The translations under genes and the position numbers were made by a program. Positions 1 through 64,000 of a stretch of 64,000 nucleotides of DNA are shown piece after piece. Under the pieces are notes generated by a model that did no database searches, was not told the DNA's origin, and saw only the letters and a list, made by a program, of their open reading frames with translations. Positions within the stretch are counted from its first letter, which is position 1; each line of letters begins with the position of its first letter. The stretch comes from Gammaproteobacteria bacterium (lineage in GTDB: Bacteria > Pseudomonadota > Gammaproteobacteria > Xanthomonadales > Wenzhouxiangellaceae): positions 248,001 to 312,000 of the forward strand of contig JAJFKY010000011.1 in assembly GCA_021772975.1 (NCBI GenBank). The letters are read 5' to 3'.

Positions 1-734
1 AGACGATGAATCGTATCGGGTCCTTTGGGTTGCAGATAGATGGCAATTCCGGTATCAGCACTAAAGCGCTTTAACAGCTCCAGATCCTGGTCATTGAATG
101 CTTCCAGATGCCGTACTATCAGCGCCGCACTGGTGTCATCGCAGGCCACTTCGAACTGCGCGATACGATCTTTGATGCTCAGACTTTCCACCAGCTGCGC
201 CAATGCCGGCAACTGTGCGGCGACTTCCGGCCGCAGCACGTGGCACTCCCTGCAATCGGCTACAAAACTGCCACGGCGCTCACGAAAGCCTACCAGTACG
301 CGTTGTTTTTTATGCACATAGCGTACACTCAAGCGGGCTTTACGGCGATACTGCCAGTCCGCGGCAATTAACGGTTGGGCGATTTGCTCGGCGCTAATTT
401 CAAGCTGGCCAATGCGGCGCAGGTTTTCCACCAGCTGATGTTGCTTGAAGGCTCTTTGCGCGGTGATATCCAGATGCTGAAACGCACAGCCACCGCACAT
501 CTGGGCATGCGCACAGCGCGGTTCAATACGGTCACTGCTGGCCGTAATAACACTGATTGCTTCGGCTTCGTCGTACTTACGGCGGCGTCTGAGAAAACGC
601 AGTTCAACCTGCTCACCGGGTAGTGCGCCATGCACAAACACGGCCTTGCCATTAACGCGGGCTACGCCGCGTCCATCGTGACTTAAATCAGTGATATCGG
701 CGACGACCGGAGCCGTCTGCCGCTGCTGTGACAT
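1..734 (-). CDS. rlmD: 23S rRNA (uracil-1939-C5)-methyltransferase RlmD, 5' part
   Basis: Cut by the left edge: about 244 N-terminal residues are visible, so the SAM-binding catalytic domain is missing. The enzyme methylates U1939 of 23S rRNA in the cytoplasm. Seen here: an N-terminal TRAM-type RNA-binding domain (about residues 8-66), then the iron-sulfur cysteines Cys74, Cys80 and Cys83 in a C-x5-C-x2-C arrangement, with the likely fourth ligand near Cys164. This spacing is the RumA/RlmD family signature. The ATG at 734 lies 12 bases after the stop of the upstream lipoprotein gene, so the two are probably cotranscribed. Confidence 0.9.
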   Translation of the reverse strand, partial: MSQQRQTAPVVADITDLSHDGRGVARVNGKAVFVHGALPGEQVELRFLRRRRKYDEAEAISVITASSDRIEPRCAHAQMCGGCAFQHLDITAQRAFKQHQLVENLRRIGQLEISAEQIAQPLIAADWQYRRKARLSVRYVHKKQRVLVGFRERRGSFVADCRECHVLRPEVAAQLPALAQLVESLSIKDRIAQFEVACDDTSAALIVRHLEAFNDQDLELLKRFSADTGIAIYLQPKGPDTIHR

Positions 735-746
735 GCAGTCGCCGGC

Positions 747-1352
747 TTACTTCTGGAGCCAGCTGCCGGCGGCATTCTGGTAATACCAGCCGGGTTGCGC
801 CTGATCGACCCATTCTTTGGCAAAAGTCTTGCGGATTTCGTCTTCCCATTCCGGATGGCCGTTGGCGACTGCAATCTCGCGATAAACCGCGGCCCGATCC
901 TGGTTATCGGCAGCGACCGCCCGCTCCATTTTGCTGCGCTCAGCCAAACCGACCGCACTGCGATCTCTGATTTTCAACATGCCATCATTGCCATAACCAA
1001 TCGCGCCAGCTTCGAAAAACGGCTGTAATTCGCTCTTCTGGCGGGCGCGCATGCGGTCCTGGATAGCGCGAATCGGCGCGGTATTGATATCAATATTGAT
1101 GTTTTGCTGTGCGTAAGCAGCCGGCACCAGCAAGGCGAACGGGTCGAAATGCTGACCAGACGCATCCAGCCCGGATGTTTCTTTGCCTTCATCCGGCAGC
1201 ACTTCAACTGGCTCTTCCGCGCCCAGTACGCCGCTGATGAACTGGGTAGCAGCCTGCTCGGCCGCCGCTTCAGGGAAATACACATTAATGGTGACACAGG
1301 CAGCAACTGCCAGAATCAGTCCGGTCATTAACAAACGCTTATGCAGGCTCAT
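747..1352 (-). CDS. YdbL/DUF1318-family lipoprotein
   Basis: 201 residues. The N-terminus is a lipoprotein signal with lipobox A-V-A-A-C (Cys19), followed by the conserved stretch T-I-N-V-Y-F-P-E-A that marks the YdbL/DUF1318 family. The C-terminal half holds the family's R-x-A-R-x-x-x-L-x-P region and ends in Q-P-G-W-Y-Y-Q. It should be an outer-membrane or periplasmic lipoprotein. E. coli YdbL is encoded beside the large AsmA-like protein YdbH and the lipoprotein YnbE, but those partners are not seen here. Function unknown. It lies between secF and rlmD, 76 bases after secF. Confidence 0.8.
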   Translation of the reverse strand: MSLHKRLLMTGLILAVAACVTINVYFPEAAAEQAATQFISGVLGAEEPVEVLPDEGKETSGLDASGQHFDPFALLVPAAYAQQNINIDINTAPIRAIQDRMRARQKSELQPFFEAGAIGYGNDGMLKIRDRSAVGLAERSKMERAVAADNQDRAAVYREIAVANGHPEWEDEIRKTFAKEWVDQAQPGWYYQNAAGSWLQK

Positions 1353-1428
1353 GCGGTTACCTCACGGCTCATATCAGTTATTAGACTCTACCCGGAAGCG
1401 GATAAACGATCATTGAACGATTATTCGC

Positions 1429-2382
1429 TTAAGGCAGGGCATCCAGATGGGCGCCTTCTTTTTCGACCTTGCGCTCCAGCAAATCCTCACGGCTGACACC
1501 CAGCGATAAGGCCGCGGTGCTGGCCACGTAAATTGATGAATAAGTACCGATCAGCACGCCGATTATCAGCGTAAAGGCGAACGCATGAATAATTTCACCA
1601 CCAAAATAAAACAACGCCATCAACACCAGCAAAGTGGTACCCGAAGTCATCAAGGTACGTGACAGGGTCTGATTGACTGAGGTATTGATGACCTGCTTGG
1701 AACCGGATTTACGCAACGAACGGAAATTTTCCCGGATACGGTCAAACACCACAATGGTATCGTTGAGGGAATAACCGATAACCGCCAGCAAAGCCGCTAC
1801 CACGGTCAGATCAAAGGAGACCTGGCTGAGCGAGATCACCCCGAAAGTAATCACCACATCATGGACCAGTGCGGCCACCGCGCCCAGTGAAAACCGCCAT
1901 TGAAAACGCACCGACACATACGCCAGAATGCCCAGCAGGACCACCAGCATCGCCAGACCACCCTTCTCGGCCAGCTCCCGTCCAATCTGCGGGCCGACAA
2001 ACTCCTGTCGGCGCAGGGTAACTTCACTGGCGCTGCCCTGACGCAGTGCATTGAGCACATCTTCGCCCAGTTGATCGGCATTTTCGCGTTCTTCGCCGCT
2101 GCGTGGCGCCAACCGTACCACGATGTCATTTTCCGCCCCAAAGGTCTGCACCACGGCGTCATTAAAGCCGGCGTCGGCCAGGGACTGACGGACATCACTT
2201 AATTCCGGGGCCTGCTCATAACTGACTTCAATCAATGAGCCACCGGTAAAATCCAGCCCGAAATTCAGCCCGCGCACCACGATGCTGCCTATCGCAATGG
2301 CCAGCAGCAGCGCTGAAAAAATCAGCGCCACGGTGCGTTTGCCCATGAAATCAATATTGGTTTGTCGGCGAAACAGTTCCAT
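1429..2382 (-). CDS. secF: Protein translocase subunit SecF
   Basis: 317 residues. Inner-membrane partner of SecD; the pair uses the proton motive force to help complete Sec-dependent export. The protein shows the usual plan: a first membrane helix near residue 20, the motif G-L-N-F-G-L-D-F-T-G-G just after it, a periplasmic domain, and five C-terminal helices including G-Y-S-L-N-D-T-I-V-V-F-D-R-I-R-E-N. I chose the ATG at 2382 because a GAGG ribosome-binding site precedes it; an in-frame TTG lies two codons upstream. It follows secD after 9 bases, so the two are one operon. Confidence 0.95.
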   Translation of the reverse strand: MELFRRQTNIDFMGKRTVALIFSALLLAIAIGSIVVRGLNFGLDFTGGSLIEVSYEQAPELSDVRQSLADAGFNDAVVQTFGAENDIVVRLAPRSGEERENADQLGEDVLNALRQGSASEVTLRRQEFVGPQIGRELAEKGGLAMLVVLLGILAYVSVRFQWRFSLGAVAALVHDVVITFGVISLSQVSFDLTVVAALLAVIGYSLNDTIVVFDRIRENFRSLRKSGSKQVINTSVNQTLSRTLMTSGTTLLVLMALFYFGGEIIHAFAFTLIIGVLIGTYSSIYVASTAALSLGVSREDLLERKVEKEGAHLDALP

Positions 2383-2391
2383 GTGCAATCC

Positions 2392-4224
2392 TCAAATAGC
2401 CAGTGCTTTCAGCTTGGCCTTACGGCCATAAAAATAATTCACCAATGCCCGCGTGACCATGATGGCGGTAAACATTGAAGTAATGATTCCGATGCTCAGC
2501 GTTACCGCAAAACCACGGATCGGGCCGGAGCCAAATGCCAGCAGCGCCAGGGCGGCGATCAAGGTGGTGATATTGGCATCGGCAATGGTTGATAAGGCCT
2601 TATCGTAACCGGCCCGGATACTGTTCTGCGGACTGTTGCCGGAACGCAGCTCCTCGCGTATGCGCTCAAAGATCAATACGTTGGCGTCCACCGCCATGCC
2701 CACCGTCAGCACAATCCCGGCAATACCCGGCAAAGTCAGGGTAGCGCCAAACATCGATAAGGCAGCGATCAGTAACACCAGGTTCAGGAACAGCGCGACG
2801 TTGGCGAACAGACCAAATACTTTGTAATAGATGGCCATAAAAAACAGCACCAGCACAAACCCGATCAGCACCGAACGAAAGCCGCGGTCAATGTTGTCCT
2901 GACCCAGGCTGGGGCCAACGGTGCGTTCTTCGATGATGCGCATCGGCGCCGCCAGTGCCCCGGCTCTCAGGAACAGCGCCAGATCAGAGGCTTCCTGAAA
3001 GCTGTCCAGACCAGTGGTTTGAAACGTTTTACCAAACGGCTCAATGATGTTGGCCACTGAAATAACCTCTTCAAAACGCCGGTAGCGGTCTGCTTCAGGG
3101 TCATAGCGGTCTTCGATATACACTACCGCCATCAGTTTGTTGACATTTTCACGGGTAAAATCAAGCATCCGCTTGGCGCCGGAACTGTCCAGCGTCACCC
3201 GTACCATGGGCGAACCATTCTGGGGATCAAAACCGGCGCTGGCCCCGATCAGCTGTTTGCCCGATACAATCAGTCTCTTCTGTAACAGTACCGGACTGCC
3301 GTCACGCTCGTAATACAGCCGCGCAGTAGGCGGCACCCGGCCGCTGTTAGCCGCTGCGATCGCGTCATTTTCCATATCCACCGCGCGATATTCCAGCGTC
3401 GCGGTCGCATCAATACGCTTTTTGATTTCGTTGGGGTTGTCTACCCCCGGCAGCTGAATCACGATCCGGTCTTCGCCCTGCTGCTGAATGCTGGGCTCGG
3501 CCACACCGCTCTGATTGATTCGATTACGCAAAGTAGTCAGGTTTTGTTGCATGGCAGTCTGGCGAAGCTCCTGAACCATGTCATCGGTAATCTCGGCGCG
3601 GATGGTGTCAGCGCTGGTGGTAATGGATAAATCCGGGTTCTGTCGTCTGATTTCAGCTACCGCATCAGCCACATCCTCGCTGTCACGCAGCACGGCGATA
3701 ATGGTACGGCCGTTGGCAACCACTGATTGATAGCGGATGCGTTGATCGCGCAGCGTACTGCGAAAGTCATCCACGATGCCATCCTGCTGCTGCCGTTCAG
3801 CGGTGCGCATATCAACTTCCATCAGGAAGTGTACGCCGCCGCGCAGATCCAGACCCAGCACCATCGGATTTGCCTTGATCGCTTTGAAAAAGCCGGGTAT
3901 GGACGGCGTCTGAGTTAATGCAACCGTATATTGACGTACATCAAGCTGATTCTGCAGGGCTGACTGAGCCTGTTCCTGAATAGCCCGGTCGGCAAACGCC
4001 ACGGTAACTTTGCTGTCGTCGCTGGTGATTGATTTAACCGCGATATTTTCCTGCCGCAGGGTGTCAGAAACCGTACTTTCAATGCCTGCGTCAATGTCCA
4101 GGCCACGGCTGGAGGTCACTTGCAGACTGGGATCAACATCAAACAGATTCGGAATGGCATACAGCGTGCCAAGCGCCAACACGATGCCGATTAAGACATA
4201 TTTCCAGAGTGGATAACGATTCAT
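2392..4224 (-). CDS. secD: Protein translocase subunit SecD
   Basis: 610 residues, usual for proteobacterial SecD. It has a first membrane helix (about 7-25), the motif G-L-D-L-R-G-G near residue 125 at the start of the large periplasmic P1 domain, and a C-terminal block of membrane helices with the conserved M-A-V-D-A-N-V-L-I-F-E-R-I-R-E-E. It works with SecF in the inner membrane, taking over preproteins emerging from SecYEG. yajC lies 40 bases upstream and secF 9 bases downstream, the standard yajC-secD-secF operon. Confidence 0.97.
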   Translation of the reverse strand: MNRYPLWKYVLIGIVLALGTLYAIPNLFDVDPSLQVTSSRGLDIDAGIESTVSDTLRQENIAVKSITSDDSKVTVAFADRAIQEQAQSALQNQLDVRQYTVALTQTPSIPGFFKAIKANPMVLGLDLRGGVHFLMEVDMRTAERQQQDGIVDDFRSTLRDQRIRYQSVVANGRTIIAVLRDSEDVADAVAEIRRQNPDLSITTSADTIRAEITDDMVQELRQTAMQQNLTTLRNRINQSGVAEPSIQQQGEDRIVIQLPGVDNPNEIKKRIDATATLEYRAVDMENDAIAAANSGRVPPTARLYYERDGSPVLLQKRLIVSGKQLIGASAGFDPQNGSPMVRVTLDSSGAKRMLDFTRENVNKLMAVVYIEDRYDPEADRYRRFEEVISVANIIEPFGKTFQTTGLDSFQEASDLALFLRAGALAAPMRIIEERTVGPSLGQDNIDRGFRSVLIGFVLVLFFMAIYYKVFGLFANVALFLNLVLLIAALSMFGATLTLPGIAGIVLTVGMAVDANVLIFERIREELRSGNSPQNSIRAGYDKALSTIADANITTLIAALALLAFGSGPIRGFAVTLSIGIITSMFTAIMVTRALVNYFYGRKAKLKALAI

Positions 4225-4264
4225 AAATTAGCCCGTAATACTGATTGGATATGTGGCAGACGTC

Positions 4265-4630
4265 TTAGTCGGCGCTGGTGTCAGCGGACTTGGCCGCTTT
4301 TTTTCCGGTCGATTTGATAGTGCCCTTCGGCAACAGGGTGGATACCGCACCTTTCTGCAGCTTGATTTCTACGCCCTGCGCCAGTTCCACGCTTAAAAAG
4401 CTCTCGCCGACCTGATTGATGCGGCCAAGCAGGCCACCGTTGGTAATCACTTCATCACCAACGCTTAGTTCGGATACCATCTTACGATGCTCTTTGGCGC
4501 GTTTCATCTGCGGCCGGATCAGCAAAAAATAAAACAGGACAAAAATCAGTATCAGCGGGAAAAACGACTGCAGAAAACCGGGGGCTTCTGCGGCGGATTG
4601 CGCCATGGCGCTGCTAATCAAAAAATCCAT
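4265..4630 (-). CDS. yajC: Preprotein translocase accessory subunit YajC
   Basis: 121 residues. Single-pass inner-membrane protein associated with SecDF. Visible: a membrane helix (about 20-40) ending in L-L-I-R-P-Q-M-K-R, then the conserved segment S-x-L-x-V-G-D-E-V-I-T-N-G-G-L, and a lysine-rich tail. I start at the ATG at 4630; an in-frame TTG ten codons upstream gives a less typical N-terminus. In most gammaproteobacteria tgt and queA precede yajC, but the 458 bases upstream hold no such gene, so the queA-tgt part of the cluster is absent or elsewhere. Confidence 0.93.
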   Translation of the reverse strand: MDFLISSAMAQSAAEAPGFLQSFFPLILIFVLFYFLLIRPQMKRAKEHRKMVSELSVGDEVITNGGLLGRINQVGESFLSVELAQGVEIKLQKGAVSTLLPKGTIKSTGKKAAKSADTSAD

Positions 4631-5088
4631 CGGATATTTTCCATGTAGTGTTAAATGCAAGTTATGGGGCTGTTAGCCAAGCATTCAATTATGACATAGA
4701 CTGCAACGGCATTCGATAGCATGTCACCAGGGCACGGCAAACAAGGCCGGGGACGGCTGTCTGGCTGAGTCACAGCCTGCTCATCAGTGATCTTTCCGCT
4801 CCACCGCAGAAATCCGGCAACAACCAGATTGAATAGCCTTGACCAGCGTTAAATCAGACGCTATCGACGCAACGACGCTGGTGCCGCTGTCAGCATCACA
4901 CGCAACGCCGGGAGGATTAAGACTGTCACTTTTTGCGGCGCACTGAAGATACAGGCTTCAGCCAGGCATGCAGTAACCAAGCCTGCCAGCGGAAACTTCA
5001 GCCCGCGCTGCTATAGCCTGCCTGCTGCAGGCGCCTGATATTTTGAGGACCGAATCTGGCGGTCCTCAGATGAATCAAAGACTGGCTT
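4631..5088. other. Intergenic region without a recognised gene
   Basis: About 460 bases between yajC and the next minus-strand gene. I find no open frame with protein-like composition, no tRNA-like fold and no known repeat family. The only structure I see is the hairpin listed at 5044-5068. The yajC-secDF promoter should lie in the part next to 4630, but no clear sigma-70 boxes stand out. Confidence 0.5.
5044..5068 (-). terminator. Hairpin after the small exported protein gene, weak terminator candidate
   Basis: A perfect 9-bp inverted repeat, TGAGGACCG and CGGTCCTCA, with a 7-base loop, 20 bases past the stop codon of the minus-strand gene at 5089. No T-run follows the stem on the minus strand (the sequence there is A-rich), so an intrinsic terminator is possible but not canonical. 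Confidence 0.35.
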
Positions 5089-5367
5089 TTAGTCGGCCTG
5101 CCAGATATCTGAGATGGTGCCGTCAACACCGACTACAAAGGTCAGTTCGGCGTCACCGCTATCCCAGATATAATCAAATTCAACGACCCCACCATAAGCG
5201 TTCTGAATCTCGTAGGTTCGATGTGGTTTGCCCAGACTCGCCTGCACCTTGCTGATAGGATCACCAATTGCAACGTTCCCTGCGTAGCTGTGGTGCTGAC
5301 TGACTCTATCCCCGGCAACTGCTGACGTGCCTAATAGCAATGGTATTAACATAAATGTCGTACGCAT
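5089..5367 (-). CDS. Small exported protein of unknown function
   Basis: 92 residues from the ATG at 5367, preceded by an AAGAG ribosome-binding site. Residues 1-20 form a Sec signal peptide ending A-V-A-G. The mature part has G-D-P-I-S-K-V-Q-A-S-L-G-K-P followed by several beta-strand-like segments. This resembles the small SmpA/OmlA-like or DUF2845-like periplasmic proteins, in which a G-D-x-x-x-x-V-x-x-x-L-G-x-P turn is typical. I cannot name a function. It stands alone, with about 360 bases before the Hpt gene and 460 before yajC. Confidence 0.65.
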   Translation of the reverse strand: MRTTFMLIPLLLGTSAVAGDRVSQHHSYAGNVAIGDPISKVQASLGKPHRTYEIQNAYGGVVEFDYIWDSGDAELTFVVGVDGTISDIWQAD

Positions 5368-5725
5368 TGAAAGCACTCTTTCGTTGTGAATATTATGTGA
5401 AGACTATTGTAGACAGCCCACCCGGAAAACACAAATAGCAAACCGCTGAAACAGCAGTACTGTTGACCCTTTAATACCGCTCATGGCAGCCTGGCAGCGC
5501 GTTTGGCAAGCCAACCCTGATCCGCCATGGCAAAAAAATATTATTTATTCAAATGCTTACGATAGTTATCGCGCCACGCCTGGCAGTTGCGGCCAATATC
5601 AGCTAAATCGGGCGGGCAGAATTATCACTGAACGCATCTGACGCCCAGACCACCTTATCAGCAACGCAATTGCGCGGCTTACCGAGCGCAGCGACTTACG
5701 GAACCGGGACTGCGGCGCCGTCTGG
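5368..5725. other. Intergenic region, possible decayed gene end
   Basis: About 360 bases with no gene I can support. A 26-codon open stretch on the minus strand (5541-5621) has a protein-like composition, including W-R-D-N-Y-R-K-H and two cysteines, but no start codon and a stop just before it. It may be the relic of a gene's 3' end. The promoter for the gene at 5089-5367 should lie near 5370-5420. Confidence 0.3.
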
Positions 5726-6007
5726 TCATGCTGAAGAGTCCATCACAATTGCCTGTAAATGTGCATGCAATTGCAGCCAGGCGTTCCTGGCTTCAGTAAA
5801 AGCCGGCTCGGCGTTCAGCGCCTGATGCAGAACTTCAGCCTGCCGGCCCAATTCAATATAGCCATACAATGCCGCTGAACCACTGAGCTGATGCGCGTTA
5901 CTCAATAATAATTCTCGCCCTGCCAGATCGCCGTCCAACCATTGCTGCCAGGCCGCTTCCATGACCCGCAAACGTTGCTGCAACCTGTGCTCATAGTCGC
6001 TGCTCAT
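5726..6007 (-). CDS. Histidine phosphotransfer (Hpt) domain protein
   Basis: 93 residues, a stand-alone Hpt domain. The phosphorylatable His39 sits in N-A-H-Q-L-S-G-S-A-A-L-Y-G-Y, matching the H-x-L-x-G-S-A-x-x-x-G Hpt signature, inside an all-helical protein. I start at the ATG at 6007, which is one base after the stop codon of the hybrid kinase, so translation is probably coupled. A longer frame extends upstream inside the kinase gene but lacks support. It should pass phosphate between the kinase's C-terminal receiver and a separate response regulator, most simply the OmpR-type regulator of the same gene row. It is the last gene of the module. Confidence 0.85.
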   Translation of the reverse strand: MSSDYEHRLQQRLRVMEAAWQQWLDGDLAGRELLLSNAHQLSGSAALYGYIELGRQAEVLHQALNAEPAFTEARNAWLQLHAHLQAIVMDSSA

Positions 6008-6008
6008 G

Positions 6009-7523
6009 CTAGCGCAGGCCTGCTGCCAGGGCTTGTCGCAGAGTGCGGCGATCAACCGGTTTGCGCAATACCCGCACATCCTCCGCCTGCCGCGCAGATA
6101 ACTCACCGCCGGATAGTAAGATGATGCAGCACTCAGGCCAGGACTGTCTGATTTCGGTGATCATCGTCAGTCCATAACCATCCGGCAGCTGCTGATCCAG
6201 CAGCAGCCAGTCTGGCGCGCTGCCCGGCAGGCGGTCCTGCAATCCTGCCAGACTGGCATCGCCTTCCACTGCTATTCCCCAACCGGTTAACCAGTCCGTC
6301 ACCGCCAGCCGCAGGTCATCATCATCATCCACCAGTACAGCCCGGCCGGACAACTGTGAGGTGGCCTGATGATCAACCTGAGGATTGCCCGGCGATGCGG
6401 CGGGCCGCGCCGGTAACTGTAGCGTGAAAGTACTGCCCTCACCGGGCGTGGACACCAGTTCAAGCGAACCGCCCATCGCGTTGGCCAGTTCGCGGCTGAT
6501 GGTTAAACCCAGCCCCGCGCCGTGGCCAACGCGGTGGGTTTGCATGCCGCGCTGATAGGCTTTGAATAAGCGCTGCTGCTGGTCGCTGGCAATGCCCGGT
6601 CCGGTATCGTTGATATGCAGCAGCAGTTGCTCGGCTGCGACCAGGATATGTACCCGCACCCCACCCTGCCGGGTATACCGGATAGCATTGCCGATCAGAT
6701 TGAACAGGATTTGCCGCAGCCGGTAAGAATCCAGCAAAAACTGCTGATCAGCGAGTTCCGGCGCAAACTTCAGTTGCAGATATAAGCCTTTATTGTGGGC
6801 ACTCTGGCGCAACAGCCTGACGCAATCATCTACGCACTCCACCAGTTTGACTGCGGTAAGCTCATCAACCACAGCGGCCTGACGTGTCTGACCCTGGACC
6901 AGTAAATTTTCCACCAGAGTTAATAACTGCACGGTGCTGCGGCACAACCTTTGCTGGTGCTCCGGGTTGGCGAATTCAGTCTGGTCCAGGGTAGCCAGCA
7001 TCGCTTGCAGCGGGTTGCGCACTTCATGGGCCAGACTGCTGACATAATGCTGCTGAGCCGAATACAGCCGATCCAGTTCATCACGCTGCTGCTGCAATTG
7101 CTGGTGCGCCTGGCGCAGGGCCGATAACGTTACCGCCTGCTCGCGTTGCAGCAATGCCAGCTCATTGGCCTTCTGCTGCTGCGACTGCAGCGCCTGATGC
7201 TGCGCGCCTGAGGTCAACAGGCCGATCAACAATAACTCGCCGTGCTGACTGATGGTGATATCGGCCAGCACAGCCGATGGCAATTGCACAAACGGGATAG
7301 ACCGCCCCAGCAAGTCTTGCGCCTGATACAGCAGCGGCAGCTGTTCACGGATATCATCGCCCGTTGCCGACTCAGCATTGATAAACTGCTCGACTTCGCC
7401 AAGCGAAGCAATCAGTGTGCCCTGATGGTCAACCGCCAGCACGCAGCACTGGCTGTGCTGGAGCAATAACTGCTGCCGTTGTTGCTCCAGTATGGTGTGC
7501 AGATCGGTGGCTGACAGACTCAT
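6009..7523 (-). CDS. Hybrid sensor histidine kinase with C-terminal receiver
   Basis: 504 residues, cytoplasmic (no membrane helix seen). In order: a PAS-like N-terminal region (about 20-105), a glutamine-rich coiled coil (about 108-158), a HisKA dimerisation domain with the phosphoacceptor His166 in S-L-A-H-E-V-R-N-P-L, an ATPase domain with N279, D-T-G-P-G (306-310) and G-A-G-L-G-L (335-340), and a receiver domain with acidic pocket V-D-D-D-D-D, phosphoacceptor Asp443 and Lys488. The plan is a full phosphorelay entry point needing an Hpt partner, which is encoded immediately downstream. The gene follows the small GTPase gene after 47 bases. The input signal is unknown; the lack of membrane segments suggests it listens to another protein, possibly the GTPase (inference). 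Confidence 0.9.
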   Translation of the reverse strand: MSLSATDLHTILEQQRQQLLLQHSQCCVLAVDHQGTLIASLGEVEQFINAESATGDDIREQLPLLYQAQDLLGRSIPFVQLPSAVLADITISQHGELLLIGLLTSGAQHQALQSQQQKANELALLQREQAVTLSALRQAHQQLQQQRDELDRLYSAQQHYVSSLAHEVRNPLQAMLATLDQTEFANPEHQQRLCRSTVQLLTLVENLLVQGQTRQAAVVDELTAVKLVECVDDCVRLLRQSAHNKGLYLQLKFAPELADQQFLLDSYRLRQILFNLIGNAIRYTRQGGVRVHILVAAEQLLLHINDTGPGIASDQQQRLFKAYQRGMQTHRVGHGAGLGLTISRELANAMGGSLELVSTPGEGSTFTLQLPARPAASPGNPQVDHQATSQLSGRAVLVDDDDDLRLAVTDWLTGWGIAVEGDASLAGLQDRLPGSAPDWLLLDQQLPDGYGLTMITEIRQSWPECCIILLSGGELSARQAEDVRVLRKPVDRRTLRQALAAGLR

Positions 7524-7570
7524 ACTGACAATCCGGATTGATGGCTAAAGCCCAAGTCCATACTCCGGTT

Positions 7571-8089
7571 CTAATCCCGTTCGGCTGTGCAGGCCAGCAT
7601 CCGTCTGGCCAGACTGGCAAACCCAGCTTCCACGCCAGCACCGCTGAGTGCGCTGCTGCGCTGCACTTCCCAGCCCTTTTCGCGCTGTTTGATCAGCCAT
7701 TCAGGGGGCACCTCCCAACGCTGCTCCAGATCAGCCTTATTGATCAGGCAACAGGTGCTGACCGCCGGATTATCCCGCTGCAGATAGGCATGCAGATCCT
7801 CAGTGGCCTGAAGCGTTTCAGCACGGGTTCCGTCAGCCACCAGCAGGCAGCCGTGGCTGCCGGCCAGATAACCGGACAATAATTCCGGACTGGCCAATTC
7901 TCCGGCAATGTCCCAGATCACCAGCTTCAATGCCTGACCGTCCACCATAAGTTGCTTGGTCACAATGTTTACCCCTACGGTGGTCTGGTAATCATGCTTA
8001 AAAACATTATTTACAAAGCGCTGGCAGAGACTGGTTTTGCCTACCGCAAAGTTGCCCAGCAGACAGATTTTTCTTACCAGCCCCGACAT
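7571..8089 (-). CDS. Ras/Rab-like small GTPase
   Basis: 172 residues from the ATG at 8089; an in-frame GTG five codons upstream is the alternative start. All five G-boxes are visible: P-loop G-N-F-A-V-G-K-T-S (12-20), switch I Thr37 within Y-Q-T-T-V-G-V-N, W-D-I-A-G-E (59-64), N-K-A-D (117-120) and S-S-A-L (145-148). The W-D-x-A-G and T-V-G elements are those of the Ras/Rab branch rather than Era/TrmE GTPases. The position equivalent to catalytic Gln61 of Ras is Glu64. No lipidation motif is seen. No clear Shine-Dalgarno precedes either start. Before the MITE insertion the start lay only about 15 bases after the OmpA-like gene's stop, so translation was probably coupled. Confidence 0.9.
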   Translation of the reverse strand: MSGLVRKICLLGNFAVGKTSLCQRFVNNVFKHDYQTTVGVNIVTKQLMVDGQALKLVIWDIAGELASPELLSGYLAGSHGCLLVADGTRAETLQATEDLHAYLQRDNPAVSTCCLINKADLEQRWEVPPEWLIKQREKGWEVQRSSALSGAGVEAGFASLARRMLACTAERD

Positions 8090-8104
8090 CTGATTCTGAT
8101 TCAC

Positions 8105-8108
8105 TTAA
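8105..8108. repeat. Target-site duplication TTAA, left copy
   Basis: TTAA directly abuts the left terminal inverted repeat of the element at 8109-8393, and an identical TTAA abuts the right end (8394-8397). TTAA fits the Y-T-A-R target pattern of the IS5 family. TTAA is itself a palindrome, so this copy alone does not prove duplication; the TTAG pair around 11919-11945 does. Confidence 0.6.
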
Positions 8109-8393
8109 GGAACTTCTGATTTAATCTGACATGGTCGCGAGCGAGTCTTGTTTGGTGTAGTGCAGTGCCATAATCTATAAAATCCGTCAACGCAGGCATA
8201 GCGGGCTACGTCAAGTTGACAAAGTGCTGCAATGCGCCAAACAAGGCCGCTCCCACATGGGGTTACGCCCGTAATCGCCCAATCGTGCGTTGCGTTGCTG
8301 GGCAATAGGCTGGCTATTGTACTGCGCAACGACGCCTTGTCTTGAGCGATTTCGGGCTGTAACGTGGCCATGGCAGATTAAATCAGAGGTTCC
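8109..8393. mobile_element. MITE-like element inserted between the OmpA-like and GTPase genes
   Basis: 285 bases bounded by terminal inverted repeats of 26 bp with two mismatches. Both ends read GGAAC-Y-TCTGATTTAATCTG, followed by a variable base and CATGG, pointing inward. It encodes no transposase; the longest frame inside (8105-8371, minus) has no protein-like features and I do not call it a gene. TTAA flanks both ends. A 27-bp derivative of the same ends lies at 11919-11945 with TTAG flanks. Likely a non-autonomous derivative of an IS5-type element; no full-length parent is in this window. It separates the signalling gene row into two halves. Confidence 0.75.
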
Positions 8394-10265
8394 TTAATCT
8401 TGCGTTGCCGCTGCGGACAACTGGATGAGAACTGCGCGGACGTTATTTCCACCCTGGCCATCAACAGCGTTGATAATATGGATGCTATCGGCTGGAATCC
8501 CCCTGTCCAGCAATACCCTGCGCACCATTTCGGCGCGCTGGCTGCGCAATTGCACATTACGTGGCGCGCTAAAACGACCGTCGGTCAGACCGGTCAGCGT
8601 TATCCTGGCCGGCAGTTGCCGCCGACCCGATAATTCCATCAAAGCCTGTGATTCCTGGGCCAGCAATTGGATTGACTGGCTGCTTTCGCCGGTTAACCTG
8701 GTGTCCGCGGTAAATCTCAGCAGATGGTTTTCCCAGCGTTGCCGCCACAGACTGATACGCCGCTCCAACAACCCCACGGACAAATCCTCCACCTGCGCGG
8801 CAATACCGATTTCCCGCAGGCGCTCCGGCAGATTGTCGCGCCACTGCGACGGCACGCTGCCGGATAATTCCAGTACATCCCCACGCCAAGCCAGGCTGAC
8901 TTCATCGGGCGCTGCCAGTCTCAACCGCAAACTGCTGATATCCAGCAACGGCGCTTGTTGCAGCTCCAGTCCCAGCGTCGCATCCAGGTTCTGCAACCTC
9001 TGCCAGTCACTGCGCGCCACCGGGCCGCGCACGGTGAACCCGGTCAAGCCACTATCGGTAACCGTTTCCGACAACTGCAGCTGGCTGTATTCCAGTGCGG
9101 TAATATTGGCCAGACGGTGGATGGCCAGCGCCGGCTCGGTGGATTGATAGCTTTCCAGCCGAAATACCACTCGTTCAGGCTCAATAGCCTGCTGGGCAAG
9201 CAACTGTTGTGCGGTTACCGCCAGTGGATCACGTAAAGCGCGGATCCGAACCTGACCGGACACGATGGCGTCGTCCAGGATCACCCAGCCGGGCGTTACC
9301 CGCAGAGCGCTCAGCAATTGATCTCGATCATGATCCAGCCACCACCAGCGCCAGCCTAACCAGGCCAGCACGGCCAGTATCAATACCAGCAACACCCAGA
9401 TCGGTTTGATGCGGCGCTGCCCGGCAGTCAGCTCAGCCGGATCAAGCTGCTTGCGTAACAGACAACCGCTTAAAGCCTCCTCCAGTTCCAGCTGCTCGGT
9501 CTGATCGTCCCGCTTACCCTCATGTCGCAGCCAGTCTCCGCTGTGGCTGTGAATGGCTTCCAGGCGTTCCTGCAGCAAACCACGCGCGGCACGCGGCACG
9601 GTGCCTTCAATCACCGCAACCAGCACCGCATACTGACCGGGCACAATCCATAAGGTCTGTACCCCGACCTCAATGCTGCGCACCGGATGATCTTCTTCAG
9701 TGGCAAACGATTCCTGGATAAAACGCTGAATCGCACTAAGCATGGCAGCCACCGCATCGCGATCCAGCACGTCGGCGGTTTCACGCGCTGCGCGGGCAAC
9801 CAGCACGCCACTCTCGCGCTGCACCAGAAAGACTTCTTCAATGCTGTAGGCCAGGGTGTGCTTGAGTATGATCTGGGCGAATGGAATACCGGTGCGCCAG
9901 GCTTCCAGGCGCCAGCGCCAGCTGCGTAGACTGAAGCTGTGTTCGATGCTTTGATTGATATTGTCCAGTAAACCCTTCAGGGCTTCGCTGACCGCCCGCC
10001 GGATAGCCGGACCCATGATCGGGTAAAACATTGCCGCAAAACGTTGTGGCTGGCTGCGGACAGTGGTTTCCAAACCACGGCTTATCGGCGTTTCCAAACT
10101 GTCCTGCAGGCGTTTATCGTGCTGCAGATCATGCAGGCTGTCAGGTAAAATCTCGCTCAGTTCGGTGACCCGCCGTGAGCGATTTTCCAGTCGCTGTTCC
10201 AGGGCATCCAAACGTTGCTGCTCTCGCTGCAGCAGCAATTGACGGAGCCGGTCGAGATCAGCCAT
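8394..10265 (-). CDS. Large membrane-anchored OmpA-family protein of the GTPase module
   Basis: 623 residues. Residues 1-280 are predicted cytoplasmic: a charged coiled coil (1-40), a helical stretch with R-R-A-V-S-E-A-L-K-G, and a region (about 140-225) with alternating strands around E-E-V-F-L-V-Q-R-E-S-G-V-L-V and L-W-I-V-P-G-Q-Y-A-V-L-V-A-V-I-E that resembles roadblock/longin-type folds. One membrane helix follows (about 289-309). The rest is predicted periplasmic: two BON-like segments, one with A-L-R-D-P-L-A, and a degenerate OmpA/MotB-like C-terminus (about 515-615). The stop TAA is formed by the TTAA next to the MITE. The topology could couple cell-wall contact outside to the GTPase inside, which is inference. 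Confidence 0.8.
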   Translation of the reverse strand: MADLDRLRQLLLQREQQRLDALEQRLENRSRRVTELSEILPDSLHDLQHDKRLQDSLETPISRGLETTVRSQPQRFAAMFYPIMGPAIRRAVSEALKGLLDNINQSIEHSFSLRSWRWRLEAWRTGIPFAQIILKHTLAYSIEEVFLVQRESGVLVARAARETADVLDRDAVAAMLSAIQRFIQESFATEEDHPVRSIEVGVQTLWIVPGQYAVLVAVIEGTVPRAARGLLQERLEAIHSHSGDWLRHEGKRDDQTEQLELEEALSGCLLRKQLDPAELTAGQRRIKPIWVLLVLILAVLAWLGWRWWWLDHDRDQLLSALRVTPGWVILDDAIVSGQVRIRALRDPLAVTAQQLLAQQAIEPERVVFRLESYQSTEPALAIHRLANITALEYSQLQLSETVTDSGLTGFTVRGPVARSDWQRLQNLDATLGLELQQAPLLDISSLRLRLAAPDEVSLAWRGDVLELSGSVPSQWRDNLPERLREIGIAAQVEDLSVGLLERRISLWRQRWENHLLRFTADTRLTGESSQSIQLLAQESQALMELSGRRQLPARITLTGLTDGRFSAPRNVQLRSQRAEMVRRVLLDRGIPADSIHIINAVDGQGGNNVRAVLIQLSAAATQD

Positions 10266-10289
10266 GCTCAGCGGATATCAGCGCAGCGG

Positions 10290-10742
10290 TTATTCAGCGT
10301 CCGGCGCCAGTTGTACCGCCATCTTATTAAGTAGCTCAGCCAACTGCCTGCGGCCGGTCTTATCCTGATCCAGTTGCGTGGTGGCGTGCTGGAGCCGGTC
10401 CTCCAAAGCCTTCAGTTCGGCCCGCCATGACTTATCAGCCTCGCCCAGCTGCGCTGACCATTGATCTTCGGCAGCCGCCAGGCGGTTTTCGGCATCCTGG
10501 CGGAATTCCTGCAGTTCGACGCGTAACTGTTTGCTGTCCTGTGCCTGTTCCCGACCGGAATTGTCCAGCCGTCCCTGTAACTGCGTGAACAGCTCATCCA
10601 GACGTTGCTCCAACTGAGTGAAACGCTGCTCCAGGCGCCGCGTCTGCTCGCCAAACAACAGTTCCCGGACTTGCTCCATGCTGCCTTCGGCCGTGGCGGC
10701 CGGGCGGGCGGGATTGTTCGCCTTGGTGGTTTTGTTTGCCAT
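10290..10742 (-). CDS. Coiled-coil protein of the GTPase module
   Basis: 150 residues from the ATG at 10742, preceded by CGGGAA. After a short basic, alanine-rich N-terminus (1-25), nearly the whole protein is a heptad-like coiled coil rich in Glu, Gln, Arg and Leu (about 30-140), for example E-Q-R-F-T-Q-L-E-Q-R-L-D-E-L. It has no signal peptide or membrane segment, so it should be cytoplasmic and oligomeric. It lies 13 bases after the response regulator gene and 24 before the OmpA-like gene, so it is surely part of the same transcript. I do not recognise a family; a scaffold or effector for the GTPase is the simplest guess. Confidence 0.75.
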   Translation of the reverse strand: MANKTTKANNPARPAATAEGSMEQVRELLFGEQTRRLEQRFTQLEQRLDELFTQLQGRLDNSGREQAQDSKQLRVELQEFRQDAENRLAAAEDQWSAQLGEADKSWRAELKALEDRLQHATTQLDQDKTGRRQLAELLNKMAVQLAPDAE

Positions 10743-10755
10743 ACTAATTCCCGTA

Positions 10756-11469
10756 TCAGGATAATGATTGATCGCTGGCGAGTTGCTCCAGACGATAGCC
10801 ATAATGATAAACAGCGCTAAGATTCCAGCCGTTCTCGGGCCGCAATTCCAGCTTGCCACGCAAACGGCTGACATGGGTATCAACGGTGCGGGTCTGCATA
10901 TCTCCGGATAAATTCCAGACATGGTTGAGCAGCAGCTCCCGGGATAATATTCGCCCTATATTGCGGAAGAAAAAAATCGCCAGGTCAAACTCACGCTTGG
11001 TCAGCTCAATCTTTTTACTCAGCCGCAGGCACTCTCCGGATTGACGATTAAATTCAAATTCAGCCACTTTGAAGTTGTGTGGTTCATCATGTCCAATACC
11101 ATCCAGCCCGCTGCGCCGCGCTAGAGCGTCGATACGCGCCTGTAATACCGGCAAGGATAAAGGTTTAATCAGATAATCATCCGCCCCGGCCTGCAACGCC
11201 TCCACCACCTGCTCGTCCTGGTCGTGAATCGTCACAAAAATAACCGGCAACGACCAGCTCAGGTTTGCTCTCACCCAGGTGAGCACCTGCATACCATCCA
11301 TACCGGGGACCTGCCAGTCGAGCAGCAGCATCTCAAAACCATGCGCCTTCAGACCACGCACCAGTTGCGTGCCATCCGCATACACATGGCAATGATGTCC
11401 TGCCTTCGTCAGCCACTCACTGATAACTTGCGACTGATCAGGATCGTCCTCTAAAATTCCGATTATCAT
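10756..11469 (-). CDS. OmpR/PhoB-family response regulator
   Basis: 237 residues. Receiver domain (1-120) with acidic residues E-D-D (7-9), phosphoacceptor Asp51 in L-L-L-D-W-Q-V-P-G-M-D-G, Thr80 and Lys102. A winged-helix DNA-binding domain follows (about 130-232), with the OmpR-type stretch L-T-K-R-E-F-D-L-A, the motif V-D-T-H-V-S-R-L-R-G-K-L and the terminal Y-G-Y-R-L. It is the first gene of the six-gene row and the only DNA-binding protein in it, so it is the likely output of the kinase-Hpt relay and may control its own operon. Confidence 0.9.
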   Translation of the reverse strand: MIIGILEDDPDQSQVISEWLTKAGHHCHVYADGTQLVRGLKAHGFEMLLLDWQVPGMDGMQVLTWVRANLSWSLPVIFVTIHDQDEQVVEALQAGADDYLIKPLSLPVLQARIDALARRSGLDGIGHDEPHNFKVAEFEFNRQSGECLRLSKKIELTKREFDLAIFFFRNIGRILSRELLLNHVWNLSGDMQTRTVDTHVSRLRGKLELRPENGWNLSAVYHYGYRLEQLASDQSLS

Positions 11470-11620
11470 GGTTTAATTGGGGGTCGGAAAATTTGTTTCT
11501 GACCCTGTTTCCTCAGCTCATCAAACGTATTATGTAACCATATGCGTTAAAAAGGCTACTGCCCGGAAGTTGATGCGGCATCATCAACTTGAACCTAACC
11601 ACCTAATCAAGCGAGAAAAC

Positions 11621-11896
11621 ATGAGCACTATCGATATCAGTCACGCCCATAACCTGTCACTGAAAAAAGCCCGCACGGTGGCTGAAGAACTGGCCGATGA
11701 ACTTGCTCATGAACATCGGCTGGTGCATGAGTGGGATGAAGATACCCTGCATTTCAACCGTACCGGCGTCGATGGTCAGATTCACGTCAGCAAGCAAAGC
11801 ATCGATATCCACGTCAAACTTGGCTGGCTGCTGGTTGCCCTGCGCGGTGTTATCGAGCATGAAATTCATCGCGTGCTGGGCAAGCACTTCAGCTAG
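11621..11896 (+). CDS. Polyhydroxyalkanoic acid system family protein
   Basis: 91 residues, matching the small PHA-granule-region family (PHA_gran_rgn), which usually begins M-S-x-I-x-I-x-x-x-H and has K-x-A-R near residue 20. Here these are M-S-T-I-D-I-S-H-A-H-N-L-S and K-K-A-R. The family's genes often lie near polyhydroxyalkanoate synthesis or granule genes; none are visible here. I start at the ATG at 11621; the frame is open upstream to 11477, but that part is not conserved-looking. It faces the peroxiredoxin gene with the palindromic MITE remnant between. Confidence 0.75.
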   Translation: MSTIDISHAHNLSLKKARTVAEELADELAHEHRLVHEWDEDTLHFNRTGVDGQIHVSKQSIDIHVKLGWLLVALRGVIEHEIHRVLGKHFS

Positions 11897-11914
11897 CTGA
11901 GCGGTGATTGTTAG

Positions 11915-12394
11915 TTAGGGAACCTCTGATTTAATCTGAGGTTCCTTAGCAAGAGCCTCGATAGCCGCCAGCACCTCATCTCGCTGACGTCGAAACATGG
12001 CCACTTTTTCGACATGTTGATAACGGATCACACCCGCCTCATCCACCAGGAACAGACCACGCCGCATGCCCAGCATGGATTTACAGCCATACTCAGCGGC
12101 AACCTCCAGGTCAGCGTCGGTTAACAGTGTGAATGGCAGCTGGTGGCGGGCTTTGAATTGCTGGTGGCTTTCAGCATCATCGCTGCTGATACCCACCACT
12201 TTTACCTCCAGACCGTCAAAAGCCTCAATTCCGTCCCGGTAGTCGCATAGCTGCTTGGTGCAGACTGGTGTTTCATCACCAGGATAAAACACCAATAAAA
12301 TTCGTGCGCCGCGTTGCGCGCTCAACTGGAAGCTTTTGCCCTGCTCATCCGGCAGAGTAAAGTCAGGGGCGTTATCGCCTAGTTTCATGGTCAT
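11915..12394 (-). CDS. Bcp/PrxQ-type peroxiredoxin
   Basis: 159 residues. Thiol peroxidase that reduces hydroperoxides. The start M-T-M-K-L-G-D-N-A-P-D-F is typical of the family; an ATG ten codons upstream (12424) is the alternative. Peroxidatic Cys45 lies in D-E-T-P-V-C-T and the second cysteine is Cys50, the C-x4-C spacing of E. coli Bcp. The family core ends around A-L-A-K. The last nine residues, E-P-Q-I-K-S-E-V-P, and the stop codon are encoded by the mobile-element remnant at 11919-11945 and its flanking TTAG, so the natural C-terminus has been replaced or extended. Confidence 0.85.
   Translation of the reverse strand: MTMKLGDNAPDFTLPDEQGKSFQLSAQRGARILLVFYPGDETPVCTKQLCDYRDGIEAFDGLEVKVVGISSDDAESHQQFKARHQLPFTLLTDADLEVAAEYGCKSMLGMRRGLFLVDEAGVIRYQHVEKVAMFRRQRDEVLAAIEALAKEPQIKSEVP
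11919..11945. mobile_element. 27-bp MITE remnant forming a palindrome, flanked by TTAG
   Basis: The 27 bases consist of the first 20 of the terminal repeat seen at 8109 (GGAACCTCTGATTTAATCTG) followed directly by AGGTTCC, the end of the opposite repeat. TTAG lies directly on both sides (11915-11918 and 11946-11949) in direct orientation, a true 4-bp target duplication matching Y-T-A-R. The result is a near-perfect hairpin between two converging genes and may act as a transcription stop for both. It also encodes the last residues of the peroxiredoxin. Confidence 0.7.
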
Positions 12395-12506
12395 GAGCGT
12401 CACCGCCGGTTTGTTAATAACCATCCATTATGGCGGTTTTTGCCTGGCTTGTGGTGTAAGATGCAGACCGTGAAGTTAATGTGATCATTCCAAACAACAC
12501 TGATTT

Positions 12507-13757
12507 ATGCTCAAACTACAGGACGCAACCCGCAAGCACTCCACGCAACGCCCCCGCATTGGTCTGGCCCTGGCGGGTGGTGGGCCGTTGGGAGCAATTT
12601 ATGAACTGGGCGCGCTACGCGCACTGGACGAGAGCATTGATGGGCTGTCGTTGCACGAAATGGACACCTATGTCGGCGTCAGCGCCGGCGCTTTCCTGGC
12701 AGCCAGTCTGGCCAATAATATGTCCACCGCGCAGATGTGCCGGATCTTTATGGGTCGTAAAGACGCCGAGTTTGCCTTTCGTCCGGAAAAATTTCTGAAA
12801 CCGGCATACCGTGAATATATCCGGCAACTGCGCCGCATTCCCAAAGTCACCCGTGAAGCTGTCTGGGACTGGCTGCGCAATCCAATGGATTTTGGCGTAT
12901 CGGAAACCTTCAATGCCGTCAGCCAGCTACTGCCTACCGGTGTCTTCAATAACAGTTCCATTCACGACTTTATCGACGAAGTGCTGTCAGTACCCGGGCG
13001 CAGCAATGATTTCCGCCAGTTGACCAGCAAGCTGTTCATTATCGCGGTAGAACTGGATACCGGCCTGGCGGTCAGGTTCGGCAGCCCGGACCTGGACCAC
13101 ATACCCATCTCGCGGGCAGTCCAGGCCAGTGCCGCCCTGCCGGGTTTATACCCGCCCGTCAATATTAACGGTGTGGATTATGTCGATGGCGCGCTGCGCC
13201 GTACTCTGAATGCTTCGGTCGCTTTGGATGAAGGGCTGGATCTGTTGATCGGTATCAACCCGCTGGTCCCCTATAACGCGATGGGCGAGGGCCGTGAAGC
13301 ACTGGTTGATGAATTGGATGAACAACATCGTTTAAGCCGCAGTGGCCTGACGCTGGTGTTGTCGCAGACCTTCCGCTCGATGATTCAATCACGCATGCAG
13401 ATCGGCATCGGTAAGTACCAGGACAGATACCCTGATTCAGCCATCATGCTGATCGAACCCAACCGGCATGATGAAACCATGTTCTTTACCAATATCTTCA
13501 GCTATTCCAGCCGTGCGACATTGTGTGAACATGGTTATCAAACCACGCGCCTGGAGTTGCGCCAGCGGTCGGTTGAACTGAACCGGTTTCTGAAGCCATT
13601 CGGGTTACAGCTTAATAAGGAGCTACTGACCGATGAAGATCGCACCCTGGCGGACAGCCTGGGCAGGCGTGATGCCAATCTGGCGCCGGTCAGCCGCAGT
13701 CTGCACCGGGCACTGGATCGGTTGCGTCACACACTGGACAACAAACTGGTCGCGTGA
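12507..13757 (+). CDS. Patatin-like phospholipase
   Basis: 416 residues. Serine lipid acyl hydrolase. The catalytic elements of the patatin fold are present: oxyanion loop G-G-G-P-L-G (24-29), nucleophile Ser59 in G-V-S-A-G, and the dyad Asp227 in V-D-G-A. No signal peptide is seen, so it is probably cytoplasmic or membrane-associated. The C-terminal third (about 290-416) has no motif I recognise. The stop codon overlaps the GTG start of the amidohydrolase gene, so the two are translationally coupled. Confidence 0.9.
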   Translation: MLKLQDATRKHSTQRPRIGLALAGGGPLGAIYELGALRALDESIDGLSLHEMDTYVGVSAGAFLAASLANNMSTAQMCRIFMGRKDAEFAFRPEKFLKPAYREYIRQLRRIPKVTREAVWDWLRNPMDFGVSETFNAVSQLLPTGVFNNSSIHDFIDEVLSVPGRSNDFRQLTSKLFIIAVELDTGLAVRFGSPDLDHIPISRAVQASAALPGLYPPVNINGVDYVDGALRRTLNASVALDEGLDLLIGINPLVPYNAMGEGREALVDELDEQHRLSRSGLTLVLSQTFRSMIQSRMQIGIGKYQDRYPDSAIMLIEPNRHDETMFFTNIFSYSSRATLCEHGYQTTRLELRQRSVELNRFLKPFGLQLNKELLTDEDRTLADSLGRRDANLAPVSRSLHRALDRLRHTLDNKLVA

Positions 13758-15529
13758 GCATCCTGGTGAATAGCCACCGGCCTGTCCGGTCAGCTAGTCT
13801 TGCAGCGCTGTTCGCCGTGCTGCTGATCACCGGCTGTCAGCAATCGCCGCCACCGCCAGCAGTGGCCGACCCCGAATCCTCAAATAGGCAGGCGCGACTG
13901 TCGGGTGACATCACTGACAGCCAGACCACGCTGATGATCAATGCGCTGATCTATACTCAGGATTCCGCCCAACCTACAGCCAATGCGATGGCGTTTAATG
14001 CTGACGGCATTATTCTGGCGGTTGGCGAACAAGCCTCCCTGAGCGACCAGTATCCTGACGCCAGGCAGTTCGACCTGAAAAACCAGGGTGTGGTAGTGCC
14101 CGGATTGATTGATGCCCACGGGCATTTAATGAACCTCGGCTTCAGCCAGATAACCGCCAATCTGGCTGGCACCACCAGCAAGGCCGACATCCTGCAACGG
14201 CTGCAGGCCAAAGCTGATGAACTACCCGCCGGCAGCTGGCTGATTGGCCGCGGCTGGGATCAGAATGACTGGCAGGACAACGCTGGGCTATTCCCCAATG
14301 CTGCCGATCTGGATGCGGCGTTTCCGCGGCGACCGGTCTGGCTGACCCGGATTGACGGACATGCCGGCTGGGCCAACACGGCCGCCATGCAGATGGTGAC
14401 GGCGGAAAAGCTGCGCACCAACCCGGATGGCGGACGTATTCTGCGCGACGACGATGGCCAGCCAAACGGTGTGTTTATTGATCGCGCCATGCAGCTGGTC
14501 ACCAGCCTGATTCCGCCACCGGACAGCCAAACCGAACAACTGGCGCTCCAGCAGGCCTTGCAGGTAACCGCGGCTTATGGGCTGACCGGCGTACATGAGG
14601 CCGGTACCGCATTGCGGCATCTGCAGTTGTATCAGGACATGATCGCAGCGCATCAGTTTCCACTCAGACTGTATGCCATGGCGGACGGTCAAGGCGCCGC
14701 CCTGGAGCACTTGTGCCAGCATGGCGTGCTGGACCATCCCAGTGGATTGCTGGATGCGCGCGCGGTCAAGTTCTATCTGGACGGTGCACTGGGCAGTCGC
14801 GGCGCCGCGCTGGTGGATGATTACAGCGACGAACCGGGCAACCGGGGTTTATTGTTTGTGCAACCTGATGCTTTTGCCGGACAGGTGGCAGCCGCCATGC
14901 GCTGCGGCCTGCAGGTCAATACGCATGCCATCGGCGACCGCGCCAATCAGGTTCTGATTGATGCCTATGCCGAAGCCATGCGGATGGTGCCCGGGCACAG
15001 CGGCAGACACCGCATCGAACACGCCCAGGTGATGCGTGAGGAAGATTTTAAACGCAGCGCGGAATTACAGCTGATTGCCTCAGTGCAGCCGACCCACGCC
15101 ACCAGTGATATGTACTGGGCGGAAGACCGGGTCGGGCCACAGCGCATCCGCCATGCTTATGCCTGGCAGGATTTTATTGCCGCCGATACCCGGCTGGCGC
15201 TGGGTTCAGACTTTCCAGTCGAAAGCGCCAATCCGCTGCTGGGCTTTTACGCGGCAATAAGCCGCCAGGACACTATCGGCTGGCCTGACCAAGGCTGGTA
15301 CCCGCGCCAGCGCCTGAGCCGTGCACAGGCCCTTCACGGTTTTACCCTGGGCGCAGCTTATGCTGCTTACTGGGAAACTGAAACAGGTTCACTGGAACCC
15401 GGTAAAAAAGCCGACTTTGTGTGGTTGTCCAACGATATAATGGAGATTCCCGCCGGCGATATACCCGATACCAAAGTCTGGCAGACCTGGCTCAATGGCA
15501 GAAAAATTTACCCTCAAGATAACGATTAA
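13754..15529 (+). CDS. YtcJ-type amidohydrolase, lipoprotein
   Basis: 591 residues. Metal-dependent amidohydrolase of the YtcJ/N-substituted formamide deformylase-like group: I-D-A-H-G-H-L near residue 115, further His residues in V-N-T-H-A-I-G-D-R and R-I-E-H-A-Q-V, and a conserved Asp in L-G-S-D-F-P-V-E. The N-terminus is a lipoprotein signal with lipobox L-I-T-G-C (Cys28), so the enzyme should be anchored at the envelope. The start is the GTG at 13754, overlapping the patatin stop. The substrate cannot be told from sequence. Confidence 0.88.
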   Translation: MSILVNSHRPVRSASLAALFAVLLITGCQQSPPPPAVADPESSNRQARLSGDITDSQTTLMINALIYTQDSAQPTANAMAFNADGIILAVGEQASLSDQYPDARQFDLKNQGVVVPGLIDAHGHLMNLGFSQITANLAGTTSKADILQRLQAKADELPAGSWLIGRGWDQNDWQDNAGLFPNAADLDAAFPRRPVWLTRIDGHAGWANTAAMQMVTAEKLRTNPDGGRILRDDDGQPNGVFIDRAMQLVTSLIPPPDSQTEQLALQQALQVTAAYGLTGVHEAGTALRHLQLYQDMIAAHQFPLRLYAMADGQGAALEHLCQHGVLDHPSGLLDARAVKFYLDGALGSRGAALVDDYSDEPGNRGLLFVQPDAFAGQVAAAMRCGLQVNTHAIGDRANQVLIDAYAEAMRMVPGHSGRHRIEHAQVMREEDFKRSAELQLIASVQPTHATSDMYWAEDRVGPQRIRHAYAWQDFIAADTRLALGSDFPVESANPLLGFYAAISRQDTIGWPDQGWYPRQRLSRAQALHGFTLGAAYAAYWETETGSLEPGKKADFVWLSNDIMEIPAGDIPDTKVWQTWLNGRKIYPQDND

Positions 15530-15544
15530 CCAGAGTCCATAGTT

Positions 15545-17260
15545 ATGAAATATTTATCCGCATTGGTTTTACTGCTCTGCGCCAGCTGGTGCAGCGCTCA
15601 GACAATTGATCAAAGCCGTGGTATTGATCCGAGCGTTGATTACACGGCGCTGGCAGGTTATGCCCCGTGGGATGATCGCAACTACCTGCTGACCAGCAGC
15701 GACCTGCAGATCCTGGCGCCCAATGAAGCGGAACTGATCAGTCCGGTACCGGTATTCTTCCGGGTGCTGTACCGTCAGGAAAATCCCGCCACACCGCGTA
15801 CCGGAGAGCCGCAGTATCCACGCGCCCTGTTGAATTATTTCAAGATGCGTTTTGACGGCTATCTGCTTGACGGGCAGATTTTCCGACAATTGGAATATCG
15901 TGCCGGACAGGGTTATGAAGTGCAGCAGGTCGCTGGACAAACGCCAGTGGGCATGATTGAGGAGGCCGTACGCGGTTTAAGCGCCAATATCCAGGTCAAC
16001 GGTCCGGGCACGGCCGCTGAGTCCGCGGTGGTCTACAAGCCCTCTGATTCTCAGATTGTGATCGCTGGTTTTAATGGCTCCGGTCAGGACATGTATTTCT
16101 CCAGCGACGGCGGTGAGACCTGGACCGAATCGCCGGCCCTGACCGGCGCTACCTGTTGTGACCCGGCCATGGATTGGTCCAGCGATAACAGTTTTGCCTA
16201 TGTGGTCACGCTGGGCGGCAATGATGTCTGGTTTTACCGCTCCGACAACGACGGCCAGACCTGGGATTCACTGGAAGACCTGACCCCGGGCGATGACCGC
16301 CGGGAACTGGCCGGTCCGACCGGCGGACTGGATGATAAGGAATATATTCATGTCGACCGGACTCCCGGTTCACCGTTTCTGGATAACATCTACATCACCT
16401 GGCATCAGGGCAATATTCTGCAGGTCGCGGTCTCCAGTGACTTCGGCGACAGCTTCACGATTAACGGCTTTCCCGGCGAACCAACCGGTATCGGCAGTGA
16501 TATCACCACCGATGCGGCCGGCAATGTCTACCATTTCTGGCCAGCCAACAACCTGCGTCAGATTCGGATGAATGTTTCGGCTGATGGCGGCCAGACCTGG
16601 GGGGCCTCCAGCATACCCGCCAACACCATGGCCAACTTTGACTGGCCATTGCCGTCGATTGAAAGCCGGCGGGCATTCCTGTACGTATCAGCTGATACCG
16701 ATTTAACCGGTGGCCCGTTTAACGGCCGCATGTATATTTCCTGGACGGACACCACCGAACCTGACAGCAACACCAATGCCCAGGCCAATCATTCGGTTAT
16801 CCGGGTGGCCTATTCCGACGACCAGGGCGCTACCTGGACGGAAACCATCCCGCATGAAACCGATGACACCGATGACGTCGACCGCTGGCATCAATGGTTG
16901 AAAGTCGGTCCGGACGGCACCTTGCATGTAGCCTTCTATGACACCCGCAACTTTGCTGACCGCACCGGGGTGGATTTCTACAGCAGCTTCTCCACCGATG
17001 GCGGAGCAACCTGGTCCGCACCGGAAAGGCTGACCGACGTGTCTTCGCCAAACCTGCCGGGCAACTTCGAGTTTGGCGATTACAATGGCCTGGATATCAG
17101 TGCTGAAGGCGGTATCGCGATCTTTACTGATAGCCGCGATGAAACCGGCGGCGGCGGTGTCAGTGCCGATGTATATGTCGCCCCGGTGATTTTCGACATA
17201 CTGGCTGAAGAATTCTTTCAGGATGGCTTTGAGGCAGTCCCGCCACCACCGGTGCAATGA
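15545..17260 (+). CDS. Secreted BNR/Asp-box repeat (sialidase-fold) protein
   Basis: 571 residues with a Sec signal peptide (1-18, ending W-C-S-A). From about residue 160 on it is a beta-propeller carrying at least four Asp boxes of the form S-x-D-G-G-x-T-W or close variants (S-S-D-G-G-E-T-W, S-D-N-D-G-Q-T-W, S-A-D-G-G-Q-T-W, S-D-D-Q-G-A-T-W, S-T-D-G-G-A-T-W). Sialidases and several other exported proteins share this fold; the arginine triad of true sialidases is not evident. The C-terminus carries F-F-Q-D-G-F-E before a proline-rich tail. It follows the amidohydrolase after 15 bases. Confidence 0.8.
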   Translation: MKYLSALVLLLCASWCSAQTIDQSRGIDPSVDYTALAGYAPWDDRNYLLTSSDLQILAPNEAELISPVPVFFRVLYRQENPATPRTGEPQYPRALLNYFKMRFDGYLLDGQIFRQLEYRAGQGYEVQQVAGQTPVGMIEEAVRGLSANIQVNGPGTAAESAVVYKPSDSQIVIAGFNGSGQDMYFSSDGGETWTESPALTGATCCDPAMDWSSDNSFAYVVTLGGNDVWFYRSDNDGQTWDSLEDLTPGDDRRELAGPTGGLDDKEYIHVDRTPGSPFLDNIYITWHQGNILQVAVSSDFGDSFTINGFPGEPTGIGSDITTDAAGNVYHFWPANNLRQIRMNVSADGGQTWGASSIPANTMANFDWPLPSIESRRAFLYVSADTDLTGGPFNGRMYISWTDTTEPDSNTNAQANHSVIRVAYSDDQGATWTETIPHETDDTDDVDRWHQWLKVGPDGTLHVAFYDTRNFADRTGVDFYSSFSTDGGATWSAPERLTDVSSPNLPGNFEFGDYNGLDISAEGGIAIFTDSRDETGGGGVSADVYVAPVIFDILAEEFFQDGFEAVPPPPVQ

Positions 17261-17601
17261 TTAAATTTTGCCAACTGACCATCAGCAGCCTGCTGCTGTT
17301 GGTTCTGGCAGGCTGTGCGGCTGACCCAATGGAAACGCCGCTGGCTGCCACCGATCAGCTTGAATTAACCCAGTCATTGCTGGATATGCGCGGGCAGCTG
17401 TCTGACAGCGATTACGCTGCACTGGTAGCCGCGGTAGCCACCATTCGCACCTACGATCTGCGCTCCTTGAGCATAGAACAGTATTACGCGAGCCTGGATG
17501 GCAAAACGCCCGAACAGATCATTGCCCGGGCAGCCGAACTGCCGGTAAGCGTGGCTGCTCAACAAGACGACAACCAGGAACAATCCGGCCCCCAGGGTTA
17601 G
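17257..17601 (+). CDS. Small lipoprotein of unknown function
   Basis: 114 residues. Lipoprotein signal with lipobox V-L-A-G-C (Cys19). The mature protein is mostly helical, with A-A-L-V-A-A-V-A-T-I and L-D-G-K-T-P-E-Q-I-I-A-R-A-A-E-L, which recalls the small lipoproteins grouped as DUF6694; I am not certain of the family. Its ATG overlaps the TGA of the BNR-repeat gene, so the two are translationally coupled and probably act in the same compartment. It ends the gene row that begins at 12507. Confidence 0.65.
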   Translation: MIKFCQLTISSLLLLVLAGCAADPMETPLAATDQLELTQSLLDMRGQLSDSDYAALVAAVATIRTYDLRSLSIEQYYASLDGKTPEQIIARAAELPVSVAAQQDDNQEQSGPQG

Positions 17602-17835
17602 ACGTCATGGCATGGGGTTTGCATCTGGTGCTTTGAAACCGGTGGCGGAATTCCGCGCTGCGAAACTCATGTATTCCGGGAAGGTAAGCGCTATATCGAA
17701 CAGGGGCTGTATTGATCGCAGCAACTGTTTTAGCGCCGCCCGATATTAAAAATCGGACTCTTATACACTCAGAGGCCAGCGCCGACTTCCACCACCCTGT
17801 GTATCAGCTGAAGTCAGAGTATCCACTGCTGAGCC

Positions 17836-19746
17836 CTATTCGTCGCCCAGATAACGCTCCAGCAGACGGGCTGCCACCAATAGTAAGTCATGCTCGGTCA
17901 CCATGCCGCGCAGCTTGCCGTCTTTGACCACCGGCAGACAGCTCAGCTTGTGCTCGCGCATCAACCGGAGCACTTCAACGGTAGAGGTATCTGGGTCGAC
18001 GGTCAGGGGATTTTGATACATGATGTCACGCACGCTGACGCTGTCTCCAGATTCCCCCTGAGCTATCAGCCGTAAGATTGAACGGTGCGAAATAAGCCCC
18101 AGCAACTGCCCTGCTTCATCTTCAACCGGCACATGGCGGATATGCCGCCATTCCATCAAGGAAGCGGCAAAATCAACAATGTCATCCGGTTGTACGGTGA
18201 ACAGGTCGGTGGACATAAACTGGCCGATCGTCCGGTAACTGTCGCGCCAATCCTGCTGCTGACTGAAATCAGCCAGTTCCCAACTGTGCACCGGCTGGCC
18301 AGTAGACTGCTGGCGGATCATCGAAGCGGTCAGGCTGCGCAGGCATTCATCGTGCGAGCCTTTGCCTTCCAGCGCCTCCATCGAATCCAGCAGCCAGCGT
18401 GAACCGGTACGCCGGTTGGTGGCGCGTTGTTCGATGACGTCCAGATAACGATCAATATCAGCAGCGTCGATTCCGGCCGAGGTCAGACCACGCCGGGCGA
18501 GCGGCAGCAACTGCTCCAGGATCAGTTGATGAGCTGGCAACTGCTGTTCATTAAACCAGGTCTGCTGGGCGCGAATTCCATCCCGTGCGGCGGCCATGAA
18601 GTTGGCTTTCACATTGGCAAAGCTGATGTGTTCGCGAATATCTTCAATCTCGCTGCTCAAGCCTGCCATCAGACCGAAATAAAAGGCCGCATTGGCCACC
18701 GCATCGAGCACACTGGGACCAGAAGGAATCACGCGGTTTTCGATCCGCAGATGCGGTTTACCGTTATCAGAAATGCCGTAGCATGCCCGGTTCCAGCGAT
18801 ACACGGTGCCATTGTGCAGGCGCAGCGCGCGCAGGCTGGGGACCTCGCCCCGCTGTACCATGGCGAGCGGATCCTGCTCTGTGTCGCAGGTCAGAATCAC
18901 TCTGAAACGGGCAATGTCTTCCTTGAAAATCTCGGCCGCGGACAATTCCACCCAGTGATCGCCAAAATGGACCCGCGGCTTCAGACCACGCGCCGCGTGG
19001 GTATCCGAACGCACATCAACCGAGTGCTCGAATACCGCGATCCGGCTCTCGTGCCATAACCGCTTACCCAGCAGCACCGGCGAATTGACACATGCCGCCA
19101 GCACCGGGCCGGTAATGGCCTGGGCAATATTGTATAGATGGCTGAAGTTTTCAGGCTCGACCTGAAAGTGCACCTGAAAACTGGTGTTGCAGGCTTCCAG
19201 CATCAGATTGTCAACGTTCAAACGCAGCTGATCAATGCCTTTGATATTGACCTGAAAATCACCGCCGCGCAGTTTCAGCATGGCTTCATTGAGCGCCAGA
19301 TAACGTGGCTGGGGGACCATTGCATCCAGGGTCAGTTCACGCTGCCCGAGGGTGGGCAGGATACCTACCAGAGCAATCTGATCATTGTGCTTGGCCGCGG
19401 CGTGGCGCGCTAGCTGGTAGGTTTCCTGAAGTTCTTCCTCCAGCTTCCGCAGGCAGTCACCCCCGAAAACCAGCGGTGATAAGTTGGCCTCCAGGTTGAA
19501 TTTCCCCAGCTCATGCGTAAAGCGCGGATCATCAATCAATTCCAGGGTTTCCAATGCCCGCCAGCTGGGCAGATGTGAACGATCGACCAGAAACATTTCC
19601 TGTTCGGCGCCAATCCGCCGGATACCGGTTTCAAATTGACCATTGTCCAGCATATAAGCCAGTGCTCTGACCTCATTTAATAACGACTTCATGAACGCCC
19701 GGCGTTCATCGTCCTGAGGTTGGCGGGTAATATCCTGTTCGCCCAT
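17836..19746 (-). CDS. Glutamate-cysteine ligase-like enzyme fused to a CBS domain pair
   Basis: 636 residues from the ATG at 19746, which has AGGA eight bases upstream; the open frame continues into fadD on the other strand but this start fits best. Residues 20-440 look like a glutamate-cysteine ligase family (GCS2-like) carboxylate-amine ligase, with G-A-E-Q-E-M-F-L-V near residue 50 and L-R-I-E-N-R-V-I-P-S-G-P-S later. Residues about 505-562 and 570-636 are two CBS motifs (F-M-S-T-D-L-F-T-V-Q-P and I-M-Y-Q-N-P-L-T-V-D-P), a typical adenine-nucleotide sensing pair. The exact product is unknown. The gene is divergent from fadD across 165 bases. Confidence 0.8.
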   Translation of the reverse strand: MGEQDITRQPQDDERRAFMKSLLNEVRALAYMLDNGQFETGIRRIGAEQEMFLVDRSHLPSWRALETLELIDDPRFTHELGKFNLEANLSPLVFGGDCLRKLEEELQETYQLARHAAAKHNDQIALVGILPTLGQRELTLDAMVPQPRYLALNEAMLKLRGGDFQVNIKGIDQLRLNVDNLMLEACNTSFQVHFQVEPENFSHLYNIAQAITGPVLAACVNSPVLLGKRLWHESRIAVFEHSVDVRSDTHAARGLKPRVHFGDHWVELSAAEIFKEDIARFRVILTCDTEQDPLAMVQRGEVPSLRALRLHNGTVYRWNRACYGISDNGKPHLRIENRVIPSGPSVLDAVANAAFYFGLMAGLSSEIEDIREHISFANVKANFMAAARDGIRAQQTWFNEQQLPAHQLILEQLLPLARRGLTSAGIDAADIDRYLDVIEQRATNRRTGSRWLLDSMEALEGKGSHDECLRSLTASMIRQQSTGQPVHSWELADFSQQQDWRDSYRTIGQFMSTDLFTVQPDDIVDFAASLMEWRHIRHVPVEDEAGQLLGLISHRSILRLIAQGESGDSVSVRDIMYQNPLTVDPDTSTVEVLRLMREHKLSCLPVVKDGKLRGMVTEHDLLLVAARLLERYLGDE

Positions 19747-19911
19747 CGGCAGGTTCCTGTTTGCGTTGCCTATGATAATAAACTGCTGCCTGTCAGTTTG
19801 CACCCAAGGATGGTTCAAGATTGCGTCGCGGTCATCTATCGCAGTCGACCAACTTGCCTGTGACCTCAAGCTATGCCAAGCTTCCGGTAATCCTCTGTAG
19901 AAGGCAATCGC

Positions 19912-21588
19912 ATGCAAAAACCCTGGCTGAACGAATACGAACCCGGCGTCCCTGAGCATATTGATCTGGGCGGCCTGGAGTCCCTGGGACAAATGCTGGA
20001 GAACGCGTTCAGGGAATACGCGGACAGGGATGCATACGAGAGTTTTGATGTGCGCATGAAATATGCGGACATCGATCAACACAGCCGTTCATTCGCGGCC
20101 TGGCTACAGGGCCAGGGGCTGCAACCGGGTGACCGGGTCGCCGTTATGCTGCCCAACATCCTGCAATATCCGATCGCACTGTGTGGCATCCTGCGTGCCG
20201 GTCTGGTGGCGGTCAACACCAATCCACTCTACACCCCCCGGGAATTAAAACATCAGTTAACTGATTCAGGCGCCAAAGCGATCGTAGTGCTGGAGAATTT
20301 CGCGCATGTGGTGGCCGAAGTGCTGCCAGCTACCGAGGTACGGCATGTCATCGTAACCGGGGTCGGTGATCTGCTGGGATTCCCGAAAGGCAACATCATC
20401 AATCTGGTGCTTAAATACGTTAAGAAAGAGATTCCTGATTATCAGATTGCCGGTGCCAAAAGTTTCCGCGACATCCTCAAGGCCGGCAGCGATATGTCAT
20501 TCTCTCCGGTTCAGCGGGGCCTGGAAGATATCGCTTTTCTGCAGTATACCGGCGGCACCACCGGGGTCGCCAAAGGCGCGATGCTGACCAATAAGAACAT
20601 GCTTTCGAATATTGAGCAGTCTTATCAATGGCTGGCCTGTGTCGGGCTGGGCGATGATGTGATCATCACCGCTCTGCCGCTGTATCACGTGTTTGCGCTT
20701 AACGCCAACTGTCTGCTGTACATCAAAATAGGTGCGCACAACCGGCTGATTGCCAACCCGCGGGATATGCCGGGGTTTGTCAAAGCCCTGGCGAAACAAC
20801 GCTTCACCGCCATCACCGGGGTTAATACCCTGTTCAATGGTCTGTTGAACACCCCGGGCATTGAAGATGTTGATTTCAGTCCGGTGAAATACTCCCTGGG
20901 TGGCGGTATGGCAGTCCAGCGCGCTGTTGCTGAGCAATGGAAGAAGGTGACCAAAAAGCCACTGGTGGAAGCCTATGGCCTGACTGAGTCATCACCGGCC
21001 GCATGCATCAATCCAATCAGCGTGCAGGATTTTAACGGTTCCATAGGCGTGCCGATTTCTTCTACCGAGTGCTGCATCATCGATGAGGACGGCCAGCAGT
21101 TGCCGGCCGGTGAAATCGGCGAGTTGTGCATCCGTGGACCGCAGGTAATGAAAGGTTACTGGCAGCGGCCCGAAGCGACCGCCGAGACCGTCACCGAAGA
21201 CGGCTGGTTGAAGACCGGCGATATCGCCAAAATGGATGAGAAAGGCTATTTCTACATCGTCGATCGCAAAAAAGACATGATCCTGGTGTCCGGCTTTAAC
21301 GTCTACCCGAATGAAATCGAAGATGTCATTGCCGCCCATCCCGATGTGCTGGAAGTCGGCGCCATCGGAGTTCCGGATGAAAAATCCGGCGAGCTGGTTA
21401 AAGTCGTGGTGGTGCGCAAAAATGACAATCTGTCAGCCAAGCAATTGCGTGATTTCTGCCGGCAGGAACTGACCGGCTACAAAGTACCGAAATTCGTCCA
21501 GTTCGTGGACGAGTTGCCCAAGACCAACGTGGGCAAAATTCTGCGCAGGGATTTACGTGATACCTACGGAGATCGCACCTCAGACTAA
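19912..21588 (+). CDS. fadD: Long-chain-fatty-acid--CoA ligase
   Basis: 558 residues, the usual FadD length. It activates fatty acids to acyl-CoA at the inner membrane for beta-oxidation. Visible motifs: AMP-binding Y-T-G-G-T-T-G-V-A-K-G-A, Y-G-L-T-E-S-S-P, T-G-D-I-A-K-M-D and D-R-K-K-D-M-I-L-V-S-G-F-N-V-Y-P-N-E-I-E-D, which is the fatty-acyl-CoA synthetase signature, and the catalytic Lys in V-G-K-I-L-R-R. The start M-Q-K-P-W-L-N-E-Y matches the family. A FadR-type site could lie in the divergent spacer, but I could not identify one. Confidence 0.94.
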   Translation: MQKPWLNEYEPGVPEHIDLGGLESLGQMLENAFREYADRDAYESFDVRMKYADIDQHSRSFAAWLQGQGLQPGDRVAVMLPNILQYPIALCGILRAGLVAVNTNPLYTPRELKHQLTDSGAKAIVVLENFAHVVAEVLPATEVRHVIVTGVGDLLGFPKGNIINLVLKYVKKEIPDYQIAGAKSFRDILKAGSDMSFSPVQRGLEDIAFLQYTGGTTGVAKGAMLTNKNMLSNIEQSYQWLACVGLGDDVIITALPLYHVFALNANCLLYIKIGAHNRLIANPRDMPGFVKALAKQRFTAITGVNTLFNGLLNTPGIEDVDFSPVKYSLGGGMAVQRAVAEQWKKVTKKPLVEAYGLTESSPAACINPISVQDFNGSIGVPISSTECCIIDEDGQQLPAGEIGELCIRGPQVMKGYWQRPEATAETVTEDGWLKTGDIAKMDEKGYFYIVDRKKDMILVSGFNVYPNEIEDVIAAHPDVLEVGAIGVPDEKSGELVKVVVVRKNDNLSAKQLRDFCRQELTGYKVPKFVQFVDELPKTNVGKILRRDLRDTYGDRTSD

Positions 21589-21771
21589 TGCTCGCCCGTT
21601 GCAATCGGTTTGCTGGAGTTCGCGGACTGACAATGTGGATCGGCAAGCTATTACTGATCCGTCGTTGGATAACGTGTGCATGCGGTCATCACGCTGCCGC
21701 AGATTCAGCTGGCCGGTAAAACCGGCGAGCCAATGTCGCGACATCTGACTGGCGATATCAGACTAGCGATA

Positions 21772-22017
21772 TTAAGAACCCTGCTCAGCCGGCGCCACGT
21801 CATATTGCACCGGCGACACACCGCCCGGCTCGATCCAGCCAAGCTTATAGGCGGCAAACAGTGACAGCACCAGCACCAGCGACAAACCGATTCGCCAGCT
21901 GAGACGGCGTACCACCCGATCACTCTGGCCGTTGTCCCTGGCCAGAAAAATAAAGCTGGAAAACAAGGTGTAAATAATCACCAGCAGAAATACTACGATT
22001 GCAATCTTGATTAACAT
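21772..22017 (-). CDS. DUF2909 family twin-membrane-helix protein
   Basis: 81 residues from the ATG at 22017, preceded by a strong GAGGAG ribosome-binding site. Two membrane helices (about 3-27 and 40-62) flank the segment L-A-R-D-N-G-Q-S-D-R-V-V-R-R-L-S-W-R-I-G, which is the DUF2909 pattern. These genes normally sit between the cytochrome c oxidase structural genes and surf1 in gammaproteobacteria, always near oxidase assembly factors, and the same neighbourhood is seen here, so a role in oxidase assembly is likely but unproven. Confidence 0.8.
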   Translation of the reverse strand: MLIKIAIVVFLLVIIYTLFSSFIFLARDNGQSDRVVRRLSWRIGLSLVLVLSLFAAYKLGWIEPGGVSPVQYDVAPAEQGS

Positions 22018-22103
22018 GGAATTCTCCTCATCTGCCGCCATATCATTGCCGAATACTCAGGCAAACCCGTAACCATCACTTAACCCGCAGAGTCATTGCC
22101 AAC

Positions 22104-22847
22104 TTGTCAGCACGATCCACCATTATTACCAAACTCGCCTGGCTGCTGTTGACCCTGGTAGTGGCAGGCTGTTTCGTGCGCCTGGGGTTCTGGCAACTCG
22201 ATCGCGCCGAACAAAAACGGCAGATACTGCAAAGTTATGCCAACGCGCCTGAATTACAAGTTTCACAGCTGAACCAGCACACTCCGCTGTACAGCAGAAT
22301 CAGCGGCCAGGTGACTTTAATGCCGCAGCAATTGCTGCTGGACAATCGCATCTGGCAAGGCCGCACCGGCGTGCACGTGCTGACGCCTGTTTTACTGCCA
22401 CAACAACAACTGCTGCTGGTTAACCGTGGCTGGCTGCCCTTGCCTGCCGATCGCGGCACGCTGCCCGCTGCGCCGCTCAGCGAACGATCGGTGAGCGTAA
22501 ATGGTCAGCTCGCGCCGCTGCCGCAGGTCGGGCAGCGGCTGGGTCAGCAACCGCCTTTGAACCCCCGGCAATGGCCACAACTGATCACCTATGCTGATCA
22601 TGCGATTATCGAACAGGCCTACCGACAGTCCCGGCAAAACCCGCAACTACAGTTACTGCCCTTCGTGCTGCAATTGGATGCGGATTCTCCCGACGGTTTT
22701 GCCGGCCGTGACTGGTCGCCGGTTAATTTCGGGCCGAACAAACACCTGGCGTATGCCTGGCAATGGTTTACGCTGGCGCTGGCGGTGCTGATCACCTGGC
22801 TGGTAGTAAGCCGGCCATGGACCACCCACACACCAACCCCAAGCTGA
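22104..22847 (+). CDS. SURF1-family cytochrome oxidase assembly protein
   Basis: 247 residues. Inner-membrane protein with helices near the N-terminus (about 9-26) and C-terminus (about 215-237) enclosing a periplasmic domain. Family marks: L-G-x-W-Q-L-D-R-A-E-Q-K as G-F-W-Q-L-D-R-A-E-Q-K, V-L-T-P, L-V-N-R-G-W-L, and N-K-H-L-A-Y-A-W-Q-W-F at the last helix. It helps heme a insertion into subunit I. The start is a TTG at 22104; no better start lies nearby. It is divergent from the DUF2909 gene and 6 bases ahead of the next gene. Confidence 0.9.
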   Translation: MSARSTIITKLAWLLLTLVVAGCFVRLGFWQLDRAEQKRQILQSYANAPELQVSQLNQHTPLYSRISGQVTLMPQQLLLDNRIWQGRTGVHVLTPVLLPQQQLLLVNRGWLPLPADRGTLPAAPLSERSVSVNGQLAPLPQVGQRLGQQPPLNPRQWPQLITYADHAIIEQAYRQSRQNPQLQLLPFVLQLDADSPDGFAGRDWSPVNFGPNKHLAYAWQWFTLALAVLITWLVVSRPWTTHTPTPS

Positions 22848-22853
22848 TGAGTT

Positions 22854-23462
22854 ATGCATAACCCCAAACGAACCAATCGAATCATCCTGTTAGCGCTGCT
22901 GGTGCTGTTTGCCGCGCCGGTGCTGCTGGCCACGCTGATGCACAGTCAATGGTGGTCTTATCGTCCTGACAGCACCCGCAATAGCGGCGAGCTGCTGCAG
23001 CCTCCGGTCGCGGTCAGCGGCTGGCCCGACACCAGCAGTCATCTGAGCATCACCGATCAGACCCCCATCTGGACGCTGTTGCTGGCCAGCACCCAGGACT
23101 GTGGCGAGTTATGTCAGCAGCAACTGGCCTGGCTGCGGCAGGTGCGCAGTGCGCAGGGACGTCACGCTGATCAGGTCGAACTGCAGCTACTGACCGATCA
23201 GCCATTAAGCACAGCTCAGCAGGCCTCGGTAACCGCCCTCAGCGAGGCGATCAAACTCAGCGACCCCGCGCGGCGGATCGCACTGTGGCAGGCCATTGCC
23301 CAGTTAACGCCTGTCAGTACTCAAAGCACACTGACTACTTACCTGATCGACCCGGCAGGATTTATAATACTGCGTTACCCTGACAACGCCGACGCAGGCG
23401 GAATACGCAAGGATCTGGGTCGCTTACTGACCTGGTCGAATAAAGCGCGTGGTCCCGAATAG
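22854..23462 (+). CDS. Membrane-anchored protein of the oxidase assembly cluster, unknown function
   Basis: 202 residues. One N-terminal membrane helix (about 9-28), then a periplasmic domain that looks thioredoxin-like: strand I-W-T-L-L-L-A-S, then a loop with C-x3-C (D-C-G-E-L-C), and late T-Y-L-I-D-P-A-G-F-I-I-L-R-Y-P. The D-P-x-G-x-x-x-x-R-Y pattern is that of SCO/AhpC-like folds, but the canonical C-x3-C-P copper site is altered. It always occurs between surf1 and ctaA in related clusters as far as I recall. Probably a copper- or thiol-handling assembly factor. Confidence 0.7.
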   Translation: MHNPKRTNRIILLALLVLFAAPVLLATLMHSQWWSYRPDSTRNSGELLQPPVAVSGWPDTSSHLSITDQTPIWTLLLASTQDCGELCQQQLAWLRQVRSAQGRHADQVELQLLTDQPLSTAQQASVTALSEAIKLSDPARRIALWQAIAQLTPVSTQSTLTTYLIDPAGFIILRYPDNADAGGIRKDLGRLLTWSNKARGPE

Positions 23463-23525
23463 TCTGCCCCATATGATGCTTTACCAGGCCGTTACGATTT
23501 TAGCTATCAGGACCAGCGACCAGCC

Positions 23526-24551
23526 GTGAAACAGTCTCTTAAATTATTGCAAAGGTTCAGCAATTTTACCCTGTTGCTGGTGTTTGTCGTTATTGTGCTG
23601 GGCGCCTGGGTGCGGTTGTCGGATGCCGGCCTGGGCTGTCCGGACTGGCCGGCCTGCTATGGCCATCTTACCTGGCCGAATCAGGCCGAAGAGATTGCCG
23701 CCGCCGGACAAAACTACCCGCAACGTCCGGTCGAGGTCGACAAAGCCTGGAAGGAAGTCATCCACCGTTATTTCGCCGGCGGCCTGGGACTGATGGTGTT
23801 TGCCCTGGCCGCGCTGTTGCTGCGGGCCCGCCGACGAATTCCCGGCCTGCCCTGGAGACCCGCGGTGCTGCTGGTGCCGGTCATTATCCTGCAGGCTTTG
23901 TTTGGCATGTGGACGGTGACACTCAAATTACTGCCATGGGTGGTTACCACCCATTTGCTCGGCGGCATGCTGACGTTCGCCCTGCTGTTCTGGATCAACC
24001 GCAAGCTGCGCCATCTGCGGCATTCCAGCATCGGCTTAACCACGCCGCTGCCCTCGCCCGCCATTCGCCCCTGGGTAATAGCCAGCCTGATCGTGCTGGT
24101 CATGCAGATCTTTCTGGGCGGCTGGACGTCGAGCAACTATGCCGCCCTGGCGTGCCTGGATTTTCCCACCTGTCAGCAGCAATGGTGGCCGGCTACCGAC
24201 TTTTCCGAAGCCTTCACCCTGTGGCGTGAAATCGGGGTGGACTATGAAGGCGGCGTGCTGGATCAGGCCGCCCGCAATGCCATTCATATCAGTCATCGGT
24301 TCGGCGCGCTGCTGGCGCTGCTGGTGATCGGCCTGACCGCCTGGCGCCTGTGGCTGTATACCGCCACCCGCCGTACCGGGCAACTGCTGGCCATGCTGCT
24401 GGGGGTACAAATCATCCTGGGCATCCAGAACGTGGTGTTGAAACTGCCGCTGCTCAATGCGGTTGCGCATAACGGCGTAGCAGCTCTGCTGTTAGTCACG
24501 CTGGTCAATGCGTTATGGTGGTCAGTTGAATCACACCGGAACAATGCATGA
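23526..24551 (+). CDS. ctaA: Heme A synthase (COX15/CtaA)
   Basis: 341 residues starting at a GTG. Eight predicted membrane helices. It oxidises the C8 methyl of heme O to formyl, giving heme A. Conserved parts: [15 protein letters not shown]-x-[12 protein letters not shown] in the first half (heme-ligand His), T-T-H-L-L-G-G, and I-H-I-S-H-R-F-G-A and A-H-N-G-V-A-A in the second half. Its stop overlaps the ctaB start by four bases. Confidence 0.94.
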
Positions 24552-25435
24552 ACATGCCTGGCGACCCTGAACAAAAGCAGATCTGGCAATACTGGGAGCT
24601 GTGCAAACCGCGCGTGGTGGCGCTGATTATATTCACTGCCCTGGTCGGCATGCTGCTGGCCGACCCGGTCTGGCGTGACTGGCCGGTGCTGCTGCTGGCA
24701 CAGCTCGGCATTGCTCTGGGCGCGGCTTCGGGCGCGGCTCTCAACCATCTGCTGGATCGCCGCATTGACCAGCAGATGAGCCGCACCAAGCATCGGCCGC
24801 TGGCCAGCGGGCAACTCAATTCGACTCAGGTGCTGTCGTTCGCGGTATTTTTGGGCATCGTTTCAATGCTGGTGCTGGGTTTATGGGTCAATCCGTTAAC
24901 CGCGCTGCTGACCTTTCTGTCGCTGATAGGTTACGGCATTGTTTACACACTGTTCCTGAAATGGGCCACCCCGCAGAATATTGTTATCGGCGGGCTGGCC
25001 GGGGCTGCCCCGCCATTGCTGGGCTGGACCGCGGTAACCGGGCAGATCGATCCGCATGCGCTGCTGCTGGTGCTGATCGTCTACGTCTGGACACCGCCGC
25101 ACTTCTGGGCGCTGGCTATTTACCGCCGGGATGACTATGCCCGCGCCGCCGTGCCGATGCTGCCCGTCACCCACGGCATTCCGTTCACCCGCTGGCAAAT
25201 TCTGTTTTATACCTTACTGCTGATTATTGCCACGATACTGCCCTGGCTGACCGGCATGAGCGGCCTGTTTTACCTGGGCGGCGCGCTGGTGCTGAATACC
25301 GCTTTTTTGCGCTTTGCGGTGCAGTTGCTGAAACTGCAGAACGAATTGATCGCCATGCGTCTGTTTAATTTTTCGATTATCTATCTGATGATGCTGTTTG
25401 CATTCCTGCTGGCTGATCACTATCTGACGGTCTGA
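24548..25435 (+). CDS. ctaB: Protoheme IX farnesyltransferase (heme O synthase)
   Basis: 295 residues, UbiA-superfamily prenyltransferase with about nine membrane helices. It adds a farnesyl group to heme B, making the heme O that CtaA uses. Metal-binding motifs: N-H-L-L-D-R-R-I-D (DxxxD-type, with R-T-K-H-R-P-L after it), T-P-P-H-F-W-A-L, and Y[15 protein letters not shown]. Translationally coupled to ctaA by a 4-base overlap. The cyoE name is used for the homologue in cyo operons. Confidence 0.94.
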
Positions 25436-25483
25436 CCGGCCCCGCTGAACCGATTACTGACTATTCGCCGAGAGATATTGCCG

Positions 25484-28381
25484 ATGTCCCATACCATCAT
25501 GCCAACGATTCCTGATTCACCGCTGCGCAAACTGGAAGGCCATGCCAGTTTTGTTGATCGGCACATCGGTCCGTCTCCGCAACAGCTACAGAGCATGCTG
25601 GACAGCATTGGCTGCACCAGCCTGGACGCGCTGATGGACGAGGTCATGCCGGAGTCCATCCGCCGCGAGGACCAGATGGAATTACCGCGTGCCCGGCATG
25701 AGTCCGAAACGCTGTCACGGCTGCGCGAGCTGGCCGGAAAAAACCGGGTGCTGCACAACATGATCGGACTGGGTTACCACGACACCATCACCCCACCGGT
25801 GATATTGCGCAGCGTATTGGAGAACCCCGGCTGGTATACCGCTTATACACCCTACCAGGCCGAAATTTCTCAGGGCCGGCTGGAAGGTCTGCTGAACTTT
25901 CAACAGATGGTGATTGATCTGACCGGCATGCCACTGGCCAATGCATCGCTGCTGGACGAAGCGACCGCCGCCGCCGAAGCGATGGCGATGCTGCAGCGCG
26001 TTAACAGCAAAAACCGCTCCAAACGCTTTATTGTCGACCGCGGGGTGTTACCGCAGACGGTGGCCGTGCTGCAGACCCGGGCGGAATATTTCGGCATAGA
26101 AATTGTGCATACCGATGCCGAGACGGTATTGGCTGATGGCGATTACTTCGGCGTGCTGCTGCAATACCCTGACAGCGATGGCCGGGTACGTGATCTGGCG
26201 CCACTGATTGAAACCGCCCATGCTCAACAGGCCCTGGTGGCGGTGGCTGCTGACCTGCTCAGCCTGGTGCTATTGACTCCGCCCGGTGAGATGCAGGCCG
26301 ATGTGGTGGTGGGCTGTGCCCAGCGATTTGGCGTGCAACCTGGCTTTGGCGGCCCGCATGCGGCTTTTTTTGCCACCCGCGAAGCATATTCCCGCAAGAT
26401 CCCCGGCCGCATTATCGGCGTGTCCAAAGACCGTTATGGTCAACCGGCACTGCGCATGGCGCTGCAGACCCGTGAACAGCATATCCGGCGTGAGAAAGCC
26501 ATGAGCAATATCTGCACCGCGCAGGCGCTGCTGGCGATTATTGCCGGATTTTACGGGGTTTATCATGGCCCACGCGGGCTGACCCAGATCGCCACCCGAG
26601 TGCATCGCCTGACCCAACTGCTGGCCACCGGTCTGCGCAACGCCGGCTATCAGCTCAGGCACGAACATTACTTCGACACACTGTTCATTGAAATCAGCGC
26701 CAATGAACGCCGCCGGCTGCTGATAGCGGCCACCAACGCCGGTATCAATCTGCGCATAGATGATGAGCAGGGTATCGGCATCAGCGTCAATGAAGTCACC
26801 CGGCGCACCGATGTGGAAACCCTGTGGCGTATCTTCGGCATCAGCGATAGTCTGGTGGAGATCGATCAGAACCTGCCGCAGGCATTAGCCCTGCCGGCTG
26901 CGTGCCAGCGCCAATCAGCGTTCCTGCAGCATGAGGTTTTTTCACGCTATCACAGCGAAACTGAAATGCTGCGATATCTGAAACGATTGGAAAACAAAGA
27001 CATCGCACTGACCCACTCCATGATTTCGCTCGGTTCGTGCACCATGAAATTAAACGCCGCGGCGGAAATGGATGCCATCACCTGGCCGGAATTTGCCGGC
27101 ATTCATCCGTTCGCGCCGGACGATCAGACCGCTGGTTACCGCGAACTGATTTACGAACTGGAACATATGCTGGTGGAGTGCACCGGCTATGACGCGGTCT
27201 CCCTGCAGCCCAATGCCGGCTCGCAGGGCGAATACGCCGGATTGCTGGCGATTCGCAAATATCATGCCGCCCGCGGTGAGCACAGCCGGGATGTCTGTCT
27301 GATTCCCAGTTCTGCGCACGGCACCAATCCAGCCAGTGCGCAAATGGCCGGAATGCGTATTGTGGTGGTAGATTGCGACGCCAAAGGTAACATTGATATC
27401 AATGACTTAAAAACAAAAGCGGTTGCTAATTCTAGCCAACTGTCCGCCTTGATGGTGACCTACCCATCCACCCATGGGGTGTTTGAGGAGCACATCGTGG
27501 AAGTCTGCGACATCATTCACGCACACGGCGGCCAGGTGTATCTGGATGGCGCCAATCTTAATGCGCTGGTGGGCTGGTCCGCGCCGGGTCAGTTCGGGGC
27601 GGATGTTTCGCATCTGAATCTGCATAAAACATTCTGCATCCCGCATGGTGGCGGCGGTCCCGGGGTCGGTCCGGTGTGCGTGCGCCAGCACCTGGCGCCT
27701 TTTCTGCCCAGCCATCCGCTGCAACCGGAATTAAAAGGCACACTGGGCCCGGTCGCCGGTGCGCCCTGGGGAAGTGCCGGCATCCTGCCGATATCCTGGG
27801 CTTATATCGCCATGATGGGCCGCGACGGCCTGTGCAAGGCCACCCAGGTCGCGATACTCAGCGCCAACTACATTGCCAGTCAACTGCAGCCGGCCTATAA
27901 GGTGCTGTATACCGGGCGCAATGACCGCATCGCGCATGAATGCATTATTGATTTACGGCCGTTCAAGGAGAGCGCTGGCATCAGCGAAGAGGATGTGGCC
28001 AAGCGGCTGATCGATTATGGTTTTCATTCACCCACCATGTCGTGGCCAGTGCCGGGTACCCTGATGATCGAACCCACTGAAAGTGAAAGCCAGGTGGAAC
28101 TGGACCGTTTCATTGCCGCTTTGCTCAGCATTCATGCCGAGATTCAGGCCGTGCAGAACCAGCAGCTGGATGCCGAAGATAATCCGCTGCGCAATGCGCC
28201 GCACGCGGTGCGTGAGCTCAGCGCGGATAACTGGGAACACAGCTATAGCCGCCAGCAGGCGGCCTGGCCGGTCGACAACCTGCAGCTGAATAAATACTGG
28301 CCACCGGTGGGCCGCGTGGACAACGTTTACGGCGACCGCAACCTGATGTGCAGCTGCCCGCCGCTCAGCGACTATGAATAA
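25484..28381 (+). CDS. gcvP: Glycine dehydrogenase (decarboxylating), P-protein
   Basis: 965 residues, full-length single-chain P-protein of the glycine cleavage system. It decarboxylates glycine on pyridoxal phosphate and loads the aminomethyl group on GcvH. The PLP lysine is Lys715 in [15 protein letters not shown]. Also seen: R-H-I-G-P near the N-terminus and S-C-T-M-K-L-N in the middle. I start at the ATG at 25484; the frame opens at a TTG two codons earlier. gcvT and gcvH are not in this window. The gene follows ctaB after 48 bases and overlaps the next gene by 8. Confidence 0.96.
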
Positions 28382-28778
28382 GCCGTGCCGGGCAGTTTGG
28401 CGCTGCCAGTTGCTGCTGGCCCTGCTGCTGATCAGCATGGCGTGCGCCGGTGTTGCTCAACAGGCGAGCGATTCAGCGGCGCAGTTCGTGGTGCATTTTT
28501 CACTGGGACCTGACTGGGATCAGAATAAACCACCCGCTGAGCAAACCGGGTTCGCCGAACACTCAGCCAACATGCAGCGTTTAAGGGCCGAGGGGTTTAT
28601 CCTGCTGGGTGCGCGCTATGATGAGTTGGGGATGCTTATTGTTCAGTCCGACTCGCTGGCCACCGCGGAACGGATTATCCAGGCCGATCCGGCGGTAACC
28701 AATAGGATATTTAACTACAGCATTGCGCCGCTAAGCATCTTCTACCCATGGCCACAGCCGGATACTACTGAGGACTGA
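28374..28778 (+). CDS. Exported YciI-like domain protein
   Basis: 134 residues. Signal peptide at 1-28 (cleavage after A-G-V-A). The mature part resembles the YciI-related ferredoxin-like domain: [24 protein letters not shown] and [11 protein letters not shown]. An exported version of this fold, normally cytoplasmic, is less common. It overlaps the end of gcvP by 8 bases. Function unknown. Confidence 0.7.
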
Positions 28779-28790
28779 CGACAGTCATCG

Positions 28791-29417
28791 ATGCCTGACT
28801 ATATTGCCTTCCTCAGAGCCATCAATGTTGGCGGTCGCAATATCAAAATGGCTAAACTGCAGGCACTGTTCAGGCAGCTTGAATTCAGCGGCGTTGAAAC
28901 CTTTATTGCCAGCGGTAATGTCATGTTCACAAGCAACGAGCATGACAGTCAAAACCTGACTGAGAAAATTGCGACGCATTTGCAGGCCAGCCTTGGCTAT
29001 CCCGTGACCACTTTTCTGCGCAGCCCGGCACAACTCGCTGATATCATTGCTTATCAGCCATTCAGCCGCGCAGAAATGGATACTGCGAGTGCTCTCAATG
29101 TCGCGCTGCTGGCGCAACCGCTGGATAACCAGGGCCAGCAGGCTCTGCAAGGATTGGAAACCTCCATTGACCGCTTTCACAACCATGCACGTGAGGTCTA
29201 TTGGTGGTGCGCTAGAAAACAAAGCGAAGCAAAATTTTCCAATACTGTGTTTGAAAAACAGTCCCGCGTCCAGACCACTTTCGCGGCATCAATACACTGC
29301 GGCGATTGTCACAAAAGTATCCTTTCGACCGCGCCTGACGGCGGCCGCAGCTACCCCGCCCCGCCTGAGTTATACTTGCTGAGCAGCCTGTTGCAGGACA
29401 GCCTGACATCACAATAA
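28791..29417 (+). pseudogene. DUF1697 family protein, frameshifted near the 3' end
   Basis: The first about 162 codons match DUF1697: Y-I-A-F-L-R-A-I-N-V-G-G at the N-terminus, F-I-A-S-G-N-V-M-F, and K-F-S-N-T-V-F-E-K. Such proteins usually end shortly after with a T-x-R-N/G-x-x-T-x-x-K/R-L segment. In the present frame the sequence after 29278 turns into unrelated residues up to the stop at 29417. In the third frame, from 29279, it reads F-R-G-I-N-T-L-R-R-L-S-Q-K-Y-P-F-D-R-A and stops at 29338, which is the expected family end. So one base is missing near 29278, by mutation or by sequencing error. The protein may be partly functional because only the tail changes. Confidence 0.75.
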
Positions 29418-29452
29418 CAAGCGGATGACAGTCCGCACCCAGGGAGGCAAAC

Positions 29453-30856
29453 ATGCATTATTTCCACACCCGACTGAAGGTATTAATACTTGCTCTATGC
29501 AGCGCGTCGCTATTGCTGAGCGGTTGCCAACGCGAACAGCCCACCCCGCAGGCGCAATCAGAATCAAACACGGCAAGCAGCGCAGCCAGCTCCGCGGCGC
29601 CGATCACGCCCGTTCCTGACCCGGCTTACTACTGGGTGGAACTGGGACCTGACAATCTCACGCTGGCACGCGCCATCATGCTCAATAACAATTGCCCGGC
29701 AATAACGGTTGACGGCACGAGTTTTCCCATGCAGCCACGCGGCACCGCATCGCCGCCGGGATTCAGCGCAATCACCGTGTGCGAATATCCCTTGCCAGCA
29801 GCTACCGGCTCGGCAGCCATTAACCAACTGCCGCTCGCCCTGCCCAGCGCGGCGCCGACCAGAATCGTGGTGCTTGGCGATACCGGCTGCCGGGTCAAGG
29901 GCAGCGACATTCAGGATTGCACCGGTCAGGGCACCGGCGAAAAATGGGAGTTCGCCGAGGTCGCCGCCAGCGTTGCCGCCGTTAAGCCGGATCTGATCCT
30001 GCATGTGGGTGATTATCATTACCGGGAATATGGCAGCTGCGACAGCAACTGTATCCAGGCCAATATCGGCTATACCTGGACCAGTTGGCAGGCCGATTTT
30101 TTTGCACCCGCTCAGACCATCCTGCAGACCACGCCGTGGCTGTTTGTGCGCGGTAACCACGAAGACTGCGGCCGCGCCTGGAAAGGCTGGTTCTATCTGC
30201 TTGACCCCCAACCGCTGGCCAGCGATCCGTGGCAGCAGACCAATTGCCCGGATTACACCGACCCTTATCAGGTCATGCTGGGCAGCCAGCAGGTCATCAT
30301 GATGGACACCGCGGTGATCCCCGATGATTACGCGGCTGACCCCAATCCGGCGGCAGTAACCCGCTACGCCGGTGAGTTCAATACCGTCGAAGCAATGTCA
30401 AGCGGTCAGGCATCCACCTGGCTGGCGACCCATCGGCCGATCTGGGCGGTGGCCAGCTTCACTGACAGTTCCGGCAATCCGGCTATCGCCGCCACTGATT
30501 TAACTCTGCAGCAGGCTATCGCGCAATCTAACACCACGCAATTACCCAATCCGCCGGTTGACACCCTGCTGACCGGGCATATTCATTTATTTGAAATGCT
30601 GGACTTTGATGACAACCGCCCCACCCAACTGGTGTTTGGCGGCGGCGCCACTGAGCTGGACCCCGGTATCACCGATCAGCTGTTGCAGGATAATCCATCG
30701 GTATTGAATGAGCTGGGCATTACCAGACAGCAACTGCAAGTTCTGCATAACATCAGCTTCGGCGTACTGGAAAAAATGCCCGACAGCTGTGGCTGGACGG
30801 TCAATGTAATGGCTAAGCAGGGGCAGTCCATCGATAGCTTCAAGATCGGCTGCTAA
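29453..30856 (+). CDS. Metallophosphoesterase, lipoprotein
   Basis: 467 residues. Lipoprotein signal with lipobox L-L-L-S-G-C (Cys25), followed by a low-complexity Ser/Ala/Pro linker. The calcineurin-like metal-binding blocks are present in order: V-L-G-D-T-G, H-V-G-D-Y-H-Y, V-R-G-N-H-E-D-C, an isolated His in A-T-H-R-P-I-W, and T-G-H-I-H-L-F. This is the layout of purple-acid-phosphatase-like enzymes. It should act at the envelope on phosphate esters. Substrate unknown. Preceded by an AGGGAGG ribosome-binding site. Confidence 0.87.
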   Translation: MHYFHTRLKVLILALCSASLLLSGCQREQPTPQAQSESNTASSAASSAAPITPVPDPAYYWVELGPDNLTLARAIMLNNNCPAITVDGTSFPMQPRGTASPPGFSAITVCEYPLPAATGSAAINQLPLALPSAAPTRIVVLGDTGCRVKGSDIQDCTGQGTGEKWEFAEVAASVAAVKPDLILHVGDYHYREYGSCDSNCIQANIGYTWTSWQADFFAPAQTILQTTPWLFVRGNHEDCGRAWKGWFYLLDPQPLASDPWQQTNCPDYTDPYQVMLGSQQVIMMDTAVIPDDYAADPNPAAVTRYAGEFNTVEAMSSGQASTWLATHRPIWAVASFTDSSGNPAIAATDLTLQQAIAQSNTTQLPNPPVDTLLTGHIHLFEMLDFDDNRPTQLVFGGGATELDPGITDQLLQDNPSVLNELGITRQQLQVLHNISFGVLEKMPDSCGWTVNVMAKQGQSIDSFKIGC

Positions 30857-30976
30857 ACAACAATACAGGCACCGGGCCGCTGCTCGACGACAGCCCGGTC
30901 GCACCTCACGGTTGCGCTGAATCAGGTTAATATAGTGCGTAATCCAAGCCTGCCCGCAGCCGCCTGAAATCACCTC

Positions 30977-31801
30977 ATGCTCAGTTACCGTCACGCCTTT
31001 CATGCCGGCAATTATGCCGATGTACTCAAGCACCTGACCCTGAGCGAGGTACTGAGCTATCTGTTGCGCAAATCCGCACCGATTATGTATATCGACACCC
31101 ATGCCGGCGCCGGGCAATATGCGCTTACCAGTCAGATGGCCAATAAAACGGGTGAATATCGGGCGGGTATTGGCAAGCTGGATTTCTCCCGCCTCCTGGC
31201 CGCTGACAGCTATGCCCGGATCATCACTCCGATGCTGCGTGAGCAGCGTTATCCGGGCTCACCTGCGCTGGCTGCCAGACTGTTACGCCAGCACGATCAG
31301 ATCCGCCTGTTTGAATTGCACAGCAGTGACTACCCTGCCCTGCAACAGCTGTTTCAGCACGATCCCAGAGTCCGGGTTGCACAAGCCGATGGCTGGCAGG
31401 GGCTGGCCACGCTGTTACCGGTTAAAGCGGCGCGGGCGGTGGTCCTGATTGATCCCAGCTATGAGATAAAGACAGATTATCAGCGCGTGCCCGAAGCCCT
31501 GCTGAAGGCCTATCGCAGCATGCGCAATGCGGTGCTGCTGGTATGGTATCCGGTTATCAGGCGGGTACAGACGGAAGCTCTGCTGGCACCATTACGCGAC
31601 GGGCCGGTGCGTGATGTGTGGCGTTACCAGCTGTCTATCGGGCCTGACAGCAATGCAACCGGGATGCATGCCTGCGGTATGCTGGCGGTCAATCCTCCCT
31701 GGGTGCTGGCGGAGCGTATGCGCGAATGGCTGCCCGAACTGGTCAAGCAGCTGGCGCCCGAGCATGGCAGCTGGCTGGTGGAGTGTCTGACGCCGGAATA
31801 A
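30977..31801 (+). CDS. rlmJ: 23S rRNA (adenine-2030-N6)-methyltransferase RlmJ
   Basis: 274 residues, usual for RlmJ. The N-terminus M-L-S-Y-R-H-A-F-H-A-G-N-Y-A-D-V-L-K-H is the family signature, the SAM-binding segment is Y-I-D-T-H-A-G-A-G-Q-Y, and the catalytic motif IV is D-P-S-Y-E-I-K, where the more usual reading is D-P-P-Y. The enzyme methylates A2030 of 23S rRNA during ribosome assembly. It stands alone between the phosphoesterase gene and a small membrane protein gene. Confidence 0.94.
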   Translation: MLSYRHAFHAGNYADVLKHLTLSEVLSYLLRKSAPIMYIDTHAGAGQYALTSQMANKTGEYRAGIGKLDFSRLLAADSYARIITPMLREQRYPGSPALAARLLRQHDQIRLFELHSSDYPALQQLFQHDPRVRVAQADGWQGLATLLPVKAARAVVLIDPSYEIKTDYQRVPEALLKAYRSMRNAVLLVWYPVIRRVQTEALLAPLRDGPVRDVWRYQLSIGPDSNATGMHACGMLAVNPPWVLAERMREWLPELVKQLAPEHGSWLVECLTPE

Positions 31802-31890
31802 CCGTGTGGATGTGTGCGGTGGTGCTGGCATGGGATAATAACCGCCCTTGCAATTGCCTGGATGCGATTTACTGACCGTGCGGGGACCAG

Positions 31891-32271
31891 ATGTCACAAA
31901 GATTGATCACACTGCTGCTATTGACGATTGCCATCATCCATCTGCTGCCGCTCAGCGGATTGGCCGGCGGGGAGCGTTTAACCGCCTTATACGGCATAAC
32001 AATAGACGATCCCAACCTGGCTATTTTGCTGCGCCACCGCGCGGTGATGTTCGGTCTGCTGGGTGGTTTGTTTGCCACCGCCGCTTTCCGAACCGCCTGG
32101 CAGCCGCTGGCATTTATCGCCGCGGCCATCAGCGTAGGTTCGTTTTTAGTGCTGGCCTGGACCAGTGGCCCGTACAATAACGCTGTGCAGCGGGTGGTCA
32201 GCGCCGATATTATTGCCGCGCTATGCCTGCTGATCGCCGTCGTTTTATATTATCTGCGACGCCAGCAATAA
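31891..32271 (+). CDS. Small integral membrane protein, unknown function
   Basis: 126 residues with four predicted membrane helices (about 5-22, 48-66, 71-89 and 102-122). The segment between the first two, Y-G-I-T-I-D-D-P-N-L-A-I-L-L-R-H-R-A-V-M-F-G, is the most conserved-looking part. I do not recognise a functional family. It lies 9 bases before the DCC-family gene, so the pair is probably cotranscribed. Confidence 0.75.
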   Translation: MSQRLITLLLLTIAIIHLLPLSGLAGGERLTALYGITIDDPNLAILLRHRAVMFGLLGGLFATAAFRTAWQPLAFIAAAISVGSFLVLAWTSGPYNNAVQRVVSADIIAALCLLIAVVLYYLRRQQ

Positions 32272-32280
32272 ATAACCTGC

Positions 32281-32688
32281 ATGCCATCCGAACCGATCCT
32301 GCTGATCTACGACAGCCAATGTCCAGCCTGCGATTATTACGCCCGGCTGGTGCGTATCCGGGCAAGTATCGGACCCTTGACGCTGATTGATGCACGTGCG
32401 GATACCGGCATACTGCGGGACATCACCGCCCAGGGTCTGGATATGGATCAGGGCATGGTGCTGAAGCTAGGTGATCAGCTGTATTACGGTGCCGAGGCCA
32501 TGCATGCACTGGCGCTGATCAGCAGCCGTTCGGGCTGCTTCAACCGTCTCAATTACTGGCTGTTCAAATCCCGCACCCTGTCGCGCCTGGGCTACCCGGT
32601 ACTGCGCCGGCTGCGTAATCTGCTGCTGAAAATACTCGGCAAACGCAAAATCAATAATCTGAATATTCAGGGCAATGATAAATTTTGA
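32281..32688 (+). CDS. DCC-family (DUF393) thiol-disulfide-type protein
   Basis: 135 residues. The N-terminal motif I-Y-D-S-Q-C-P-A-C-D-Y-Y is the DCC family mark (Y-D-x-x-C-x-x-C), a thioredoxin-like fold. Downstream the G-A-E-A-M family segment is also present. Proteins of this family are small cytoplasmic or membrane-associated redox proteins of unknown role. The C-terminus is basic and probably amphipathic (R-R-L-R-N-L-L-L-K-I-L-G-K-R-K). Confidence 0.8.
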   Translation: MPSEPILLIYDSQCPACDYYARLVRIRASIGPLTLIDARADTGILRDITAQGLDMDQGMVLKLGDQLYYGAEAMHALALISSRSGCFNRLNYWLFKSRTLSRLGYPVLRRLRNLLLKILGKRKINNLNIQGNDKF

Positions 32689-32740
32689 CCCGCCGGCGGT
32701 TATTGCTATAGCCTGCGAATCAAACAAGGCAAAGTCGGCA

Positions 32741-33610
32741 TCACCCCAACTCGAAGCTGGTGACTCCGAATATTTCCTGCTCGGGCAGTACCGGTCGATC
32801 ACCCAGGATCATCCGGGCGCAACCGAACACCGGCGTCATGCCGTACTGCTCAGCCAGGCGCACAGCCTGCGGATTATGTTCCGGCACATCCAGAAATACC
32901 GCTTGACCCGGCACCTGATTCAGCATTGCCACCAGCAGCTGTTCGGCCAGCAGCGCAGTATCAGCAAACAGCGGACCGATTTTGTAGCCCTCACGACACG
33001 GCCGCATAACGGCATAACCGGCCAGCTCGTCGGCCTGCAGCACTCCCAGCGCATAGCCGCCGGGCCGTTTAATCCAATGCTTTAAGAACTGCGTTCGAGG
33101 GGCTGGAAAATGCCGCTGATCATATTCATCAAGCTGAACTAACGGCAGGCTTGCCAGCTCCACCAGCGTGCCGCCGGCCACCGTGGCATCCTGATACGCT
33201 GCGGTGCCCGCATAGCGAAGATCGCGGCAGACCAGCTTAAAGCCGCCCCTGGCGTAATACGCCTGCATCGCAAACACACCATCCATGCCGATCACCGCCG
33301 GCTCGTTCAGACGCGCCAGCAACCGCTGTTTGCGCGCCTGCCAGAGTTGGTCCCCCAGACCCTGCCCGCGCAGATCGGCACGGATAATAAAAAAGCCCAT
33401 AAAGCCATAACGCCCGGCATAGCTGACAATCGAACCACCGCCGATCAACTCCCCGTCCAGCTCCGCGGCAATAAATCCGTCCGGGTCGGTGGCCCAGAAA
33501 ACCTCGGCATCATCCAGGCCGGGATTCCAGCCTTCCGCCGCTGCCCAGTCAACCAGGGTATCAAGCTCGGCGCGTTGCATAGGGCGGATAAGCATGTCGT
33601 TACGGTGCAT
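32741..33610 (-). CDS. GNAT-family N-acetyltransferase with C-terminal GNAT-like domain
   Basis: 289 residues. Residues 8-130 are a GNAT domain with the acetyl-CoA loop in R-A-D-L-R-G-Q-G-L-G-D-Q-L-W; residues about 150-285 form a second, degenerate GNAT-like domain (YitH-type arrangement). The ATG at 33610 has GAGGGA upstream. It is convergent with the DCC-family gene and divergent from the carboxypeptidase gene. Substrate unknown. Confidence 0.82.
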   Translation of the reverse strand: MHRNDMLIRPMQRAELDTLVDWAAAEGWNPGLDDAEVFWATDPDGFIAAELDGELIGGGSIVSYAGRYGFMGFFIIRADLRGQGLGDQLWQARKQRLLARLNEPAVIGMDGVFAMQAYYARGGFKLVCRDLRYAGTAAYQDATVAGGTLVELASLPLVQLDEYDQRHFPAPRTQFLKHWIKRPGGYALGVLQADELAGYAVMRPCREGYKIGPLFADTALLAEQLLVAMLNQVPGQAVFLDVPEHNPQAVRLAEQYGMTPVFGCARMILGDRPVLPEQEIFGVTSFELG

Positions 33611-33739
33611 AAGATGATCCCTCGGTTGGGCGGTGATCGGTTAAACCGAGCATGCTATGCGACCAGTGCAGCCGGCACAACCGTCCGAGCAAACCGCATG
33701 GGTTATAGTGATCAGCCACATTCACAAGAGAATCCGCCC

Positions 33740-35272
33740 ATGCCCAATTACCACCGGATGGCCATTCTACTGAGCATCGCTGCGCTGCTGATCACAGCAG
33801 CCGATATCCAGGCTGAACAGGACAGCAAGCCGGCCGCTGAGCCAGCGCCCCAGCCAGAACAGTCGGTGACCCGCCACCAGGTAACCATCGAAGGTAAAGC
33901 CATCAATTATCAGGCCACCGCCGGCTGGCTGATTCAAACCAAAGATGACAAACCAATAGCGCGTTTCGGCTATACCGCCTATACCCGTGAAGGCGTTGAC
34001 GAGCCTGCTGAACGCCCGATCATGTTTGCCTTTAATGGTGGCCCCGGCTCCTCCTCGATCTGGCTGCATATGGGCATTCTTGGTCCGCAGCGCGTCGCCA
34101 TTACCGATGAAGGCTTTACCCCGCCACCCGGCCGGCATATTGATAATGCCTTCAGTATTATCGATGTCGCCGATCTGGTCATGGTTGATCCGGTCGGCAC
34201 CGGTTTCAGCAAACCGCTGGGCAAGACCAAAGGTAAAGAATTCTGGGGCGTGGATCAGGACATCCGTTCGGTCGCGGCCTTTATCAAACAGTACATCACT
34301 AAGAACCATCGCTGGGCATCACCGAAGTTTATTCTTGGTGAAAGCTACGGCGGCATCCGTGGCGCAGGGCTGGCGCAGCACCTGCAATCGGTGCATGGCA
34401 TGAACCTCAACGGCCTGATTCTGGTGTCACCGTTCTTCAGCATGATCTCTGGCGCGGATGGCGCCGATATCGACCTGCCGCATGCGCTGTATCTGCCGAC
34501 CTTCGCGGCCACCGCCTGGTATCACGATAAACTGGCTGATAAGCCCGGTGATCTGCAGGCTTTTCTGCGCGAAGTTGAACAATTTGCCCGCGATGATTAT
34601 GCCGCTGCCCTGATGCAGGGCTACAGCATACCGGCCGAGCGTAAACAGGCCATCGCGGCCCGGCTGGCTGGTTACACCGGTACCAGTGCGGATTACTGGG
34701 ACAAGGCGGATCTGCGCGTCGGTCATCAGCAGTATCTGCAGGAGTTGCTGCGCGATGAACGCCAGATTGCCGGCCGTATTGACTCACGCTTTATCGGCCC
34801 GTCGGTCAACCCATTGGGCGAAAGCATGGATTACGATCCGTTTTTCCCCGCCGTCGGTCCGGCCTTCACCGCGGCGTTTATGGATTACCTGCATACCGAT
34901 CTGGAATTTCAGCCCGAGGCTGATTACCAGGTTTCGGCTTTCGATATCGACTGGGACTGGGAACACACCCCGCCCGGCTCCAGTTGGGCCCTGCCATTCC
35001 CGAATTTATTACCCGATCTGAGCATGGCGATCACCATGAACCCCAATTTACAGGTATTGGTGCAACACGGCTATTACGATCTGGCCACGCCATTCGGCGC
35101 GATGCACTACGATATCGACCACCTGGATATTTCACCGCAGGCCCGCGAGCGTATTCAGGTCGCCTATTATGAAGCCGGGCACATGATGTATCTGCATCCT
35201 CCCTCGATGCGCAAGTACCGCGAAGATCTGGCCGCATTTATCAACCAGTCTGTACAGCCGCGCCCGGAATAA
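33740..35272 (+). CDS. Peptidase S10 family serine carboxypeptidase
   Basis: 510 residues from the ATG at 33740; the open frame begins earlier but the signal peptide (residues 1-28, ending I-Q-A) fixes this start, with AAGAGA upstream. Catalytic triad visible: Ser202 in G-E-S-Y-G-G, Asp447 in Y-Y-D-L-A-T-P and His481 in E-A-G-H-M-M-Y. The oxyanion segment is F-N-G-G-P-G-S-S-S. It should be a periplasmic or secreted exopeptidase. S10 enzymes prefer acidic pH in eukaryotes; bacterial members are poorly studied. Confidence 0.92.
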   Translation: MPNYHRMAILLSIAALLITAADIQAEQDSKPAAEPAPQPEQSVTRHQVTIEGKAINYQATAGWLIQTKDDKPIARFGYTAYTREGVDEPAERPIMFAFNGGPGSSSIWLHMGILGPQRVAITDEGFTPPPGRHIDNAFSIIDVADLVMVDPVGTGFSKPLGKTKGKEFWGVDQDIRSVAAFIKQYITKNHRWASPKFILGESYGGIRGAGLAQHLQSVHGMNLNGLILVSPFFSMISGADGADIDLPHALYLPTFAATAWYHDKLADKPGDLQAFLREVEQFARDDYAAALMQGYSIPAERKQAIAARLAGYTGTSADYWDKADLRVGHQQYLQELLRDERQIAGRIDSRFIGPSVNPLGESMDYDPFFPAVGPAFTAAFMDYLHTDLEFQPEADYQVSAFDIDWDWEHTPPGSSWALPFPNLLPDLSMAITMNPNLQVLVQHGYYDLATPFGAMHYDIDHLDISPQARERIQVAYYEAGHMMYLHPPSMRKYREDLAAFINQSVQPRPE

Positions 35273-35310
35273 AAATAGACCATTAATCATGGTCATGATG
35301 TGACGGTTTT

Positions 35311-35349
35311 TCCCTGCGTGCCGATGTATAGATCATCGGCACGCAGGGA
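35311..35349. repeat. Long perfect inverted repeat after the carboxypeptidase gene
   Basis: A 16-bp perfect stem, TCCCTGCGTGCCGATG against CATCGGCACGCAGGGA, around a 7-base loop. It begins 38 bases after the stop codon at 35272. No T-run follows the stem on either strand, so it is not a classical intrinsic terminator, though it would fold strongly in RNA and could stop or protect the transcript's 3' end. Confidence 0.6.
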
Positions 35350-35407
35350 TAACTGTACGGATTCAGCTGCAATCTTTTTATGCTCGCTCTGTGATAGATT
35401 ACCAATG

Positions 35408-35431
35408 GTCGCCCGCAAGCGGGCTCCTACA
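35408..35431 (-). repeat. REP element 1
   Basis: Read on the minus strand: TGTAGGAGCCCGCTTGCGGG followed by CGAC, with a short internal palindrome (GCCCGC/GCGGGC). This is the REP type common in pseudomonads and relatives. Orientation opposite to the two copies downstream. Confidence 0.75.
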
Positions 35432-35462
35432 AGCTGCGGGAATTAACCAGTCTGCACCCTCC

Positions 35463-35486
35463 TGTAAGAGCCCGCTTGCGGGCAAC
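35463..35486 (+). repeat. REP element 2
   Basis: TGTAAGAGCCCGCTTGCGGG followed by CAAC, differing from copy 1 by two bases. Head-to-head with copy 1 across 31 bases, the arrangement of a BIME-like pair. Confidence 0.75.
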
Positions 35487-35577
35487 CTGCCTGTATACCT
35501 GATGGCTTAGCTTGGATTTACTGGTAACAGAAAACGAACTCCGACGCGCAAATGCCTATACCAACCCGCCTGATTAC

Positions 35578-35601
35578 TGTAAGAGCCCGCTCGCGGGCGA
35601 C
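35578..35601 (+). repeat. REP element 3
   Basis: TGTAAGAGCCCGCTCGCGGG followed by CGAC, in the same orientation as copy 2, 91 bases further on. Confidence 0.75.
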
Positions 35602-35957
35602 CTGACAGTATTGACTGATGGCTTAACCATGCGTGCATTAACTGATAATACAAAGCCCTGTGATAAAGAACTTCACTCCAGAAACCACACCCTGACGCAC
35701 AAGCCCGTCATTTCGACCAACGGGAGAAATCTTTACCTCAAACCAACAGAATCAACCGATATCGCATGTCTATCCAATAAATTTATCCTTCTTCTCACCC
35801 GATCTAATCGATAGAACACATTACGCCATGCACTAAATCAGGCTGCCTGACCAACCAGTAATCTCAGCGGCCAAAGCATAACCGCTATTGTGAACCCGCT
35901 ACGATTCACCTATGCTCGTGCGGCTAAAGCCATAAGCCTTCGGGATCTATATCGACC
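35602..35957. other. Repeat-rich intergenic region before the symporter
   Basis: No gene supported; an open frame crossing 35512-35814 runs through the REP copies and has no protein-like features. Around 35708-35735 lies GTCATTTCGACCAACGGGAG followed by AAATCTTT, a short intergenic repeat type seen in many genomes (from memory). The symporter promoter should lie in the last 150 bases. Confidence 0.5.
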
Positions 35958-37634
35958 ATGACCGACCAAATCAATCAGTTTCTGCTTTTTATCGATAGCC
36001 TGCTGGGTTCGGCAGCTTATTTCCCGTTTCTGCTGTTAGGCACCGGGCTGTTTTTCACGCTGTACCTTAAATTTCCGCAGATTCGTTATTTCGGCCATGC
36101 CTGGAAAGTGGTCAGCGGCAAGTTTTCCAAACAAGACGCGCCCGGCGACACCAGTCATTTCGGGGCCTTGACCACCGCGCTGTCCGGCACGGTTGGCACC
36201 GGCAATATCGGCGGTGTGGCGCTGGCCATCCACCTGGGTGGCCCGGCAGCGATTTTCTGGATGTGGGCAACCGCCTTTCTGGGTATGGCCACCAAGTTTG
36301 TAGAAGTCACCCTGTCACACAAATACCGGATCAAAACCGAAGATGGCACCATTGCCGGCGGACCGATGTTCGTGATGGAAAAAGCCCTCAATATGAAATG
36401 GCTGGCGGTCATCTTCGCCATCGGTATGATTGTCTCGGCGTTTGGCGCCGGCAATATGCCACAGATCAACTCGATAGCCGCCGGCATGCGCGAAACCTTT
36501 GATATCCCGCCAATCTGGACCGGCGCGATACTTTCGGTGTTTTTGTTTATGGTGGTAGTCGGCGGAATCAAACGCATTGCCAAAGTCACCGAAGCCATTG
36601 TACCGACCATGGCTGCGCTATATATCATCGGCGCGCTGGCGGTAATTTTCACCAACCTGGGCAATATCGTTCCGTCATTCATGTCCATTCTGCAGGACAT
36701 ATTCTCGGGTTCCGCCGCCAGCGGTGGTTTTATCGGCGCCAGTTTCGCCTTTGCCTTTAACCGCGGCGTTAACCGTGGCTTGTTTTCCAATGAAGCCGGG
36801 CAAGGCTCTGCCCCGATAGCACATGCCGCCGCGCGCGGCGACAGCCCGGTCTCGGAAGGCTTTGTTTCGATTCTGGAACCGTTTATCGACACCATCGTTA
36901 TCTGCACCATTACCGCCCTGGTGTTGCTGTCGTCCGGCGTGTGGAGTGAGAAGTTCGAAAATGATTTCCAGCGTACCGACATGCAGTACGTGGCGGGTGA
37001 CATTTCCGACCAGAACCAGACCGGTCTGAGTTCACTCTATGGCCATCTGGTCGGTGGCGAGCGGCTGGACAGTTTTAATGGCGTAATCAACGTGCAAGAC
37101 GGCATTGCCGTCAGTGGTGGCTATACTCTGATCAATGCCCGCTCGGTGGCCGAAGAAGTCAGTTACCGTTTCCAGAACCAGCCTTATACCGGCGAGCTCA
37201 CCATCAATGACGGGCGGCTGGCCAGTAGCGCAGTTCAGGATGAAATCCTGGTAACCGGCCGATCCCTGCTGCACTCGGTGCCTTTGACCACCGTGGCCTT
37301 TACCTATTCACCCTTCGGCGAATATGGTAAATACATTGTCTCGATCGGTTTATTGTTGTTCGCTTTTTCCACCGCCATCGCCTGGTCGTATTACGGCAAC
37401 CGCGCGACGATCTATCTGTTCGGTCAACGCGGGGTATTGCCGTACCGGATGTTTTATATCGGCGGTTTTTTTCTGGCCTCATTCGCCGATACCACTATCA
37501 TCTGGACTTTATCGGCCATCACCATCGTGCTGACCACCATTCCCAATTTACTGGCCATATTTTTATTGCGCCGGGATATGCGCGATACCGTGAATCAGTA
37601 TTGGGTGGAGTTTCGCAAGGGGCCCATCGACTGA
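35958..37634 (+). CDS. Sodium:alanine symporter (AGCS family) with an inserted loop domain
   Basis: 558 residues. Takes up alanine or glycine with sodium across the inner membrane. Family marks: [49 protein letters not shown], and [15 protein letters not shown]. Typical members have about 450-490 residues. Here about 100 residues (roughly 330-438) of hydrophilic sequence sit before V-P-L-T-T-V-A-F, where most members have a short loop. It lies alone between the REP cluster and a convergent gene. Confidence 0.9.
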
Positions 37635-37709
37635 CTGCTGGGTCAGCAAAGCAGTATGCACCCTCTGGTTAAATATTTGGATACAGCCCAGGATAAATAC
37701 CGTGCAAGT

Positions 37710-37736
37710 AAAAAGGGCAAGAAATAATCTTGCCCC
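37710..37736 (-). terminator. Rho-independent terminator for the TSP3-repeat gene
   Basis: On the minus strand: stem GGGCAAGA/TCTTGCCC (8 bp, with an extra G at the base), loop of 5, followed by TTTTT. It lies 29 bases past the stop codon of the minus-strand gene at 37765 and may also end the convergent symporter transcript. Confidence 0.8.
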
Positions 37737-37764
37737 TGCCGCGGAAACCACTGATAAAAAAGCC

Positions 37765-38820
37765 TTACAGGCAGGTTGGAAACAAAGTTCCTACACTTAA
37801 CGCACATTGAGTAAAACCCGGATCATAACAAGTAAAACTGGAGATAACCCCTATCGTTTCCCAGCGGGTCGTGCTTGATCCATCACAAAACGTTGTGCGG
37901 TAGAGCCCCTCCCGGGTGGTGGTGTTGCTGATGATATCGTGTTCAACGCTCTGCCCCGCGAAGTCACCGCATATCTGCCCGGTGTTAAACTGGCGTACAT
38001 TGTCAACGGTATCAATCAATACGGTGACCTGTAGATCATCGTCAACATCGCAGACATTACCTACGCCATCGCCATCACAATCCGCCTGGCCGGGATTATT
38101 AACGCTCGGGCAGTTATCATCGATATTCTGCACGCCATCAAAATCCATATCCTCGCAGGCGCCGTTGCCATCATTATCTATCAGGTCGCAAAGCCCTGGA
38201 CCCTGGAATCTGACTGCTGGCAGTTGTGATACCGACTCCAACACCAACAGCGTTGACATCAGTTGAGTGGTATCGGCATCAGTTGGGGTAGCTGATTCCA
38301 GCGTCTGCAATTTGAAGCTGCCCAGCGACAGACCGTTCAACTCAATATCAATTGTCAGCGCAGCAAGCGCCGCAATACCGATATCCGAAAGAATGGCCCT
38401 GCTGTCGGCAGCAGCGAACAGTGGTATAGCATCAAGCCTATCGTTACCAGCGAAATCAATACGCTCAACGCCTTTGATTTCATTTCCATAATAAGTTGTA
38501 GCGATCAGAATATTATTCGGATAGATATCACTGGCCTGCAGCGGCAAGCTGAAGTAGCGCTGATCCAGACGAGCCGCACAGGTTCCAGCCTGCTGGCAAA
38601 GATCAGCAGCGTCTTTTGCCACGAATACGGTATCAGGATTGAGCAACTCCCCAGTTTCTTCAAACTGAGCCTGTTGTCTGTCCTCCGTCAATCCCTGCTG
38701 CCACTTGATCAAACCCTCGGCAGATAGGTCATTAGCTTGAGCGAACACACTGCCAGTGACTGCCACGGCAAGGGCTATTAAGCACAGCTGTATGCCGGGT
38801 GTATATTTTTGAATCATCAT
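37765..38820 (-). CDS. Exported protein with thrombospondin type 3-like calcium-binding repeats
   Basis: 351 residues from the ATG at 38820, preceded by GGAG; a start four codons upstream is possible. Signal peptide ends at V-F-A-Q (about residue 28). The middle (about 225-275) holds a run of acidic repeats: D-N-D-G-N-G-A-C-E-D, D-F-D-G-V-Q-N-I-D-D-N-C-P and D-C-D-G-D-G-V-G-N-V-C-D-V-D-D-D, which are thrombospondin type 3 / calcium-loop repeats with paired cysteines. The N- and C-terminal parts are unfamiliar, with several cysteines. It should be secreted or on the surface. Function unknown. Confidence 0.78.
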   Translation of the reverse strand: MMIQKYTPGIQLCLIALAVAVTGSVFAQANDLSAEGLIKWQQGLTEDRQQAQFEETGELLNPDTVFVAKDAADLCQQAGTCAARLDQRYFSLPLQASDIYPNNILIATTYYGNEIKGVERIDFAGNDRLDAIPLFAAADSRAILSDIGIAALAALTIDIELNGLSLGSFKLQTLESATPTDADTTQLMSTLLVLESVSQLPAVRFQGPGLCDLIDNDGNGACEDMDFDGVQNIDDNCPSVNNPGQADCDGDGVGNVCDVDDDLQVTVLIDTVDNVRQFNTGQICGDFAGQSVEHDIISNTTTREGLYRTTFCDGSSTTRWETIGVISSFTCYDPGFTQCALSVGTLFPTCL

Positions 38821-39288
38821 AATGAACTCCATTTCTTTCAGATATAAGACACTTATCAATTCCGATAAATGCTGCTGATAGTTATAGATCAGGCTGAATG
38901 GAACGTATATATAGATGCCACAAGTGGGACTAAAAGCGTCGTAAACGGCCTAGAGTGCTTATGCAGGATCAGCAAGCTTCTCTAAATCAGGACAGGCACC
39001 TGTTGACACTAAATCAGGACATGACACTAAATCAGGACAGGCACCTGTTGTATGCCATGCTCCACAGAGTATCGGTCTGTTTTCTGAGGCACTGAACCAT
39101 GCCTGTGTTGTAACTTCTTGCATGAAATCATCGCCATGGCCGCACATGGTTACGTGCGGCGGTGGGCTTCTATAACGCCTGCGCTGATTGCGTTGAGGCA
39201 GTATTCTGATAGGTTTTTCAGTTAATTATGCGCCCGGCAGCAACCCAAAATGCTGCGCGGCACGTTGTTCCAGAATTCGTTATGCGGT
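38821..39288. other. Intergenic region with short direct repeats
   Basis: No gene supported. Three copies of CTAAATCAGGACA occur at 38982, 39009 and 39027; the first and third continue as GGCACCTGTTG. The nested AGGACAGGC is the same short motif found around the transposase gene (see 40583-40633, 41923-41961, 43329-43358). Confidence 0.6.
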
Positions 39289-40248
39289 TTATTTGTTCCG
39301 CTCATCCACACGCAACAACGTCTGCGGGTGAAACGTATACCAGGCAAACCAGAACAAGCGCTTGACCGGATAGCTCTGGCCAGACTCGGCATTGGTCACG
39401 GTGACGCTGCCATCACTGTGATACTCAACGTTAATCTGGTGGCCGTCGATGTTCTCCTGCAACCGGCCAGTTTCCTGCAGCCATGTTGCTTCATAGGCAA
39501 CCGGCTGATCACCAATGATGGCGCCGTAGACCAGTTTTTTCACATGCAAGCGTGCGTCGGTGGCCGATACTGGGAGAAATAACCGATCGGACTCGCGGTA
39601 GTCGCCGTAGCGATCCTGGGTGTAGTCTTTGTCGTCAAAGCCGGTGTCGGTGGACAATAACAGCGTATCGGGATGGCGCTCACGCCAGGTTTGCCAGGTG
39701 GTCATGGTGACCGGGATTTCCTGCAACTGCGCGCCGGTCTTCGGTCCCATGATAGCCTCGCCGGTGATCTGCGCCCACAAGGACTCGGTGCTGCGGTCAT
39801 ACAACACCAGATCGGATTCGTGCAACACACCGGATACGCCAAATTCCACGGCTTCATCATCCAGTTCGCGCCGAAAGGCAACACCCGACCCGCACAACGG
39901 GCAATAGCTGACCACCACCGGTTCGCCACCGAAGCTATCATTGACAATTTCATGATGGAGCAGAATTTTGCTGGGGTAAGCCTTGGTTTCACCATTCAGT
40001 TTCACGGCAAGTACCAGATCATCGCCATTGACATGATCTGCGGCATCTGCAGCAACGAATTTAGGGTCATCAATGGAAGGTATGCAGTCACGCGCCGGAC
40101 AAGCCTGTACGAGGCTGTCGAATGGCACTGCGATAGGCGTATTGTCATCAAAACCAAAGGTTTCAGTCAGGACATTGGATTCGTACTCAGGGCGCTGTGC
40201 GGCGGCATTGAGAGAAATCAGAAGTAAAATAAGAGTTATCTGGCGCAT
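39289..40248 (-). CDS. DUF3179 domain-containing exported protein
   Basis: 319 residues. A short signal peptide (1-17, ending N-A-A-A). The body matches DUF3179: I-P-S-I-D-D-P-K-F, L-A-V-K-L-N-G-E-T-K-A-Y-P, H-H-E-I-V-N-D-S-F-G-G-E-P-V-V-V-S-Y-C-P-L-C-G-S-G, then T-G-x-A-x-x-G and L-S-T-D-T-G. The C-P-L-C site suggests a metal or redox centre. Function not established for the family. It lies at the left edge of the repeat-rich region with the transposase gene. Confidence 0.85.
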   Translation of the reverse strand: MRQITLILLLISLNAAAQRPEYESNVLTETFGFDDNTPIAVPFDSLVQACPARDCIPSIDDPKFVAADAADHVNGDDLVLAVKLNGETKAYPSKILLHHEIVNDSFGGEPVVVSYCPLCGSGVAFRRELDDEAVEFGVSGVLHESDLVLYDRSTESLWAQITGEAIMGPKTGAQLQEIPVTMTTWQTWRERHPDTLLLSTDTGFDDKDYTQDRYGDYRESDRLFLPVSATDARLHVKKLVYGAIIGDQPVAYEATWLQETGRLQENIDGHQINVEYHSDGSVTVTNAESGQSYPVKRLFWFAWYTFHPQTLLRVDERNK

Positions 40249-40404
40249 AGGAATAATCTGGGTGGAGGTGGCGGTTTATGCTAAGTATACGCCAGTCCAT
40301 TTTCAGGGAAGATTTTTGCCGATTACTGGTAGCGGAAGTTGTAACGAAAAAGCAATTGAAAGGCATTGGAAGTCAGGGAAGTTAGGAAAGTCCAGGGGGG
40401 GGGG

Positions 40405-40489
40405 ATTAGAGCGGTCGGGCTATTCGCCCGGAAAAAATGGCCAGATACCCGATGAGGCTACACCGATACTGATAAGATTGAGACTATAA
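40405..40489 (+). pseudogene. 3' fragment of a second REP-type transposase gene
   Basis: Translates to R-S-G-Y-S-P-G-K-N-G-Q-I-P-D-E-A-T-P-I-L, aligning with S-G-R-A-I-H-P-D-K-N-G-K-I-P-D-E-T-P-P-I-L of the intact transposase (codons around 41490-41570). It carries a stop after R-L-R-L. The rest of the gene is missing, and a run of ten G precedes it. Confidence 0.6.
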
Positions 40490-40582
40490 ATCAAACTGTG
40501 TAACTGCTTATCATTAACCCTGTAACAGGAGATAAGCTATGAGCAAGACTGATGATATCCAGGCGAGTGAGCAGAAGCATTA

Positions 40583-40633
40583 GAAGCATTGGGACAGGCA
40601 TAGCTCGGGAAGCATTGGGACAGGCATAGCTCG
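40583..40633 (+). repeat. 26-bp tandem repeat with GGGACAGGCA core
   Basis: GAAGCATTGGGACAGGCATA followed by GCTCG occurs at 40583-40607 and again at 40609-40633, period 26. A partial third unit (GAAGCATT) precedes it. Confidence 0.7.
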
Positions 40634-40725
40634 TAGACCACATCCTACAGCAAACCACTGCCATTTCTGATACCCGATGGTTTCTCGCTGGATTACTCTG
40701 CAATCTGTTTCTGATTGGATGCTAC

Positions 40726-41733
40726 ATGACCGTTGCACGCTCATCTTTAGTTTCGCTATCTGCCACACCTTACTACCATGTTATTGGTCGTTGCGTGCGG
40801 CGGGCATTTTTGTGTGGGGTCGATTCTGCGTCCGGACGCTGCTTTGAGCATCGGCGAGAATGGATAGTAGAACGATTGGCATTGCTTTCATCCGTTTTCG
40901 CCATTGAGGTGTGTGCCTATGCGGTGATGAGCAATCATTATCACCTGGTGATCAAGCTGAATCCTGCTGTAGCCGATGATTGGTCGAATGCTGAGGTGAT
41001 TGCTCGTTGGTGTTCGCTGTACTCAGGGCACCCACTGGTACAGCGGCATCAGGCCGGTGAAGCATTGAGTCCGGGCGAGTTATCAGCAATTTTTGATCTG
41101 GTGGCTATGTATCGAACACGATTGGCTGACCTGTCCTGGTTTATGCGTGGGTTGAACCATCACATCGCCTGCCGGGCCAATGCTGAAGACAATTGTACCG
41201 GACACTTCTGGGAAGGTCGATTCAAGTCTCAGGCGTTACTGGATGAGCAAGCTTTGATCAGTTGTATGGCCTATGTGGATTTGAATCCAATCCGGGCCAG
41301 TATAGCTGATACACCAGAACGATCAGATTTTACCTCGATTCAGCAACGCATCAAACAATCAAAGAGCAAACCGCAACCTCAAACCGGATCAATGTCTAAA
41401 GAGATTCCAAGGCTATTGGGTTTTTCTGGAAGACTGGACGGTAACCAAGGTTTGCCCTTCTCACTGGATGATTATCTGAATCTGGTGGATTGGAGCGGTC
41501 GAGCGATTCACCCGGATAAGAACGGAAAGATACCCGATGAGACCCCACCGATTCTATCGAGGTTAGGTATTGCACCCGATGAATTAATTCATCATCTGTC
41601 CAGGCAGCAGCAACACGGGTTTTATCATGTCATTGGCAAAGCCAGCACCATCCGGGATGTTCTAAATGAGTTGGGTGTTGCTTTTCTGAAAGGCATCAGT
41701 GCAGCCAATCGGCTGTTTCCTCAGCTCAAGTAG
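40726..41733 (+). CDS. REP-associated (IS200-like, Y1) transposase
   Basis: 335 residues. The HUH motif is in Y-A-V-M-S-N-H-Y-H-L-V-I (about 65-76), with T-P-Y-Y-H-V-I-G-R-C near the N-terminus and G-H-F-W-E-G-R-F-K-S-Q-A-L-L-D later, which are the marks of RAYT/TnpA_REP single-strand transposases. The nucleophilic Tyr is probably Y177 in A-Y-V-D-L-N-P-I-R-A or near it. RAYTs act on REP or similar hairpins; the REP copies at 35408-35601 and the GGACAGGC repeats around this gene are candidate substrates. Codon use looks less GC-rich than the neighbouring core genes. Confidence 0.88.
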   Translation: MTVARSSLVSLSATPYYHVIGRCVRRAFLCGVDSASGRCFEHRREWIVERLALLSSVFAIEVCAYAVMSNHYHLVIKLNPAVADDWSNAEVIARWCSLYSGHPLVQRHQAGEALSPGELSAIFDLVAMYRTRLADLSWFMRGLNHHIACRANAEDNCTGHFWEGRFKSQALLDEQALISCMAYVDLNPIRASIADTPERSDFTSIQQRIKQSKSKPQPQTGSMSKEIPRLLGFSGRLDGNQGLPFSLDDYLNLVDWSGRAIHPDKNGKIPDETPPILSRLGIAPDELIHHLSRQQQHGFYHVIGKASTIRDVLNELGVAFLKGISAANRLFPQLK

Positions 41734-42096
41734 CCAACCACAGCCCAAAACACACCAATCGGCAGTTGCCGAGGCTTGGCGTGCCAGAAGTTTGTGAAAA
41801 CTATTAAGTAGTAACAAAACCCCTCCTTAACTCAGTCAACGCCTACTATCCAAGCCTAAACTCCGTGATTAAAGCAAGTGAAGCATCTTATACCTCACAA
41901 CTTTTTGGTTTGCTTAAGCTATGCCTGTCCTATACTTTCTCTATACCTTCTTGCCTGTCCTGTACCTTCACTGTACCTTCTTTTGTACCTTCTTTTGTAC
42001 CTTCTGTATCTTTTTCTATACTTTCTACCATCTAATTGAATCATGATAACGAGCGGGTGTTACCATATTGGCCCGTTGCTAGCAAAGCTATAAAAA
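41734..42096. repeat. Intergenic repeats between transposase and MscS genes
   Basis: No gene supported. 41826-41931 is a direct repeat, shared in diverged form with 43378-43475 on the other side of the MscS gene. Within and after it come GCCTGTCCT at 41923 and 41953 and a run of TACCTTC units (CTGTACCTTC, TTTTGTACCTTC twice) up to about 42010. Confidence 0.65.
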
Positions 42097-43323
42097 ATGT
42101 TCGAACAACTTGGCTCGATTCACCCTTTTTTACCACCCACTGCAAGCCTGCTAGCGCTATTGACAGCTGCGGTAATTATAGATTTGGTTGCTAAACGGGT
42201 TTTGGTCAGTGCGGTTCGAAGATTGGCTAAACACTCCAAGGTTACCTGGGATGACATATTGGTTAGCCATAATGTCTTCGGCCGTTTTGTACAAATTGTG
42301 CCAGCCTTAATCATATTCACCGGTGTGCCGTTTATCCCCGACTTAACGGAAAGTACTGTGCAACTGATGCGTAACCTGGCAATGGGCTACATGGTGTTAA
42401 TGCTGACTTTAGCACTGACTGCGACGCTTAGCGCAGTCAACAGTATCTATGCTGCCTCACCGGTTGCTAAACACCGCCCGCTAAAAGGCTTTGTGCAACT
42501 GTTGCAAATCATTGTTTGGGTTTTCGGTAGTGTGCTGATCATATCTGCGGTACTCGATCGCTCGCCATTATTGCTACTCGGCGGTTTTGGTGCAATGACA
42601 GCTATTTTACTATTGATATTTAAGGATACGATCTTATCATTGGTTGCCAGTGTGCAACTGACTGCACAGGATATGGTACGGGTTGGTGATTGGCTTGAAA
42701 TGCCGCAATTTGGTGCAGATGGTGATGTGGTTGATGTGCAGTTACACACCGTTAAAGTACAGAATTGGGATAAAACCATCACCACCATCCCAACACACCG
42801 CTTAATTACCGATTCGTTCAAAAACTGGCGAGGCATGTCACAAGCAGGCGCCCGTCGGATTAAACGCGCCATTATTATTGATATTGCGTCGGTTCGTATC
42901 CAAACGCAGGATGAAATTGATTACTTTACCCGCTTTGTGTTGTTGAAGAATTATATTAAAAATAAGCAAAAGCAGCTGGCCGAGTACAACGCAGGGCTTG
43001 AGGCCGAAGTGGATGAAGCAGTGAATAAACGGCAGCTAACCAATATTGGAACGTTTAGAGCCTATGCATATAACTATCTGAAAAACCATCCAAAAATAGA
43101 TACCCATATGACACTAATTGTCCGCCAGCTCGCTCCCAGTTCGGAGGGGTTGCCGCTAGAGATTTACTGCTTTACCAATACTACCGAATGGGCTGCCTAT
43201 GAAGGTATCCAGGCGGATATCTTTGATCATTTGCTGGCGATTGTGCCGGAGTTTGGGCTTCGGGTATATCAGAAACCCTCGGGTACGGATTTGTTGAATC
43301 TAAATAAAGAGGGTAAAAAATAA
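42097..43323 (+). CDS. Mechanosensitive ion channel, YbdG/MscS family
   Basis: 408 residues. Four to five N-terminal membrane helices (to about residue 185), then the MscS-domain beta region with V-G-D-W-L-E-M-P-x-F-G-A-D-G-D-V-V-D-V-Q-L-H-T-V-K-V-Q-N-W-D-K-T-I-T-T-I-P-T-H-R-L. The W-D-K-T-I-T-T-I-P-T and the insertion around E-I-D-Y-F-T-R match the YbdG-type subfamily, which is larger than MscS. It should open on osmotic downshock. The gene is bracketed by diverged direct repeats of about 100 bp. Confidence 0.9.
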   Translation: MFEQLGSIHPFLPPTASLLALLTAAVIIDLVAKRVLVSAVRRLAKHSKVTWDDILVSHNVFGRFVQIVPALIIFTGVPFIPDLTESTVQLMRNLAMGYMVLMLTLALTATLSAVNSIYAASPVAKHRPLKGFVQLLQIIVWVFGSVLIISAVLDRSPLLLLGGFGAMTAILLLIFKDTILSLVASVQLTAQDMVRVGDWLEMPQFGADGDVVDVQLHTVKVQNWDKTITTIPTHRLITDSFKNWRGMSQAGARRIKRAIIIDIASVRIQTQDEIDYFTRFVLLKNYIKNKQKQLAEYNAGLEAEVDEAVNKRQLTNIGTFRAYAYNYLKNHPKIDTHMTLIVRQLAPSSEGLPLEIYCFTNTTEWAAYEGIQADIFDHLLAIVPEFGLRVYQKPSGTDLLNLNKEGKK

Positions 43324-43377
43324 ATCATGCCTGTCCTGTTTGTAGATGTGCCTGTCCTGTTTGTACTTGTTTGTACT

Positions 43378-43475
43378 CTTAACTCAGTCAGCTCCTATTA
43401 TCCAAGCCTAAATTCCGCGACTACAGCAAATGAAGCGTTTAAAACCTTGAGCTGTGGCTGAACTGTGCCTGCCCT
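43378..43475 (+). repeat. Second copy of the direct repeat flanking the MscS gene
   Basis: Begins CTTAACTCAGTCA, as at 41826. By hand alignment 51 of the first 59 positions agree with 41826-41884; similarity weakens after that and picks up again at GCCTGCCCT, parallel to GCCTGTCCT at the other copy. Two more GCCTGTCCT units stand just before it (43329 and 43350). Confidence 0.65.
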
Positions 43476-43564
43476 ATATCTCGCTATACCTGCATATCTT
43501 TGTACTATATCTTTGCCTATATCTTTGTCTTCTTACCCTGTATTTAGCTGTATCAGCTTTGGAG

Positions 43565-44359
43565 CTAATAACCCACAGAAACCTGAATTAATCGTGCTGC
43601 AGGATTTGGCTCATCCCAATACTCACCCGCATTTACAGCCTTGAAGACACGATTGTTGAATCCAACTCCCCAAATTAACCCATAGTAATCAGCACATGAA
43701 ATTTGAGTCAGCTTTGCATTAGGATTTGGCTCACTCCAATAATTATTGCTAGATAAGTATCTAAAAACCCTATTAGCTGCCCCTATTGCCCAAGCGCTAT
43801 CTACCCCACATGCAGATATTTGTTCAGCTCTTGCAGAAGTATTTGGCTCGTCCCAACTTAGACCGTCAAAATGCAAAATACGTTTATCTTCTGTTATAGC
43901 CCATACATTATTCCATCCGCCCGCAGAAATTCGTGTTATTTTTGTGTCAAAAAAAACCTCAGTCCAAAAATTTCCACCATTGGTTGTTTGAAAAACACGC
44001 CCGCTGTAACCAACCGCCCATGCTTCAGAGCCATTTATAGTAGAAATTTGAGTTGCCAAGGCTTCTGAGTTTGGTTCAAACCAGTAATTCCCATTCCACT
44101 TCCATATATGATTATTAGAGGTTAGCCCCATAATTACATTCCCTTCTTTCCCTACAGAAATTTGTATTAGTCGCGCATCAGGGTTTGGTTCATACCAATA
44201 ACTTCCATTCCATTTCCATACATGATTATTTGAGGTTATCCCCCACACGACTGGAGTATTATTTTTAATAGGAGAAATTATTTTACAGGAACTGCATCCT
44301 ATTAAAAATGAAATTATAATAACAAATTTATATTGATTAAACAATTTATTGTTTTCCAT
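43565..44359 (-). CDS. Tectonin-like beta-propeller lipoprotein
   Basis: 264 residues from the ATG at 44359; a start five codons upstream is possible. Lipobox F-L-I-G-C near residue 22. The mature protein is six or so repeats of about 37 residues, each with a W-x-x-x-x-x-x-x-x-E-P-N-x-x-A-x-x-x-Q-I-S core, as in tectonin/propeller lectins (for example W-Y-E-P-N-P-D-A-R-L-I-Q-I-S). The gene is clearly more AT-rich than the core genes around it, a sign of recent transfer. It may bind glycans or lipids at the surface, which is inference. Confidence 0.78.
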   Translation of the reverse strand: MENNKLFNQYKFVIIISFLIGCSSCKIISPIKNNTPVVWGITSNNHVWKWNGSYWYEPNPDARLIQISVGKEGNVIMGLTSNNHIWKWNGNYWFEPNSEALATQISTINGSEAWAVGYSGRVFQTTNGGNFWTEVFFDTKITRISAGGWNNVWAITEDKRILHFDGLSWDEPNTSARAEQISACGVDSAWAIGAANRVFRYLSSNNYWSEPNPNAKLTQISCADYYGLIWGVGFNNRVFKAVNAGEYWDEPNPAARLIQVSVGY

Positions 44360-44773
44360 ATACTGTAACCCCATAGTATTGATAAAATTAGAGTTTACGC
44401 ACCTATCACTTAGGTGAATACTCTACTGGCCAAAGTCACCTCGACTGGCCCTGGTTTGGCTATCGCCACTTAAAATTTTTTTAGAAAAAAATAAATAATA
44501 CCTGCTCTCTATTGTTTTATTAGCCTCTTCTCGAGTATAGCCACAAACCTCAAGCTCATTTGTTCTATCTATGCCCTACAGCACAACGATGTACTTAGTC
44601 TTATTTGTAGGCGACTCACGACAGTAAATACAACAAAATACATGTGATACGTTGATTCGGTCAGCCAATAAAGCACTTAAAGTTTAGTGATAAACACTGA
44701 TGATTAATAAAATACGGTCCTTATGCTCCCAACCTAATGCAGTTGTGTAACTTGTCAGGTTCCCGCTAGATGT
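44360..44773. other. AT-rich intergenic region
   Basis: About 410 bases without a gene between the propeller lipoprotein and the toxin-antitoxin promoter. I see A- and T-runs (around 44468-44490), but no hairpin with a T-run and no protein-like frame. The promoter of the lipoprotein gene should lie in the left part. Confidence 0.5.
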
Positions 44774-44801
44774 TTGATTTTTTGTAGCAATTTGCTACAA
44801 T
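44774..44801 (+). promoter_or_regulatory. Promoter and palindromic operator of the toxin-antitoxin pair
   Basis: Sigma-70-like boxes TTGATT (44774-44779) and TACAAT (44796-44801) with a 16-base spacer. A perfect palindrome, TTGTAGCAA-T-TTGCTACAA (44782-44800), fills the spacer and overlaps the -10 box. The start codon is 30 bases downstream. The layout is that of an autorepressed toxin-antitoxin operon. Confidence 0.65.
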
Positions 44802-44830
44802 TGCACTTAGCAAAATCTAAAGTGTTTATA

Positions 44831-45241
44831 ATGCCAAAAGCCTCCTCCCCCATCCGCCTGCAACAAGAACTCATGCAAGCCGCCGAAACCGCCGCCAGCT
44901 ACTCGCACCGAAGCACTGCGGAACAAGTTGAATACTGGGCCTTTTTAGGAAGAAAAGTTGCTAACCATATGAGCCCGGAGACTATTTTAGCCATTAGTTC
45001 CGGTCTGGCCGAATTGAAAATTGAGAACATTGATTCACCAAGCATCAATCCTGATAAGGTTTTCTCAGCGCTTGAAGAACAACGCCAATCAGGCAGCTTG
45101 ACTGATTCCGTCAGTGAAGTCCCTGCACGCTACCAGGCTTCTGCCTCGCATCCGGGCCAGTTAGAACAGGTTGATGCGGATGGAAACATTACCGTCGGAC
45201 AATTCAATAACGGGGTGTTTACGCCAAAAACCTCAACATGA
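44831..45241 (+). CDS. ParD-like antitoxin
   Basis: 136 residues from the ATG at 44831; the open frame begins upstream inside the promoter. The N-terminal half matches the ParD-like family: S-P-I-R-L-Q-Q-E-L-M-Q-A-A-E-T-A-A-S-Y-S-H-R-S-T-A-E-Q-V-E-Y-W-A-x-L-G, a ribbon-helix-helix type DNA-binding segment. The C-terminus should wrap the toxin. Its stop overlaps the start of the zeta-like toxin gene by 4 bases (ATGA). It probably binds the palindrome at 44782-44800 and represses its own operon. Confidence 0.82.
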   Translation: MPKASSPIRLQQELMQAAETAASYSHRSTAEQVEYWAFLGRKVANHMSPETILAISSGLAELKIENIDSPSINPDKVFSALEEQRQSGSLTDSVSEVPARYQASASHPGQLEQVDADGNITVGQFNNGVFTPKTST

Positions 45242-45816
45242 GCAAACAGCTCTGGCTGCTCGCGGGCGGCAACGGTGTGGGGAAAAGTACTTTTTATTAC
45301 ACTCAACTGCAAAAACTGGGCATTCCGTTTGTTAATGCCGATTTGATCGCCAAAGAAATCTTCTCGGAAGCACCAGAAGAAAACAGCTACCTGGCCGCAC
45401 GAATCGCCGCACAAATACGCCATGACCTGCTACAGGAAGGACGTAACTTCTGCTTTGAAACCGTATTTTCACACCCGTCCAAAATCGATTTTGTCGCGAC
45501 CGCCAAAGCACTTGGCTATCAAATCATTCTGGTGTTTATCCATCTCGAATCCGCTGCTCTTAACAAAGCCCGTATCAGCCAACGCACTCAAGCCGGCGGC
45601 CACCATGTACCCGATGACAAAGTCGAGAATCGTATCCCCCGCTTGCTAAAACACATTAAGACAGCCATTCCGCTCTGTGACCAGGTCAGAGCATTGGACA
45701 ATTCATCTGCCAGTAACCCGTTTGTTCCAGTTTTCACAATTTTTAACGACACAGAAAGAAAAGTCGTTCGGTATGTTTCTCCATTGCCTGATTGGGCGAT
45801 GGGGCTTTTATCCTGA
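45238..45816 (+). CDS. Zeta-like toxin (P-loop kinase)
   Basis: 192 residues. Zeta/AAA-type P-loop protein: Walker A G-G-N-G-V-G-K-S-T at the N-terminus, then N-A-D-L-I-A, and F-E-T-V-F-S-H, the order seen in zeta toxins that phosphorylate UDP-N-acetylglucosamine. R-x-x-x-R residues follow in R-I-S-Q-R-T and the H-H-V-P-D-D segment. It sits right behind the ParD-like antitoxin, an unusual partner for a zeta-like toxin, which normally pairs with epsilon. The true target here is unknown. Confidence 0.82.
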   Translation: MSKQLWLLAGGNGVGKSTFYYTQLQKLGIPFVNADLIAKEIFSEAPEENSYLAARIAAQIRHDLLQEGRNFCFETVFSHPSKIDFVATAKALGYQIILVFIHLESAALNKARISQRTQAGGHHVPDDKVENRIPRLLKHIKTAIPLCDQVRALDNSSASNPFVPVFTIFNDTERKVVRYVSPLPDWAMGLLS

Positions 45817-45917
45817 AACAATCAGTGGTGTCTGCTTATTCCGGTAGCCTGAAAAAAGCTCTCGTCACTGTGCTCTTTTGGAATGGCCGATTCTGTTGGA
45901 AGCCTGAATTAAAGTAT

Positions 45918-45972
45918 TTTGGGCAATGTTGTACTTATTCAGGTATGGCCTACCCTGCCCCGTTTGGGCAAT
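45918..45972 (+). promoter_or_regulatory. Candidate promoter with direct repeats ahead of the pyrimidine island
   Basis: TTTGGGCAAT occurs twice in direct orientation, at 45918-45927 and 45963-45972. Between them lie TTGTAC (45929-45934) and TACCCT (45951-45956), sigma-70-like boxes with a 16-base spacer. Repeats bracketing a promoter suggest a regulator site. The island has no regulator gene of its own in this window. Confidence 0.35.
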
Positions 45973-46055
45973 CCGCAAACATTAGCTAATCTGGTAAGCT
46001 GAAAACGATACGCCCGGCCCCTAAACCACCCGGCCCGCCAACAAGGACTGAAACC

Positions 46056-47513
46056 ATGATCAAAAACTATATCAACGGCCAATGGACGGCCAGTACCGGC
46101 ACCGACCATGTGGATATTATCAACCCCGCCACCGGTGAGTTGATTGATCAAACCCCGATGGGAACGGCGACAGATGTTGATGCTGCCGTTCAGGCGGCCA
46201 AGGCGGCTTTTCCGGCCTGGCGACAGACACCGGTAATCGATCGAGTACAGCCATTGTTCCGCCTGAAAACACTGCTGGAAGCCAATGCTGACGATCTGGC
46301 CAGGCAAATCACGCTGGAACACGGTAAAACCCTGGCCGAGGCCAAAGGCAGCGTGCGCCGGGGGATTCAGATGGTGGAAACGGCCTGTGCCATGCCTAGC
46401 ATGATGATGGGCGATATTCTGGAGGATATCGCGCCGGGGATTGACAGCCAGTCGATCCGCCGTCCGATGGGCGTGTTTGCCTGCATTGCGCCGTTTAATT
46501 TCCCGGCGATGGTGCCGATGTGGTTCTGGCCGTTTGCGATTGCGGCGGGCAATACCTTTGTGGTCAAGCCCAGTGAACGGGTGCCGCTGACGCAGATGCG
46601 CGTGTTCGATCTGATGGCTGAGGCTGGATTGCCTGACGGCGTATTGAATATGGTGCACGGCGGCAAACAGGCAGTGGATGCCATCTGTGCACATCCGGAT
46701 ATCCAGGGCGTGTCGTTTGTCGGTTCCACCCCGGTGGCCAAGCATGTTTATGTCAGCGCTGCCCAGGCGGGCAAGCGGGTGCAGTCGCTGGGCGGGGCCA
46801 AGAATTTTATGGTGGTGCTGTCGGATGCGGTGATGGATAAAGCCGCCGAAACCGCACTGGAGTCAATTATCGGTTGCGCCGGTGAGCGCTGCATGGCCGG
46901 TTCGGTGATTATTAATATCGGGGATGAAGCCAGGCGGCAAATTCCTGAGCTGGTGGCCGCCAAAGCCGGTGCGATTCGGGTCGGTGATGGATTGTCGCCG
47001 GATACCGATATGGGACCGGTGATTTCCCAGGCCTCCAAGGACCGTATTCTGGGTATGATTCAGCGCGCGCTGGATGAAGGCGCGGAGTTGCTGGTGGACG
47101 GCCGTGACGGCGTGGATGAGATGCCCGGCTATTTCCTGAAACCCACCGTGCTGGGCAATATCCGCCCGGAGATGGAAATCGCCCGCGAGGAAGTGTTCGG
47201 CCCGGTGGTGATGCTGGCCGAGGCTGACAGCCTGGATGCCTCCATTGACTGGATCAACAACTCGCCGTATGGCAATACCTGCACCCTGTTTACCACCAGC
47301 GGCGCAGCGGCGCGGCACTTCAGCTACGCGGTCGAGCCGGCCATGGTGGGCATCAATATCGGGGTGCCGGCACCGATGGCGTTTTTCTCCTTTGGCGGTT
47401 CTAAACAGTCATTTTTTGGTGATATCCGGGCACACGGCCGGGCCAGTGTGGATTTTTATACCCAGTCGATGGTGACCATCCACCGCTGGCTCAAGGACTC
47501 GAGTATTTGGTGA
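46056..47513 (+). CDS. mmsA: Methylmalonate/malonate semialdehyde dehydrogenase (CoA-acylating)
   Basis: 485 residues. NAD- and CoA-dependent aldehyde dehydrogenase. Landmarks: F-N-F-P-A-M-V-P-M-W near residue 145, V-K-P-S-E-R, F-V-G-S-T-P-V, L-G-G-A-K-N, and the catalytic Cys in G-C-A-G-E-R-C-M-A-G-S (one of the two), all typical of MmsA. In this cluster it converts malonate semialdehyde, from beta-alanine transamination, to acetyl-CoA and CO2. Strong AAGGA site before the ATG. First gene of the island. Confidence 0.92.
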   Translation: MIKNYINGQWTASTGTDHVDIINPATGELIDQTPMGTATDVDAAVQAAKAAFPAWRQTPVIDRVQPLFRLKTLLEANADDLARQITLEHGKTLAEAKGSVRRGIQMVETACAMPSMMMGDILEDIAPGIDSQSIRRPMGVFACIAPFNFPAMVPMWFWPFAIAAGNTFVVKPSERVPLTQMRVFDLMAEAGLPDGVLNMVHGGKQAVDAICAHPDIQGVSFVGSTPVAKHVYVSAAQAGKRVQSLGGAKNFMVVLSDAVMDKAAETALESIIGCAGERCMAGSVIINIGDEARRQIPELVAAKAGAIRVGDGLSPDTDMGPVISQASKDRILGMIQRALDEGAELLVDGRDGVDEMPGYFLKPTVLGNIRPEMEIAREEVFGPVVMLAEADSLDASIDWINNSPYGNTCTLFTTSGAAARHFSYAVEPAMVGINIGVPAPMAFFSFGGSKQSFFGDIRAHGRASVDFYTQSMVTIHRWLKDSSIW

Positions 47514-47568
47514 TATTCAGCCTCAGACGTTATAGGATTGAGGTTATCAACGGATTTCGGGAGCAGCC

Positions 47569-48957
47569 ATGAGCAGCTTACTCATTAAAAACGGCACCGT
47601 GGTGACGGCCACTGACCACTATCAGGCTGATATTTTCGTACAGGACGAGCAGGTTCGCGCTATCGGCAGGGAGCTGGACTACTCCGCCGAGCGCAGCCTG
47701 GACGCGCACGGCTGTTATGTATTTCCCGGCGGCATTGATCCGCACACCCATATGGAACTGCCGTTTATGGGCACCTACGCCAGTGATACGTTTTATTCCG
47801 GCACCCTGGCCGGGCTGCATGGCGGCACCACTTCGATTATTGATTTCGCCATTCAAAGCCATGGCGGGAGCCTGCATGGCGCAGTGGATGACTGGCACAG
47901 CAAGGCCGACGGCCACGCGGTCGGTGATTATGCCTTCCACTGCGCGGTGACCGACTTTAACGACAACACCAAACAGGAAATTGCCTCGATCATCAACGAG
48001 CGCGGCATCAACTCCTTCAAGACTTTTATGGCCTACAAAGGCGCATTGATGGTCGATGATGGCCAGATGTTTCAATTGATGGAAGAGTTGGTCGAGCATG
48101 GCGGTATTTTGACCACGCATGCCGAAAACGGCGATATGGTCGAGCAACTGGTCAAGCGTTTTCTGAGCGAGGGCAAGACCGAACCGCGTTATCACGTGCT
48201 GTCTCGTCCGCCCGAATGCGAGGCCGAGGCCAGTGGCCGGGTCATCGATCTGGCGCAGCAAACCGGCTCGGCGCTGTATATCGTACATATGACCTGCGAA
48301 GAAGCGCTGCAGCGGGTCAAGGCCGCCACTTTGCGCAATCAGAAAGTGCATGTGGAAACCTGTGTGCAGTATTTGCTGCTGGATGAATCACTGTATTTTC
48401 AGGACGGTTTTGAAGGCGCTAAAGTGGTGATGAGCCCGCCGTTGCGTAAAGCCAAAGACCAGCAGGCTTTGTGGGCCGGCATGCGGCAGAATCTGGTGCA
48501 CACCGTGGCCACCGATCACTGCCCGTTCTGTATGGACCAGAAAGCCATGGGCAAAGACAATTTTTCCAAAATCCCCAATGGCCTGCCCGGGGTTGAGCAC
48601 CGCATGGAACTGATGTTTTCCGAGGGCGTGCTGGGCGGTCAGATTTCGCTGCACAAGTTTGTTGATACCACCTCCACGGCGGCAGCCAAAATCTTCGGGC
48701 TGTTCCCACGCAAAGGCACCATCGCGGTCGGCAGTGACGCTGATCTGGTTATCTTCGACCCCGAGGTCAAACATACCTTAAGCGCCAAAACCCATCATAT
48801 GAACTGCGACTATTCCGCCTATGAAGGCTGGGAAGTCACCGGTAAGTGCCGCACCACCGTGCTGCGCGGCAAGGTGGTGGTGGATGAAGGCAAGGCCGAT
48901 GTCGAGGAAGGCTACGGGCAGTATCTGGCTCGGGCTAAATTTAACCCACACTATTAA
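47569..48957 (+). CDS. hydA: Dihydropyrimidinase
   Basis: 462 residues. Zinc amidohydrolase that opens dihydrouracil to N-carbamoyl-beta-alanine. The metal ligands are visible: D-P-H-T-H-M in the N-terminus, the carboxylated Lys in F-K-T-F-M-A-Y-K, then T-H-A-E-N-G, H-M-T-C and A-T-D-H-C-P-F. Starts at the ATG at 47569 with GGGAG upstream. It is followed after 9 bases by the amidohydrolase that takes its product. Confidence 0.93.
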   Translation: MSSLLIKNGTVVTATDHYQADIFVQDEQVRAIGRELDYSAERSLDAHGCYVFPGGIDPHTHMELPFMGTYASDTFYSGTLAGLHGGTTSIIDFAIQSHGGSLHGAVDDWHSKADGHAVGDYAFHCAVTDFNDNTKQEIASIINERGINSFKTFMAYKGALMVDDGQMFQLMEELVEHGGILTTHAENGDMVEQLVKRFLSEGKTEPRYHVLSRPPECEAEASGRVIDLAQQTGSALYIVHMTCEEALQRVKAATLRNQKVHVETCVQYLLLDESLYFQDGFEGAKVVMSPPLRKAKDQQALWAGMRQNLVHTVATDHCPFCMDQKAMGKDNFSKIPNGLPGVEHRMELMFSEGVLGGQISLHKFVDTTSTAAAKIFGLFPRKGTIAVGSDADLVIFDPEVKHTLSAKTHHMNCDYSAYEGWEVTGKCRTTVLRGKVVVDEGKADVEEGYGQYLARAKFNPHY

Positions 48958-48966
48958 GGAACCAGC

Positions 48967-49833
48967 ATGCCGAGAATCATCAAAGCGGCCATCACTCAGC
49001 TTGCCAACCGGCTGGATACGTCGGCATCGTGCGACGCCCATCGCGAGGCGATGCTTGAGGCGCATATCCCCTACATTGAACAGGCCGGCCAGCAGGGCGT
49101 GCAGATGCTGTGTTTCCAGGAAATCTTCACCGGTCCGTATTTCTGTCCATCACAGGACAGCAAGTGGTACGACGCGGCTGAACCGATTCCTGATGGCCCC
49201 ACTACCCGACTGATGTGCGAGTACGCCAAAAAATACAACATGGTGATCGTGGTGCCGATCTATGAAAAGCACATGACCGGCGTGTATTACAACACCGCCG
49301 CGGTGATCGATGCCGACGGCACGTATCTGGGCAAATACCGTAAGAATCATATCCCGCAGGTCGCTGGATTTTGGGAGAAATTTTTCTTTAAACCCGGCAA
49401 TCTGGGTTATCCGGTGTTTACTACCGCTTATGGCAAGGTCGGAGTGTATATCTGCTATGACCGGCACTTCCCTGACGGCGCTCGCTGTCTGGGCCTGAAC
49501 GGTGCGGAAATCGTGTTTAATCCTTCCGCCACGGTGGCCGGCCTGTCCCAGTATCTGTGGGAGCTTGAGCAGCCCGCGCATGCGGTGGCCAACGGTTACT
49601 TTATCGCCGCCATTAATCGCGTCGGCACCGAAGCGCCGTGGAATATCGGTGAGTTTTATGGCTCATCGTACTTCGCTGATCCGCGCGGCAAAATCATTGC
49701 CCAGGCCAGCGCCGACCAGGATGAAATGGTGGTGGCGGAACTGGATTTCGATATGATCAAGCAGGTCCGCGACACCTGGCAGTTTTTCCGTGATCGCCGA
49801 CCGGAAACCTATGGCCAGCTGGTTGAACTCTAG
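48967..49833 (+). CDS. Beta-ureidopropionase (N-carbamoyl-beta-alanine amidohydrolase)
   Basis: 288 residues, carbon-nitrogen hydrolase (nitrilase) superfamily. Catalytic Glu in F-Q-E-I-F, Lys in K-Y-R-K-N-H-I-P and Cys in Y-I-C-Y-D-R-H-F-P are all in place. It releases beta-alanine, ammonia and CO2. AAGGAA before the ATG. It belongs to the group that acts in reductive pyrimidine degradation, as the neighbours confirm. Confidence 0.92.
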   Translation: MPRIIKAAITQLANRLDTSASCDAHREAMLEAHIPYIEQAGQQGVQMLCFQEIFTGPYFCPSQDSKWYDAAEPIPDGPTTRLMCEYAKKYNMVIVVPIYEKHMTGVYYNTAAVIDADGTYLGKYRKNHIPQVAGFWEKFFFKPGNLGYPVFTTAYGKVGVYICYDRHFPDGARCLGLNGAEIVFNPSATVAGLSQYLWELEQPAHAVANGYFIAAINRVGTEAPWNIGEFYGSSYFADPRGKIIAQASADQDEMVVAELDFDMIKQVRDTWQFFRDRRPETYGQLVEL

Positions 49834-49896
49834 ACCACCCTGCTCGGGCCGCCCTGCCCGTTCCATCCGCAATAACGCAACAGATTGAAACAAACT

Positions 49897-51279
49897 ATGA
49901 CCACAGCAGCCAAACCAACATCAGAGCATCTCGGCAGCCCGGTCGCCGATTATGCGACCGCTACAGCCAGCCATCCCAGCAATGCAGAGCTGATCAATAA
50001 ACGTCAGCAGCATTTTCTGCCGACCGCGTTGCTGTATCACGCCGAACCGTTACAGCTGGTCAAAGCGCAGGGCGAATATGTATGGGATTCGGAAGGCCGG
50101 CGTTATCTGGATGCCATTGGCGGTATCGTCTGCATCTCGGCCGGACATAATCATCCGCGCATCAAACAGGCCCTGCGGCAGATGCTGGACGATGACGCTA
50201 TCCAGCACACCAGCACGCTGTATCTAAGCCGCTATCCGGTTGAGCTGGCGGAAACACTGGTGGCGGAAGCCCCGGACGGCCTGGATCGCGCCGCCTTCAC
50301 CAATTCCGGCTCGGAAGCCAATGAACTGGCGTTAATGGCCGCGCGTCATGCCACCGGTGAAACCATCGTGCTGAATCTGCGCCATGGCTACCATGGCGGC
50401 ACCGCCAGCACCCTGGCCCAGTGTGGTCATCACAACTGGCGTTTCCGGGCGCAGCCGAATGCCAATGCGGTCAGTGCATTGGAGCCGTATTGCTACCGCT
50501 GTCCGTTCCAGCAGAAACCGGAAAGCTGTGCACTGGAATGCGCCCAGAATGTGGAAACCACCATCCAGACCGCCACCCATGGAAAAATCGCGGCCATGAT
50601 CGTAGAACCGGTGATGGGCGTGGGCGGTTTTATCACCCCGCCACCCGCGTATTTCACCGAAATTACCCGCATCGTGCACCAATATGGCGGGAAATATATC
50701 AGTGACGAAGTGCAGACCGGCGCGGGCCGCTGCAGCAATGATTTATTACTCAGCAAGGCGCTGGATATCGATGCCGATATGATCACCATGGCTAAGGGCT
50801 TCGGCAACGGCGCGGCCATCGGCGGCGTGCTGATGAGCTCGGAAATCGCGGACGCTCTGGCCGGCAAGCTGTATTTCAACACCTTTGGCGGCGACCCCTA
50901 CCAGACCGTACAGGCCAAACTCACCATTGATATCATTAAGCAGGAAAAACTGGCTGACAACGCCATGGCCATGGGCAGCCGCCTGCTGAATGGCCTGCGT
51001 GATTTAATGCCGCGGCATGAATTAATCGGTGATGTGCGCGGACGCGGCTTATTGATGGGTATTGAGCTGGTTAAAGACCGCAAATCCAAAGCCTATGCCA
51101 CCACCGAAACCGCACGTCTGATGGATATCTGCAAGGACAAGGGACTGCTGGTGGGCAAAGGCGGGCTGTTCGGTAATGTGATTCGTATCGCACCGCCCTT
51201 GAGCATCAATGCTGACCAGGTCGATCAGATGATCGAAACCATCGCTGGCGCACTGCACGAACTGGCCCGGGAAGCCTGA
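49897..51279 (+). CDS. Class III aminotransferase, beta-alanine--pyruvate type
   Basis: 460 residues from the ATG at 49897; the frame also opens at a TTG four codons upstream. PLP lysine in M-A-K-G-F-G-N-G, S-G-S-E-A-N-E near the middle, and R-H-G-Y-H-G-G style segment. A cysteine-rich insert Y-C-Y-R-C-P-F-Q-Q-K-P-E-S-C-A-L-E-C lies around residue 195, as in AGXT2-like enzymes. It should move the amino group of beta-alanine to pyruvate or 2-oxoglutarate, giving malonate semialdehyde for MmsA. 2 bases separate it from the permease gene. Confidence 0.88.
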   Translation: MTTAAKPTSEHLGSPVADYATATASHPSNAELINKRQQHFLPTALLYHAEPLQLVKAQGEYVWDSEGRRYLDAIGGIVCISAGHNHPRIKQALRQMLDDDAIQHTSTLYLSRYPVELAETLVAEAPDGLDRAAFTNSGSEANELALMAARHATGETIVLNLRHGYHGGTASTLAQCGHHNWRFRAQPNANAVSALEPYCYRCPFQQKPESCALECAQNVETTIQTATHGKIAAMIVEPVMGVGGFITPPPAYFTEITRIVHQYGGKYISDEVQTGAGRCSNDLLLSKALDIDADMITMAKGFGNGAAIGGVLMSSEIADALAGKLYFNTFGGDPYQTVQAKLTIDIIKQEKLADNAMAMGSRLLNGLRDLMPRHELIGDVRGRGLLMGIELVKDRKSKAYATTETARLMDICKDKGLLVGKGGLFGNVIRIAPPLSINADQVDQMIETIAGALHELAREA

Positions 51280-51281
51280 GT

Positions 51282-52778
51282 ATGTCCAATGCCAGCCTGG
51301 CAGCCCATACACCGGACGCCGCTTTAAGCAATCCTGATATCGCCCCGGTGCCCGTCGACCGGCGCAGCTGGAACAGCCTGAACTTTTTCTCGCTGTGGGT
51401 CGGCATGGCGGTCTGCATTCCCACCTATATGATTGCCGCTTCGCTGATCCAGGGCGGCATGAGCTGGGCTCAAGCGATGCTGACGGTGTTGCTGGGCAAT
51501 TGCATAGTCTTAATCCCGATGCTGTTCAGCGGCCATGCCGGGGCGCGTTATGGCATTCCTTTCCCGGTCTTCGCACGGGCATCATTCGGTATTACCGGTT
51601 CCAATATTCCAGCGCTGTTACGCGCGATCGTGGCGTGCGGCTGGTTTGGCATTCAGACCTGGATTGGCGGTGCTGCGATTTACACCATTGCCCTGATCAT
51701 CGCGCCGCAGCTGGCTGATGCACCCACCATGCTGCCGGCGTTTATCGGCGTCAGCCTGGTGCAATTTGTATGCTTTATGATTTTCTGGGGCATCAATATT
51801 TATCTGATCTGGCGTGGCGTGGAAGCAATAAAAGTGCTGGAAACAGTGGCCGCGCCTTTTTTGCTACTGTGCGGGCTGGGTTTGCTGCTGTGGGCCTATC
51901 TCAGTGCGGATGGTTTCGGGCCGATGCTGAGCACCCCATCCCAGTTTGCCGACAGCGCGGAATTCTGGGCATTTTTCTTTCCCGCTTTAACCGCCATGGT
52001 CGGTTACTGGGCCACCCTGAGCCTGAATATTTCCGACTTCACCCGTTACGCGGTCAGCCAGCGCGCCCAGATCAAAGGCCAGGTTTTAGGCCTGCCACTG
52101 AGCATGACGCTGTTTGCCTTTATTGGCGTGGCCGTGACCAGCACCACGCTGGTGATCTTTGGTGAGGCCATCTGGGACCCGGTATTGTTGGTACGGCGTT
52201 TTGATTCGCCCCTGATCATATGCTTTGCGATGCTGGCCGTAGTCATCGCCACCCTGTCGACCAATGTCGCCGCTAATGTAGTGGGTCCAGCCAATGATTT
52301 TTCCAATCTATGGCCCGCTAAAATCAATTTCAAACGCGGTGGTTATATTACCGGTGTGATTGGTATCGTGATGATGCCCTGGAAACTGCTGGCTGATCCG
52401 AGTGGTTATATTTTTACCTGGCTGATCGGCTATTCCGCCCTGCTCGGCCCGATAGTGGCGATTTTGCTGGTCGATTATTTTGTCCTGCGCCGCTGCCAGC
52501 TGGATATCACCGACCTGTATCGATACCACGGACGTTACAGTTACCGGTCCGGTACCAACCCCATGGCCGTCGCCGCGTTATTACTCGGCGTCATTCCGAA
52601 TGTGCCCGGCTTTCTGGTGCAGATCAAAATCCTGCAAGCCGAGCATTGGCCGCTGGCGGTGGAGCTTTATCACTATGCCTGGTTCCTGGGGTTTTCGGTA
52701 GCCGGGATCAGTTATTATGTCCTGATGGTGCAACAACACACGGCGTCCTGGAGTAAAGCGCATGAAGTCAGTGCGTAA
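51282..52778 (+). CDS. NCS1 family nucleobase:cation symporter
   Basis: 498 residues with twelve predicted membrane helices. NCS1 marks: S-L-F-F-S-L-W-V-G-M type N-terminus (here L-N-F-F-S-L-W-V-G-M), G-A-R-Y-G-I-P-F-P-V-F-A-R-A-S-F-G, and N-I-S-D-F-T-R-Y-A near the middle. Likely imports uracil, cytosine or dihydrouracil for the island. Family specificity cannot be called from sequence. Its end overlaps the next gene by 17 bases. Confidence 0.88.
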   Translation: MSNASLAAHTPDAALSNPDIAPVPVDRRSWNSLNFFSLWVGMAVCIPTYMIAASLIQGGMSWAQAMLTVLLGNCIVLIPMLFSGHAGARYGIPFPVFARASFGITGSNIPALLRAIVACGWFGIQTWIGGAAIYTIALIIAPQLADAPTMLPAFIGVSLVQFVCFMIFWGINIYLIWRGVEAIKVLETVAAPFLLLCGLGLLLWAYLSADGFGPMLSTPSQFADSAEFWAFFFPALTAMVGYWATLSLNISDFTRYAVSQRAQIKGQVLGLPLSMTLFAFIGVAVTSTTLVIFGEAIWDPVLLVRRFDSPLIICFAMLAVVIATLSTNVAANVVGPANDFSNLWPAKINFKRGGYITGVIGIVMMPWKLLADPSGYIFTWLIGYSALLGPIVAILLVDYFVLRRCQLDITDLYRYHGRYSYRSGTNPMAVAALLLGVIPNVPGFLVQIKILQAEHWPLAVELYHYAWFLGFSVAGISYYVLMVQQHTASWSKAHEVSA

Positions 52779-54141
52779 ATCAAATGAAAAGCGTGGCCAT
52801 GATATCGCCAGTGGGCGCCTGCCGGCTGCAACGATCAAGGACAATTTCAGTGATCTGCACCCGCCCCTGACCGAACTGCAGGCGCAGGCTGAATCCGCGC
52901 GCTGTCTGTTCTGCCATGATGCGCCCTGCATCGAAGCCTGCCCGACCGATATCGATATCCCGAATTTTATCCGCAAAATTTCCACCGGTAATTTAATCGG
53001 CTCGGCGACCACCATTTTAAGCGCCAATATTATGGGCGGCACCTGCGCCAATGTGTGCCCGGTAGAAGAATTATGCGAACTCAAATGCGTGATGAACACC
53101 GCCGAGCACAAACCGGTCACGATTGGCCGCCTGCAGCGCTATGCTACCGATCATTTATTTGCCCGGGACACACAACCTTTTCAACGCGCGGCTGATACCG
53201 GCCGACGGATTGCGGTAATCGGCGCCGGGCCGGCCGGGCTGTCCTGTGCGCATGGCCTGGCCATGCATGGTCACCGGGTGGATGTATTTGAGGCCCGGCC
53301 CAAAGCCGGTGGTTTGAATGAATATGGTATCGCCGCTTACAAGATGCTGAACCAACGCGCCGCCAGAGAAGTGCAGTTTATTCTCGATATCGGTGGAATA
53401 ACTCTGCATACCGGCCAGGCCCTGGGTAAAAAGCTCAGACTGGCTGAACTGCGTGACCAATACGACGCGGTTTTTCTGGGCCTGGGCCATAATGTGGCCA
53501 ATCGTCTGGGTCTGGAACATGAAGACACGGCAGGCATGCATAACGCCATCGACTATATCGAACGCATCCGGCAGGAAGATTTATCCAGCCTGCCGATCGG
53601 ACGGCGAATAGTGGTGATCGGGGGCGGCAGCACCGCCATAGATATCGCGGTACAGAGCAAAAAACTCGGTGCCGAATCGGTCACCATCGTATACCGGCGA
53701 GGCGCCCGACAGATGAGCGCGACCTGGTATGAACAGCAGCTTGCCCAGACCAACGGCGTGTTGATCAAAACCCGGGCGATGCCGGTGCAGGTTCTGATTG
53801 ACGATGACGGTCTGACCGGTATGGTATTTGAGACCACCCGGCTGGATGCCGCAGGTAAACTGCAGGGCACCGGGGAGCGGTTTGAATGGCCCGTGGATGT
53901 CGCATTCAAAGCCATTGGCCAGTCACTGGATCTATCAGCAGTGGGACATGAGCTGGATACAATACAGCTGCAGCACGGCCGCATCGCCATCGATGCGGAA
54001 CAGCGCACCTCGTTAAGTGATGTGTATGCCGGTGGCGACTGCGTGCCGGGCCCCGATTTGACCGTACACGCCGTGCAGGATGGCAAACTTGCGGCGCAGG
54101 CTATCCACCGGAGTTTCGCCAGGGAGTCGTCACATGGCTGA
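52762..54141 (+). CDS. preT: NAD-dependent dihydropyrimidine dehydrogenase subunit PreT
   Basis: 459 residues, flavoprotein of the GltD type. N-terminal Fe-S cysteine cluster (C-L-F-C-H-D-A-P-C-I-E-A-C-P and C-A-N-V-C-P-V-E-E-L-C-E-L-K-C, about residues 45-110), then FAD-binding V-I-G-A-G-P-A-G-L-S-C, and NAD-binding V-I-G-G-G-S-T-A-I-D. It passes electrons to PreA for uracil or thymine reduction. Overlaps preA by 8 bases. The subunit-pair layout is the bacterial form of eukaryotic dihydropyrimidine dehydrogenase split in two. Confidence 0.92.
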   Translation: MKSVRKSNEKRGHDIASGRLPAATIKDNFSDLHPPLTELQAQAESARCLFCHDAPCIEACPTDIDIPNFIRKISTGNLIGSATTILSANIMGGTCANVCPVEELCELKCVMNTAEHKPVTIGRLQRYATDHLFARDTQPFQRAADTGRRIAVIGAGPAGLSCAHGLAMHGHRVDVFEARPKAGGLNEYGIAAYKMLNQRAAREVQFILDIGGITLHTGQALGKKLRLAELRDQYDAVFLGLGHNVANRLGLEHEDTAGMHNAIDYIERIRQEDLSSLPIGRRIVVIGGGSTAIDIAVQSKKLGAESVTIVYRRGARQMSATWYEQQLAQTNGVLIKTRAMPVQVLIDDDGLTGMVFETTRLDAAGKLQGTGERFEWPVDVAFKAIGQSLDLSAVGHELDTIQLQHGRIAIDAEQRTSLSDVYAGGDCVPGPDLTVHAVQDGKLAAQAIHRSFARESSHG

Positions 54142-55405
54142 TTTACGCTGCAATATCGCCGGGGTCACCTCGCCCAACCCTTTCTGGCTGGCCTCCGCGC
54201 CACCTACCGACAAGCAATACAACGTGGAACGGGCGTTTGAGGCCGGCTGGGGCGGCGTGGTCTGGAAAACCCTGGCCGAAGCCGGCCCGCCGGTGGTCAA
54301 TGCCTGCTCGCGCTATGGGTCGGTGGACTACAACGGCCAGCGGATGATCGGTCTGAACAATATCGAACTGATTACCGACCGACCCCTGGAAGTCAATCTG
54401 CGCGAAATCGAAGCGGTCAAAAAAGCCTGGCCGGATCGGGCCATGGTGGTGTCTTTGATGGTGCCGTGTGAAGAAGACGCCTGGAAGAATATCCTGCGAC
54501 AGGTCGAACAGACCGGCTGCGATGGCGTGGAGCTGAACTTCGGTTGCCCGCACGGCATGAGCGAACGCGGCATGGGCTCGGCGGTGGGCCAGGTGCCGGA
54601 ATATATTCAGATGGTGGCCGCATGGTGCAAACAGCACACCCGGCTGCCCGTATTCGTCAAACTGACACCGAATATTACCGATATCCGGCATGCGGCCAGA
54701 GCTGCCGCGGCCGGTGGCGCCGATGCGGTATCACTGATCAATACCATCAACTCCATTGTTTCCATTGACCTGGACAACATGGCCCCGCAGCCAACCGTGG
54801 CCGGCAAAGGCACCCATGGCGGCTACTGTGGTCCGGCGGTCAAACCGATTGCACTGCATATGGTGGCCGATATCGCCCGTGATGAGGCGACCCGCCACCT
54901 GCCGATCTCCGGCATCGGCGGGATCAGCAACTGGCGCGATGCAGCCGAATTCATTGCCCTGAACTGCGGCAGCGTGCAGGTCTGTACCGCGGCGATGCGG
55001 TTCGGGTTTGGGATCATTGATGAAATGGTTGATGGGCTGAACCAATGGATGGACAGCAAGGGTTATCAAACATTGGATGATTTTCGCGGCCAGGCCGTGC
55101 CGAATGTGACCGACTGGCAATACCTGGATCTGAATTATAAAACCATTGCCAAAATTGATCAGGATAAATGCATCGAATGCGGACTTTGTCATATCACTTG
55201 TGAGGACACCTCGCATCAGGCGATATCAAAAACCAAAACCGCTGATGGCCAGCGGATTTATACAGTCATAGACGATGAATGTGTGGGCTGCAATCTGTGC
55301 CATCTGGTTTGCCCGGTGCCGGACTGCATTTCCATGGTGGAAGTTGATAACGGCCTGCCCTATATGAACTGGACGCAGCACCCCAACAATCCCATGAGCA
55401 AATAG
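54134..55405 (+). CDS. preA: NAD-dependent dihydropyrimidine dehydrogenase subunit PreA
   Basis: 423 residues from the ATG at 54134, with GGGAG ahead; an in-frame start 18 codons upstream lies inside preT. FMN-binding dihydroorotate-dehydrogenase-like barrel (about 1-320), N-F-G-C-P-H-G and N-T-I-N-S, then two 4Fe-4S ferredoxin motifs at the C-terminus (C-I-E-C-G-L-C-H-I-T-C and C-V-G-C-N-L-C-H-L-V-C-P). It reduces uracil to dihydrouracil, the first committed step of the island. Confidence 0.94.
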   Translation: MADLRCNIAGVTSPNPFWLASAPPTDKQYNVERAFEAGWGGVVWKTLAEAGPPVVNACSRYGSVDYNGQRMIGLNNIELITDRPLEVNLREIEAVKKAWPDRAMVVSLMVPCEEDAWKNILRQVEQTGCDGVELNFGCPHGMSERGMGSAVGQVPEYIQMVAAWCKQHTRLPVFVKLTPNITDIRHAARAAAAGGADAVSLINTINSIVSIDLDNMAPQPTVAGKGTHGGYCGPAVKPIALHMVADIARDEATRHLPISGIGGISNWRDAAEFIALNCGSVQVCTAAMRFGFGIIDEMVDGLNQWMDSKGYQTLDDFRGQAVPNVTDWQYLDLNYKTIAKIDQDKCIECGLCHITCEDTSHQAISKTKTADGQRIYTVIDDECVGCNLCHLVCPVPDCISMVEVDNGLPYMNWTQHPNNPMSK

Positions 55406-55546
55406 AAAATGATCTTTTCCGCCCAGGCGGCGTACTCGCATCGTTCAAATGCTCATGTACTTGCGTGTACACTGCGCTTTTCACAATGCTCGAGCCTTGT
55501 CTGAACGAAAAATCTCTATTTTCAAGCTCACTTCCAGGAAGAAATT

Positions 55547-55984
55547 ATGGACCCATTTATGCAAGCCGCCATCGACGAAGCCGCTCAGGGGCTGGCTGAA
55601 GGCGGTATTCCGATTGGCTCGGTGATCGTTCACAATGGCCAGATCATCGGCCGCGGTCACAACCGCCGCGTCCAGCAGGGCAGCCCCACCCTGCACGGTG
55701 AAATGGACGCACTGGAAAACGCCGGCCGCCAACCGGCCAGGGTTTACCGGGAAAGCGTTATTTACACCACCCTCTCACCCTGCTCGATGTGTACCGGTGC
55801 GATCCTGCTGTATGGCATTCCTAAAGTGGTGATTGGCGAGAACCAGACCTTTATGGGATCAGAGTCGTTATTGCGGGAGCATGGGGTGGAGCTGGAAGTA
55901 TTACAGAACGAGCAATGTATCGGTTTGATGCGGCAGTTTATTGAGCAATCGCCGGAGCTTTGGAATGAGGATATTGGGGAATAA
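55547..55984 (+). CDS. Yeast-type cytosine deaminase (zinc CDA fold)
   Basis: 145 residues. Zinc site His50 and Glu52 in T-L-H-G-E-M-D-A-L and Cys79 and Cys82 in S-P-C-S-M-C-T-G-A-I. From memory it aligns over almost its whole length with Saccharomyces FCY1, sharing E-G-G-x-P-I-G near residue 20, L-E-N-x-G-R, Y-T-T-L-S-P-C-x-M-C-T-G-A-I, Y-G-I-P and V-x-G-E-N, and the terminal E-D-I-G-E. It should turn cytosine to uracil and feed PreTA. Strong AGGAAG site. The unrelated bacterial CodA amidohydrolase is the usual enzyme for this step. Confidence 0.88.
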   Translation: MDPFMQAAIDEAAQGLAEGGIPIGSVIVHNGQIIGRGHNRRVQQGSPTLHGEMDALENAGRQPARVYRESVIYTTLSPCSMCTGAILLYGIPKVVIGENQTFMGSESLLREHGVELEVLQNEQCIGLMRQFIEQSPELWNEDIGE

Positions 55985-56175
55985 ATCGATACTTATCCTG
56001 TAGCGACGGATTTCACCCACGACCAAAACCTAATTAATCTTGGTGTGATACGCTTTGCTTACTACACCCTAACTGCTGGCATTAACACTACAGGGCGCGA
56101 TCAGCATAACGCATGCACCCAACCATGGTCACGAAATACCAGGCACTGGTCGCACCCAGGTACGCGCCTACAACG

Positions 56176-56211
56176 GCTGCGGTTGATCAGGGTTGTCTGG
56201 TCAACCGCAGC
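56176..56211. terminator. Hairpin between the convergent deaminase and amine oxidase genes
   Basis: Perfect 11-bp stem GCTGCGGTTGA/TCAACCGCAGC with a 14-base loop, followed on the plus strand by TTTC. It lies between the deaminase (plus, ends 55984) and the oxidase gene (minus, ends 56234). The T-run is short, so termination is likely but not certain. Confidence 0.5.
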
Positions 56212-56233
56212 TTTCGCTATCCCACTCTATAAT

Positions 56234-57949
56234 TTAATAAATACCTTCCACTGTTTCTCTGGTATCCGGCAGCTCTTTCAATAGCGGCGCCTCATACGTC
56301 TTATCAACAATGCTGTTGGCCACATGAATGGCCGATAACAAGGCACCCTCCTGCCAGCCAGGTAGTGCAGACGCCTGATCACCGACCACGAAGAAATTCT
56401 TGTTGCCTTTGATAATGTTGTTATAGCAATCCACGCATTGGCTGGCGACGTTATTCCATTGTGCCCAACCACCTTTTTGATAAGGCATATTCTGCCAGGC
56501 GATGGCCAGACCGTGGCTCAGACCATCGGCAAAAGCATTGCCTGCCAGTGAGCGTGCGCCTTTGCGTCCCATTTCAATCCGTTCTTTGGGCGGTTTTTTG
56601 CCCCACGCTTCGGCGATACCACGGAAATTATAGGCGCCGGTCAGCACGCCGAGCTCGGCATGGTATTCATCTGAGGGGTACCATATCTGGGTAATGTCAT
56701 GGCTGGTCCAGGAGATACCCCCGAAAATCGGAACCTGCCCTTCAGCATCGGCCTGTTGCCATAAATCCCGCCTGGCCTGCCAGCCTAACTTAGTGGTGTT
56801 GGCCAGAAAATTCGGTGTTGCAAATATTTTAACCAGCGAATCACGAAAATAAGGGTCAAAAATCGCGGGATCGATTTTGCCTCTTAATAATGGGATCGGG
56901 ATATTGCTGATGCAGTAATCGGCTATTACCGTTTGCGTTTTTCCAGCTTGCAAATAAGTAATAAAGTATTGGTTGTTTCGGTAAACAATATTTTGCACCA
57001 CTGCATTAAGCTGGATATTAGCGCCCTGCTCTCTTGCCTGTTTTTCAAAACCCATTGCCACATGGTCCATACCACCCACTGGCTGGAACGAGGTGGGCTG
57101 CCATAGAAAGTCCTTGGGTTGATAAAACGGTGCTCTACTGGGTGCGGAAGCCCAGAATTCGGTGGCCAGCAGTTGCTTCATGGTCATCGGTGGCACCACT
57201 TTGCCCGCTTCAATGCCCGGCAACCGGGTATAACCTGAACGCGAGGAGCCTATATATTTGCCCACGCTGCATTCGTTGGGATCATCACACAAGGCGCCAA
57301 ACTTCAACAGCAGGCTTTTCAGGCGTGTTTTTTCATCAGCACTCAGCTCTTTGATCTGATCAGAAAATTCGTACAAATACTGCGCCAGCCAGCCGCGCGT
57401 ATCGTTGGCCAGCTGCCGATTAACATAGGTCGCCCCATTGGCATGCGTCAGATTGGAACGGCTGTCCATCACATAGACTTCCAGCGGCACCTTAAAGCGC
57501 TTCAAGTACGATAATAAATGCTTATGACCGGAAGGTATCCGGCCTGCGCCGGCATTCAAATAGGGTTCGTAAGGCTGATCAGGCTCGCTTTGAAAGGTAC
57601 ATACCTGCGGCGCATAACCTTCCTCGTGGATGACTCTATCGCGAGGATTCGGGCGTACGGTTAAACAGCGTCCACCGACCTTGTTGTTGGCTTCCAATAC
57701 CGTGCAACGCAGATTGCTGCCGGGGCCCAGCAACTCGTAGGCCGCCGCCAGACCACCGACGCCACCGCCCAGAATGACCACATGCTTATTCCGCCCAAAG
57801 CCTTGTGGTATCCGCACGGATTGTCCAGGTTTGGATTCGGCATAGCCCGGAATGGCCGCCATGGCCTGGGATAAGGCAGCCCAACCGGCAACCTTGCCGG
57901 CGTTGGCCAGAAAATCACGGCGGTTGGTTGGATTGTTTTTTTTACTCAT
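56234..57949 (-). CDS. Tat-exported flavin amine oxidase
   Basis: 571 residues from the ATG at 57949, with GGGAG ahead. Twin-arginine signal N-R-R-D-F-L-A-N-A-G-K-V-A-G. FAD-binding V-V-I-L-G-G-G-V-G-G-L-A-A-A-Y-E-L, then E-A-N-N-K-V-G-G-R-C, and the C-terminal flavin contact V-V-G-D-Q-A-S-A-L-P-G-W-Q-E-G-A. It looks like an L-amino acid oxidase or monoamine oxidase family member. It should fold with FAD in the cytoplasm and be exported. Substrate unknown. Confidence 0.88.
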   Translation of the reverse strand: MSKKNNPTNRRDFLANAGKVAGWAALSQAMAAIPGYAESKPGQSVRIPQGFGRNKHVVILGGGVGGLAAAYELLGPGSNLRCTVLEANNKVGGRCLTVRPNPRDRVIHEEGYAPQVCTFQSEPDQPYEPYLNAGAGRIPSGHKHLLSYLKRFKVPLEVYVMDSRSNLTHANGATYVNRQLANDTRGWLAQYLYEFSDQIKELSADEKTRLKSLLLKFGALCDDPNECSVGKYIGSSRSGYTRLPGIEAGKVVPPMTMKQLLATEFWASAPSRAPFYQPKDFLWQPTSFQPVGGMDHVAMGFEKQAREQGANIQLNAVVQNIVYRNNQYFITYLQAGKTQTVIADYCISNIPIPLLRGKIDPAIFDPYFRDSLVKIFATPNFLANTTKLGWQARRDLWQQADAEGQVPIFGGISWTSHDITQIWYPSDEYHAELGVLTGAYNFRGIAEAWGKKPPKERIEMGRKGARSLAGNAFADGLSHGLAIAWQNMPYQKGGWAQWNNVASQCVDCYNNIIKGNKNFFVVGDQASALPGWQEGALLSAIHVANSIVDKTYEAPLLKELPDTRETVEGIY

Positions 57950-58410
57950 GACTGAACTCCCTGCTCGGTTAATTGTTTTCGAACTATTGATACCCTTTAC
58001 CCAATGATACCTATCGTATCGCATTTTTCAGAATGACGGTTGCTACGCCTTAATAGACCCTATATATGATGTCATCCTGAACGCGGTGAAGAATCTTCTG
58101 CATGTTGATGGTCTTGTCAGCGGCTGTTACGCCTTAACAACCCCTACATACGATGTCATCCTGAACGCAGTGAAGGATCTCTATCATTATCTGATAAGAC
58201 TTGCATTACAGCACATATTCCGGATGAAGGATGCAGACGGAATAGCAAGCAATATCAGCTCAGCCTGCTAATCGAGCTGGCGTAATGCAAGCTGTTTATT
58301 ACAGCCTATGAAACTGATGAGATGAGCTTGCCGGTATGACAGTTTGCTCAGGCTTTTAGCAGAAGCGGATTAAACCCACGGCCGGCTGGGGCAGCTGTGT
58401 GACGACTATT
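57950..58410. other. Intergenic region with diverged 84-bp-period repeats
   Basis: No gene supported. Two related units of 55 bases lie at 58042-58096 and 58126-58180, each ending in GATGTCATCCTGAACGC, then GTGAAG and ATCT, an intergenic repeat type seen in many bacteria (from memory). A short frame at 58086-58271 crosses them and is not a gene. The oxidase promoter should lie at 57960-58030. Confidence 0.55.
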
Positions 58411-58650
58411 GGTGCAATGCGCTTTGCTTATTACACCCTGCGGCACTGCTCCATGTGTACCAGCACGATCCTGCTGTCTGGCATTCCCAGGGCGGTAATT
58501 GGCGAGAACCAGACCTTTATGGGGTCAGATTCGTTATTGCGGGAGCATGGGGTGGAACTGGACGTGCGGCAGGATAAGCAGTGCATTGGTCTGATGCCGC
58601 AGTTTATTAAGCAATCGCCGGAGCTTTGGAATGAAGATATCGGCGAATAG
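58411..58650 (+). pseudogene. Truncated copy of the cytosine deaminase gene
   Basis: From about 58440 on it translates to H-C-S-M-C-T, then G-I-P-R-A-V-I-G-E-N-Q-T-F-M-G-S-D-S, and ends N-E-D-I-G-E, matching residues 78-145 of the deaminase at 55547. The first 77 residues, including the zinc ligands His50 and Glu52, are gone. The 5' part is replaced by GGTGCAATGCGCTTTGCTTA, a sequence also found in a close form after the intact gene (56041). Confidence 0.75.
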
Positions 58651-58664
58651 CGTAGTCGCCACCC

Positions 58665-58690
58665 TGTAGGAGCGGACCCGGCCGCGACCA
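58665..58690 (+). repeat. REP-like element
   Basis: TGTAGGAGCGGACCCGGCCG followed by CGACCA, a GC-rich palindromic repeat starting like the REP copies at 35408-35601 but with a different stem. A related degenerate copy follows the intact deaminase (TGTAGCGACGG at about 55997). Confidence 0.5.
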
Positions 58691-58863
58691 CTTCCGGTGG
58701 ATAGAAGCAAAACGTCCACAGATTACACCGATTATTTACGGTAAATTGGAATGAATACACAATCCCAGCGGCAGGTGGTTGATTTGAAGACAGTTGCTGG
58801 GATTACGCTACCTACGCTCTATCCCAGCCTACCAAGTACTAAAATAAAATGGTATTCGGTCGA

Positions 58864-59484
58864 CTATTGCCGCTGACCGGAATCGGCATTGGTTTCAGAA
58901 GCGCTTTCCACAGCCTGTAATAACCACTGCCGCAACTCTTTTAAAACACTCTGATTCGCACTATTCATCGCCCCCGCCACACTCTCCGCGCTGCTCAGAT
59001 TGGCTGATTCACTGGCGCGGATCAAACGATGCTGGATATTCTCACCGTCCAGATCAATCCAGGTTGCTTTGATCGCTACTACGGCCTGCGCAGCGCCCGC
59101 GGCATTGTCTACCTGAAAATCACGGATCGCGACCCGCAGCGTGCCGACCTGGGCCGGCGATTCGAGCACGATGGCGGTACCGGATTGCTCCAGGCTGCTG
59201 ATCAAAGTCTGGCGGAACATTTCCGGCAGCGGCATAGCCCAGCGGGCTTCGGCAAATCCAGCTACTTTGCCATCGCCCTGGTAGACCCACAGACGCTGAC
59301 TGTTGAGCAGGCTGCCACTGCTGATGCTGAGTTTCAGCGGCGTTGGTTGTTCGACCCGGGCTTCACTGACTACCGGGTCCAGTCGAAACAGCGTGACCGG
59401 TTTGCTGTCCGGACCCAGGCTTAAGCAGGCACTCAGCATGACTGTCATTGACAGCAATACCGCCAGTCGAAAAAAACTACTCAT
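58864..59484 (-). CDS. ABC-type transport auxiliary lipoprotein (PqiC/MlaA-B type)
   Basis: 206 residues. Lipobox M-L-S-A-C (Cys20). The body matches the ABC_trans_aux / PqiC-like domain: F-R-L-D-P, L-S-I-S-S-G-S-L-L-N-S-Q-R-L-W-V-Y, and F-Q-V-D-N. It is the last gene of the MCE operon, 50 bases after the MlaD-like gene. Such lipoproteins bind the outer-membrane side of an MCE channel. Confidence 0.85.
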   Translation of the reverse strand: MSSFFRLAVLLSMTVMLSACLSLGPDSKPVTLFRLDPVVSEARVEQPTPLKLSISSGSLLNSQRLWVYQGDGKVAGFAEARWAMPLPEMFRQTLISSLEQSGTAIVLESPAQVGTLRVAIRDFQVDNAAGAAQAVVAIKATWIDLDGENIQHRLIRASESANLSSAESVAGAMNSANQSVLKELRQWLLQAVESASETNADSGQRQ

Positions 59485-59534
59485 ATGGTGCTCCCGATGC
59501 TCTACTCGCCGTTCCGACTAACCAGGTTTCCGGA

Positions 59535-60509
59535 TCAGTTGGTTTGCGGCTCAAACTCTACTGTCTGCTCATCACCCAGCAAAAAACCGGATGGATTGTT
59601 TTCAAAATTACGCGCCACCGATTCCAGCCGGTTTACCAGCAACCGGAAGTCCTGCAGGGTGGGTGCAATCTGCCCGAGTCCATCCTGGGCAAATTCATCC
59701 AGGGCAGCCTCATTGCGGTTAAAAATTCCGTCCAGGCGCTGGACCACGGCCCGTGCCTGAGTGACCGCCTCACGGGCATCTTCGCTGATGGTCAGTAAAT
59801 CATTACCGAACTGCTGTCCATGATTGTCCCAGTAAGATTCAAAATCCGCACTGATGTCATCAACCCGCTCCAGCGTGGCGTTGGCGCTGTCCATGGCTAC
59901 CCGCAGACCATCCAGCGAATCACCGATGGCGGAACGATGCAAAGCCAGTTCTTCGCTGGTTAATTCGATGTTGCCCAACACGTTGTTAATCCGTTCGACA
60001 TTATCATCACTGATAATTCGATTGACCCGCACCAGCAGATCGTTAATGTTCTCAAATACCGTACCGCCGCTGCTGAGCAGGCTTTGCAGAGCGGAGGTTT
60101 CCGCGACGATAACCGGCACCCGCTGTTGCGCAATATCCTCCAGCATAGGACTATTGGGCGAGCCGCCTTTCATATCGATAAATGCCACCCCGGTAAAACC
60201 CTGATAACCCAGCTGCGCTTTGGTATCAGCACGAATCGGCGTATCCGCGGCGGTGCGCACGCGCACGATAACCCGCGCTGGATTGGTGGGGTCAACATTC
60301 AGTCGAATGGCTTCACCCACCTGAATACCGTTGAACATGACCGCGCCACGATTACCCAGGCCGGTAACGGCTTCTTCAAAAATGATGTCGTAGTAGTTGT
60401 AGTCCTGGTCAACGGCAAATTTACCCAGCCAGATGACAAAGAAAAATAAAGCCAGAGCGGTGGCAATGGTAAATGCTCCGATCAGAATAAAATTGGCCCT
60501 GGGCTCCAT
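59535..60509 (-). CDS. MlaD-like MCE family protein
   Basis: 324 residues. One membrane helix (about 7-27) then an MCE domain (about 38-116) with G-N-R-G-A-V-M-F-N-G-I-Q-V-G and F-I-D-M-K-G-G; the rest is helical, heptad-like, as in PqiB or MlaD relatives. MCE proteins form a hexameric lipid channel across the periplasm. 14 bases separate it from the ATPase gene. Confidence 0.9.
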   Translation of the reverse strand: MEPRANFILIGAFTIATALALFFFVIWLGKFAVDQDYNYYDIIFEEAVTGLGNRGAVMFNGIQVGEAIRLNVDPTNPARVIVRVRTAADTPIRADTKAQLGYQGFTGVAFIDMKGGSPNSPMLEDIAQQRVPVIVAETSALQSLLSSGGTVFENINDLLVRVNRIISDDNVERINNVLGNIELTSEELALHRSAIGDSLDGLRVAMDSANATLERVDDISADFESYWDNHGQQFGNDLLTISEDAREAVTQARAVVQRLDGIFNRNEAALDEFAQDGLGQIAPTLQDFRLLVNRLESVARNFENNPSGFLLGDEQTVEFEPQTN

Positions 60510-60523
60510 ACGATTTCCTCTAA

Positions 60524-61363
60524 TTAACTTTTAGCATGCTCGCCAGCATGCTCGCTGTCGTGCTCATACTGCGACATCACCATGCGGCCGCGCGGCCCGC
60601 TGAAATATTCCCGCACCCAGGGGTGATCATACTTGGCCACCTCCTCTATAGGTCCTATGGTCAGTACTTTACCATCCGCCAAGACCGCCACCCGATCACA
60701 GATTGCATGCAGGGTATCCAGATCATGGGTCACCAGAAACACCGTCAGGCCCAGCGTGTCACGCAGCGTTCTGAGCAACTGATCAATACCGTCCGCGGAG
60801 ACCGGGTCCAGACCGGCGGTCGGCTCGTCCAGAAACATCAGTTCCGGGTCCAGCGCCAAAGCTCTGGCCAGACCGGCGCGCTTGCGCATGCCGCCCGACA
60901 GCGAGGACGGATACTGAGCGGCGGCGTGGGCCGGCAGACCGACCAGCGCGATTTTCATGCAGGACAGACTGTGGGTCAGCTCATCGCTCATTGAATAATG
61001 TTCGGTCAGCGCCAGCTTGATGTTTTCGCGCACCGTCAATGATGAAAACAGCGCGCCATCCTGGAACATCACCCCCAGCCGCAGATCGGTCAGGTTATTG
61101 CCCTGATCAAGCATTTCGCGCAGCGATTTGCCAAATAGCCGAACCTCCCCGGAACGAGGCTGATTCAACCCCACAATGCTGCGCAGCAGTACCGACTTGC
61201 CGGTACCTGAAGCGCCCACCACACCCAGCACTTCGCCTCTGCGAACATCCAGATCGAGCTGGTCATGTACCCGGTTGTCGCCAAACTGATTGACCAACCC
61301 GCGCACTTCGATAATGTGCTCGTGGCTCTGATCCGGCTCTAACTGTATGGCTGTATTATTCAT
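60524..61363 (-). CDS. MlaF-like ABC transporter ATPase
   Basis: 279 residues. Walker A G-A-S-G-T-G-K-S (50-57), signature L-S-G-G-M-R-K-R, Walker B L-M-F-L-D-E-P-T-A-G-L-D-P, and the H-loop V-T-H-D-L-D. These fit the MlaF group, which drives lipid movement with MlaE. Its start codon follows directly on the stop of the permease gene. A His- and Glu-rich tail (E-H-D-S-E-H-A-G-E-H-A) is unusual. Confidence 0.92.
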   Translation of the reverse strand: MNNTAIQLEPDQSHEHIIEVRGLVNQFGDNRVHDQLDLDVRRGEVLGVVGASGTGKSVLLRSIVGLNQPRSGEVRLFGKSLREMLDQGNNLTDLRLGVMFQDGALFSSLTVRENIKLALTEHYSMSDELTHSLSCMKIALVGLPAHAAAQYPSSLSGGMRKRAGLARALALDPELMFLDEPTAGLDPVSADGIDQLLRTLRDTLGLTVFLVTHDLDTLHAICDRVAVLADGKVLTIGPIEEVAKYDHPWVREYFSGPRGRMVMSQYEHDSEHAGEHAKS

Positions 61364-62497
61364 CTACACTCCCAGTTGCTGGAATAACAATGCAAACATC
61401 GAGTCCGCTACCAGCACCAGGAAGATCGCCTGTACCACCGAAGAAGTGGTGTGCTGCCCGACCGATTCAGCGCTGCCGCTGACCTTGAAACCTTCCAGGC
61501 AACCGACCACCGCGATCATAAATGCAAATATCGGTGCTTTGCTCATGCCTACCCAAAAATGTGAAATCGAAGTATTGTCATACAGTCTGGTGATAAACAT
61601 TCCGGGTGAAATATCCAGCGTCAGCGCGGCCACCATGCCCCCACCCACCAGCCCCATTAACATGGATCCAAACGACAGCAGCGGCAGCATGATCAGCAAG
61701 GCCACCACCCGCGGCATCACCAGCACATCGATCGGATCCAGGCCCAGGGTTTTTAACGCATCCAGTTCTTCATTGCTTTTCATCGAACCGATCTGCGCGG
61801 TGAAGGCACTGCCCGAACGCCCCGCCAGCAGGATCGCCGGCAGCAATACGCCAAATTCCCGAAAGAATGCATAGCCGATTAATTCCACGGTATAAATCTG
61901 CGCGCCAAAGTCACGCAATATCGTGGAACCCAGAAATGCGATCACCCCGCCGACCAGAAAACTCAACAGGCTGACAATCGGCACGGCGTCCAGGCCGGTA
62001 TGCTCCATATGATAAATCAGCGAGGTCCAGCGCAGTCGCCAGGGCTGCAGCACATTCCTTATTGCGGTGGTCACCACGATACCGACAAAATGCAATAACA
62101 GGCGTAACTGTTTCCAGGTATCCACCACCCAGGAACCGGTGCGTTCAAACATTTTGTCCACGCCGCGTGATTGTGGACGGCGGGGATGGGACTGCTGCTG
62201 CAAGGCTGCGCAGATGGTGGTCAACAATCGCTGATGATTGGGTTTGGCGTCAATCAGCTTGTCCGGCAGGCTATCGGGCCCGGCGGCATTCAACAGCCGC
62301 AGCAGCAATAACCCGCCAGTGGTATCCAGCGTGTCCAGCTCGGCCAGATTAAGTTTACCGGTGGTATCCGGAGAGTGCTTAAGCGCCGTGGCGATTTTGG
62401 TTTCCAGCCCAGCGGCGTGCCGCAGGGTCCAGTCACCACTGATCCGCGCTTCATAGCCGGCATCACCGGAGCTTATTTCTATACCAGGCTGGGTCAT
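61364..62497 (-). CDS. MlaE-like permease with N-terminal STAS domain
   Basis: 377 residues. Residues 1-100 look like a STAS domain (G-D-W-T-L-R-H-A-A-G and L-N-L-A-E-L-D-T-L-D-T-T-G), a role that MlaB plays as a separate protein in E. coli. Residues about 140-377 are the MlaE permease with G-G-V-I-A-F-L-G, F-R-E-F-G-V-L-L-P-A-I-L-L-A-G-R-S-G-S-A-F and the signature E-E-L-D-A-L-K-T-L-G-L-D-P. It is the first gene of the operon. Confidence 0.9.
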   Translation of the reverse strand: MTQPGIEISSGDAGYEARISGDWTLRHAAGLETKIATALKHSPDTTGKLNLAELDTLDTTGGLLLLRLLNAAGPDSLPDKLIDAKPNHQRLLTTICAALQQQSHPRRPQSRGVDKMFERTGSWVVDTWKQLRLLLHFVGIVVTTAIRNVLQPWRLRWTSLIYHMEHTGLDAVPIVSLLSFLVGGVIAFLGSTILRDFGAQIYTVELIGYAFFREFGVLLPAILLAGRSGSAFTAQIGSMKSNEELDALKTLGLDPIDVLVMPRVVALLIMLPLLSFGSMLMGLVGGGMVAALTLDISPGMFITRLYDNTSISHFWVGMSKAPIFAFMIAVVGCLEGFKVSGSAESVGQHTTSSVVQAIFLVLVADSMFALLFQQLGV

Positions 62498-62574
62498 TGA
62501 TCAGGTCGTCTGCAATTGCCGTTATTGTACCGCAACGATCACCTTCCCCGCCGTCATCGGTTGCCTGACCACAA

Positions 62575-62964
62575 TCACTGCGTCAATTCAGCCTGTGCCG
62601 CTGACCAGTGCCGGCCATCAAAATCGGTTATTTTCAGTCGAGCCGGATCCAAGCCATCCACACAACGGGCATTGACGCTCCAGCAGGCAGGATGCGAGCG
62701 TGGTTGATAATAGGCCTTAATGCCGCATTGCGAGCAAAACAAATGACGGGCCGCACCGGTATTAAACCGGTATTCAGTCAGTACCGCCGGGTCGGTCAAC
62801 AGGGTAAAACAACTGTGCGGCACCACCAGGTGCAGATAATCAATGCGCTGACAGATCGAACAGTTACAGCGTAAAACCTCCAGCTCTGATGGCGCAGTAA
62901 ATTCAAACCGGACGCGGCTACAGTGACAGCCACCGGCGTAGTGTTGTTGTTCTGGTTGCCGCAT
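62575..62964 (-). CDS. GFA family (CENP-V/GFA domain) protein
   Basis: 129 residues. The zinc-binding cysteines of the GFA family are visible: G-G-C-H-C-x-x-V-R-F-E-F, then C-N-C-S-I-C and F-C-S-Q-C-G-I-K-A. Glutathione-dependent formaldehyde-activating enzyme and CENP-V share this fold, but most members have unknown substrates. Preceded by the squalene/phytoene synthase-like gene, 17 bases away. Confidence 0.87.
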   Translation of the reverse strand: MRQPEQQHYAGGCHCSRVRFEFTAPSELEVLRCNCSICQRIDYLHLVVPHSCFTLLTDPAVLTEYRFNTGAARHLFCSQCGIKAYYQPRSHPACWSVNARCVDGLDPARLKITDFDGRHWSAAQAELTQ

Positions 62965-62981
62965 TGATGGTGCTCCGATGC

Positions 62982-63893
62982 TTAAAACCTGGCTGTCTGC
63001 CGCACTGCCCGCCAGCAGCGCCAGGCGCTGAGTGGTCCAAGCAGATTGACCGGTTGCCGCAATACCGTATCAGCCTGATGACGCAGGCGTTGCAGCGCGT
63101 CTATTGCAAGTCGGCGCTGCATGGCCAGCAGACGCTGTACCGGCAGCCCGTAGGCTTTTTTGACCTCACCGGACGGCCAGTCAAGCTGTAACGCCGCCGC
63201 GGCCGGTTGCAGCATATCGGTGATGGTCAGGCTCAGTGCATCGCGGCTGCACGGCTGCACTGTACCGTCCTGCCAGCGCAGTTTATGCCGCGCCCGTAAC
63301 GCCAGTGGCAGCCACCGCTGGAGCACCGACTGAACGCTGCTGCGATTGACCACTTCGATCAAGAACCAGGCTGCCGTTGTATCCACCAGCGCCTGTGTCT
63401 CAACGGTCAGTTGCCGGTCTATATCCGCTTCCTCAAAATCTGCCGCCAGACCTGTCCGGCGGGCCAGCGCAGCCATTGCCAACTGTGTGCCTATACCTGC
63501 TGATAGACGTGCCTGCCGCCACAGCTGCGGCTCATCCGCCGGAGCGCCGGACTCCAGCAAAGCATGCAGCTGGACACACCAGGCCCGCCACCCGGACCAA
63601 TCCCAACAGTCCGCCAGACCGGCCGCACGCAAGGCCTTAAAACCCGGATGGAGGCTGCTGGCATAACGCGTAGACTCGTCCTCCCACCAGGCCAGCTTAC
63701 GGCTGGCGATATCCGGCTCCCGGACGCTGAGCACCAGCTCCATCAAAGCCTGCTGAAAAGCCAGTGCAGCCAGCAGCGAGGCACGCTGCCCGGCTGGAAT
63801 AAACAACTGCAGCAACGGCCAGGGCGGCTGACGTGCCGCTAACTGCTCATGGCACCATTGCTGATGACTTAATTCAGACGGATCGGTAGGCAT
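62982..63893 (-). CDS. Squalene/phytoene synthase-like protein
   Basis: 303 residues. Helical protein with R-E-P-D-I-A-S-R-K-L-A-W-W-E-D-E, a stretch resembling the first aspartate-rich region of squalene/phytoene synthases (K-L-x-W-W-x-x-E is typical). The second motif D-x-x-x-D is not clear. Such divergent homologues are often left as putative. Function uncertain; it is not part of a visible carotenoid or hopanoid cluster. Confidence 0.65.
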   Translation of the reverse strand: MPTDPSELSHQQWCHEQLAARQPPWPLLQLFIPAGQRASLLAALAFQQALMELVLSVREPDIASRKLAWWEDESTRYASSLHPGFKALRAAGLADCWDWSGWRAWCVQLHALLESGAPADEPQLWRQARLSAGIGTQLAMAALARRTGLAADFEEADIDRQLTVETQALVDTTAAWFLIEVVNRSSVQSVLQRWLPLALRARHKLRWQDGTVQPCSRDALSLTITDMLQPAAAALQLDWPSGEVKKAYGLPVQRLLAMQRRLAIDALQRLRHQADTVLRQPVNLLGPLSAWRCWRAVRQTARF

Positions 63894-63925
63894 GGCTGGT
63901 GCGATTAGCGGTTACTGCGGCTGAG

Positions 63926-64000
63926 TTATTGCAGCTGATCACTGACCGGAGCAGTAATATCCTGGGTGCTGAACAGGTGTTCGATATCAATCGAGTCAAA
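63926..64000 (-). CDS. 3' end of an unidentified gene, cut by the window edge
   Basis: The last 24 codons plus TAA of a minus-strand gene, ending I-T-A-P-V-S-D-Q-L-Q. Its 5' part lies beyond 64000. It lies 32 bases before the start of the synthase-like gene, so the two may be cotranscribed. Too short to name. Confidence 0.55.
   Translation of the reverse strand, partial: FDSIDIEHLFSTQDITAPVSDQLQ

Follow-up and report, generated by a model that had tools for sequence, protein, structure and literature searches.

How did a conserved peroxiredoxin come by a C-terminal tail that none of the orthologues examined carries? The question is raised by a gene in the window (the whole stretch of DNA that was analysed, 64,000 nucleotides), whose last codons run through a 27-bp near-palindrome with the sequence of MITE ends. 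The features of the locus are as follows.

11915-12424, minus strand: peroxiredoxin of the BCP/PrxQ (AhpC-TSA) type, 169 residues, ending in EALAKEPQIKSEVP and the stop (Pfam AhpC-TSA and BCP structure matches)
11919-11945, no strand assigned: MITE remnant, 27-bp near-palindrome GGAACCTCTGATTTAATCTGAGGTTCC, which matches the MITE family ends
11946-11949, no strand assigned: first copy of the target-site duplication, TTAG, read as CTAA in the gene, nearer the gene body
11915-11918, no strand assigned: second copy of the target-site duplication, TTAG, read as CTAA in the gene, which holds the stop in use
11918-11947, minus strand: stretch encoding the foreign tail KEPQIKSEVP, residues Lys160 to Pro169 (from the rebuilt empty site and the alignment of relatives)
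11621-11896, plus strand: convergent neighbour gene, PHA_gran_rgn protein of 91 residues (Pfam PF09650, E 1e-26), whose stop lies 22 bp short of the 27-mer

The 3′ end of the peroxiredoxin gene

The peroxiredoxin matches Pfam AhpC-TSA with an E-value of 4e-37 in a profile search. It also matches the NCBIfam model of thioredoxin-dependent thiol peroxidase (E 3e-28, under the cut-off of the model), and the NCBIfam equivalog cut-offs for BCP and PrxQ are not reached. The domain contains the CxxxxC pattern in VCTKQLC (Cys55 and Cys60), and Cys55 is invariant across the peroxiredoxin alignment. A structure model was built from an alignment of 33 sequences, as a single-sequence model (pLDDT 35) was too poor for use, and its best Foldseek matches are solved BCP structures. 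The last helix of the model spans residues 148-160 and residues 162-169 have a pLDDT below 50; therefore, the foreign tail most likely hangs outside the predicted catalytic fold.

On the minus strand the gene ends GCT AAG GAA CCT CAG ATT AAA TCA GAG GTT CCC TAA, which is translated as A-K-E-P-Q-I-K-S-E-V-P-stop. The nine codons E-P-Q-I-K-S-E-V-P cover 11919-11945, confirming the proposal of the sequence-only reading that the protein is read through the 27-bp element. The stop codon had been thought to be made from the last C of the element and the flanking TTAG; this is wrong, as the TAA in use occupies 11915-11917 and lies wholly inside the second TTAG/CTAA copy. The Lys codon of the tail combines AA from the target site with G from the element, and the final Pro codon, CCC, combines the last two C of the element with the first base of CTAA. 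In the empty site, CTAA is split between codons as G-CT-AA-C, giving GCT AAC TAA. The insert measures 31 bases (27 + 4), and because this is a multiple of three plus one, the second CTAA is read C-TAA and the tail runs to its TAA. The element both supplies the tail and moves the frame onto the target-site stop. In this reading frame any CTAA, CTAG, TTAA or TTAG target ends in Pro-stop (CC-Y TAR).

The native end was sought by rebuilding the empty site and by aligning orthologues. When the 27-mer and one CTAA are removed, the gene ends ...EVLAAIEALAN-stop and encodes 160 residues, so that Asn160 is replaced in the present gene by the ten residues KEPQIKSEVP, a net gain of nine. The orthologue of a sister genome of the same genus (G001), 72% identical to the peroxiredoxin, ends ...EVLAAIRGLDG-stop at exactly this length. 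The locus is syntenic, as the convergent PHA_gran_rgn gene is kept beside the orthologue (69% identity). The 3.5-kb locus of the orthologue contains no match to the terminal repeat. The IKSEVP tail is absent from every orthologue examined in the same genus, family and order, and no element-free orthologue with the same tail was found among them; most other relatives' peroxiredoxins end near residues 158-161, and longer ends consist of unrelated sequence. These comparisons support the earlier proposal that mobile-element ends have become coding sequence. We regard the element-derived C-terminus, as predicted from the reading frame, as confirmed and well supported.

The MITE family and other gene ends

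The genome holding the window (G000) comprises 24 contigs, 3.74 Mb in all, and the window lies on contig C3. A scan with the 18-bp end GGAACCTCTGATTTAATC gave 80 matches in G000 at three or fewer mismatches, compared with none for a reversed control. Paired up, these matches define 28 complete elements, 27 to 316 bp in length and with inverted ends of about 20 bp; most are 270-316 bp long, and shorter forms measure about 170-186, 122, 98, 56 and 27 bp. These copies are short and contain no transposase gene. The 4-mers on the two sides are the same in 14 of the 28, compared with a mean of 2.7 when pairing is shuffled (maximum 8 in 2000 shuffles), and agree within one mismatch in 24, compared with 10.5. 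The two TTAG copies beside the peroxiredoxin remnant therefore stand, as had been suggested, as a target-site duplication of 4 bp. YTAR is the commonest flank, with TTTA, CTTA, CTGG and TAAG as variants.

G001 contains 30 end matches. Many paired copies were found only in G000 and G001; in other relatives the end-like matches are isolated. The Gammaproteobacteria MAG OFTM154 is the nearest named relative, followed by Wenzhouxiangella MAGs. The YTAR target of 4 bp agrees with an IS5-family source, but an autonomous IS5-type DDE partner with the same ends was not found: neither DDE_Tnp_1 (PF01609) nor DDE_Tnp_1_2 (PF13586) was detected in G000 or G001, both contig assemblies in which a copy may be missing. 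Therefore, we call the family IS5-like only.

A longer member of the family lies in the window.

8109-8393, no strand assigned: MITE family member of 285 bp, reading QIKSEVP-stop outward at both ends
8105-8108, no strand assigned: target-site duplication TTAA, left copy
8394-8397, no strand assigned: target-site duplication TTAA, right copy

The I-K-S-E-V-P reading noticed earlier inside this element holds, since the minus-strand ORF 8105-8371 ends CQIKSEVP-stop at its left end. QIKSEVP-stop appears at its ends because a YTAR target in that frame gives Pro-stop. Positions 8394-8396 form the stop codon of an OmpA-domain gene (8394-10265, minus strand). The element fills the gap between this stop and the region where a small Ras-like GTPase gene (7571-8104, minus strand) begins, and it may split an operon or provide that gene's upstream region. 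Other repeats were also seen in the window: a GC-rich cluster of GTAAGAGCCCGCTTGCGGGC-type repeats in direct and inverted copies at 35407-35611, a 229-bp direct repeat at 55755-55983 and 58421-58649 (82% identical, 2.7 kb apart), and a further 60-bp repeat pair at 58037-58180.

Gene calls around the other MITE copies are ORFs with a codon score, and the names MlaF-like, MBL-fold and MATE-like were assigned by reading the sequences. Two G001 genes end in element copies.

G001 C44:225600-227900 (L171), element at about 998-1269 of the locus: MITE at the MlaF-like ATPase, tail QPLI-stop
G001 C11:233600-235900 (L163), element at about 1041-1223 of the locus: 183-bp MITE at the end of the MBL-fold hydrolase

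The first is a 272-bp copy flanked by CTAA at either side; here the MlaF-like ABC ATPase ends ...YTKQPLI-stop, compared with ...YTKP-stop for the empty site; its G000 orthologue has a different, longer tail. At the second, the MBL-fold protein ends ...FLELGNL-stop, compared with ...FLELDE-stop for the empty site. These new tails show that the peroxiredoxin case is not unique. In addition, a MATE-like gene in G001 has a degenerate 27-mer directly next to its stop.

We considered and rejected an enrichment of insertions at stop codons. In three of the 28 copies (four with one imperfect case) the target site contains the stop of a gene, and from the window about 12% of non-coding YTAR sites are expected to be stops; the number is therefore not above chance (P about 0.45-0.68).

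Origin of the 27-bp remnant

The arms of the 27-mer are self-complementary at 24 of 26 positions. How such a fragment could arise is suggested by the MITE end, which carries the small palindrome GATTWAATC. Because the repeat holds its own small palindrome, the inverted ends double as in-register direct repeats; these are imperfect direct repeats within the inverted repeats (GATTWAATCWGA; left end GATTTAATCTGA, right end GATTAAATCAGA). After a deletion between them, 19-21 bases remain from one end and 8-6 from the other; no other register aligns the two ends with as many matches as 27 bp. When the consensus ends are fused at the repeat, the product equals the observed 27-mer letter for letter. 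G000 has three 27-bp copies (peroxiredoxin, C4:148567 and C19:13083), two with identical target-site duplications (TTAG; TTAA) and one with TTAA/TTAT, and G001 has about 7-11, some quite degenerate. The G001 palindromes (L160, L161, L173, L175-L178 and L196-L199) are numerous and mostly near gene 3′ ends; perhaps they are an ageing class of solo scars.

The element family, its target-site duplication, the empty-site reading and the orthologue ends are brought together by a history that we consider very probable: a MITE inserted near the peroxiredoxin stop, collapsed to 27 bp, and is now read through as a tail. Insertion would have come before collapse. A MITE with IS5-like ends, presumably moved by a transposase of IS5 type, would have entered a CTAA target at codons 159-160, one codon before the native stop, and duplicated it. 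Later, the interior would have been lost through a deletion between the direct repeats, so that the two ends would stand fused head to head. Translation would pass through the remnant as K-E-P-Q-I-K-S-E-V-P and finish at the TAA of the second CTAA, leaving the peroxiredoxin nine residues longer, with a floppy tail beyond the catalytic fold that is probably nearly neutral.

Alternatively, the 27-bp palindrome may itself be mobile, as a minimal two-ended element that went straight into CTAA without any collapse of a longer MITE. Between G000 and G001 no site was seen with a long copy in one species and a 27-mer in the other, the sole long blastn match between sites lying inside the element sequence itself; the 27-mer might have inserted ready-made. 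The recurrence of 27-bp copies in both genomes, several with divergent yet matching arms, and the identical 4-bp duplications around the two cleanest G000 copies would also fit. However, a deletion that joins the ends of the long element gives this very sequence, and forms of intermediate length show internal deletion to be frequent in the family. A cut-and-paste transposase would moreover be unlikely to accept as its substrate a 27-bp DNA whose ends overlap. We therefore consider this alternative unlikely.

Still less likely, in our view, is that the palindrome has been kept as a functional hairpin of both convergent genes (a transcript 3′ end, terminator or RNase III site), with the tail as a by-product. 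It does lie between two convergent stops, 27-mers are frequent just 3′ of stop codons, and the hairpin folds well on both strands (-13.3 kcal/mol, z -5.0, for the 27-mer; -22.4 kcal/mol, z -4.7, for the plus-strand 56-mer). However, gene 3′ ends tolerate insertions anyway, stop codons show no enrichment of the elements, and the palindrome is absent from the G001 peroxiredoxin locus. A terminator role was rejected, as the peroxiredoxin 3′ end has no terminator-like site with a T tract. The idea that the tail is native and resembles the element by chance draws on the varying length of peroxiredoxin C-termini, a few distant orthologues (L108, L113 and L114) having longer, unrelated tails. Against it stand the agreement over 27 bp with a family that has 80 end matches, a perfect target-site duplication, the lack of IKSEVP in any aligned orthologue, and an empty site that restores the orthologous length; we give this idea almost no credence. 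The insertion and collapse of a MITE remains our preferred explanation.

Whether the same outcome recurs elsewhere is a further question. The copies retrieved hold 65 near-matches to the outward terminal-repeat frame; a stop closes 36 of these, of which 14 read exactly QIKSEVP-stop. The sequence-only reading had called for a survey of genes ending in I-K-S-E-V-P; such outward readings do recur, but the peroxiredoxin is the only coding-scored G000 gene found to run into its own element and end this way. It is conceivable, and we put it forward tentatively, that the family collapses repeatedly to exactly 27 bp, a length divisible by three, and that the remnant with its YTAR copy always reads (Q)IKSEVP-stop in one frame, which would be a recurrent self-terminating tail for unrelated genes. 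If so, insertions near gene 3′ ends can leave a (Q)IKSEVP tail on unrelated proteins.

Comparison with known systems

Target sites of IS5-family MITEs are CTAA, CTAG, TTAA and TTAG. The family described here is like them in its 4-bp YTAR duplications and in ends beginning GGAACCTCTGA..., and unlike them in that no partner transposase was found in G000 or G001. Within the literature covered, a search on IS5 'YTAR' or MITE stop-codon targets returned nothing relevant.

Proteins ending in or containing MITE sequence are known from Rickettsia, enterobacteria, Yersinia and Neisseria (PMC2229807). In Coxiella burnetii Dugway, QMITE2 at the 3′ end of enhC gives C-terminal residues with a stop directly downstream, and QMITEs in functional annotated Coxiella genes sit at gene 3′ ends (PMC5896051). 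The enhC and peroxiredoxin cases are alike in that a MITE at the gene 3′ end provides C-terminal residues. However, enhC involves another element family and a long element, joined via an indel, that gives a 33-residue tail, whereas the peroxiredoxin has a 27-bp remnant, a 10-residue tail and a stop in the target-site duplication. Rickettsia palindromic elements are likewise small palindromic repeats translated in frame in conserved genes, and in the gmk case enzymatic activity was kept; they measure 105-146 bp and their target duplication is listed as unknown (PMC2229807). The peroxiredoxin element, in contrast, lies at the extreme C-terminus, measures 27 bp and is flanked by an evident 4-bp duplication. 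ERIC/RU-1, YPAL/RU-2 and Correia elements are also MITE sequences translated within host ORFs (Delihas, PMC2229807), but their ends are unrelated and their units are about 107-168 bp.

MITE-supplied C-termini in bacteria are thus already known, and the peroxiredoxin is a minor example. It nevertheless shows cleanly, with a target-site duplication, a rebuilt empty site and an orthologue control, that a small mobile element has rewritten the terminus of a conserved enzyme. Insertions near the 3′ end are easily tolerated because the YTAR target holds a TAR stop in one frame, and the element can shrink to a fixed 27-bp scar because of the palindrome inside its inverted repeat. Such scars are easy to overlook in annotation and can pass for native tails. 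Two points are somewhat distinctive beside the systems above: a scar of fixed length, 27 bp, and a stop provided by the target site.
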